A DNA stretch of 32,292 nt, from IMG/VR virus record IMGVR_UViG_3300021136_000035, positions 1 through 32,292 of that record; one strand, written 5' to 3'. Within the stretch, counting starts at the first letter, position 1; every line of letters begins with the position of its first letter. A model generated the notes under the pieces. The model worked only from the letters and a program-made list of their open reading frames with translations. It did no database searches and was not told where the DNA came from. The position numbers were made by a program, and so were the translations under genes. This document shows, piece after piece, positions 1 to 32,292 of the stretch. The DNA comes from a virus.

Positions 1-41
1 GCCAAGTATTCGGCGGTTGTGTGTTTAGGTGTGTAGGTCAT
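1..41 (-). CDS. 5' end of a gene running off the left edge
   Basis: An ATG at 41-39 overlaps the TGA stop of the dNMP kinase gene in an ATGA arrangement, the same coupling used throughout this block. The frame stays open to the edge and gives MTYTPKHTTAEYL. Thirteen residues are too few to assign a function. The segment could be the start of a helix-turn-helix protein, but that is only a guess. Confidence 0.55.
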   Translation of the reverse strand, partial: MTYTPKHTTAEYL

Positions 42-577
42 TTAATCGCTCCCATTAGCATTTCAAGAGTTACTTCAAGGTCATAAATAGTTCCTGAGTT
101 ATCAATAACGCGATCAAACACCCACTCATCAAGAGCAGTTTCTGAGATGTGATTATTTATTGGCGCGACCTTGCGTTCAACTCTCCAGACCTCACCGAAT
201 AGCCATTTAATGTTGTCAGCTTCATCGGGGAATCGAACATCGGTGACAACAACTTTATGGTCAGGCTCAACATCGCCTAATGCCAACTCAATCCACAAAT
301 TAGCATCTATGAGATTTCTGCCTACCTCTGTTCCAAAAGTCTGCATAAGTCGGCGAACCTCGGGAAGTTGCTTGGTGCGCTCCCAACCGAAATCATCAAA
401 GTATTCTGAAAGGTGTAATGGGTATTCGGCGCGAGCAGTCACGATTGGATCAAGAGCAAACAGGCACTCTCTAATCTTGTCGGCAAAGGCAACTCGGCGA
501 TAGCCATAATGTTCAACGAGGATATTGGCGACTGTATCTTTCCCCGCGCCGGCTTTTCCTGAAAGGCCAATAATCAT
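38..577 (-). CDS. deoxynucleoside monophosphate kinase
   Basis: Predicted phage dNMP kinase that phosphorylates dNMPs to dNDPs for phage DNA synthesis in the cytoplasm. The protein (179 aa from this start) opens with MIIGLSGKAGAGKDT, a Walker A P-loop (GKAGAGKD, residues 7-14). It has a mid-protein DVRFPDEA segment and a C-terminal DRVIDNSGT segment, both typical of phage dNMP kinases related to T4 gene 1 (family knowledge). The frame is open further upstream to 658. I chose 577 because this ATG overlaps the stop of the FmdB-like gene by 4 bases (ATGA), has a G-rich ribosome site, and puts the P-loop at the usual distance from the N terminus. It is the last complete gene of the small-gene operon that begins near 2014. 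The kinase fold is clear; nucleotide preference cannot be read from sequence. Confidence 0.9.
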   Translation of the reverse strand: MIIGLSGKAGAGKDTVANILVEHYGYRRVAFADKIRECLFALDPIVTARAEYPLHLSEYFDDFGWERTKQLPEVRRLMQTFGTEVGRNLIDANLWIELALGDVEPDHKVVVTDVRFPDEADNIKWLFGEVWRVERKVAPINNHISETALDEWVFDRVIDNSGTIYDLEVTLEMLMGAIK

Positions 578-741
578 TTGCCACCCCATCCCCCACCGCG
601 AAAATGCGCCGGTGTTGCTTGAATAACTTTGCTCATGGGCTTTTGGCATACAGGGCAATTAGGTACTGAGTCGTCTGTAAATTGCTGATACATCTCGATA
701 GTTGAGGCATCGGCATTACAACGCCAGATATAGGTGGGCAT
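574..741 (-). CDS. small FmdB-like zinc-ribbon protein (55 aa)
   Basis: A 55-residue protein beginning MPTYIWRCNADAS and ending FRGGGWGGK. The MPTY-x-YRC start, a central CPVC knuckle (Cys29, Cys32) and the F-x-G-x-G-W tail match the FmdB/CxxC_CXXC regulatory-protein family (family knowledge). The first knuckle is degenerate: Cys8 is present but its partner at the expected CxxC position is Ala/Asp, so a normal four-Cys zinc site is incomplete. The start ATG abuts the stop of the winged-helix gene, and the TGA stop overlaps the kinase ATG by four bases, which strongly supports it as real despite its size. Role unknown; members are often small putative DNA- or RNA-associated zinc proteins. Confidence 0.8.
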   Translation of the reverse strand: MPTYIWRCNADASTIEMYQQFTDDSVPNCPVCQKPMSKVIQATPAHFRGGGWGGK

Positions 742-1023
742 TTAGAATAATCCAATCTGCTTAATGTCGGATGCAAGCCAAACGATGCACTCATTTCCGT
801 TGGGGTTTTTGCGGGTTTTGCCTGAGTCATAAATCAATTCATCTTTGAGTAATGAGAGGCGAGTAGGGCGAAGGGTATCGCCAGGCATTTTGAGGATTGC
901 TTGTAGCTCTTGATCCGTTGCGCCGTATTCCTGTTTATCAAGAATCAACTGATAAACCTTAGCGCGATTAGAACCAAATTTAGGCAGAGTCTTTTGATAA
1001 ACGGCTAGGGAAGTGGCTCTCAT
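742..1023 (-). CDS. winged-helix-like small protein (93 aa)
   Basis: Basic 93-residue protein. The segment from about residue 20 to 83 (YQLILDKQEYGATDQELQ, then LRPTRLSLLKDELIYDSGKT, then NECIVW) has the layout of a winged helix: helix, T-x-x-E-L helix, recognition-like helix with RPTR, then a beta wing with SG-x-x-R and a V-W strand. Similar small wHTH proteins are common in phage replication and regulation blocks. The start overlaps the preceding gene's stop (ATGA at 1023-1020), so it is translationally coupled. DNA binding is inferred from fold-like pattern only; the target is unknown. Confidence 0.65.
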   Translation of the reverse strand: MRATSLAVYQKTLPKFGSNRAKVYQLILDKQEYGATDQELQAILKMPGDTLRPTRLSLLKDELIYDSGKTRKNPNGNECIVWLASDIKQIGLF

Positions 1024-1190
1024 TGTGGCAAACCATATTTCGCTATTGAAATTGCTGCTGCCTTTGTGCGTTTAGATGCCGCGTACCAATCGCTTGAAAT
1101 GTCGGTAGGCGTTTCTAATTCCTCAAGGTCTTTAACAATCTGAGCGCGTAAATCTTTCAACGCTTGTTCCTTTTCCTCATCACAGGTCAT
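1020..1190 (-). CDS. hypothetical protein, 56 aa
   Basis: Not recognised. From the ATG at 1190 the protein begins MTCDEEKEQALKDLRAQ and is acidic and helical in its first half, then basic around KRTKAAAISIAKYG. The longer start at 1220 would bury 10 residues in the upstream gene; I prefer 1190 because it overlaps the upstream stop by exactly four bases (ATGA), as neighbours do. No zinc, membrane or enzyme motif is visible. It sits in the middle of the small-gene operon behind the SOS-type box. Confidence 0.6.
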   Translation of the reverse strand: MTCDEEKEQALKDLRAQIVKDLEELETPTDISSDWYAASKRTKAAAISIAKYGLPQ

Positions 1191-1441
1191 TTGTTTTCTC
1201 CAATCGCAATTTGAGCGCAAATATCTTGAAGCTGAAGGAGTGAGTTCTCCAGCCCGTTTTTAACAATCTGCTTTCGGCGCGTTGTCAAATCAAGAGCGCA
1301 AATCTCGTCATAAATTGCCAAACGAGTTTTGGCTTCAATAACTGCTTGCATCCTTAGAACAATCTCTTGCCCTTCAGGAGTGTCCAAAATAAGTTGTTTA
1401 TTCTTGATTTTCCAATGCTGGTCTTTGCAAAATAGTTTCAT
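1187..1441 (-). CDS. hypothetical helical protein, 84 aa
   Basis: Not recognised. The 84-residue product is predominantly helical, with heptad-like hydrophobics from IVLRMQAVIEAKTRLAIYDEI to LENSLLQLQDICAQIA, suggesting an antiparallel or dimeric coiled coil. The ATG at 1441 overlaps the stop of the 28-residue membrane microprotein by four bases, and its own stop overlaps the next ATG likewise. This makes it part of one tightly coupled operon. No catalytic motif. Confidence 0.65.
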   Translation of the reverse strand: MKLFCKDQHWKIKNKQLILDTPEGQEIVLRMQAVIEAKTRLAIYDEICALDLTTRRKQIVKNGLENSLLQLQDICAQIAIGENK

Positions 1442-1524
1442 TCAATAGGCTCCTCAAAAGTTAGGGCAATCATAAAGATTGCGAATAAAGTTAAAACTAC
1501 TGCGATCCAAAGTAGCGCGTTCAT
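1438..1524 (-). CDS. single-pass membrane microprotein, 28 aa
   Basis: A very small gene encoding 28 residues: a short start MNALLW, a hydrophobic stretch IAVVLTLFAIFMIALTF long enough for one membrane helix, and an acidic tail EEPIE. Its ATG overlaps the upstream Cys-rich gene's TGA (ATGA, 1524-1521) and its TGA overlaps the downstream ATG (ATGA, 1441-1438). Precise coupling on both sides is hard to explain by chance. Orientation with a short N terminus and acidic C terminus is visible; function is unknown. Options include a membrane-targeted toxin, a superinfection-exclusion peptide or an accessory lysis factor. Confidence 0.7.
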   Translation of the reverse strand: MNALLWIAVVLTLFAIFMIALTFEEPIE

Positions 1525-1730
1525 GGGTTGCACCGAAAGTGTTGGCAAGTTCCCATGTTGCACTCGCCGTGATTTTCGTGGCACTCGTCACACCAATCGT
1601 AACCGTAGGAGTGTGGGTTGGTAGTGCTTTCGCAATCGCAAGTTATACATTCGCAAATGGCTTGATCCTCTTTGACGAGTTCAAGGATGCGGACATAAAT
1701 GTCTGGGAGTATTGGCTTGAGGCTGGTCAT
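1521..1730 (-). CDS. cysteine-rich small protein, probable zinc binder (69 aa)
   Basis: A 69-residue protein whose C-terminal two thirds is packed with Cys and His: C-E-C, C-D-C, W-C-D-E-C-H, H-x-E-C, G-T-C-Q-H, F-R-C. This suggests at least one, probably two, zinc sites. The first ~25 residues (MTSLKPILPDIYVRILELVKED) form a short amphipathic helix. It overlaps the LPD29-like gene's stop by one base (TAATG) and couples downstream to the microprotein. No named family recognised; metal binding is inferred from composition. Confidence 0.7.
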   Translation of the reverse strand: MTSLKPILPDIYVRILELVKEDQAICECITCDCESTTNPHSYGYDWCDECHENHGECNMGTCQHFRCNP

Positions 1731-1972
1731 TACGCCACCTGCTTCATTGCGCCGTAAGCATTAACAAAAACATATTGGGTAGCAAACTCGTTCCAACCTT
1801 CGTAAGCGTTAGCGATTGCATCAATTTCTGCACGGATTTCCTTATCGCCGTTGTATCCGATATTGATAACGCCGCAATCTACTGTGCGGACTTGAAACTT
1901 ATATGTAGGAAATTTTGCTTTTAGCTCTGCGCGAATTGTCTTTGCTGTTGTTGCTGTTGTTGTGTTTGCCAT
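1730..1972 (-). CDS. small protein resembling LPD29 (about 80 aa)
   Basis: Sequence such as TAKTIRAELKAKFPTYKFQVRT, then GVINIGYNG, then an acidic helix and a Y-V-F-V strand resembles the large polyvalent protein-associated domain 29 family (IR-x-E-L-K-x-x-FP-x-x-KFSVR...V-x-V-x-W), found free-standing or fused in phage and mobile-element proteins (from memory of the family; not searched). The domain's biochemical role is not established. It is the first gene of the small-gene operon. I chose 1972 because AAAGG sits about 8 bases upstream; an earlier ATG at 2014 would add 14 polar residues and is a possible alternative. Confidence 0.65.
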   Translation of the reverse strand: MANTTTATTAKTIRAELKAKFPTYKFQVRTVDCGVINIGYNGDKEIRAEIDAIANAYEGWNEFATQYVFVNAYGAMKQVA

Positions 1973-2065
1973 TTTCTTGCCTTTCGTCAGATTCTCCGTT
2001 CGTTCCTCTGACATGACAAAACTTACTCCCTACGCAATAGGGAAGCAATCATTTTCGGCAAAATC

Positions 2066-2093
2066 TTTATAACGATTTTGTTACTTTAGTCAT
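2066..2093 (-). promoter_or_regulatory. putative promoter of the small-gene operon
   Basis: On the minus strand, ATGACT (2093-2088; TGAC matches the -35 consensus) is separated by 16 bp from TATAAA (2071-2066; 5 of 6 to the -10 consensus). This lies 50-100 bp before the candidate starts at 2014 and 1972. The -10 sits in the loop of an inverted repeat CAAAATC...GATTTTG (2080-2074 and 2065-2059). The SOS-type box directly abuts the -35. Inferred from sequence only. Confidence 0.5.
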
Positions 2094-2107
2094 CGAACAG
2101 ATGTTCG
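2094..2107. promoter_or_regulatory. LexA/SOS box
   Basis: CGAACAGATGTTCG is a perfect match to the Gram-positive/actinobacterial LexA (DinR) operator CGAAC-N4-GTTCG, including the purine/pyrimidine pattern of the centre. It lies in the gap between the HNH gene stop (2109) and the small-gene operon, touching the predicted -35. Binding would be expected to hold the downstream operon off until host DNA damage. No lexA-like gene is in the window, so the host LexA is the presumed ligand. I found no second GAAC-N4-GTTC in the window by eye. Confidence 0.65.
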
Positions 2108-2108
2108 C

Positions 2109-3038
2109 TTATTCCTCATCGGACTCTAGGGGCTGATCAAAAATTTCAATTTCTACATAGGCGTAAATTGCCCCCGTTGCGCCTCTTTTTCGCATCATCA
2201 CAAGCTGGATCAGGGCTTCCCAGACTTCAGGCTCGCCGGTAAAAGTGCGACCCCCAAGAATGGTGACAATTTGGTGGCAGCCTGGGCAAAGGGCAATTAA
2301 ATATTCATTTTCGGGATCGTTTTCTTTGCCAATTACATGGTGGCTTGATAAACCTTTTATATTTGTTCTTGAACATAATTGGCAGGTTCTTTCAGCCAAT
2401 CCAATCGTGTTATTTCTCTTTCCTCCAAAATAACTTTGATTTGTTCGATAATCATTTCCGCATTGACGAGAGCAATAAATTTGCTTATTGGTGAATGGTA
2501 TAAATTCTTTTTTGCAATTTGGGCATAATTTTTCGGGTAAATTGCTGTGTGTCCGGCGATGATCTATCCACCATTCCGGAAAATGACGCTCGATGGCCTG
2601 AGCTAGTGTTTCTGCGCTAAGACTATTTTTTTTGGCGAAAGTTGTTATTTTTTCATCCATAAAATCAATTTCATCTATGTAGCTTTTAAGGCTTGCTTTG
2701 TCGTAACCCTTGCCTCTTGGGATTTTTTTGCTGCCTTTATTGCCAGCGTGATTACCTAAACCCAAACGGGAAATTTTTAACGCAATTCCGGCGTAGGGTC
2801 TGCCTAATCTATGAGCAATTTGAGCAATTGTTAAATTAGCCTCTTTGAGTTTTTTTAATTCTTCATACTCTTGTTCTGTCCAATTACGATTAGCCATTGG
2901 GTAGCCAATTTTCTGCAAGCGTTCATGAACCGCTTGACCAGCCATTCCAAGTTTTTTGCCCGCGTTCCAAACCGAACCCGTTAATTGGTAAGCCTCAATT
3001 ATTTGTTCGTTGGTAAATCTCGGTGTAATCTTTGCCAT
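2109..3038 (-). CDS. HNH endonuclease with helix-turn-helix N terminus
   Basis: Probable free-standing (homing-type) HNH nuclease, 309 aa. Residues 8-45 and 54-95 look like two helix-turn-helix/Myb-like DNA-binding segments (WNAGKKLGMAGQAVHERLQ and LTIAQIAHRLGRP). A four-Cys zinc knuckle follows (C172-x2-C175 and C189-x3-C193). The HNH core has CQLC (219-222), SHHVIG (H233-H234) and LCPGCHQ (C251, C254), the treble-clef HNH pattern. Ribosome site AAGGAG precedes the ATG. It sits between an unrelated small gene and the SOS-box operon, a typical position for an inserted selfish nuclease gene. A leader of about 120 bp contains a GC-rich imperfect hairpin. Target site unknown. Confidence 0.88.
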   Translation of the reverse strand: MAKITPRFTNEQIIEAYQLTGSVWNAGKKLGMAGQAVHERLQKIGYPMANRNWTEQEYEELKKLKEANLTIAQIAHRLGRPYAGIALKISRLGLGNHAGNKGSKKIPRGKGYDKASLKSYIDEIDFMDEKITTFAKKNSLSAETLAQAIERHFPEWWIDHRRTHSNLPEKLCPNCKKEFIPFTNKQIYCSRQCGNDYRTNQSYFGGKRNNTIGLAERTCQLCSRTNIKGLSSHHVIGKENDPENEYLIALCPGCHQIVTILGGRTFTGEPEVWEALIQLVMMRKRGATGAIYAYVEIEIFDQPLESDEE

Positions 3039-3162
3039 ATCAACTCCTTGTTAGTTGGTCACGCCCTCGGTGGTTCGCGCCACGCGGGGGTCTTTAATTT
3101 CATTAGTTTATCAGTTTGACAGAATAGCTACTGAATCGGTGTGCCTTCCACCAAAAACTTAA

Positions 3163-3354
3163 TCAAAACTCAATAGAAACTATCTCATCGGGAAGCATGA
3201 ACTTCACGCGCCCCTCACCGAGATAGTTACGCATCCGAACTTCTAGCCCAAACTGTTCCTCTTCAATTTGAATAATGTCCCAGCGAGTTTCCCCGCGAAC
3301 TAAGACATCCCCAACCTGAAGTTGTTTAGCCTTGCAAGTGTGTAGAGTTTTCAT
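3163..3354 (-). CDS. small beta-rich hypothetical protein, 63 aa
   Basis: From the ATG at 3354 (strong AGGGGG ribosome site about 6 bases upstream) the product is MKTLHTCKAKQLQVGDVLV... ending LPDEIVSIEF. Alternating hydrophobic strands with V-G-D-V-L-V and W-D-I-I-Q-I suggest a small SH3-like or hint-like barrel. No family can be named. A start at 3396 is open but lacks a ribosome site. Next genes on both sides are the replication-initiator-like gene (upstream) and the HNH nuclease (downstream). Confidence 0.65.
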   Translation of the reverse strand: MKTLHTCKAKQLQVGDVLVRGETRWDIIQIEEEQFGLEVRMRNYLGEGRVKFMLPDEIVSIEF

Positions 3355-3416
3355 AAATCCCCCTGATCTGTAACTCTTACAGGATAAGAATGACATAAAT
3401 TACTTACGAGCGCAAG

Positions 3417-4118
3417 TCATAGAATCGCTTCTGAGCCGTATTTAAGGCGATCTCGTAGGGATTTGACCTCGGCAGGGATTGGAACGCCCACAGGGGCATC
3501 TGAAGCCGAATAACGGGGTGGTGTGGGGGTAGGCGTGGCTGGCTTTTCGCGGTTTGTGTAGTAAGCCACCGTATTCACCGTTAATGGCTTGCCTTCAAGG
3601 GCAACAAGTGGAACAAGTTCGGTTAGGCGTTCAATGCTGACTTGCTTCAAAAGAAGCTGAATATGTCCGGCAATTTGCGCCCCCGATGGCTTGATCTCGC
3701 CTTTGAAATTGTCAAAATACAAAGCAACTAATCCCTGAACGCCGTTAGGCGTTGCAGTATTTATCTCTGTTCTCTGTTCTCTGTTCTCTGGATGCATTAC
3801 CAACGCATTACTTTTTTCCCTGTAACGCATTACACGATCACGATTAAGTTCCTTTTTACGCTCAACTTCGGACTTTTGGCTCTGATATTCGGTGTAATTT
3901 ATTATCAAAATTCCGTCAGAAAGTTGCTCCCAAAGTCCAGAATTTATCAATTCTTTTGTGCCTTTTACCTTAGAAATTATTGCTTTTGGAATAAATCCGT
4001 CAGTTAGGTACATCCCGGAATAACACAATCCTGAAATGTAATCTCTAAAAGCCCTGTCGCTCAATCCCACAATTTTAGGGTTTTGTGGAAATCCGTCATC
4101 TAGCTTAATCCATGTCAT
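3417..4118 (-). CDS. replication initiator / replisome organiser-like protein
   Basis: 233 aa. The N-terminal ~90 residues (MTWIKLDDGFPQNPKIVGLS, then AFRDYISGLCYSGMYLTDGFIP, then GLWEQLSDGILIINYTEYQ) form the winged-helix module common to phage replisome organisers and DnaD/lambda-O-like initiators, where it binds the origin. A basic, polar linker (KKELNRDRVMRYREK to about residue 125) follows. The C-terminal domain is helical, ending with a Pro/Thr-rich stretch (PATPTPTPP) and a short basic tail. Such proteins recruit host helicase or loader (family knowledge). Ribosome site GGGGG lies about 7 bases upstream; the start overlaps the methyltransferase remnant by 14 bases. The linker-coding DNA carries phased direct repeats that may be the origin. 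The assignment rests on N-terminal similarity. Confidence 0.7.
   Translation of the reverse strand: MTWIKLDDGFPQNPKIVGLSDRAFRDYISGLCYSGMYLTDGFIPKAIISKVKGTKELINSGLWEQLSDGILIINYTEYQSQKSEVERKKELNRDRVMRYREKSNALVMHPENREQRTEINTATPNGVQGLVALYFDNFKGEIKPSGAQIAGHIQLLLKQVSIERLTELVPLVALEGKPLTVNTVAYYTNREKPATPTPTPPRYSASDAPVGVPIPAEVKSLRDRLKYGSEAIL
3764..3833. repeat. iteron-like direct repeats inside the initiator gene (candidate origin)
   Basis: Two repeat types lie side by side. First, a 27 bp run of the 7 bp unit TCTCTGT (3764-3790, nearly four copies). Second, three direct copies of GCATTAC at 3794, 3805 and 3827; the last two extend to AACGCATTAC. Spacings are 11 and 22 bp, i.e. on the same DNA face. 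The two longer copies are read in different codon frames (V-M-R versus S-N-A), so the identity is at DNA rather than protein level. Lambda and several other phages place their origin within the initiator gene. Function is inferred. Confidence 0.45.
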
Positions 4119-4464
4119 TTGCTACCCCCATCAATCGTTTGGCTAACCAACTTACTACTGGAACTGCTACTGCGTTGCCCATCTGTTTATACCGATGCGT
4201 GTCTGCTTGCCCTTCTGTCCAGCCGTCAAGAAAATCTTGAAGGCGTTCACATTCTGTTGGAGTCAATCGGCGAACTGTTGGCGAATCAGCAATAAATAAT
4301 TGTGCGTGATGCGATTGTGGTGATGGTTGATGCCCCTGAAGTGTCAAAGCGATCTCCGTTTCTGTTGCGCTGAAATTGTTTGCCTTCGCATCTTCGCGTA
4401 TTGAATAAGCCATCATTGGCATATTGTTACCACCAACACCAGCAAATAGACTGACCGCCTTCAT
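4105..4464 (-). CDS. internally deleted DNA (cytosine-5) methyltransferase remnant
   Basis: 119 aa, against roughly 300 or more for active enzymes. It starts with motif I (MKAVSLFAGVGG, SAM-binding). It then jumps directly to the late region of phage Dcm-type enzymes: PMMAYSIREDAKANNFSAT, PSPQSHHAQLFIA, then VRRLTPTECERLQ (region of motif IX, residues 64-76) and RYKQMGNAVAVPV (motif X, residues 91-103). The catalytic PCQ loop (motif IV), ENV (motif VI) and most of the target domain are absent, so methylation is not expected. Where relatives have LQGFPD this has LQDFLD. The frame is intact, the ribosome site GGAG is good, and ATGA coupling to the preceding gene is kept, so it is still translated. 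It is either a decaying gene or a repurposed fragment. Confidence 0.8.
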   Translation of the reverse strand: MKAVSLFAGVGGNNMPMMAYSIREDAKANNFSATETEIALTLQGHQPSPQSHHAQLFIADSPTVRRLTPTECERLQDFLDGWTEGQADTHRYKQMGNAVAVPVVSWLAKRLMGVANDMD

Positions 4465-4781
4465 TCAATCTCCTTCACGGCTTTAATGGCTACATCAAAT
4501 ACACTATCAACCCATGAAGCAAATGATCCATGAGGCAAATCCTGAACCTGCAACCAATCTCTGCGAGTGTTCTCTAATTGCTCAATAGCTTTTTGTTTTG
4601 CCTTTTCATTGACGGCTGAAAGGTGCTGAATAAGTAATTTCTGTTCGGCAAGTTTCTGCGATGGTTCCATTTCGTAAGCCTGTTCAATTAGCTCTAAATG
4701 ATTGCATTTCCTTTTAGTAACCGAGCAGCGAAACTCATGCTCAAACTGAAAGGCTTTAATTGCCTCCTGAATAACTTTCAC
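4461..4781 (-). CDS. hypothetical coiled-coil protein, 106 aa
   Basis: Not recognised. GTG start (4781) with AAGG about 6 bases upstream, inside the end of the WhiB gene. The N-terminal part has C-x-V-T-K-R-K-C, possibly a lone metal or disulfide pair. Residues ~30-75 (YEMEPSQKLAEQKLLIQHL, then NEKAKQKAIEQLENTRRDW) are strongly helical with heptad periodicity. The stop overlaps the methyltransferase-remnant ATG by four bases. No enzyme motif is visible. Confidence 0.6.
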   Translation of the reverse strand: MKVIQEAIKAFQFEHEFRCSVTKRKCNHLELIEQAYEMEPSQKLAEQKLLIQHLSAVNEKAKQKAIEQLENTRRDWLQVQDLPHGSFASWVDSVFDVAIKAVKEIE

Positions 4782-5142
4782 GCTTCACCTTCTTTGCCTT
4801 AGATGCCTCGTACAAGGTTCGCAAATTTACTCCCCACTTATCCAAATCCCGGCGTAACGCGCTAAGAAATGGGTTGTAAAAATCTTTCTTGGCAAGATAC
4901 TTTCTTTCGACTCCCGAAACCCCGCCATACATTCCGTACTCTTCGCGGTTAGCGTATGCCCATTTAAGGCATTGCTGGCGGATCGGGCAAGTAAAACAAA
5001 CGGCGCGAACTTGAGAAAATTCCAAACCTTTATGGCGTAGCAATTCCTCTTCTGAGAAAAATAAATCCGTACCAACTCCGCGACAGTTAGCAAGAGTCCA
5101 ATCCACATCTGAATAAGAAATCTCATTTATTTCCCTTGACAT
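4756..5142 (-). CDS. WhiB-family iron-sulfur transcription regulator
   Basis: 128 aa from the ATG at 5142, which has GGGGGA about 7 bases upstream. The WhiB signature is complete: ANC (Cys20), AVCFTC (Cys49, Cys52), then Cys58, which ligate a 4Fe-4S cluster. It is followed by GMYGGVSGVER, equivalent to the G-V-W-G-G-x-S/T-x-x-x-R turn that contacts the primary sigma factor (family knowledge). The C-terminal extension ends in a basic stretch KAKKVKRESYSGG suited to DNA contact. WhiB proteins are restricted to Actinobacteria and their phages, so this gene is the best host indicator. Phage WhiB proteins can interfere with host WhiB2 and cause superinfection exclusion in other systems; whether this one does is unknown. 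Confidence 0.93.
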   Translation of the reverse strand: MSREINEISYSDVDWTLANCRGVGTDLFFSEEELLRHKGLEFSQVRAVCFTCPIRQQCLKWAYANREEYGMYGGVSGVERKYLAKKDFYNPFLSALRRDLDKWGVNLRTLYEASKAKKVKRESYSGGN

Positions 5143-5783
5143 CCAATTTCCCCCGTTGCATCGTAAAAAGAACAATAATGAGAACAAAAGAATCCAGCCG
5201 ACTTCTCTGGAGCAGGTGGTTCGGTGCGTGACTGAACATCTTCCATCCATGCCCTAGCCTCATCTACAAGTTTTGGGTTGTAATCATCCTCCCAAACTCG
5301 AATGTCGCTCATCTTTCCATCACGGGGAATGAATACCAATCCAACTTTCTTAACGGGGTATTCTTGAGAGATAAGAGAAGCGTAGATATTGACTTGCATC
5401 TTTTGTTGTTTTGTAGGCAGTCCACCCTTAGCCATTTTCGCCAGGGTAACTGATTTCCAATCATAAACAGTTTCAGCTTTGCGCGAATAGAAATCACAAT
5501 TACCCTTGAAATACTGATCGTGAAAATTACCCTCAAGGATAAAATCATCACCAAATACATCGTAAGCCTTCAACGCCTCATAAATCGCTGAGTGCATCGC
5601 TGTACCAATAATCGCGGCTAGGTTCTCCGTTTCAAAGTTGGTTTTCGGCGTTCCTTGAATAATGTGCCACGCTTGCCGGCGACACCCTCCAACCGATGAA
5701 GCCCCAAGAGCAGTTTGTTTAGAACGCTCTCGGTTGGAATCGGCATCTTTGAGAGCCGTGACAAGGGTTTTAACTATGTCCAT
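5127..5783 (-). CDS. Cas4/RecB-like PD-(D/E)XK exonuclease
   Basis: 218 aa nuclease of the Cas4/AddB type. Visible elements are GASSVGGCRRQAW with Cys34; GTAMH (His64); an acidic residue at Glu84; GNCDFY (Asp97); VYDWKS (Asp108, Lys110), the D...DxK core; and QVNIYA (Gln130-Tyr134), the QxxxY motif. A C-terminal Cys cluster (Cys200, Cys204, Cys215) with Cys34 would bind a 4Fe-4S cluster, as in Cas4 (family knowledge). It probably resects DNA ends to make single strands for the Rad52-like annealing protein encoded two genes upstream. It overlaps the coiled-coil gene by one base (TAATG). No Cas1/Cas2 or CRISPR repeats are nearby, so this is a recombination nuclease, not a CRISPR adaptation gene. 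Confidence 0.88.
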   Translation of the reverse strand: MDIVKTLVTALKDADSNRERSKQTALGASSVGGCRRQAWHIIQGTPKTNFETENLAAIIGTAMHSAIYEALKAYDVFGDDFILEGNFHDQYFKGNCDFYSRKAETVYDWKSVTLAKMAKGGLPTKQQKMQVNIYASLISQEYPVKKVGLVFIPRDGKMSDIRVWEDDYNPKLVDEARAWMEDVQSRTEPPAPEKSAGFFCSHYCSFYDATGEIGCQGK

Positions 5784-6127
5784 TAAAGTTCCATGCTCGA
5801 CTTGATAGAAGATGAAATTGAGCGAGTGATGTCCACCTGAGTTTTCAAGCGGTTGGCGTTAGCCCTTGCCGCCTTGACTTGAGCCTCTGCCATAGAGAGC
5901 GCAAAGTGCAACTCCTCGTTCTCAATAAGAGCCTGATCCTCACGCATGGTGACGGTCATTTTCATATCGGTGTGCGAGTTTTTAATGCGAGATTTTGCCA
6001 TGCCTACTTCGTATTGGGCGGTAAGTTGTTGGAAACGGGTTTCGGCCGTTACCAAATCCGCGTGAGCCTCATCAATTTCTTTAGACAAATCAAAGAGGCG
6101 TTTTTCAATTTGTGCTGGAGTTATCAC
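5783..6127 (-). CDS. coiled-coil hypothetical protein, 114 aa
   Basis: GTG start at 6127 coupled to the upstream membrane microprotein by a GTGA overlap. The product is almost entirely helical: residues 8-45 and 65-105 carry heptad repeats (LFDLSKEIDEAHADLVTAET; MAEAQVKAARANANRLKTQV), giving an antiparallel hairpin or dimer. Its location between a Rad52-like and a Cas4-like gene suggests a recombination accessory factor, but no family is recognised. Confidence 0.65.
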   Translation of the reverse strand: MITPAQIEKRLFDLSKEIDEAHADLVTAETRFQQLTAQYEVGMAKSRIKNSHTDMKMTVTMREDQALIENEELHFALSMAEAQVKAARANANRLKTQVDITRSISSSIKSSMEL

Positions 6128-6264
6128 AGAACCTTACCTCCCCCAATATGGCCTGCCCAAAAAATCATCCCGCCAAATACGGCAGTCCAAAAAACAAAGC
6201 GAACAACAGAGCGAACGCGGTAATAATTACGAGAACGCTCGCTAGTAGGTAGTGGGTGCATCAT
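6124..6264 (-). CDS. small membrane protein, 46 aa
   Basis: Two consecutive ATGs (6264, 6261) lie two bases after the stop of the annealing-protein gene, and the TGA overlaps the next gene's GTG (GTGA). The product has a basic, soluble N terminus (about 20 residues, rich in Arg) then a hydrophobic helix VVRFVFWTAVFGGMIFWAG and a short tail HIGGGKVL. The positive-inside rule predicts N-in topology. No homologous family is recognised. It lies between recombination genes, not in the lysis region. Confidence 0.65.
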   Translation of the reverse strand: MMHPLPTSERSRNYYRVRSVVRFVFWTAVFGGMIFWAGHIGGGKVL

Positions 6265-6266
6265 GC

Positions 6267-6878
6267 TCACTTTTCCAACTCCTTCTTGCGGTTAGAGATG
6301 ACTTGGTTAAGAGTCTTGCCATCAATGACCACCGTGAGAAGTCCAGCCTCTTGTGCGCCGGTGTAGAACATCTTCAACTCAGCGACAGATTCAATTCCTG
6401 CAACTTGCTCGATTGCTTCCTTAGCGAGCGCAAGAGTTTCAGGAGATACGGTTGGAGTTGGCTTGTGTTCCTCTTTGGCATCTCCGCGAGAATCGGTAAG
6501 GTCAAACAAATCTCCCTTATGCCACAAATCTAAAGCCGCACCAAAACGCATACCAGCATTACGAAGCGCATCACCGATAGCCTCTTTGACTGCTTGAGTT
6601 CCGCGTGAGTTTCCTGAATCGCCATAACCAATACGAGTGATCCCGCAAACTGTTAGGCGAATCCATAGACCGCCCTTTTCATCGAGCTTAGGCAAGCCAT
6701 CCTCGCCAATAGCAAAAGGCTCCCAAGACCATTCAAGGTCGGTTTCAAGAAGTCGCTTAGTAAGTGCAGCGTGACCTACATAATCCAACTTCATATTGCC
6801 TTTAGGAATCTGATTAATTTCATTAGGCGCAAATGGTTCAAGCATCTTTGCGACTGGATTTACTGCCTTTTCAGCCAT
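6267..6878 (-). CDS. Rad52/Sak-like single-strand annealing protein
   Basis: About 203 aa from the ATG at 6878, which has GGAAGGA about 7 bases upstream; an ATG at 6893 is also possible. The N-terminal two thirds carries the pattern VGHAALTKRLLETDLEWSWEP, GGLWIRLTVCGITRIGYGD and QAVKEAIGDALRNAGMRFG, resembling the actinophage proteins of the Rad52/Sak/ERF annealing superfamily: beta-sheet core followed by a long helix with A-x-x-D-A-L-R-N-A. The C-terminal third is a linker and helix with basic end RKKELEK. Its role would be annealing complementary single strands during replication and recombination, working with the Cas4-like nuclease downstream. It leads the recombination operon, close to the divergent intergenic region. 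Confidence 0.78.
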   Translation of the reverse strand: MAEKAVNPVAKMLEPFAPNEINQIPKGNMKLDYVGHAALTKRLLETDLEWSWEPFAIGEDGLPKLDEKGGLWIRLTVCGITRIGYGDSGNSRGTQAVKEAIGDALRNAGMRFGAALDLWHKGDLFDLTDSRGDAKEEHKPTPTVSPETLALAKEAIEQVAGIESVAELKMFYTGAQEAGLLTVVIDGKTLNQVISNRKKELEK

Positions 6879-6954
6879 GTCCGTTCCTTCCATGTTCTGC
6901 CCTTGTTGGCATTAGTTACACCTTAAAGCAGACCACCGACAAAAGGCAAGCATT

Positions 6955-6981
6955 TTGAGCAATTATTTTTGGTGTTACCCT
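6955..6981 (+). promoter_or_regulatory. putative leaderless promoter for the plus-strand gene
   Basis: TACCCT (6976-6981, TANNNT-type actinobacterial -10) ends six bases before the ATG at 6988, so transcription would start at or next to the A of the start codon. TTGAGC (6955-6960) is a possible -35 with a short 15 bp spacer. No Shine-Dalgarno sequence precedes the ATG, consistent with a leaderless mRNA. Confidence 0.4.
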
Positions 6982-6987
6982 TAGCCT

Positions 6988-7176
6988 ATGATTGCGGTGC
7001 GGATGCAGATTTATGGGCTAGTTGTCGAAATTGACTCAGGCGATAGTTACCCAGACCAAGCGCACGACATAACCAATAGAGCGATTGAATCTTTTGCCTC
7101 AGCCTTAGATTTAGTGAAGGCGGCGGGAATCGTGGTTTATGACCCAGAGTTTGACCCCGAAGATTTGAAAGATTAG
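6988..7176 (+). CDS. lone plus-strand small protein, 62 aa
   Basis: The only plausible plus-strand gene. The product MIAVRMQIYGLVVEIDSGDSY... is acidic, with two beta strands (VRMQIYGLVVEID) followed by a long amphipathic helix (ITNRAIESFASALDLVKAAG) and an acidic tail. No HTH or known family is visible. A leaderless-type promoter precedes it and a strong terminator follows 24 bases after the stop, so it is a self-contained unit placed between two minus-strand operons, where phage regulatory genes often sit. A regulatory role is inference; a DNA-mimic or anti-defence role would suit an acidic small protein equally well. Confidence 0.6.
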   Translation: MIAVRMQIYGLVVEIDSGDSYPDQAHDITNRAIESFASALDLVKAAGIVVYDPEFDPEDLKD

Positions 7177-7200
7177 TATTTGCGCCCCCTGAAACGCAAA

Positions 7201-7230
7201 ATAACCCCCACCGATTAAAGTGGGGGTTAT
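7201..7230. terminator. bidirectional rho-independent terminator
   Basis: ATAACCCCCAC (7201-7211) pairs perfectly with GTGGGGGTTAT (7220-7230): an 11 bp stem with an 8 nt loop. It is followed by GTGTTTT on the plus strand and TTTGCG on the minus strand. It separates the convergent plus-strand gene and the HNH nuclease gene. Confidence 0.85.
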
Positions 7231-7248
7231 GTGTTTTAACGCATAATT

Positions 7249-7268
7249 TTATACCTCTAGAGGTATAA
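7249..7268. repeat. 20 bp perfect palindrome
   Basis: TTATACCTCTAGAGGTATAA is a perfect 20 bp inverted repeat with no spacer, one base after the HNH gene stop codon (7270-7272). It lacks a following U tract, so it is not a clear terminator. Spacerless palindromes of this length are typical of dimeric repressor operators or nuclease sites; which applies here is unknown. Confidence 0.75.
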
Positions 7269-7269
7269 T

Positions 7270-7917
7270 TTAAGAAACGCCTTTACTCAAATTGCAGAAT
7301 ACATGGCTGGGTTTAATGTTTTCCAAAGTGTGCGAACCGCCATTAATTAAGGCAATTACATGATCTAAATGCAATCCCTTAGGGTCCTTTTGGCGATTAG
7401 CTTCAAGGTCAATCGGTTCACCGCATATATGGCAATTTGTACCCCATTTTTCTAATACCATTTGGCGGGTAACTGTTTCAACAATAGGCGCGTTCTTTTT
7501 TCTTGCATATCTCGCAAAATCTTTAGCCTTTTTCTTTTCAGGATTTGCTTCGCGCCAAGCCTTTTCAACCGCTTTAACATGGTCGGGATTTTTAGCGCGA
7601 TATTCACGGCTTTTCTTTGCCCGTATATCTTTAATTTTTTGATTGCGAAGTCTGACCTTTTCGTTAATGGCAACTCTGCATGGATCACAAGTTTTTTCAC
7701 CATTTGCTTCGTGCGCTTTATAACCAGCAGAACTTCCGCATTTTTGACGGATTAATGGTTCCTTTGTGCAAGGTATTGTTCTAGACCTGCGATATTCTCT
7801 GCCAGCAATCTTGCAAGGCTCGCATTTTGATTCATGTCTTTTGCTGTGTGCTACAAAACCAGCATAAGTTCCACATCTTTTATCAAAAGTGGGTTTTGAT
7901 CTGTTATTGTTTTCCAT
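7270..7917 (-). CDS. HNH endonuclease with duplicated Cys-His modules
   Basis: 215 aa from the ATG at 7917 (TAGGAAC ribosome site upstream; a TTG at 7935 would add six residues). The N-terminal part has two similar modules, CGTYAGFVAHSKRHES-x-C-x-x-C (residues 15-35) and CGSSAGYKAHEANGEK-x-C-x-x-C (60-80), each a likely zinc-binding unit. A highly basic linker (residues 90-145) follows. The C-terminal HNH domain has C162-x2-C165, LDHVIAL (Asp185-His186), GGSHTLENI (His196, Asn200) and VFCNLSKG (Cys208, Asn209), a complete catalytic pattern. Probable free-standing homing-type nuclease. It follows a hairpin after the phosphoesterase gene and ends next to the 20 bp palindrome. Confidence 0.88.
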   Translation of the reverse strand: MENNNRSKPTFDKRCGTYAGFVAHSKRHESKCEPCKIAGREYRRSRTIPCTKEPLIRQKCGSSAGYKAHEANGEKTCDPCRVAINEKVRLRNQKIKDIRAKKSREYRAKNPDHVKAVEKAWREANPEKKKAKDFARYARKKNAPIVETVTRQMVLEKWGTNCHICGEPIDLEANRQKDPKGLHLDHVIALINGGSHTLENIKPSHVFCNLSKGVS

Positions 7918-7943
7918 TGTACGGTTCCTATTCAATCGTGCCG

Positions 7944-7973
7944 GCTCTGGGGTGTTTCTAGCACCGCCAGAGC
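7944..7973 (-). other. hairpin between phosphoesterase and HNH genes
   Basis: GCTCTGG-GGTG (7944-7954) pairs with CACC-G-CCAGAGC (7962-7973): 11 base pairs with one bulged G and a 7 nt loop. It begins 14 bases after the phosphoesterase stop and ends about 17 bases before the HNH ribosome site. No U tract follows, so it is more likely an RNA-processing, stabilising or translation-control element than a terminator. Confidence 0.6.
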
Positions 7974-7986
7974 ATTTATTGTAACA

Positions 7987-9165
7987 CTATCTAGTTTCCC
8001 CCGCGAGAACGGATAAATCTCTTCGAGGATCGTAACCATCGCCAACAACTAACGAAATAATGCCAGTAGGCGATTCAAGACCGCGCGAATCTCTAAACCA
8101 AGCAGACCCACCATCCATTGCTGGAACTTGTAGCCACAATCTCGGTCCGACTTGTTGAGCGCGAAAATGATGATAGTGACCTGTCAAAAGAATATCGGCG
8201 TTGCCTATTGGCGTTCTGCCCGTAGCTTGACCTTGCCACCATTTAGCGGCATCTCTTGACTGATGACCGTGAGCCATGCCAACAATCACCCCATTTAATT
8301 CAATAGCAAGAGTTGAGTTATCTCTTTCGGGGTAACGAAACTCAACATGAGCGAGCGCCGGATTTTCAGCGCAAGCATCTTGAACGGCTGCGACAATATC
8401 CAACTGCCAAGAGTCGGTTGGATCATTAAGGGCAATGCGGTGAACCTCGTCATGGTTGCCCGGTACTGCTGGAATTATTAAACGCTCTGTAAGTGGAGCA
8501 AAGGCCTTAACCCAGTTCATTAGAACTCGGCGACCTAAGCGAACCTGTCCCGTAATCCCTAAATCGCTACGGTTGAGAACCTTGCCGTGTTGCGATACTG
8601 AACCCTCGATGCAATCACCAAGTTGAGGCAAGCAGTTAGTTCCAATCGGGCGACCCAATTTAACTAATTCGTGATGGCGGTGGACTGATTCGTCAATGGC
8701 GCGGAAAACTCTATTGACTGTCCCCTCGGTTCCATCTCCACCGTCTTTGCCGTATTGAGTATCGCCAATCGCATAGACCCCAGAGAGATCGCCTTTAGTT
8801 GGTTTGTGTTTGCTAGGTTTCCATTTCTTAACTTCGGCAATAAGTTGCTCAATGTCAATTTCTAATTCGTGGCGTACTTGTTGCGCTGGCTTGATTGATA
8901 CACGCGCCGCCTCTAACCATTCTCCATCGTATCTTTGCCAGCGAGATTTGCGAACGCTCACAACTGTCCAAAGAGAAGGGTCTAAGTCAAAATCTTTGAA
9001 TAGAGCGACTGCATCGGGAAGTTCGCCCGCGTTGCGAGGAGTTGAAATAAAATAACCCCCGTCATTACCGACATCTAACCTAGCTCGCCAGTCTTGCGGG
9101 GTGTTTGTGTTTTTAATATCCGAACCCGAATTGGCAAGTTTGGAAAGATCATCGGCAAGGCTCAT
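7987..9165 (-). CDS. calcineurin-like metallophosphoesterase
   Basis: 392 aa. The five metal-binding motifs of the calcineurin-like superfamily are present in order: AIGDTQYG (Asp135), LGDCIEG (Asp184), PGNHDE (236-240), AHGHQ (His299, His301) and TGHYHHF (His330, His332). These bind two metal ions for phosphoester hydrolysis. The N-terminal 120 residues are a separate, probably alpha/beta, domain typical of actinophage members. The substrate is unknown; nucleic-acid ends or nucleotides are possible. The start at 9165 is chosen because it overlaps the stop of the upstream gene (ATGA). In related actinophages such genes commonly sit beside small DNA-binding proteins, as here. Confidence 0.88.
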   Translation of the reverse strand: MSLADDLSKLANSGSDIKNTNTPQDWRARLDVGNDGGYFISTPRNAGELPDAVALFKDFDLDPSLWTVVSVRKSRWQRYDGEWLEAARVSIKPAQQVRHELEIDIEQLIAEVKKWKPSKHKPTKGDLSGVYAIGDTQYGKDGGDGTEGTVNRVFRAIDESVHRHHELVKLGRPIGTNCLPQLGDCIEGSVSQHGKVLNRSDLGITGQVRLGRRVLMNWVKAFAPLTERLIIPAVPGNHDEVHRIALNDPTDSWQLDIVAAVQDACAENPALAHVEFRYPERDNSTLAIELNGVIVGMAHGHQSRDAAKWWQGQATGRTPIGNADILLTGHYHHFRAQQVGPRLWLQVPAMDGGSAWFRDSRGLESPTGIISLVVGDGYDPRRDLSVLAGETR

Positions 9166-9404
9166 TTGAAACACCTACAACCTTTTCTCCTGTGCTTGTA
9201 AATAGTTTCTTTGCCTACCTTGTATCCATTAGAGTTAAGCAAATCCCATAAGGCGGTAGATGCAACTGCTTTATTGTTCAGCGCCGATTGAAAAGCCTCT
9301 TGCTCATCTTTGTTCATAGCCTTTAGCGCGGTATCAACTGAGCAAGCAAATCCAGTTCCAACCGATGTTTTTTCTAATTCCTTTAATGCTGAAATTAAAT
9401 CCAT
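9162..9404 (-). CDS. small helix-turn-helix-like protein, 80 aa
   Basis: From the ATG at 9404 (AAAGGGGG ribosome site) the product begins MDLISALKELEKTSVGTGFACSVDTAL and ends GKETIYKHRRKGCRCFK. The middle (ALNNKAVASTALWDLLNSNGYKVGKETIYKHRR) looks like a helix-turn-helix with a basic recognition helix, and a Cys-Arg-Cys tail follows. Similar small proteins occur in many actinophages; some are thought to be DNA-binding, but no role is established to my knowledge. It follows a terminator, so it and the phosphoesterase form their own transcription unit. The open frame to 9491 has no ribosome site and would span the terminator. Confidence 0.68.
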   Translation of the reverse strand: MDLISALKELEKTSVGTGFACSVDTALKAMNKDEQEAFQSALNNKAVASTALWDLLNSNGYKVGKETIYKHRRKGCRCFK

Positions 9405-9445
9405 TTTGCCCCCTTTAGGTTGAGAACATCCTACAATAAAAAATA

Positions 9446-9470
9446 ACCCCCACCTTTTATTGATGGGGGT
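9446..9470 (-). terminator. rho-independent terminator after the lysis genes
   Basis: Minus strand: ACCCCCATC, loop AATAAAA, GGTGGGGGT, then TATTTTTTATT. The 9 bp stem (one G-U) followed by a U-rich tract ends transcription coming from the endolysin and membrane-protein genes. Confidence 0.8.
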
Positions 9471-9551
9471 GTTTTGCTGGTTTGATAGCACTCGCGCCAG
9501 CGAAGTATTTAATTTTTTCCAAGCGTTAGCAATTTACTAACAATCAAAATT

Positions 9552-9884
9552 CTATCTTATTAAACCGCTATTGATCTTGATGACACGCGTAACATCTGCG
9601 CCTTCTGGTTTATAGGGGTCAGTTGGGATGCCAATTGGCTCAGGTACGCCGTTGCCTTGCATATTGGCTAAGTAGGGAGTTTGAATATGAGAATCGGGCG
9701 TAATGTTTGGGTTAGCCATTGAATCGTGAGATACTAGCCCACCCGTAATAAATCCAACAAGTATATAGCCAATATGAGGCATATCGTGTTGAAAACCCGT
9801 TGCTGCCCAAGTTGAAAAAGCCCCGGTCATAGCAATCATTAACTGCTTGGCATCAAAAATCTTAAACTTAAAATGATGCTTCAT
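9552..9884 (-). CDS. putative holin / small membrane protein, 110 aa
   Basis: The basic N terminus (MKHHFKFKIFDAK) is followed by two hydrophobic segments, about residues 14-31 (QLMIAMTGAFSTWAATGF) and 38-53 (IGYILVGFITGGLVSH). A polar, Pro-rich C-terminal half of about 55 residues follows. The gene overlaps the endolysin stop by four bases, and immediate linkage to the endolysin plus two transmembrane segments is the usual holin context. The long hydrophilic tail is unusual for a simple holin, so a virion membrane-like protein or antiholin remains possible. Confidence 0.6.
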   Translation of the reverse strand: MKHHFKFKIFDAKQLMIAMTGAFSTWAATGFQHDMPHIGYILVGFITGGLVSHDSMANPNITPDSHIQTPYLANMQGNGVPEPIGIPTDPYKPEGADVTRVIKINSGLIR

Positions 9885-10735
9885 AGCGAACCTTTCAGCT
9901 CGTCATAAATAATCTGAGGAAGTGGCCCTACAACTTTAATGCCTTGTTTAGCCTCATATTTGACAAGCGCTTTTTGGGTTTGAGTATTCATAATTCCGGT
10001 TGCATAAATAGCGGGAATAAGCCCTGCCTTGAGTAAAGCCTTTTCTACCGTCATTACGGCATCGTTCTTTTGCCCGATATTAAAAGCAGTTTTAGAAATG
10101 GGAAATGGGGGCGCAATAAATACTGTTTTAGCAGGGGTTGTAGCCGTCGGCGTAGTAGTCAGTAAACCGCCGTGAATTGCCCCTGTAGCGCCAGCAATAA
10201 GGGTTCCCGTACCTCCAACCACCGCAGTAGCCTTCTTGCTTGTAATGCCCTTTGAAACAGGTTTAAGAGGTATTGGGTATTTAGGTCTGACAATGGCTGA
10301 AATAAATAAATATGGGCGATGAACTCTAAAACATCCGCTTTCGTGGATTGAGTCATTGGGATTACCTGTATTAAATCCAATGGTGGTAATTCCATCAGGG
10401 CTAACCGCTTCAAGTAATTCAACATGATCTACTACACCATCTGAATTCCAGTCATAAAAGATCAAATCACCGGGCTGACCAGCATATTTATTTACTACTA
10501 ACCCCTGTCTTTGAAACCAAGGAAGCGCAGCAGGATTGTAAGCAAAACCTTTAGGAGTTTGTGCGGCTACAAGATATGAAAGCCCAACTTGCGCAAAACA
10601 CCAAGATACACCCATCGCGCAGTAAGGAGCGTTTTTAATCCCATACCAATCGCCATAAGGATTCTCATCTTGTGCGCCAGCATGAAAGCCTAATTGACTG
10701 CGAGCTACATTTAAGACATCAAGTGCAGTTGCCAT
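9881..10735 (-). CDS. endolysin: CHAP-type amidase/peptidase with peptidoglycan-binding domain
   Basis: 284 aa lysin. The N-terminal catalytic domain (about 1-150) has APYCAMGVSWC (nucleophile Cys39), the PGDLIFYDW strand, DHVELLEAV (His104) and a polar GFNTG (Asn122), the Cys-His-Asn layout of CHAP/NlpC-like peptidases that cut peptidoglycan. A Gly/Ala/Thr-rich linker (about 165-205) follows. The C-terminal ~70 residues (FNIGQKNDAVMTVEKALLKAG... TGIMNTQTQKALVKYEAKQGI) match a PG_binding_1-like fold. No signal peptide is visible, so release would need a holin. It lies just after a strong terminator and a short promoter-bearing gap, so it may be transcribed separately from the tail genes. Confidence 0.9.
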   Translation of the reverse strand: MATALDVLNVARSQLGFHAGAQDENPYGDWYGIKNAPYCAMGVSWCFAQVGLSYLVAAQTPKGFAYNPAALPWFQRQGLVVNKYAGQPGDLIFYDWNSDGVVDHVELLEAVSPDGITTIGFNTGNPNDSIHESGCFRVHRPYLFISAIVRPKYPIPLKPVSKGITSKKATAVVGGTGTLIAGATGAIHGGLLTTTPTATTPAKTVFIAPPFPISKTAFNIGQKNDAVMTVEKALLKAGLIPAIYATGIMNTQTQKALVKYEAKQGIKVVGPLPQIIYDELKGSL

Positions 10736-10753
10736 TTATCCCTCCAATAAAAA

Positions 10754-10793
10754 AAGAACCCCCAACCAACTTCTCCTTTGGCTGAGGGTTCTT
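10754..10793 (-). terminator. strong rho-independent terminator after the structural operon
   Basis: Minus strand AAGAACCC...GGGTTCTT (8 bp outer stem) with inner AGCCAA/TTGGTT-type pairing around AGGAGAAG, followed directly by seven T residues. It lies between the small membrane protein gene ending at 10805 and the endolysin start. Confidence 0.88.
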
Positions 10794-10804
10794 AATTAAC
10801 TATA

Positions 10805-11110
10805 TTACTTTGTTGATTCAGCCGCCACTAATTTATTTGCATCGGCAATAGCCGCATCAACTAATGGTGCGGTTACGGTTGCAGATAACCCAGTCACCGC
10901 ATCAATTTGATTGACAAGTGATTTAGGATTTATACGAGCAATAATTGGAACAATAAGACCAGCCACAACTGCTTTGGTCATAAGAACTTTGAATGAATCA
11001 TGCGGTGAAACTTGATGTACCGCAAGACCAGCAGCAAGAACGCCGTATAAATAATGTTCGGCGTAAGCCGCTTCTGACTTACTGATATGGAAATTAACTT
11101 TGCTTGCCAT
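10805..11110 (-). CDS. small membrane protein, possible holin (101 aa)
   Basis: From the ATG at 11110 (GAAGGAGAACA ribosome site) the product MASKVNFHISKSEAAYAEHYLYGVLAAGLAVHQ... has two moderately hydrophobic segments (YLYGVLAAGLAVHQV and LMTKAVVAGLIVPIIARI). It ends with a soluble Ala-rich helix. It overlaps the HNH-like gene by 17 bases and is the last gene before the strong terminator. Position beside the lysin suggests a lysis role, but virion-associated functions are not excluded. Confidence 0.6.
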   Translation of the reverse strand: MASKVNFHISKSEAAYAEHYLYGVLAAGLAVHQVSPHDSFKVLMTKAVVAGLIVPIIARINPKSLVNQIDAVTGLSATVTAPLVDAAIADANKLVAAESTK

Positions 11111-11555
11111 TGTTCTCCTTCGAGTTAGCCGAAATGTGTTCGGCGGCAGGGAGCGACCCAACCTTCCTGAATCTTAGCGCATCCCAAAGTGGGGCAGGAA
11201 TCGCATGAATTCCAAAATGAGTACGGTGATGAGCCACGCATAAAACCTCAAGATTGCCCGGAGATTCAATCCACGCCTGAAAATCTTCATCGTTTTCAAA
11301 GTGAAGCCCAAAAGCCTCGGCAACCTTAGAAGAATCTGTGCTTCCTATCTGAGAGAACTCAATGTTTGAATGATGAAGTTCTGGCCCACCTGAGCAAAGA
11401 TCGTCATTGACGATACATTTCCAAAGTCCTTGTTTTTTGATTCGTTCTTTAGCTTGATTAAAAAGATGGTAATGCGGATCATCTTCACGGGGAGCGTGTT
11501 CGGGAACATTAGTTATTAAATGAAGGGTTAATGCTTGAGAATGAGCATCTGTCAT
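11094..11555 (-). CDS. HNH-like treble-clef protein, 153 aa
   Basis: Contains LWKCIVNDDLC (Cys47, Cys54), PELHHSNIEF (His61-His62), SPGNLEVLCVAHHRTHFGIH (Asn101, Cys106, His109-His110). This is the C...C, HH, N, C-x2-H layout of the HNH/treble-clef fold. It differs from the two other HNH proteins in the window by lacking DNA-binding N-terminal modules. Similar proteins occur in lysis cassettes of actinophages. The start overlaps the upstream gene stop (ATGA). Nuclease activity is plausible but unproven; it may act in packaging or simply be a structural zinc protein. Confidence 0.65.
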   Translation of the reverse strand: MTDAHSQALTLHLITNVPEHAPREDDPHYHLFNQAKERIKKQGLWKCIVNDDLCSGGPELHHSNIEFSQIGSTDSSKVAEAFGLHFENDEDFQAWIESPGNLEVLCVAHHRTHFGIHAIPAPLWDALRFRKVGSLPAAEHISANSKENNGKQS

Positions 11556-11758
11556 TTTAATCTCTCATCTGGAAATGGATCATGCGGAGTAGCCCATCGA
11601 ATTATTACTGGGACAAATGCCCCTAAACAAACTTGCCAAAGAAAATGACCATTAATAACATCTTTAATATGTAAAACAATTTCAATAGTTAAAAAGGTTT
11701 CAAACCAAACTCTAAAAATAGAAATAAGTTTCCATTGTAAAGTTTTATTCAGTTTCAT
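11552..11758 (-). CDS. small membrane protein, 68 aa
   Basis: Two hydrophobic segments (about residues 12-31, ISIFRVWFETFLTIEIVLHI, and 38-53, HFLWQVCLGAFVPVII) are joined by a short polar turn. A charged tail ending HDPFPDERLK follows. This hairpin architecture matches class II holins. It overlaps the next upstream gene by 14 bases. Function not recognised beyond topology. Confidence 0.62.
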   Translation of the reverse strand: MKLNKTLQWKLISIFRVWFETFLTIEIVLHIKDVINGHFLWQVCLGAFVPVIIRWATPHDPFPDERLK

Positions 11759-12008
11759 ATTTTGCTTTCATTACCTCAACATCAATCTTAATAATTTGTT
11801 GATTTTCTAGTAATTCTTCAACTTTGTTAATAAGCCCAGTTTTGCCATCGTTGTAAAGCGCGTATTCAATACGAGTTAATTTATCTTTAAGTTCTTCCGT
11901 GTGTTTGCTAATGGCATGTTTAGCAATCATTCCCATTCCTGCCAATAACGCGGCAAATACAAAAAAATAAGAATAAACAATAGTTGCTGCATTAACATTG
12001 GTAAACAT
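11745..12008 (-). CDS. membrane-anchored coiled-coil protein, 87 aa (DUF2746-like)
   Basis: One N-terminal transmembrane helix (about 8-30, ATIVYSYFFVFAALLAGMGM) is followed by a charged coiled coil (HTEELKDKLTRIEYALYNDG, then VEELLENQQIIKIDVEVMKAK). This organisation resembles the DUF2746-type small membrane proteins of actinophage lysis regions, proposed as holins or lysis regulators (memory-based, not searched). Confidence 0.62.
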   Translation of the reverse strand: MFTNVNAATIVYSYFFVFAALLAGMGMIAKHAISKHTEELKDKLTRIEYALYNDGKTGLINKVEELLENQQIIKIDVEVMKAKYETE

Positions 12009-12025
12009 GGTTGCGCCCTTTCGAG

Positions 12026-12223
12026 TTATGGGGTCGGTTTAATTCCTTGTGTTCCAATAACATTAGGGCGATCTGTAACCGCCGTTGTTGTTGGTGGTGT
12101 TTCTTTTGGCGTTGTAAGCGCAACAATTGTAGCTTTTAGAACTGCAATTGTTTGTGCTTGTTCGCCAATTTGTTCGCGTAGTGCTTTTAGAATTTCTTCA
12201 ATTTGTAGTTCATTTTGTATCAC
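12026..12223 (-). CDS. hypothetical coiled-coil protein, 65 aa
   Basis: GTG start coupled to the tail-fibre stop by a GTGA overlap. Residues 4-38 form a heptad helix (LQIEEILKALREQIGEQAQT, then IAVLKATIVAL); the remainder is a Pro/Thr-rich unstructured tail. It probably oligomerises and may be a small tail accessory or fibre chaperone, inferred from position only. Confidence 0.6.
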   Translation of the reverse strand: MIQNELQIEEILKALREQIGEQAQTIAVLKATIVALTTPKETPPTTTAVTDRPNVIGTQGIKPTP

Positions 12224-13656
12224 TTTGCCTCCAAAGCAGTTAGTCTTGCTTCATGGTCTTGAAGAAGTGGTATTAACGCTACCGCAACGCGATCATAGTT
12301 TACAGAATCAGGTTGCCCTTGTTCATTTTTATTCATAAGAAGATCATCAAGAACAGGGATTTCAGCAACTTCTTCTGCAATCAATCCAAGGATGCGAGGC
12401 AATCCTTCTATAGAACCGCCTTGAGCATCTGCGGATGCTTTGTCTATGAATGACTTTGGAGCAAGTTGCAAGATTGAACTGACTGGAATTTCTTGAGGTT
12501 GAACATCTAACTTGTAGCGCAAAGATGATGATGACCGAGCGAGCACACCAGTTGAAGAGTTGATGTAAGCATTTGCTGAGGATGTTGTCGTGGCATAACC
12601 CGGATTGTAAAGAAAACTGCTAAATGTTGCGTTTCCAGAGGTACTTATTCCGCTTGCAGTAATAACGCTAGTGCTGATATTGCCAGAAGCATCAACTGAA
12701 AAAAGACCACTAGAAGCAGTAAAGGTTGAACCAACATGAATATAACCAACGGTTGAGATATTTCCTGCACTTGAAATAATAGTTGAACCATTTGTTAAAT
12801 CAGATGAACTAATTGTAAAACCTGCAATAGTTCCAGATTGAGCAGTAAGTGATACGGATGCGGATAATGTTCCAGCCGTGATATTTCCAGCAGAAATTGT
12901 TCCAGCATAAACATACGATGAAGAAATTTGAGTTGCAGTAATAGTTCCAGCGGCGATCTGTGTAGCTGTGATTGTGTTAGAAGTAATCACATTTGCGTTA
13001 AGCGAACCCGTTTGAATTCTGCTTGCAGAAAGATAGCCTGTTGAAATGTTGCCAGCGTTAATATTTGATACATTGATTACACTTGCATCAATGGTTCCAG
13101 TTGTAATTTTATTGGCTGAAAGATTTGGATAAATAGCAGAGTTTCCAAGAGCGTTAGAACCCCAAGATGTTCCATTCCAAGTTGAAATAGCGTTATCGGC
13201 AGATGTGTTAAACCACATATCGCCAACTGCGTATGTGCCACCCGTAGGGGTTGAACCTTGGCGGTAAATAGCATTTTTGCCATTAGCAGTAGTTTGAGCT
13301 GCTGCAATAGCGGCATCTTGGGCAGAAGTCCAAGCAGTACCATTCCAAATATAAAGTTTATTGCCAGCAGCAGTATCAATCCATTGATCGTTTACTGCAT
13401 TAGCGGTTGGCGCGCTTCCTGAATAAAATACTGTGTTTTTAGTATTAGCAAGAGCAATAGCGGTGGTTGCTTGAGTATTAGCTAGATTGGCTGCTGTTAA
13501 TGCTTGACTTGAAACACCTTGCGCACTTACCGCAGTTGATTGTGCGGCATCTGCCGAAACTTGTGGGCCACTATAAGCTGTTTCAATACGAGATAAACGA
13601 TCATTTATGGTTTGAAACATTTCTTGAAGATTGACAGGAAGATTTACATAAGCCAT
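12220..13656 (-). CDS. tail fibre with S74 intramolecular chaperone domain (478 aa)
   Basis: The N-terminal ~75 residues form an Ala/Thr/Gln-rich coiled coil after a short anchor. Two similar modules (FYSGSAPTANAVNDQWIDT...WNGTAWTS and IYRQGSTPTGGTYAVGDMWF...WNGTSWGS) follow, each like a small carbohydrate-binding or shaft module. A long stretch of repeats of the type ITTGTIDASVIN / ISTGYLSASRIQ / ITATQIAAGTIT (about residues 185-270) is a beta-helical shaft. The C-terminal ~95 residues start SSLRYKLDVQP and run through GLIAEEVAEIP and NYDRVAVALIPLLQDHEARL, which is the peptidase S74 chaperone. Ser and Lys of the S-x-x-R-x-K dyad are kept. It follows the tail-tip genes, as expected for a receptor-binding fibre. 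Confidence 0.85.
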   Translation of the reverse strand: MAYVNLPVNLQEMFQTINDRLSRIETAYSGPQVSADAAQSTAVSAQGVSSQALTAANLANTQATTAIALANTKNTVFYSGSAPTANAVNDQWIDTAAGNKLYIWNGTAWTSAQDAAIAAAQTTANGKNAIYRQGSTPTGGTYAVGDMWFNTSADNAISTWNGTSWGSNALGNSAIYPNLSANKITTGTIDASVINVSNINAGNISTGYLSASRIQTGSLNANVITSNTITATQIAAGTITATQISSSYVYAGTISAGNITAGTLSASVSLTAQSGTIAGFTISSSDLTNGSTIISSAGNISTVGYIHVGSTFTASSGLFSVDASGNISTSVITASGISTSGNATFSSFLYNPGYATTTSSANAYINSSTGVLARSSSSLRYKLDVQPQEIPVSSILQLAPKSFIDKASADAQGGSIEGLPRILGLIAEEVAEIPVLDDLLMNKNEQGQPDSVNYDRVAVALIPLLQDHEARLTALEAK

Positions 13657-13665
13657 TTTTGCCCC

Positions 13666-14868
13666 CTAACTATTTGTCAATGTTGTTGCCAAAGGTAAAT
13701 TCAAAGTAAGTGTAATACGATCTGGGCCATCTTCGCCCGGCTCGGTATCAATACCGATAATGCGATAAATTGCACTAAGCCCCGGTGTTCCGCTAGATGG
13801 GGAAGGAAATCTATCATCGGTAATCATAAGTTTAACTTGATCGCCAAGATTATATTTATCATAAGTGGGATCAATATAACTAGGAATAACTGCTTGAATG
13901 GTTGTTGGTGGGTAAGAGATTGCGGCAAGTTTTCCTGAAGTAATAGCGTTTAATAAATTTAAGTTAATAACATCAATAGCATTAACTGTATCTTCAAGCA
14001 AAGGCCAAGTCTTACCAGTACCCAATTTATCGGTGTCATAATAAGGAGTAATAAGGCGGTTTTGATTTGCTCCATATCCCACACCCCATACACGGTTTGC
14101 AACCCGTGATCCATCTTCAACATAATTGTAAGAAACAAGATTGCCGGGAAATTGAAGATTTATAGATGATACGCTTGATGCGCTATATGTTGCTCCCGTA
14201 GTTGGCGAATAAACAAATAACTGATTAACAATTCCTGAACTTGTTTGTTGAGAACTGATATTAAAATCAAAAAATGTAGAGCTAGTAGATAAATCTTTCC
14301 ATGCTTGATATACGCTTTTCATCTCAAAATCAAAATATGTACGGGTAACAGAACCACCCGATGAACTTGATCCATATTCAAGAATTCCTATATTGCCATG
14401 AGATATAGCATTTGCGCCAGTTAAAATATCGCTAAGAATAGTAATTGGGTCTTGCGCCGTGTAAACTAACCCGCCTATGCCAGTACCGCCAGCATTAGCA
14501 TTGTAAAAACTTGATGAGGTAAAGCCTGAAATACGGCGATGTTGATAATAAGAAATCATTTCTTGGGCAGTTATTTTAAGTATTTGAGTAGATGAATCCC
14601 ATTCGCGGTTCCAAATAATTCCTGACCAATAAATAGCCGAACCCTTAAATACATAAAGAGCAACTTTGCCGGGGGTTGTTCCTGCATCTACATTGAGGGT
14701 TGAAGCATCAATACCTGAAAGCAATAATTCTCCGGTAAATGTTCCAACCGTAGATAATTGAGAAGTAAAATTAACGCGAGTAAAAGGCAGTTCTGCTATT
14801 ACGGGATTTGGTGTTGATCCCGATTGATAAAGTTGAGTTGTAACATAACGATAGTCGTTACTAGCCAT
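13666..14868 (-). CDS. tail-tip / minor tail protein (gp37-like)
   Basis: 400 aa, beta-rich. The N-terminal part (MASNDYRYVTTQLYQSG... then W-S-G-I-I-W-N-R-E-W) and the central DDRFPSPSSGTPG...YRIIGIDTEPGEDGPDRITLTL resemble the ReqiPepy6 gp37-like/tail-hub proteins of Gram-positive siphophages (family memory, moderate). Position between the Dit-like protein and the S74 fibre supports a tail hub or baseplate role. It overlaps the Dit-like gene by one base. Confidence 0.7.
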   Translation of the reverse strand: MASNDYRYVTTQLYQSGSTPNPVIAELPFTRVNFTSQLSTVGTFTGELLLSGIDASTLNVDAGTTPGKVALYVFKGSAIYWSGIIWNREWDSSTQILKITAQEMISYYQHRRISGFTSSSFYNANAGGTGIGGLVYTAQDPITILSDILTGANAISHGNIGILEYGSSSSGGSVTRTYFDFEMKSVYQAWKDLSTSSTFFDFNISSQQTSSGIVNQLFVYSPTTGATYSASSVSSINLQFPGNLVSYNYVEDGSRVANRVWGVGYGANQNRLITPYYDTDKLGTGKTWPLLEDTVNAIDVINLNLLNAITSGKLAAISYPPTTIQAVIPSYIDPTYDKYNLGDQVKLMITDDRFPSPSSGTPGLSAIYRIIGIDTEPGEDGPDRITLTLNLPLATTLTNS

Positions 14869-15710
14869 TAGATATAAGCATTTCTATAAGTAATAGCCAT
14901 AGAGCCAACTGAGCTAGTCCAAGTAGTTGAATAATTTGGTGGCAAAGCCATCCAGTTCACTACAGTATTAAGAGTATTGCGAGCCGATATACCGTTTTGG
15001 GTAATTGTTCGTTGCAATAAATCAATAACAAGCGGAACACCAGTTGTTACATTAAGAAAATTCATAGAATATGCGCTATTGCTTGAATCCGTAATTGCTC
15101 CACTTGCGCTAGGGCTGGAAATAACAATAAGGGGACATGAAATTGCCCATCCATTATTGGCAAGAGATACCGATGTGCTACTTGTTGGAGCTTTGGCGGT
15201 ATCATCATAATATCGAGGATCAGGAAAAAAGAATTCAACGGTTGTGACAATATAACCAAAAGTAAAATCAGGATCAATGGGAGTTGTAATTAACCGAGCG
15301 CGACCCCACATACGGCGTATGCCAGTTACAGAAGTATCACCCGAAAAAGAATCTGTAGTTAATTGAAATTGAAATAATCCTAAAGTGCCAGATGGTTGAG
15401 CAATTGAGTTGGCATCATTGTAAGCATTTGGATAATAGCCAAGTTGTTGTGGAGCAAGTTTAGACTGTAGTTGTTTGTAATAATACTGAGCGTTGTGAGT
15501 TCCATCGCCAATAATTACCATATCGAAAGTTACAGTACGACCATCATAAAAATCGCGCCCGGAATATGAACCGTCAATATAACCTCGGTTATCATCTTGA
15601 TTTCGAATAGGGGAACTGCCACCCAATCCGTCAATGTTTTCAATGATGTAAGTAGTACCTGCGCCAAAAGTCAATCCATTAAAAGAAAATTGATAAGTGC
15701 TAAGTGTCAT
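14868..15710 (-). CDS. distal tail protein (Dit-like)
   Basis: 280 aa. The N-terminal domain (FNGLTFGAGTTYIIENIDGL, then NRGYIDGSYSGRDFYDGRTVTFDMVI) matches the beta-barrel N domain of siphophage distal tail proteins. A VEFFFPDPRYYDD segment separates it from a C-terminal galectin-like beta domain. It follows the tape measure gene directly, the canonical Dit position at the tail end. It would form the hexameric hub to which the tail-tip protein and fibres attach. Confidence 0.78.
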   Translation of the reverse strand: MTLSTYQFSFNGLTFGAGTTYIIENIDGLGGSSPIRNQDDNRGYIDGSYSGRDFYDGRTVTFDMVIIGDGTHNAQYYYKQLQSKLAPQQLGYYPNAYNDANSIAQPSGTLGLFQFQLTTDSFSGDTSVTGIRRMWGRARLITTPIDPDFTFGYIVTTVEFFFPDPRYYDDTAKAPTSSTSVSLANNGWAISCPLIVISSPSASGAITDSSNSAYSMNFLNVTTGVPLVIDLLQRTITQNGISARNTLNTVVNWMALPPNYSTTWTSSVGSMAITYRNAYI

Positions 15711-17021
15711 TTATCTGCTCCCTGATTTCAATGGTGCGCCTTGAGTAGCAACCTTAGCAGCCGATTTTGCGCCATCTACATAGACATTAACATTAACGCC
15801 AGCGCCTAATCCTGTTGTGCCTTTCATTTGTTTTTTAATAGATGTTTTTGCACCCGATTTATGTTTTGCGGCATTAGCGGCAAGAAGGGCAGCAAGATTG
15901 TCAGCACCTTTAATACTGGAAGATGGTGCTTGGCGCACACCCACACGCGCAAGTGCTGGAATACTTTTACTGTAATTTTGTGTTGATTTAGTATCACTAT
16001 TGCTAGTAATGACTTTGTAACTTGCATAAGTAGCAGCAGCAACACCAAGAGCAGTCATTCCAGCAACAACGCTAGTACCACCAGTTGCTAATGCTGCGGC
16101 AATATCTACGCCAACTAAAACAGCTCTTAATGCAACAAAAGCATCTTTAATAACGCCAATAGCGGTAACAAATCCAGCAATTTTAGGAACTGCCCAAATA
16201 GCCGAAAGAGCTATTACAAGTCCTTCAAATAATCCTTTGTTATCACTAATCCATTTGCCAATTTTTTCAAGGTCTGGGATGCCTTTACCAATAATCCAAT
16301 CGCTTAATTTTTTAAAAGCGGGCAAAAGAGCAGTACCTAACTTTTCCTCCATTAAGCCAAATTGAACCGTAAGTTGTTTCCAGGGATCGGCTTTAGCAGC
16401 AGCAGCAGCAGCGTTACGAGTTCTATCTGCAATGGCTTGCATAATTTGAGCTACTGTTGCGCCTTTAGGAATTGTTTTACCTAGCGCAACACCCAAATCG
16501 CCCAATCCGCGAGCTTGCCCCATAGCAGCGCGAGAAACGGTATCTGCTGCTTGAGCAAGAGATTCTTGTTTGAACGCGGCAAGATCGGCGGTGGCTTGAA
16601 GCATATCTAATGCTCTTTGTGGGCTACGAGTAGCAGCAGTCATTGAAGCAAGCGCCGTCATAGTATCGCCAGCAGTAAAATTAAGTTTTGCCATTGAATC
16701 AACGGCAGTATTCATGTATGGGGTAAACGCCGCAAAACTTACGCCAGTATCTTTAACGGCGGTAGAAAGTTTTGCTTGTGCGCCTTGAACATTGATCGCA
16801 GCTTTAATACTTACTCCGGCTACTGCGGCAAATGCTCCACCGATACCAACAAGAGCAATACCAGCCATACGAGATGACTTTTCCATTTTAAGCATACTGG
16901 TACTAGCAAATTCACCATTTTTTTGCATTTTGGTCATTTCGCCGTTTATTTTACTAAACCCTGCAACGGCTTCAGTTACATTTGCTTTAACCTCAAAAAA
17001 TATATCAAACATACCTGCCAT
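15711..17021 (-). CDS. tail tape measure protein (short, 436 aa)
   Basis: Mostly helical and Ala-rich with a glycine-rich hydrophobic segment (about 53-70, AGIALVGIGGAFAAVAG) and a second hydrophobic region about 265-345. The N-terminal heptad region (FSKINGEMTKMQKNG) and repeated Ala helices are typical of tape measures. Location after the tail assembly chaperones and before the Dit-like protein fits. At about 1.5 angstrom per residue (established ruler relation) the length predicts a tail of roughly 65 nm, short for a siphovirus. No lytic transglycosylase or peptidase domain is visible. Confidence 0.85.
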   Translation of the reverse strand: MAGMFDIFFEVKANVTEAVAGFSKINGEMTKMQKNGEFASTSMLKMEKSSRMAGIALVGIGGAFAAVAGVSIKAAINVQGAQAKLSTAVKDTGVSFAAFTPYMNTAVDSMAKLNFTAGDTMTALASMTAATRSPQRALDMLQATADLAAFKQESLAQAADTVSRAAMGQARGLGDLGVALGKTIPKGATVAQIMQAIADRTRNAAAAAAKADPWKQLTVQFGLMEEKLGTALLPAFKKLSDWIIGKGIPDLEKIGKWISDNKGLFEGLVIALSAIWAVPKIAGFVTAIGVIKDAFVALRAVLVGVDIAAALATGGTSVVAGMTALGVAAATYASYKVITSNSDTKSTQNYSKSIPALARVGVRQAPSSSIKGADNLAALLAANAAKHKSGAKTSIKKQMKGTTGLGAGVNVNVYVDGAKSAAKVATQGAPLKSGSR

Positions 17022-17498
17022 TTATATTCTCCCTAGGTTAAAGTGTTTTTTAATAATTTCTTGTGCAATTACTTGGAATTTACGCCACGCTGGTTCCATA
17101 AATGGAAACTTAACGCCTTCTTTCCATTTCGGCCCACCAAGTTCAAGATGCCTTGCGTATTTCATGCCAGGGCCAACAATAGCGGTATAAGTGTCAAATC
17201 CTTCTTTACCTTTAACGCCCGTAATAGAACGGCGTAAGTTGCCTGTTCGGTTTTTAGGGGGTTGCCCAGATATGGCAGGATCATTTTTGTAATCGTAAAT
17301 CTTTGCGCCTCTTTTGGCTTGTCCATTAACATATCGTAATTTATTGCCTACAACCCCACGCTCACCTTCAATTTCATTTTTAGCCAATCCAATAAGAGAT
17401 GTCATCATTTCATCACGGGCTGCAATAGCATGATTATTAAGAGAAGTAGTGGTTTTTTCCCAATCGTTTTTAACCTGCTTGAGATTGCTGATTATCAC
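17022..17498 (-). CDS. HK97 gp10-like tail completion/minor structural protein
   Basis: About 158 aa. Features of the HK97-gp10 family are visible: GQPPKNRTGNLRRSITG, YTAIVGPGMKYARHLELGG and FPFMEPAW, the conserved T-G-x-L-R-x-S, Y-A-x-x-x-E-x-G and P-F-x-x-P-A-x pattern. It would act at the head-tail interface or in tail assembly. Start choice: a GTG at 17498 has ACAGG about 7 bases before it, while the longer TTG (17504) would abut that site, so 17498 is preferred. It overlaps the frameshifted chaperone extension. The usual place for this family is between adaptor and tail terminator; here it lies just before the tape measure. Confidence 0.75.
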   Translation of the reverse strand: MIISNLKQVKNDWEKTTTSLNNHAIAARDEMMTSLIGLAKNEIEGERGVVGNKLRYVNGQAKRGAKIYDYKNDPAISGQPPKNRTGNLRRSITGVKGKEGFDTYTAIVGPGMKYARHLELGGPKWKEGVKFPFMEPAWRKFQVIAQEIIKKHFNLGRI

Positions 17499-18023
17499 TT
17501 TCAACCTGTTTCACGATGTTATGAATACCAATAACCCAATCCAACATTCCGGCTGGTTGATTATCGGTTTCTTCTATTGTCCAGCCAAATTCTTTAGCGC
17601 ATAAATAATAAAGATATTGTTCGTCAGGATATTGCGCGTTTGGAGTTCTGTCTTGACCTTCCAACGCCCATTTTAAGCGTTGGATTTGTCGAAAGGGCTA
17701 TCGGTGTTCGCTTCTGATTCAGGGGTCTGAGCTACAGAAGGAAAGAGCGATGATTGTGCTTCAAGGGTTTCAACCGCAATTGCATCATAATCAGCCATTG
17801 TTAATTCATCAAGTGAAGTAATAACAATTGATGGAATGATTAGATCAAATGACCATTTTTCAATAAGAATAGCGATTAAACCATCAGTCATTGACATTGC
17901 TTGCAATAATCCTTCTTGACCATTAGCGGCTTGAAAGACTTTTTTGCGATCTTTAACGCGAAGTTCTGAGGGGTCACGCAGAGTTACTGTGTTACCGCTT
18001 GGGAGTGTAATTGTTTTAGACAT
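17470..18023 (-). CDS. tail assembly chaperone, -1 frameshift fusion (gpGT-like, 184 aa)
   Basis: The second product of the chaperone locus. Ribosomes reading 18023 downward slip back one base at CCCTTTC (17697-17691) and continue in the frame ending at 17470. This gives 111 residues shared with the short form plus 73 new ones (RQIQRLKWALEGQDR... ending ESDNQQSQAG). The downstream segment has no good start of its own; its best candidate is an internal TTG lacking a ribosome site. In siphophages the fused form recruits tail tube protein to the tape measure (family knowledge). The new part is acidic and helical as usual. Confidence 0.85.
17660..17697 (-). other. programmed -1 ribosomal frameshift signal
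   Basis: Slippery heptamer C CCT TTC in the correct X XXY YYZ phase (17697-17691), a 6 nt spacer GACAAA, then a perfect 8 bp hairpin TCCAACGC / GCGTTGGA (17684-17677 with 17667-17660) with a 9 nt loop containing the short form's TAA stop. All three canonical elements are present at textbook spacing. Confidence 0.9.
17673..18023 (-). CDS. tail assembly chaperone, short form (gpG-like, 116 aa)
   Basis: Begins MSKTITLPSGNTVTLRDPSELRVKDRKKVF, typical of siphophage tail assembly chaperones: a beta-strand pair, then a helical domain with LTMADYDAIAVETL. It ends in an acidic/polar tail with the slippery site five codons before the stop. Ribosome site GGAAGG precedes the ATG. It lies between major tail protein and tape measure, the universal position. 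Confidence 0.88.
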   Translation of the reverse strand: MSKTITLPSGNTVTLRDPSELRVKDRKKVFQAANGQEGLLQAMSMTDGLIAILIEKWSFDLIIPSIVITSLDELTMADYDAIAVETLEAQSSLFPSVAQTPESEANTDSPFDKSNA

Positions 18024-18055
18024 AGGTTTCCTTCCAACTAGCCTTCTCTGTTAAG

Positions 18056-18090
18056 GTCTAACTGGTGGGGAAGGCGGCCACCAGTTAGAC
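18056..18090 (-). other. 13 bp perfect hairpin after the major tail gene
   Basis: GTCTAACTGGTGG (18056-18068) pairs perfectly with CCACCAGTTAGAC (18078-18090) around a 9 nt loop. On the mRNA it starts 10 bases after the major tail protein stop. No U tract follows (CTTAACAG), so it is not a standard terminator. It may stabilise or process the 3' end of the tail-protein message, or partially terminate, separating its abundance from the chaperone genes. Confidence 0.8.
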
Positions 18091-18100
18091 ATCTTATCCT

Positions 18101-19090
18101 TTACTGGAAAGTGCCAGAAGGAAGCGCATTTTGTAAGGTAAATTTGATAGGTGAATATCCTGAAGTTGTACCAACATCTGTTGTGTTTCCAAGACCTTCA
18201 ATATCAACCGTAACTTCTACATACTCGGCATTACGCTCAATTGCGCCAGTTACATAAGCACCCTTTGTGAGAGTGAAAGCAATTTGAGTAGCGGTTGATC
18301 CCGCACCTGTCGAAAAGTTAAAAGTAAGAGCAGGTTGGGTGTTAGTGATATAGCGAGTTAATTCCGTGTCATCTTGCATGACAAAAGTAACCTTGCCTTT
18401 AGCGCTCAAAGAGCCAACAAATACTTGATATGGAGATTGAGTATTGCTTACTCCCCAAATTGCTTCTGACTTACGAGATAAATCAATGCTACCTGTGCGA
18501 ACATAACCTACAGAAGAACCGCCAATTGTAACTGTTCCAGTCCAAACTTGAGTTGGAAGAACTGTTGAAAATGATGGGGCAGGGGCGGTTGTTGTGGCAG
18601 ATGGGAAGCCCATAGCTTTAACGGTATATTCCAACATTCCATCGGCGTTAAATGTCAAACCAAAATCGGTAATTTGCGATCCGGGATATTGACGAGTTCC
18701 GGCTGAATAAAAATCTGTAATTGTCAAAGACTTAGGTTGAGCATCTCCCGTTGTTCCTACTGCGTTTTTCAAAGCGATTGCGTGAGTATAGGGAGCAGAT
18801 GCACCTGTTGTAGTGACATCGCCAAGTACGCCAGCAATCCAATAACCAATGGTGTCAGCAAATACTGGCCCACCAAAATCTACGGTAGTATTTTTACGAC
18901 CTTGAACATAGTTGTAGTTTTCAACAAGTGAACCACGAATACCTGTATCGTATAAAGGCGCAACAACATCAACAGGCTTAAAAGTGTTGAGTGTAATTGG
19001 AACAAAGTTTGCAGCGGTTACGGCTGTGCCTTTGGTGGTTTCTAAAGCCACCCCAAGGTACGATTTTACGGATGGTTGTGCTAGTGCCAT
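18101..19090 (-). CDS. major tail protein
   Basis: 329 aa beta-rich protein beginning MALAQPSVKSYLGVALETTKGTAV, the typical N terminus of actinophage major tail tube proteins. It has DTGIRGSLVENYNYVQGRKN followed by VDFGGPVFADTIGYWIAGVLG, and an S-L-T-I-T-D strand region. A C-terminal segment (about 270-329) could be an Ig-like surface extension. AGGAG ribosome site within the end of the upstream gene. It sits before the tail assembly chaperones; strong expression is expected, and a long hairpin follows. Confidence 0.85.
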   Translation of the reverse strand: MALAQPSVKSYLGVALETTKGTAVTAANFVPITLNTFKPVDVVAPLYDTGIRGSLVENYNYVQGRKNTTVDFGGPVFADTIGYWIAGVLGDVTTTGASAPYTHAIALKNAVGTTGDAQPKSLTITDFYSAGTRQYPGSQITDFGLTFNADGMLEYTVKAMGFPSATTTAPAPSFSTVLPTQVWTGTVTIGGSSVGYVRTGSIDLSRKSEAIWGVSNTQSPYQVFVGSLSAKGKVTFVMQDDTELTRYITNTQPALTFNFSTGAGSTATQIAFTLTKGAYVTGAIERNAEYVEVTVDIEGLGNTTDVGTTSGYSPIKFTLQNALPSGTFQ

Positions 19091-19091
19091 T

Positions 19092-19259
19092 TCACTCTCC
19101 TACTGTTGGGGCTGGCGCGGTTGGTTTGGTTTGTTTTGTTAGCGATACATTAAATGCGCTGAAATCATCAGGGGCATCAAATGTGTCACCGGGTTCTACT
19201 GTTATTGCGATTGAAGGAAATACGCGCTCGTCTGAGCCGTTGTATTGAAAGGTTGCCAT
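19092..19259 (-). CDS. small structural-region protein, 55 aa
   Basis: ATG at 19259 with AGGAGC ribosome site; stop one base before the major tail start. The product MATFQYNGSDERVFPSIAITVEPGDTFDAPDDF... has a beta-hairpin-like core with V-E-P-G-D, ending in a Pro/Ala tail (KPTAPAPTVGE). Proteins of this shape commonly lie between tail terminator and major tail protein in actinophages, but their role is unassigned. Tight spacing on both sides supports it. Confidence 0.72.
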   Translation of the reverse strand: MATFQYNGSDERVFPSIAITVEPGDTFDAPDDFSAFNVSLTKQTKPTAPAPTVGE

Positions 19260-19267
19260 TTTTGCTC

Positions 19268-19759
19268 CTATGCTTGAATCATTTGGGTAACATCAAAACG
19301 AACAGATGCCCAAGTATCGGTATAAGTTCCACTACTAGAATCAGGTTCGCCATAAGAAACGCTGATAACTGGCTCAGCACCTTCCCATACAAAAATGCCT
19401 GACGGATCGCCAAATTGATGATCTGAACGCAATTTAGTTTTAAGATTTTCTATTACTTTGTCAAAATCATCCATAGCATCTTCGGGCTTACGCTCTGAAG
19501 AATGATGAAATAATTGAATAACAATTGAGTATTCAACGCGCTTGATTCCGCTTGTAGCTCCACCTATTGCTAGGCGATTTTCTTTTTCAGATTCAACAAA
19601 AATAACTGCGGCAGTACGCGAAAGTTGAGAAGGCAACGCATTAGTTTGAAAATCAATTCGTTTTGGAAATGAAGTAAATACTTGATTGATTCCATCAACA
19701 TTTGGCGCTTTGATAAAATTTGCAAGCGTGGATCGAACGGCGGCGCGACCTGTCAGCAT
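19268..19759 (-). CDS. tail terminator / neck protein
   Basis: 163 aa. The MLTGRAAVRSTLANFIKAPNVDGINQVFTSFPKRIDF start and later R-x-E-Y-S-I-V-I-Q-L-F-H, DDFDKVIENLKTKL and F-x-W-E-G-A fit a tail terminator/tail-completion fold (alpha/beta, gpU-like). Location between adaptor and major tail protein supports this. Overlap of one base with the adaptor stop (TAATG). Confidence 0.65.
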   Translation of the reverse strand: MLTGRAAVRSTLANFIKAPNVDGINQVFTSFPKRIDFQTNALPSQLSRTAAVIFVESEKENRLAIGGATSGIKRVEYSIVIQLFHHSSERKPEDAMDDFDKVIENLKTKLRSDHQFGDPSGIFVWEGAEPVISVSYGEPDSSSGTYTDTWASVRFDVTQMIQA

Positions 19760-20649
19760 TAGCGTACTCTGCGATAAGGAATAAGTAAGTCTTGAGCCAT
19801 TTTAAGTTCTGAACCAATTCCTTGAGAACCTGAAATTTCAGAAGGCTTGCTAGATATGCTCATCACCATTGAATTATCACCACGAACTTTAAGCATGGAA
19901 GTCGTTACTAATATCGCTGCTTCTTTAATGGCTGGCGGTAAAGCTGAAATAGATACACCCGAAGCGTGAGTATAGGCAAGAGCGTTAGTAAGAGGAATTG
20001 TTGTTGAGGCAAAAGAATAAGTGCTGGCAACTGTGACAAATTCTGAATTAAAACCGTCATAAATCTTTAGCGTAAGTCCTGCGGTAATTCCCGTAGCATC
20101 TTGAACCATAAGGCTTGAAGCACTAGCGGTAGCGGTAGCAATCAAGGCATTAGCGTAACCTGCAACATATTGAAGATTAACAAACATCTCCGAACGAGGC
20201 ATAGCAGGTAATCCAAATTGAAGTGGGCCTTGTGTTGAATAGTTAAAACCAAGATTTCCGGCAGGAATAATAATTTGATAATCTTCAATCCATGCAACAG
20301 ATGGATCGGTGATTGCGTTCATTTGCGCTGATGGATTGCCGTAACTAAGTGCAGTAAGCGCAATAATAGGGTTGTATCGTGGATGGATTCTAAGTGTTCC
20401 ATCTTGGGTGATTCTTGTTCGCATATTTTCTGTCTCGGTGGTTGCTGCAAGAACTTGGTTGCAATAGGTATCAATCCATGAGCTTGCTCTAGCAATGACA
20501 TTGCTTAACTCCGCATCCTGAACATCTGGGTCTTGCGAATTCCATACAAGATTATCAAAATCAATTGCAGTAGGCGCATTTTTATACTCGGCAAGAGTTA
20601 GATAAGGAGTTGAGAACTGATGGGTTGTATTTGAAAAGGCATTAGCCAT
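19759..20649 (-). CDS. head-tail adaptor/connector protein (gp6-like, with insert)
   Basis: 296 aa. The N-terminal helical region (FDNLVWNSQDPDVQDAELSN, then VIARASSWIDTYCNQVL) and C-terminal helix (PPAIKEAAILVTTSMLKVRG) are the two parts of a HK97 gp6-like adaptor. They are separated by beta-rich segments, including LMVQDATGITAGLTLKIYDG...FVTVASTY, which looks like an inserted beta domain. It connects portal and tail terminator. Starts with GGAGAGATAA before ATG, overlapping the zinc-ribbon gene by 8 bases. Confidence 0.7.
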   Translation of the reverse strand: MANAFSNTTHQFSTPYLTLAEYKNAPTAIDFDNLVWNSQDPDVQDAELSNVIARASSWIDTYCNQVLAATTETENMRTRITQDGTLRIHPRYNPIIALTALSYGNPSAQMNAITDPSVAWIEDYQIIIPAGNLGFNYSTQGPLQFGLPAMPRSEMFVNLQYVAGYANALIATATASASSLMVQDATGITAGLTLKIYDGFNSEFVTVASTYSFASTTIPLTNALAYTHASGVSISALPPAIKEAAILVTTSMLKVRGDNSMVMSISSKPSEISGSQGIGSELKMAQDLLIPYRRVR

Positions 20650-20905
20650 TTATCTCTCCGCACTTTGAGCATTTTTTGAAGAATGAACCGAAGCCGCACT
20701 TATGACAGGTGAAGCCAACTGTTGAAATGTGTTGAATAATTCCACTTGCGCTAGCGACTCCCAAGCCTTCATCTTTAAGTTTTTTAACAAGTTTAGGGTC
20801 TTTAATTTCAAGTAAACCATCCTTGCCAACAAACTTACTTTTTTTGCCGTACCGGGTATCAACTGAAATACTTGTCATACCCTTTGGTGGAATCATTTTT
20901 GTCAT
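20642..20905 (-). CDS. zinc-ribbon small protein in the head region, 87 aa
   Basis: The N-terminal half (MTKMIPPKGMTSISVDTRYG, then FVGKDGLLEIKD) resembles a short beta domain with a K-L-x-x-E-G-L-G-V pattern. The C-terminal C67-x2-C70...C79-x2-C82 is a zinc ribbon. Similar proteins follow the major capsid gene in actinophages; a head-completion or capsid-surface role is inferred from position only. Confidence 0.65.
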   Translation of the reverse strand: MTKMIPPKGMTSISVDTRYGKKSKFVGKDGLLEIKDPKLVKKLKDEGLGVASASGIIQHISTVGFTCHKCGFGSFFKKCSKCGEING

Positions 20906-20926
20906 TATTCGCCCTCTCTAATGAGA

Positions 20927-20952
20927 GAGAGCGCACCTTGCGATGCGCTCTC
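20927..20952 (-). other. perfect hairpin after the major capsid gene
   Basis: GAGAGCGCA (20927-20935) pairs perfectly with TGCGCTCTC (20944-20952) around an 8 nt loop. On the mRNA it begins 13 bases after the capsid stop. It is followed by TCTCATTAG, not a U run. Its placement parallels the hairpin after the major tail gene. Confidence 0.75.
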
Positions 20953-20965
20953 AATCGTGATGAAA

Positions 20966-22636
20966 CTAAGCAGCCTTGATACCAGAAACCGCGCCAGACC
21001 ATGATGGGCCGTAGGACACGAATGTTCCACGCCAGTAGGTTGATGCTTCGTTCTGTAACTGAATCTTAGGCCAGTTGAGGTATGTGTAATCCTGCACATT
21101 GACGGCAGCCCAGAGGTTTGAAACTTCTGAGTTTTCGAATGGAAGGACATACGACAAGATTGGTGCAACGCCCTGTGGAAGATAAGGGTGAACTGTTAGA
21201 TCAACAAGTTTTCCTGTTACTTCGTTATGGAGTGCGCCGATAACTGCACCGCCGACATAATCCCCGACATCATTTTGAGCAAGGTTTAGACGATAGTTAG
21301 CAGTTGAGCCATTTTTGATGGAATCTGAAAGTTGCTTACGATCAGCACCGTTTAAGAAAATCTCATCAGGGTTAGCAAGGTTGTTTGCATACATAGATGC
21401 AAAAGCAGTCTGGAATTCTACGCCCGGATTGCTTGTCGAGAATGATGCGTTAATGTTGTTGTTGTAACCTGACTGTGAACCAAGAACATAGCTCAAGATT
21501 CCGTCATAACCTGCGGTGTAGGCAGATGTATCAGCAGCGTGGTTAGAAGCAACATCGCCAGCAACCGCAAGAACACCCTGAAGGGTAAACTTTGTTGTTG
21601 CAGAACGGCCTTGGTAATACTTTGCAGTATCAGCAGGTTCAGAAGCACCAACGCCAGAGAATACTTTGTATCCAATTGCGCCTGAGATTGGAGTAGAAAC
21701 AACCACATCAATAACCTGAGTTGATCCATCTGGGGTTGCAGAAGCAACAGATGAAACAACAGAGTCACCGAATGAACCAGCATCGGAAGTTGCCTTGACC
21801 CATACCTTTGTGCCTAGTGAGATAGGTGTCTCACCTGTGGCAGCGGTACGAGCAGTTGCGGTAATTGTTGGAGCAGTAAGAGCGCCAGAGAATCCGTTTG
21901 CAACTGTTCCGCGACCCATCAAAAGCATACGCTCTTCAGCGAGCATAGATGAGTAAAGAAGTGTACGAGCAGATGTAGCGATCAAATCTTGGTATCCAAG
22001 ACCAGAATACTGAGCATCAAATGTTACATCATCAGACAATCCGAAAGAACTGTAAGCGAAGATCGCATCTGAAGCGGTATAAGAAATCTTAGGGCCGCGA
22101 TTGAGGTATAGAGGTTGAGCAGAACCAGTTACAGCAAAGTTGTTCTGTGTGGTTTCTGTAATACCGGGATGGATGTTCGCTGTGCCGGTAATGGCGTTAG
22201 AGAACCCTGTAATTTTCTTGATTCTGTGTGCAGTACCGACACCCTTAGAGCGTGGAAGTTTGTTACGCAATGGAGTTGGAACTGGAACGAGATACTTAGC
22301 AGGAGCCTCTAGGTCATAGGCGGCAAAAGATGAGCTAAGTGGTGTAGTAAGGCTGATGTCCTTACCAATATCTGCGGTCTGAGCAGCGAGAGCGTTGTTC
22401 AAAGATGCAACTGCATCGGCAGATAGTGACTTGTTAGAAAGCAATGCTGCGATCTGTTCTGATGCGCCAGTAGCTTTTGAGAAAGCCTGTGGAAGTCCTG
22501 CATCAACTTTTTGCTTGAACATTGGGTCAGTATTAGGGTTTGATGTTGCGCTCTTTAGGGCGGTATCAAAAGCCTCTGACTTTACTGCCAAGTCTTTTGG
22601 CGAAGAATCGCCAAACATTTCTTGGGCTGTTGCCAT
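20966..22636 (-). CDS. major capsid protein with inserted beta domain (556 aa)
   Basis: HK97-type capsid gene by position (after protease/scaffold) and sequence. The N-terminal ~95 residues are helical (delta-like scaffolding segment: EMFGDSSPKDLAVKSEAFD, then ADAVASLNNALAAQ). A core follows with VPVPTPLRNKLPRSKGVGTAHRIKKITGF, then ERMLLMGRG and a C-terminal P-domain-like region (DYTYLNWPKIQLQNEASTYWRGTFVSYGPSW). Residues about 253-368 form a Thr/Ala/Val-rich insertion (APTITATARTAATGE, then VWVKATSDAGSFGDSVVSS... YKVFSG) resembling an FnIII/Ig-like domain exposed on the capsid surface. AAAAGGAAA precedes the ATG. Confidence 0.88.
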   Translation of the reverse strand: MATAQEMFGDSSPKDLAVKSEAFDTALKSATSNPNTDPMFKQKVDAGLPQAFSKATGASEQIAALLSNKSLSADAVASLNNALAAQTADIGKDISLTTPLSSSFAAYDLEAPAKYLVPVPTPLRNKLPRSKGVGTAHRIKKITGFSNAITGTANIHPGITETTQNNFAVTGSAQPLYLNRGPKISYTASDAIFAYSSFGLSDDVTFDAQYSGLGYQDLIATSARTLLYSSMLAEERMLLMGRGTVANGFSGALTAPTITATARTAATGETPISLGTKVWVKATSDAGSFGDSVVSSVASATPDGSTQVIDVVVSTPISGAIGYKVFSGVGASEPADTAKYYQGRSATTKFTLQGVLAVAGDVASNHAADTSAYTAGYDGILSYVLGSQSGYNNNINASFSTSNPGVEFQTAFASMYANNLANPDEIFLNGADRKQLSDSIKNGSTANYRLNLAQNDVGDYVGGAVIGALHNEVTGKLVDLTVHPYLPQGVAPILSYVLPFENSEVSNLWAAVNVQDYTYLNWPKIQLQNEASTYWRGTFVSYGPSWSGAVSGIKAA

Positions 22637-22656
22637 TTATTTTATTTCCTTTTCGT

Positions 22657-24129
22657 TTAGAGTGTTTTGCCAGAGAATCCGGCAGCGTTCATTTCGTCTG
22701 CTGCTAATTCAAGATAACCCTTAGCAAGAATTGGATCAGTCGAAGCATCTGCTTTAGCTTTGAGAGTCAAAGCCTTAACAATATGCGCGTTCTGAGTTTC
22801 CATTGATAATTTTGTTGCGGTGCGCTTTGGCCCACCTGCAACTGTTTTTTCCAACGCCGTTGCTAGTTCAGTTTCAAGACTTAAAGCCTTTTCAACCGCT
22901 GAATCTAAATCAGCAACTAAAGTAGCTTTCTCTGCTTCAAACTTATCCATAGCACTCTTAACGGCTTCTGCGACAAGAGTTTTTAGACCCTCATCTTCTG
23001 AGGTTTCAGCCTCAGAAACTTCTGGTGTTTGTTCTGCAATTGCTTCTGCAATTAAGGCAGTAGCATCAACAGTTGAATCTGCTTCGACAGACTTTTCTGT
23101 GCCAAGATCAATCATTTCGGCGGTAGTTACATCGGTGCGACCATGAGCATCGCCGGGTGTATCGCATCCGCACTCTAAGCATTTAACAGATTTTTCTTTC
23201 ATGGTGTCTGTATGACCAGCACACATTTTTGAGTCGCAACCCTTACATGATTTGCAACCAGCACAATCGCAACCAGCGGTTGAATCGGCTTCTTTAACTG
23301 TTTCTGCCTCGGCAGAAAGTTCAATATCTGACATAGGTGCTGCTTCTCCTTCTTGAACTTCGCCTTGATACCAAGCCATAAGGTGATTAGCAACCTCAAT
23401 AAGTTGGTTAAGCGAATAGGTTTCATCACTTGAAGCAGCCATCTCGCCAGCCTCAACAATAATAAGTTGAGCAATAGCGCGGCGAGCCGCATCAAATGAA
23501 TCTTGATCAAATTTCACGGTGTCGCTTGTCAAAGACTTAGCCAATTCCGTGATTTGCTTAATTGTTTCCATCTTTGACCCTTTCTCGGTCTTGATATTCT
23601 TAAACACTTCGCTAGGCAAGGGAGCTTTGAATTCGTGCATTTCCTCAACCCGAACAAGAGTGCTTTCTCCATCAACCGATTTAGCCAAAATCAACTTAGC
23701 GTTGGGATTGGAAGGGCGATCTACTAGAGAAACTTCGATAATTGAACCGTCAATGATTCGACCATTAACGGCTTTGGTGTCGCGTACTACGCGAGGTGCT
23801 TTGATGCCTACTGAGAATCCGCGATAAACTTGAGTCTGAACTTTTTTAACTGCCAATGGATCAACAACATGAACACCAATAATATGTTTGCCGTTCTTAT
23901 TTTCATATTCTTTTGCTACTCCTGCTGCGTTAGGGCCATGCATTTCACGAACATTTCCACCGGATGTAAACCAATCTGGCATAGCCTTTTCAAGCCAAGC
24001 AGGATCGCAAATTTGCTGATCAAGGTCTAGTGAGTCATCTGTAGCGTTGCCATAGACCATAAGCGTTCCATCTTCATTCTCGTCATATTTGAGAATAGTG
24101 GCATAAGCGGTAGTAAAGTCTTTTTCCAT
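22657..24129 (-). CDS. capsid maturation protease fused to scaffold, with Cys-rich insert (490 aa)
   Basis: The N-terminal ~150 residues are a prohead protease of the XkdF/S78-like type. REMHGPNAAGVA has the catalytic His64, VYRGFSVGIKAP the nucleophile Ser106, and GRIIDGSIIEVSLVDRPSNPNA the conserved strand. The remaining ~340 residues are an acidic, helical scaffolding region (for example ETSEDEGLKTLVAEAVKSAM, then EKALSLETELATALEK), as in self-processing protease-scaffold fusions. The middle has a Cys-dense stretch (287-322: CDCAGCKSCKGCDSKMC, then CLECGCD), nine Cys in about 36 residues, unusual for a scaffold. AAGGAG ribosome site. It precedes the capsid gene as expected. Confidence 0.85.
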   Translation of the reverse strand: MEKDFTTAYATILKYDENEDGTLMVYGNATDDSLDLDQQICDPAWLEKAMPDWFTSGGNVREMHGPNAAGVAKEYENKNGKHIIGVHVVDPLAVKKVQTQVYRGFSVGIKAPRVVRDTKAVNGRIIDGSIIEVSLVDRPSNPNAKLILAKSVDGESTLVRVEEMHEFKAPLPSEVFKNIKTEKGSKMETIKQITELAKSLTSDTVKFDQDSFDAARRAIAQLIIVEAGEMAASSDETYSLNQLIEVANHLMAWYQGEVQEGEAAPMSDIELSAEAETVKEADSTAGCDCAGCKSCKGCDSKMCAGHTDTMKEKSVKCLECGCDTPGDAHGRTDVTTAEMIDLGTEKSVEADSTVDATALIAEAIAEQTPEVSEAETSEDEGLKTLVAEAVKSAMDKFEAEKATLVADLDSAVEKALSLETELATALEKTVAGGPKRTATKLSMETQNAHIVKALTLKAKADASTDPILAKGYLELAADEMNAAGFSGKTL

Positions 24130-24139
24130 GTGTATCTCC

Positions 24140-24421
24140 TTAAACCGATGCGGTTACTACAACAAGTCCTGCGCCAGTACCAGCAACAGATATGGCGTAA
24201 ATTTGATCTCCACCATTGCACCAAAGCTGACGGCTTGCATTTGCGGCAAGTTTGATTCCCTGAGTTGCTCCTGTTGCGGTAATACCAGCATCACCAATCC
24301 AAATAGCGGCGGTATCAAGATTGTCAATATAAACGGGAACATTCTGACGGTTTCCTGCTGGAACAGTAAAGACAATTTGAGCAGTTGTGCCTACTGTGTT
24401 ATTGGCTTGGATTAGTGCCAT
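24140..24421 (-). CDS. small beta-rich virion protein, possible capsid decoration (93 aa)
   Basis: MALIQANNTVGTTAQIVFTVPAGNRQNVPVYIDNLDTAAIWIGDAG... is all-beta, ending Y-A-I-S-V-A-G-T-G-A-G-L-V-V-V-T-A-S-V. This pattern is common in small surface or decoration proteins of phage heads. It lies between the Mu-F-like gene and the protease. TAGGAG ribosome site. Role not proven. Confidence 0.62.
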   Translation of the reverse strand: MALIQANNTVGTTAQIVFTVPAGNRQNVPVYIDNLDTAAIWIGDAGITATGATQGIKLAANASRQLWCNGGDQIYAISVAGTGAGLVVVTASV

Positions 24422-24431
24422 TGTTTTTCTC

Positions 24432-25217
24432 CTAGAGGTTTGAGGTATCTACATAAGGTGCAAGATCGCACATACAATTTGGGTGAGCAGGTGGCTCGGT
24501 ATCCCCTGTTGGGAAAGTTTCATCAATGCCGATAGGGGAAGCATCGGCGTTTTCTTTACAATCATCGCAACCCTCTGCGACTAACCATTCAACTTGAGTA
24601 ACCCCTGAATCTTGATAAAGGTTTCGAGAGGCAACAGATACGGCTCGGCTCATTTCGGTTTGAGCAATAATAAGAGCTTGTTGAGGATCGTTAATAACTT
24701 GATCTACCATAATTGAAACTTCTTTAGGCGTAGTACCTGATTCAAGGGCTTTGCTTAAAACAGTTCCAATGCGGTCAAGTTTTGTATTGCTTACGCCATC
24801 AATTACTAAACCTCTGCGATCTAGTAAACTTTGCAATCCACCCGAAGGTTTAATTAAAGCGGAAGCGGATTCATTACCGGGCTTCCAAGTTGCCCAATCT
24901 GTAACTGGCGCAATTGTTGGGCTGATAGTAATTGATTTGTCAATTTGTCCAATGAGAAGGGTTTGCGCTACTGCCTGACCTAATACCCATCCATCGGCAT
25001 ATAAAGGCTTTAGAGAGGCAATTAAGGCCGTTTTATCGGGTGTTATATGGGTGTTAGCCCAATCACGGGATTGCTGAGTTGTTACTTCTGTCTGCCCTAA
25101 ATGAGCCGCAAAAAAAGTAGCAACAATGTCATCTGCGTTAAACGCCCTTTTGAATCCTTTTTGAATTTGGTCAGCGTGTTTTGCAGCAAGGCGGATAGTC
25201 GTGCCATGCCATTCCAT
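24432..25217 (-). CDS. Mu gpF-like head morphogenesis / minor capsid protein
   Basis: 261 aa. The C-terminal region IAQTEMSRAVSVASRNLYQD, GVTQVEWLVAEGCDDCKENA and ETFPTGDTEPPAHPNCMCDLAPY is the signature of the SPP1 gp7/Mu gpF family (A-x-T-E-x-S-R, W-x-x-x-G-C-x-x-C, P-P-x-H-P-N-C-x-C). Such minor proteins assemble on the portal in the procapsid and can affect DNA ejection. It overlaps the portal stop by one base (TAATG). Confidence 0.88.
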   Translation of the reverse strand: MEWHGTTIRLAAKHADQIQKGFKRAFNADDIVATFFAAHLGQTEVTTQQSRDWANTHITPDKTALIASLKPLYADGWVLGQAVAQTLLIGQIDKSITISPTIAPVTDWATWKPGNESASALIKPSGGLQSLLDRRGLVIDGVSNTKLDRIGTVLSKALESGTTPKEVSIMVDQVINDPQQALIIAQTEMSRAVSVASRNLYQDSGVTQVEWLVAEGCDDCKENADASPIGIDETFPTGDTEPPAHPNCMCDLAPYVDTSNL

Positions 25218-27004
25218 TACAACCCCAAATAGCGTTCGGCGTACCAGCGAGCGCCGTCAATATCTTTGGCATCAATGAACTTATTAAGAACCTCGGCATA
25301 AGATTTTTCTAAATGCTCAAAGTTAAAAGAACGATCAGGTGTAACTCTGTTAATCCAACGAACAAATTTAGCAACTTCTTGTTGGGCAGGAGTAGCAGGA
25401 GTTTCGGCAGGAGTTTCAACAGGTTCTTCTATTTCATTGCCGTTTTCATCAAGATTAGTTCCAGCGGCAACCATTCCATCTGGGCCAAATAGATAAACAG
25501 ATTGTCCGGCTACAAAAATAGGCATATCGGCTTCAGGTGTATCAAGAAGTGGCATACCGCGAGAGGCGCGATCTTCATTTAAACTATTTCCACCGTTACG
25601 AATTCTAAGATCGTCACGCTTTGCTTTTTCTTCATTATCTGTTTGATCGCTAGGCGCTAAACGAAATTCTAGTTCGCGTGGCATACCTAACCAACGATAA
25701 GAAAGGGCTGAAAGTTGTTGTGAAAGCCATTTAGCCGTAGGAATAATTCCAATTGCTTCTGCGGCTTCTTTCTCGCCTTGTTGATGTCCTGAACCGCCTA
25801 GTCCTGCCTTAGAAGAATATCCAAGTTCGGTAGGAAGAACGCCAAAATGTCCGGTAATTGAAGTAATGAGGTAATCATCTAAACGATCTGAAAATTTCTC
25901 ACTATAGCCTTCTTCAAATTTAAGTTGTCCACCCGGAACAAGAAGGCGCATACGATTTCTTTGCTCAGTCTGTCCTGATAGATCATCGTTGTAAATAGCT
26001 TCATAGGCGCGAATTTGATCGGGAGTCATTGTTGCCGACTCTGGCAATTCCATCCAAGATTTAGGCATTACGCCATCAGTAAATTCAGCCTTAATCCATT
26101 GTTGGCGGCGAAGATAAATATCTGCCATAGGTAAAGCGCGTTCAACCGGTGAGTATCCCCAAATTGAGTTAGCCCTACGATTGCGAACTAAGTAGGCAAG
26201 TTCATCGCTACTAAATTCTCCATCGGCTGCTTCATCATCTACGGTTGCATGAAATTCAGAGCGTGGGAATCCAAAAAGAATCTGTTGATAAGCAGGGCCA
26301 ACTGAAGGATCAGGGCGCATACCGCGATCATCTAAAAGAGGCTTGATAGTTGAACCATCAAGAATCTGCAAACCACGAATTTCGCCATTAGCCTTCATTT
26401 GAGGCCAAATAGCGAGCGCATCGAGAACATCTATTTCTTCGATTGCCATTCCTAGCCAATCGGCAAAAGTTAAACCATTATGAGGATCAGGAGTTTCCCA
26501 AAATGCGCGAAGGCGAGCAATCTCAGGAGCAAACTTTTCACGGGCATCTGCCATAGCACGAAGGTGATTACCGCCAGACTCGGCAATAATTCTTTCACTA
26601 GCTGAATCTGAAAGAACAATATCCCAATCAAGCCCAACAAGTTTAGCCTTACGAACTTCAACACAACGGCGCAATATGTCAATTTGATCTGCTGCTACTC
26701 GCAAAGTTTTGAACGGTACAAGGCGATTTTCAAAGAGGTTGATGTTTTGAGCAACAAGGAATTCATAACGGCGCGGATCAGCCCGGTTATTAGCCCCAAG
26801 TGGGTTAATCGCATTAGGAAATAGTGGAATTGCGGCAGGAAATGGGTTATTGCCAAGAATCGGATCACGATACATTGGATCAGCGTTATAGTGTTGAGTA
26901 TCGGTGCTGGTAAGAGCATTGACATTCATGGGAGTAGCAGTAGGCGCTGGCGCTTTAGTAATCTGTTCCGCTACTTTAGCGGCAAGGCGATCTAATAAGC
27001 CCAT
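25217..27004 (-). CDS. portal protein
   Basis: 595 aa, a large head gene immediately before the Mu-F-like protein. Motifs typical of SPP1/HK97-type portals are visible: VVEVRK/VAQNINLFENRLVPFKTLRVAADQIDILRRCVEVRK in the wing/crown region, a DDLSGQTEQRNRMRLLVPGG-LKFEEGYSEKFSDRLDDYL portal-core pattern, and a C-terminal disordered tail (PVETPAETPATPAQQEVAKFV) ending in a helix. CAAAGGAG ribosome site. It would form the dodecameric DNA channel. No terminase gene precedes it here; a glycan-type cassette does. Confidence 0.88.
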   Translation of the reverse strand: MGLLDRLAAKVAEQITKAPAPTATPMNVNALTSTDTQHYNADPMYRDPILGNNPFPAAIPLFPNAINPLGANNRADPRRYEFLVAQNINLFENRLVPFKTLRVAADQIDILRRCVEVRKAKLVGLDWDIVLSDSASERIIAESGGNHLRAMADAREKFAPEIARLRAFWETPDPHNGLTFADWLGMAIEEIDVLDALAIWPQMKANGEIRGLQILDGSTIKPLLDDRGMRPDPSVGPAYQQILFGFPRSEFHATVDDEAADGEFSSDELAYLVRNRRANSIWGYSPVERALPMADIYLRRQQWIKAEFTDGVMPKSWMELPESATMTPDQIRAYEAIYNDDLSGQTEQRNRMRLLVPGGQLKFEEGYSEKFSDRLDDYLITSITGHFGVLPTELGYSSKAGLGGSGHQQGEKEAAEAIGIIPTAKWLSQQLSALSYRWLGMPRELEFRLAPSDQTDNEEKAKRDDLRIRNGGNSLNEDRASRGMPLLDTPEADMPIFVAGQSVYLFGPDGMVAAGTNLDENGNEIEEPVETPAETPATPAQQEVAKFVRWINRVTPDRSFNFEHLEKSYAEVLNKFIDAKDIDGARWYAERYLGL

Positions 27005-27017
27005 TCGTTCTCCTTTG

Positions 27018-27674
27018 TCATTTAACCCAAATCATTCCGACATCGGCTGTCGGTCTAAGTTTGTTTCTTTTCCAGCCATCTGATTCCCAAGCATTAGCGT
27101 TCTTGTCTCGCCAAGCCCATAAATCTTGATCTATTGGATACCAGTCAGTAGGTTGATCTAAGTGCGGTTCAATAAATTGCGGTGCAACCTCGGTATATCC
27201 AAGATTGCGCAAATAATCTAATTGCTTTTGGTGTTCGTCTATTGTTGCCTGAGTCCACTCAAAAGCAATCATGCCCATCTTGCGAGTCATGCCATTAAAT
27301 ACTGACCATTCAGCGCCTTCAACATCTATCTTGATGAGATCAGGTTCGCCGTATATCTTGGCAAGGGTATCTACCGTGATTGTTGTAGCGTGAATAATTC
27401 TAAAAGGTTTGCCATTGTAAGGCATGTTTGGAGAAGTAAGCCAATCCTTGTTTAAGGTGCTTAACCCATCTTCTTGCGCTTCATAAAACTCAACGCGCTG
27501 GTAATCTTTATCGGATACGGCGTATTTAAGCGGTGTAACTTTTGGATTGTAAATAAAATTTTTGACTAACTCCGCATAAACCCGTGAAGGTTCTACGGCT
27601 ACTACACTATAACCAAGCGCAACTCCAACAACCGTAGCATCTCCCCGGTTAGCTCCTATATCAAATAGTAGCAA
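27018..27674 (-). CDS. FkbM-family SAM-dependent methyltransferase
   Basis: 218 aa beginning with the SAM-binding motif FDIGANRGD (residues 4-12), then VVAVEPS, a DGLSTLNKDW loop, and DLIKIDVEGAE (112-122), the hallmarks of the FkbM family. Family members O-methylate sugars or polyketides, often in glycan biosynthesis clusters. The TTG start (27674) overlaps the TPR gene by 14 bases and leaves almost no residues ahead of motif I, so the protein has a minimal N terminus. Its location within phage head genes is unusual. Substrate unknown; a virion glycan or host surface glycan is plausible. Confidence 0.88.
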   Translation of the reverse strand: MLLFDIGANRGDATVVGVALGYSVVAVEPSRVYAELVKNFIYNPKVTPLKYAVSDKDYQRVEFYEAQEDGLSTLNKDWLTSPNMPYNGKPFRIIHATTITVDTLAKIYGEPDLIKIDVEGAEWSVFNGMTRKMGMIAFEWTQATIDEHQKQLDYLRNLGYTEVAPQFIEPHLDQPTDWYPIDQDLWAWRDKNANAWESDGWKRNKLRPTADVGMIWVK

Positions 27675-28203
27675 GGTTGCGCTCTATTGATTGCCTATAT
27701 TCAGGCGTAAGATCAAGTTGAAGCAATTGTTGAAATAACAATCTAGATTCTTCAGCGCGACCTATCCACCAACCAGAAACGGCTTTTTCAAAGTTAAGGC
27801 AATAACTATTAAACTCGCAATCAACGGGCAAATCGTTAAGCGGTTGTTGATGCAATCCGATCTTGGCAAATGTATAACACTCTTGCCAATTACCTTGCCG
27901 TTCGTGAAAGCGTGACATCCAAAAATACGCTTCAGGGCGATAAGGCAAATAAGCAATAGCCTGAAGGATGCAATTAGAAACTGTGTGTAATCTGTCGTTT
28001 TGATCGTTAAAACATTTGGCAAGTTTTAGAAGTGATGCGTAAACAAGGGTTGGATGCGTGTCCTTGCCGTATTCAGCCGTTCTTAAATAAAACCCTACTG
28101 CGCTCGCTATCTGATCTGCTTTTTCATATTGAACCGCAACATTAAAATTTAATTGGGGGTCAAATGGGTCTTTAGATAAAGCATAAATAAATTCATCAAG
28201 CAT
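27661..28203 (-). CDS. TPR-repeat helical protein, 180 aa
   Basis: Repeated helix-turn-helix pairs with TPR-like spacing of Ala, Tyr and Pro: NVAVQYEKADQIASAVGFYL, LVYASLLKLAKCFNDQND, PYRPEAYFWMSRFHERQGNW, ECYTFAKIGLHQQ. No enzyme domain is visible, so it is probably a scaffold or adaptor for a neighbouring sugar-modifying enzyme. Such TPR proteins often accompany glycosyltransferase genes in phage and host glycan clusters. I chose the ATG at 28203 over a TTG two codons earlier. It overlaps the glycosidase-like gene stop by 8 bases. Confidence 0.7.
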   Translation of the reverse strand: MLDEFIYALSKDPFDPQLNFNVAVQYEKADQIASAVGFYLRTAEYGKDTHPTLVYASLLKLAKCFNDQNDRLHTVSNCILQAIAYLPYRPEAYFWMSRFHERQGNWQECYTFAKIGLHQQPLNDLPVDCEFNSYCLNFEKAVSGWWIGRAEESRLLFQQLLQLDLTPEYRQSIERNLATI

Positions 28204-29167
28204 CAAGCGCCTCCGCTATTAAGTCCTCAATAATAACGCGTGGCGTACATAACACAAATGCAGCGTTATCTGCTACAGCAAAACTTACAAGCAGATCGCC
28301 TTTGTATTCGGCAATTCCTACACAAAACTCAATTCTAAAATCTAAGAATGAAAACTCTTTGGATAGCCCGACAAGGTTTAACTGATCATCATAAACACAA
28401 AGTCTATGGCGGTATATGCCATCTTTTTGATTGAGGTAATTCTTAAATAGATCAACTTCATGGGTTATCGCAATGTAGCAATTGCCCCATCTAATGAGCT
28501 GAGAGCCACCGCGCTGATCTTTAGGCGGTTGAACTCCTTGTCGAACGCTGATTTGATTGGTCTGTGTTCCGTCAAATTCAACAATTTCAACAGGGCTATT
28601 CCATTTAACAAAGTGATAAGGGCGATCAAGAATCGGCATCCAGTTCTTCTCGCAGTACGAGTTATCCGGCGCTGGCGCAGGGATTCGCTTGCGATCAACT
28701 TCCTTAGCAATCCAGTTTTCTTTATCTAACTCGATTTTGCTTAACTCCATGCGGCCTACGCCGTTAGTTGTAGTATCACGCCGAACGCCTATGAGGTAAT
28801 AATCATCCCAATAAACAAGGCGAGCATCTTCTAACCCTACAAACTCCCAAATAGGTTCATGAAGTTTAAGCATTTCAACTTTAACGCAATCAGTAATTTT
28901 AAGATTGCTATTAAGCCGTACTAAGTAATTTTCTGTAACTAATCGCTGATCTTTTTCAGGATGCAAATAAGCAAGTGGCCCCCAGCGAGAGGGGAATTGC
29001 TGATTGTTCTCTGAGTGATAAAGAATATAATTCACGCATCGAACATTTACAAGAATGTCACCATCACGATCTATAAAGATCGAAGGATTCATACCGCCAA
29101 AGGTATGAGGTATTGCTATTGGGGCTAACTTGCCACCTTGTCCAACCGCCTTTTGGACTAAGTTCAT
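28196..29167 (-). CDS. GH130-like beta-propeller protein
   Basis: 323 aa with the repeating pattern of a five-bladed propeller of the GH130/GH43-like superfamily: MNPSIFIDRDGDILVNVRCVNY, FVGLEDARLVYW (111-120, the G-x-E-D-x-R motif), YLIGVRRDTT, NWMPILDRPYHFVKWNSPVEIVEF, RGGSQLIRWGNCYIAITHEV and SFLDFRIEFCVGIAEY. GH130 enzymes are mannoside phosphorylases; whether the catalytic acid is present needs a structure alignment. With the TPR and FkbM genes downstream it forms a glycan-type cassette inserted between fibre and portal genes. Confidence 0.72.
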   Translation of the reverse strand: MNLVQKAVGQGGKLAPIAIPHTFGGMNPSIFIDRDGDILVNVRCVNYILYHSENNQQFPSRWGPLAYLHPEKDQRLVTENYLVRLNSNLKITDCVKVEMLKLHEPIWEFVGLEDARLVYWDDYYLIGVRRDTTTNGVGRMELSKIELDKENWIAKEVDRKRIPAPAPDNSYCEKNWMPILDRPYHFVKWNSPVEIVEFDGTQTNQISVRQGVQPPKDQRGGSQLIRWGNCYIAITHEVDLFKNYLNQKDGIYRHRLCVYDDQLNLVGLSKEFSFLDFRIEFCVGIAEYKGDLLVSFAVADNAAFVLCTPRVIIEDLIAEALDA

Positions 29168-29210
29168 TCGCCGATCTTAGCAGGTACTAACTTTCTGTGG
29201 AGTGTGCTAG

Positions 29211-29447
29211 TTAGGCTTGTGGGGCTACCTGAGCCGCAACAATCGCTGCTTGAAATATGGCTATATCATTTGAAAATTGAGAAGCATAATCTTTGTCGCA
29301 AATTATCGCTAAATGCTCAGCATTGCGCTTCAAGGATTCTTTAGCATCTGAATCTAACGAGCCTGATGCAAGGATGTTATTGATTACATCAACGCTTGCG
29401 TGAGCATATTGAATATGCTGAGCGGGGGTAATTTCAATTATTTCCAT
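29211..29447 (-). CDS. hypothetical protein, 78 aa, next to fibre
   Basis: Helical, acidic protein (MEIIEITPAQHIQYAHASVDVINNILASGSLDSDAKESLKR...). No known family is recognised. It overlaps the fibre gene's end by 14 bases, which is typical for a fibre assembly chaperone, but this is inference from position. Confidence 0.6.
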   Translation of the reverse strand: MEIIEITPAQHIQYAHASVDVINNILASGSLDSDAKESLKRNAEHLAIICDKDYASQFSNDIAIFQAAIVAAQVAPQA

Positions 29448-30447
29448 TGATTTGCTCCTTTAGTGCAGCCAATTCTGCTGATAAATCTTGAATTGCCTTG
29501 ACCAAAACTGGAATGAGTCTGCCTTGAGAGGCTTCTAACTTTTCAGGATTATCTCGGAATGTCAATTGAAGGTAATCGTGAGCATCAACCGCATCTTCGG
29601 CTGCCACCAAATCTTGTGCAATAAAACCAGCATCTTTTACGCCAACTTTGCCACCATCACGCATATTCCATTCAAAAGTAACTGGCTTAAGCGCGTTGAT
29701 AAAATCAAGTCCTAAAATCAATGGTTTTATATCTGTTTTATCGCGTTGGTCAGAAAGAGATGTTATGGATGTTGTATTACAACGAAGTGTTGTAACTGCT
29801 GAATTACCCAATGTAATTGTATTGGAAACAGTTGCACTAGAGCCTTGAGCGTTATAGCCAATGAATGTGTTATTGCCGCCAGTTGTATTTGATGACCCTG
29901 CTGAATCACCAAATCCACTATTTGAAGTTCCTGTATTATTCAATAAAGCAAGTGAGCCAAATGCGTTGTTATTCGTGCCAGTTAAATTGTTTTGGGATGC
30001 TTGATTGCCAAAAGCATTATTAGCACTGCCAGTTGTATTTAATTGACAAGCAAGATAACCAAAAGCCTGAACGGAACCTGTGGTTGTATTTTGACCCGCC
30101 TGTAATCCAACAGCAGTTCCAGCACCAGAAGTTGCACTTTGTAAAGCATAAACACCTAATGCAGTTGCGCCAAAAGCAGTTGTTCCGGCGGCTAATGCAG
30201 CAAAACCCATTGCAGTATTATAAGCACCGCTTGTCAAAGATTGTCCAGCAGATTGTCCAACTGCGGTATTTTGTCCACCTCCAGTTGTCAAAGCACCAAG
30301 AGTGTTATTTCCTAAAGCGGTATTGTTGTTAGCAGTTAAATTGCCCTGCCCCACTCTGACTCCATTAAAACTAGAATCTGAAGTGCTTGTAACTGTGCCT
30401 GTTGAAAGGGCAGTAGCGGATTTACTTGTATCTCTAGCGCGACTCAT
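29434..30447 (-). CDS. YadA-like repeat fibre with S74 chaperone (337 aa)
   Basis: After an N-terminal Thr/Ser-rich anchor (residues 1-35), residues about 36-215 are a ladder of repeats such as N-T-A-V-G-x-x-A-G-x-x-x-T-x-G and N-N-A-F-G-x-x-x, resembling the left-handed parallel roll of YadA/trimeric adhesin heads. The C-terminal domain has SLSDQRDKTDIKP (S232-K237, the Ser-Lys dyad), FEWNMRDGGKVGVKDAGFIAQDL and RLIPVLVKAIQDL, a complete S74 chaperone that trimerises the fibre and then cleaves itself off. Predicted trimeric receptor-binding fibre. Confidence 0.87.
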   Translation of the reverse strand: MSRARDTSKSATALSTGTVTSTSDSSFNGVRVGQGNLTANNNTALGNNTLGALTTGGGQNTAVGQSAGQSLTSGAYNTAMGFAALAAGTTAFGATALGVYALQSATSGAGTAVGLQAGQNTTTGSVQAFGYLACQLNTTGSANNAFGNQASQNNLTGTNNNAFGSLALLNNTGTSNSGFGDSAGSSNTTGGNNTFIGYNAQGSSATVSNTITLGNSAVTTLRCNTTSITSLSDQRDKTDIKPLILGLDFINALKPVTFEWNMRDGGKVGVKDAGFIAQDLVAAEDAVDAHDYLQLTFRDNPEKLEASQGRLIPVLVKAIQDLSAELAALKEQINGNN

Positions 30448-30644
30448 TATTCACCTGCCTGTGGTGTAGTTGGAGTGGATAACTCGGATGGGAGTGTGTT
30501 GCCGTTGGCTACATAGGCTAGATAAGCCTGATAGTCAGAATTGGCTGGGTCAGCGGGAATAGCATATTGTTTGCCGTTTTCATCCGTACCAACAATGAGG
30601 ACATCTTGGTTGATTGTTGAAATTACTTTTTCATAAGTCATCAT
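30447..30644 (-). CDS. small fibre-linked protein, 65 aa
   Basis: Begins M-M-T-Y-E-K-V-I-S-T-I-N-Q-D with a beta-like core (DVLIVGTDENGKQYAIPADP), then a Tyr-rich loop and a Pro/Thr tail (STPTTPQAGE). Such short proteins with an I-P-x-D-P-x-N-x-D-Y-x-x-Y motif commonly lie beside phage tail fibre genes. The start is coupled to the collagen-like gene's stop by ATGA. Function unproven. Confidence 0.65.
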   Translation of the reverse strand: MMTYEKVISTINQDVLIVGTDENGKQYAIPADPANSDYQAYLAYVANGNTLPSELSTPTTPQAGE

Positions 30645-32292
30645 AATTCTGCACTCGCTTCCATATAAGCCGCTGAATTGTTATTGGCAATTAACATAGT
30701 GGCATAACCATTTGTTGAACTAGCGCCAGATGCAATGACTTGGTAATTCACAGAATCGTATCCAGCATAATAGCCATTGATAGATGTAACTGGAGCAGTA
30801 CCAGCACTAAGAAGAACTAACGCTAAGTTGGAAATAGACATTGTTGGCAACGCTCTCATTGTGGTTGGCAACTTTACATATATTGAAGCACCCGTTGAGG
30901 AATACCAAGCACCTGCTCCAAAAGCCGTGTAACTGGTATTGGAAACAACTCTTGAGTAGTACCTCTGGCAAGCGGCTAACTCCCCCTGAAGTGTGCCACC
31001 AGCGCGGGAGAAGGTAGTTGCGACTGAGCCTAGTTCTAGTTGGACATTGCCAATATAGACAGCAGTTCCATTTGTAACTGTGCCATTTGGCACAATGAGC
31101 AATGATTTTGCAGTTGATGGAACTGCATATTGAGCAGCAATTCTTGTAAAAGTAGTTGTTGAAACTGTTGCAGATGTTGTTCCCGATGAGGCAGTTATCT
31201 GCGTCCAAGAACCTGTTGGTCCAACATCAACACTTGTTGAATAGTATAACGAAAATCCTAAAGTTGTTGATGCTGAGGCTGCAATATATTGTGAAAGAGT
31301 TACTGTTTGTCCAGCAAAAGCAACCGCGTTTGCAGTCTCTACCGCTTGGTTTAATGAAAATGCGTAAGTTCCTGAACTTTGTAGCAACTTCATAGAATAC
31401 TGAGAACCAGTTGGCACGATTGTGCTTTCACGCGAAAATGTAAAGCCTGTGCCAAGAACATACCAACGGTCTGCATTAACATACCCACCAGCAGTAGTGC
31501 TTGTACTTCTTTGCCAAATGTCAAACCCGCCATTGATTGCGCCATTCTTGCCCGCAGTAACCATCGGCCCTGCCCACGATACGCCTGTGCTGGCAGAAGA
31601 GTTTGCAACGAGTGTTGTGCCGTCAGCTCCTACTGCGAGGTTGGTGACTGTGCCTGATGCAGTACCGACAACAAAATCGCCCTTAGCTGCGATTGTTGCA
31701 AGCGGAATAGCGTTAGCGACTGTGAAGCTGCTAGGCGATACGACTTCGGCAGAATCTCCTGCGACAAGAGCAGTAAGCCCTGTGATCGAAGTACCTGTTG
31801 AAGCGGTGTAGTCAGTTCCGCGAACGAGAAGAACGCCGTTGATGAATACCTGCTCTGCGCCGACTGTGTAAGCAAGAGTCGTAGAGAAGCCATCTGTGCC
31901 GGACAATGAGGTTTCGCCACCTGTTGCGGTGTAGCGCCAAGTCTGCATAGAAACTGTTGGCTGAGTGCCTTGTAGTCCTTGCAAGCCCTGTACGCCTTGG
32001 ATGCCTTGCGTTCCTTGAAGTCCTTGCGTTCCCTGTAAACCTTGTGTGCCTTGAGAGCCGTTAGAGCCGTTAGCGCCTTGTGAGCCAGTAGCTCCAGTAG
32101 TTCCCTGTGAGCCATTGGTTCCGTTAGTACCTGAAGTACCTTGAGTTCCAAGAGTTCCCTGAGAGCCTGTGAAGCCTTGAGTTCCCGTTGTTCCTTGAGT
32201 TCCCGTTGTTCCCTGCGCGCCAGTTGATCCTGTTGCACCAGTAGAACCCTGCAAGCCTGTTGTACCTTGTGAGCCAGTCTGACCTGTGGTTC
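30641..32292 (-). CDS. collagen-like tail fibre, 5' end beyond the window
   Basis: The frame is open to the right edge, so this is partial (about 549 codons visible). The visible N-terminal ~115 residues are Gly-x-y triplets (for example GSTGATGSTGAQGTTGTQG and GLQGTQGLQGTQGIQGVQ), a collagen-like triple helix stalk. These are followed by GTDYTASTGTSITGL (fibre knob-like), then a beta-rich C-terminal region with GGFDIWQRST...GYVNADRWYVLGTGF and YYSRVVSNTSY, common in phage fibre/carbohydrate-binding C termini. No S74 domain. It probably trimerises into a long fibre for receptor binding. Confidence 0.85.
   Translation of the reverse strand, partial: TTGQTGSQGTTGLQGSTGATGSTGAQGTTGTQGTTGTQGFTGSQGTLGTQGTSGTNGTNGSQGTTGATGSQGANGSNGSQGTQGLQGTQGLQGTQGIQGVQGLQGLQGTQPTVSMQTWRYTATGGETSLSGTDGFSTTLAYTVGAEQVFINGVLLVRGTDYTASTGTSITGLTALVAGDSAEVVSPSSFTVANAIPLATIAAKGDFVVGTASGTVTNLAVGADGTTLVANSSASTGVSWAGPMVTAGKNGAINGGFDIWQRSTSTTAGGYVNADRWYVLGTGFTFSRESTIVPTGSQYSMKLLQSSGTYAFSLNQAVETANAVAFAGQTVTLSQYIAASASTTLGFSLYYSTSVDVGPTGSWTQITASSGTTSATVSTTTFTRIAAQYAVPSTAKSLLIVPNGTVTNGTAVYIGNVQLELGSVATTFSRAGGTLQGELAACQRYYSRVVSNTSYTAFGAGAWYSSTGASIYVKLPTTMRALPTMSISNLALVLLSAGTAPVTSINGYYAGYDSVNYQVIASGASSTNGYATMLIANNNSAAYMEASAEL

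Follow-up and report, generated by a model that had tools for sequence, protein, structure and literature searches.

The DNA stretch analysed here (an IMG/VR virus record, 32,292 bases long and with 43% G+C, referred to as the window) was found to carry a single perfect LexA-type box, CGAACAGATGTTCG, ahead of a run of small genes. Comparison with related phages shows that this box is conserved under selection, present in single copy, and placed at the head of what appears to be an early-type operon. It seemed fairly probable that it is a genuine host LexA operator which would restrain the operon and be released by DNA damage. The features discussed are listed in Table 1.

Table 1 Features at the LexA-type box and in the adjoining operon (positions are those of the window; nt, nucleotide positions).
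Feature	Position (nt)	Strand	Remark
HNH-type endonuclease, in place of RusA	2109..3038	-	stop codon 1 bp from box
LexA-type box CGAACAGATGTTCG	2094..2107	. (palindrome)	perfect match, conserved slot, identity to host operators
AT-rich spacer (73% AT), box to promoter	2049..2093	-	length classes about one helical turn apart in relatives
Predicted -35, TTGCTT	2048-2043	-	EM promoter model on 43 relatives
Predicted -10, TAAGTT	2025-2020	-	EM promoter model on 43 relatives
5'-leader hairpin, AACG-containing loop	1985..2013	-	covaries in relatives
LPD29 domain gene (PF18847), first cargo gene	1730..1972	-	start 1972 likelier than 2014
Cys-rich small protein, 69 aa	1521..1730	-	no family match
Small putative membrane protein, 48 aa	1438..1584	-	
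Conserved 84-aa protein	1187..1441	-	no known family
66-aa protein	1020..1220	-	no known family
Winged-helix protein, phrog_1123	742..1023	-	phrog_1123: function unassigned
FmdB-like zinc ribbon	574..741	-	just below Pfam cut-off
Deoxynucleoside monophosphate kinase (PF21448)	38..577	-	

Almost all likely genes of the window are on the minus strand, in the order tail, head, lysis, exonuclease, single-strand annealing protein (SSAP), exonuclease, WhiB, replication initiator, box and small-gene run. A nucleotide search of the window against cultured phages returned a single short match and nothing more. The window was assigned to an actinophage, and the host is inferred to be an actinobacterium, from the WhiB gene and from the SSAP, which has its best cultured relatives in Mycobacterium phages. 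The phage group is a previously undescribed family of freshwater (lake) actinophages.

The initial annotation, made from the sequence alone, had described the box as an exact match to the actinobacterial LexA operator, too rare as a fixed ten-base palindrome to be expected by chance, and located ahead of the small-gene operon, and on these points it was correct. CGAACN4GTTCG occurs once in the window, where 0.021 (independent bases) or 0.014 (first-order Markov) perfect matches are expected, while sites with two mismatches number 10, which is the chance level. With a weight matrix for which 61 operator-like sites were taken from the vicinity of 30 actinobacterial lexA genes the box scored 20.6 bits, against 5.0 bits for the runner-up position in the window and maxima of 3.7–19.8 in 30 simulated windows. 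It sits between the stop of the HNH-type ORF and the LPD29 gene; a tRNA or known RNA at this site was rejected by search.

Absence of the box from relatives that keep the operon had been named beforehand as a result that would speak against it, and the opposite was observed. Relatives were gathered via the SSAP, the winged-helix gene and the upstream gene, which in most of them is the RusA Holliday-junction resolvase (PF05866). At a RusA identity of at least 75%, 40 distinct loci were compared, and in 30 of them a perfect GAACN4GTTC was present within a slot from -5 to +12 of the RusA stop, in contact with the stop codon of the preceding gene. Five further loci of the 40 (L055, L168, L183, L193 and L194) have one or two mismatches in the slot, and in L074 the box is placed behind an extra gene. 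At more distant RusA loci it was found in 1 of 22 at 50–65% identity and in none of 14 at lower identity. GAACA..TGTTC is the sole invariant block of the aligned intergenic region: the spacers, the upstream gene and the downstream cargo all vary among relatives, and the box is retained whether it follows RusA, the HNH ORF or another gene. Each of the 17 records tested contains exactly one GAACN4GTTC, in 16 cases in the RusA slot. In the window and in L002 and L003 the HNH-type ORF replaces RusA and the box is retained 1 bp after its stop.

The sister phages L197, L198, L196 and L202 have no box after RusA. Instead, TTAGAACATCTGTTCGAA lies ahead of the SSAP operon, on the stop codon of a gene for 347 aa (in the record of L202, 345 aa; second-slot loci L276:2878, L277, L278 and L279). 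The lineage therefore retains a single box, at the promoter of either of two early operons.

Host LexA very probably binds the box and is its most likely partner, in view of the operator-like sequence, the near-universal occurrence of lexA in Actinomycetia genomes and the lack of any phage LexA or repressor in the records searched. Among 395 such genomes, PF01726 (LexA) had matches in 386, of which 384 exceeded the cut-off. The lexA promoters of small actinobacterial genomes (1.2–1.6 Mb; most loci 44–54% G+C, two at 59 and 65%) carry operators of the form GAACANNYGTTC, with the outer bases drifting as they do in the phage boxes. Six small genomes contain just two to four perfect sites each, most of them before lexA, recA or dnaE2-like genes, which were recognised by eye from the beginnings of their proteins. 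The exact 14-mer of the window is the recA operator in two small actinobacterial genomes and the dnaE2-like operator in others, and several phage box variants are identical to host lexA, recA or dnaE2-like operators. The box also shares its sequence, symmetry and extended core GAACANNYGTTC with the actinobacterial SOS box, for which the motif of Streptomyces venezuelae LexA is tCGAAC-N4-GNNCGa (PMC9380542). On the phage side, integrase (PF00589), resolvase (PF00239) and S24 repressor (PF00717) were not detected in 17–20 phage records, which are fragments. A phage-encoded LexA homologue was considered and rejected, as no LexA-domain protein exceeded the cut-off in 20 phage records (best sub-threshold match E=0.0025 over 26 residues).

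The position of the box relative to its promoter differs from that in the hosts. In the host genes examined SOS boxes sit on the -10/+1 region, while the phage box falls outside the interval from -35 to +1 of promoters that are themselves predicted. An EM model of -35 and -10 elements (seed TTGNNN/TANNNT, refined without a positional prior on 43 relatives) gave TTGnnn-16/17-TAnnnT as the sole conserved promoter, downstream of the box. The -35/-10 pair that had been proposed to abut the box was not borne out: no good pair is present there, and the conserved -10 lies 45–69 bp downstream. The relatives were also examined for a promoter at the box itself, which is the host arrangement, and none is conserved; TATAAAT before some boxes forms part of the stop region of RusA and is missing from the window. 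The -10 begins 45–47, 55–58 or 66–69 bp past the box in the relatives (68 bp in the window), so that the box is about 65–88 bp upstream of the predicted start, with centres at about -65, -76 or -87. Locus L088 is an outlier at 72 bp, while L045 and L193 were judged to be mis-assigned, L045 changing to 66 bp if TAGATT, which it has in common with L055, is taken as the -10.

A hairpin in the 5'-leader, located just downstream of the predicted conserved promoter and just ahead of the ribosome-binding site, supports this promoter as the real one. Its loop is constant (GAACGGC or CGAACGA) and its stem covaries, pairs 1 and 2 beside the loop each occurring as four standard pair types among 12 distinct sequences. 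It is present in the window and in L006, L007, L052, L058, L062, L073, L078, L079, L088, L098, L197 and L279. A search of Rfam gave no match, and the hairpin appears to be a cis-acting RNA element that is so far undescribed. It was seen also at other operons and without a box after RusA, for example in L197 at 3456 and 6148. For the LPD29 ORF a start at 1972 is more probable than one at 2014, because the ATG at 2014 is inside the hairpin whereas that at 1972 is preceded by a ribosome-binding site.

The operon had been reported as a run of at least nine coupled genes; eight co-directional genes are present before the contig ends, the edge being reached right at the dNMP kinase, the last gene of the run. 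The small genes between the box and a conserved block (in the window, from the box to 1441) are hypervariable cargo that differs in nearly every relative. A direct search with the LPD29 protein recovered no relatives because this first cargo gene is variable. The conserved block consists of the genes for the 84-aa protein, the winged-helix protein, the FmdB-like protein and dNMP kinase. Most products of the operon are undescribed. The winged-helix protein (93 aa, conserved) has a predicted fold with pLDDT 80; a search with this fold gave weak matches (E=0.001 or worse), mostly to winged-helix proteins, and its comparison with cultured phages gave no relatives. In a relative with a 36.5 kb record (G007) the genes after that for dNMP kinase include those for an HslV-like protease, SSB, a PAPS-reductase-like protein and terminase, and therefore the box may gate more than small genes.

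According to the mechanism we favour, host LexA dimers on the box would hold down the operon promoter in undamaged cells. DNA damage, from the environment or from the infection itself, would activate RecA and lead to LexA cleavage, upon which the operon would be fully expressed. The gated genes would be the variable small cargo and those for the winged-helix protein, the FmdB-like protein and dNMP kinase, with SSB and terminase added in relatives. DNA-damage induction of the operon is thus plausible, and viruses of this family probably sense the damage alarm of the host via the box. Given the distance of the box from the predicted start, control would not be by simple promoter blocking, and it would be exerted from upstream, by contact with RNA polymerase or with the AT-rich region before the promoter, or by interference there.

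The three spacing classes, about 11 bp apart, bear on this point and are suggestive only of a bound protein that touches RNA polymerase rather than occluding the promoter. With 19 lineages taken as independent the mean vector length was 0.82 at a period of 11.1, and none of 20000 uniform draws was as high. The classes share ancestry, however, and counted as three events they gave p=0.009, or p=0.29 if L088, the outlier, is added as a fourth, while the second-slot distances (about 83, 97 and 100 bp, counted by hand) are out of phase with the RusA-slot classes. Helix phasing is therefore kept as a hint, being strong for independent lineages, weak if only length classes count and unmatched in the second slot. 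One-turn classes could equally be compatible with activation, in which LexA or a LexA-like protein acts from upstream via RNA polymerase, so that the operon would be on in healthy cells and off after cleavage. An activating LexA homologue is known, namely gp6 of phage GIL01, centred at -43.5, and further cases of LexA-mediated activation are cited in the same work (PMC6182141), but gp6 is phage-encoded and no counterpart of it was found in 20 phage records. With the ancestry and phase of the spacings also against it, activation appears unlikely. LexA is, moreover, chiefly a repressor.

A phage regulator, such as a winged-helix or WhiB-like protein, might instead use a LexA-like palindrome, with host LexA uninvolved or acting as a competitor. 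The conserved winged-helix gene in the operon and the WhiB gene upstream would provide candidates, and phage operators consisting of a single site exist. The winged-helix gene is, however, present also in relatives without a box in the RusA slot, and the identity of box variants with host operators, the parallel drift of their outer bases and the lack of LexA-domain proteins over the cut-off in the 20 records make such a regulator rather unlikely. It is decidedly improbable that LexA at the box serves as a roadblock that keeps transcription of the recombination operon upstream from running on into the cargo operon. The genes are all co-directional, the box abuts the upstream stop codon in both slots and DNA-bound repressors such as LacI are established as roadblocks (PMC4132739), but the cargo operon has its own conserved promoter after the box and a roadblock has no need of spacing classes. 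That the palindrome is no protein site at all is very improbable: chance is excluded by the conservation in relatives, a short terminator hairpin, for which a 5-bp stem could form, was rejected because no T run follows in the direction of the operon and the outer pair departs from C-G in 14 of the 31 copies, in most cases with no compensating change, unlike an RNA stem, and a cassette recombination joint, which the exchange of upstream genes at the box would fit, leaves the identity with host SOS operators and the second slot unexplained.

The preferred reading, repression by host LexA, has partial parallels. In GIL01 of Bacillus thuringiensis lysogeny is held by host LexA with gp7, and gp6 is a LexA-like activator (PMC4551915, PMC6182141). 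As in GIL01, a host LexA-type site is found, here from sequence, at a phage promoter and no dedicated phage repressor was detected; unlike GIL01, which has tandem boxes in P1/P3 and is unrelated, these tailed actinophages have one box per record and no LexA-like gp6 was found. Temperate phages of the 186, CTXphi and Gifsy type have LexA-controlled antirepressor or lytic genes (cited in PMC9437464 and PMC3121763), and share with the present phages a host LexA-type site ahead of phage genes, but here neither a repressor/antirepressor pair nor an integrase was found. In the 'lytic deferment' of alphaproteobacterial phages host master-regulator (CtrA) sites occur in promoters in the absence of a classical lysogeny switch (PMC9437464). 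The conserved master-regulator site and the failure to find such a switch are common to both groups, whereas the CtrA phages have many sites as opposed to one and differ in regulator and signal. No report of LexA control in these freshwater actinophages was found in the literature searched. Thus, the borrowing of host LexA by phages is already known, and here it is seen in an undescribed phage group and with an unusual single-site geometry.

A more general proposal, offered tentatively and with doubt, is that actinophages lacking a repressor and an integrase read the SOS state via a single upstream LexA site, whose helix-phased contact with RNA polymerase would hold or activate the promoter, giving otherwise lytic phages a damage-gated timer for variable small genes. 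To our knowledge, no described phage uses a single helix-phased upstream LexA site in this manner. If so, phages of abundant freshwater actinobacteria would time undescribed small genes by the host damage alarm without an ordinary temperate lifestyle, and, DNA damage being common in sunlit lake water, UV exposure would be tied to infection outcome. Besides CtrA, there would then be a second example of a host master regulator that is read by lytic-looking phages, and with the box-promoter geometry the action of LexA from an upstream position could be tested cleanly.

Some additional features were noted. The HNH-type ORF of the window, exactly at the position of RusA in the relatives, has a weak NinG/Rap resemblance, and is possibly a non-orthologous replacement of RusA, or else has displaced it as a homing endonuclease. 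In the sister clade clustered TGAACANNCGTTCA and GTTCAAC inverted repeats occur at an apparent replication-initiator gene (L080:976, L111:871, L112:772 and L197:2352), and could be origin iterons that resemble LexA half-sites by coincidence. Last, at the dnaE2-like promoters of the host loci L285, L292, L293, L295, L296 and L298 the LexA box is preceded by TGTCAGT, TGTCGGT or TGTCAGC, which we take to resemble the PafBC damage-response motif, and dual control of dnaE2-like genes in streamlined actinobacteria is possible.
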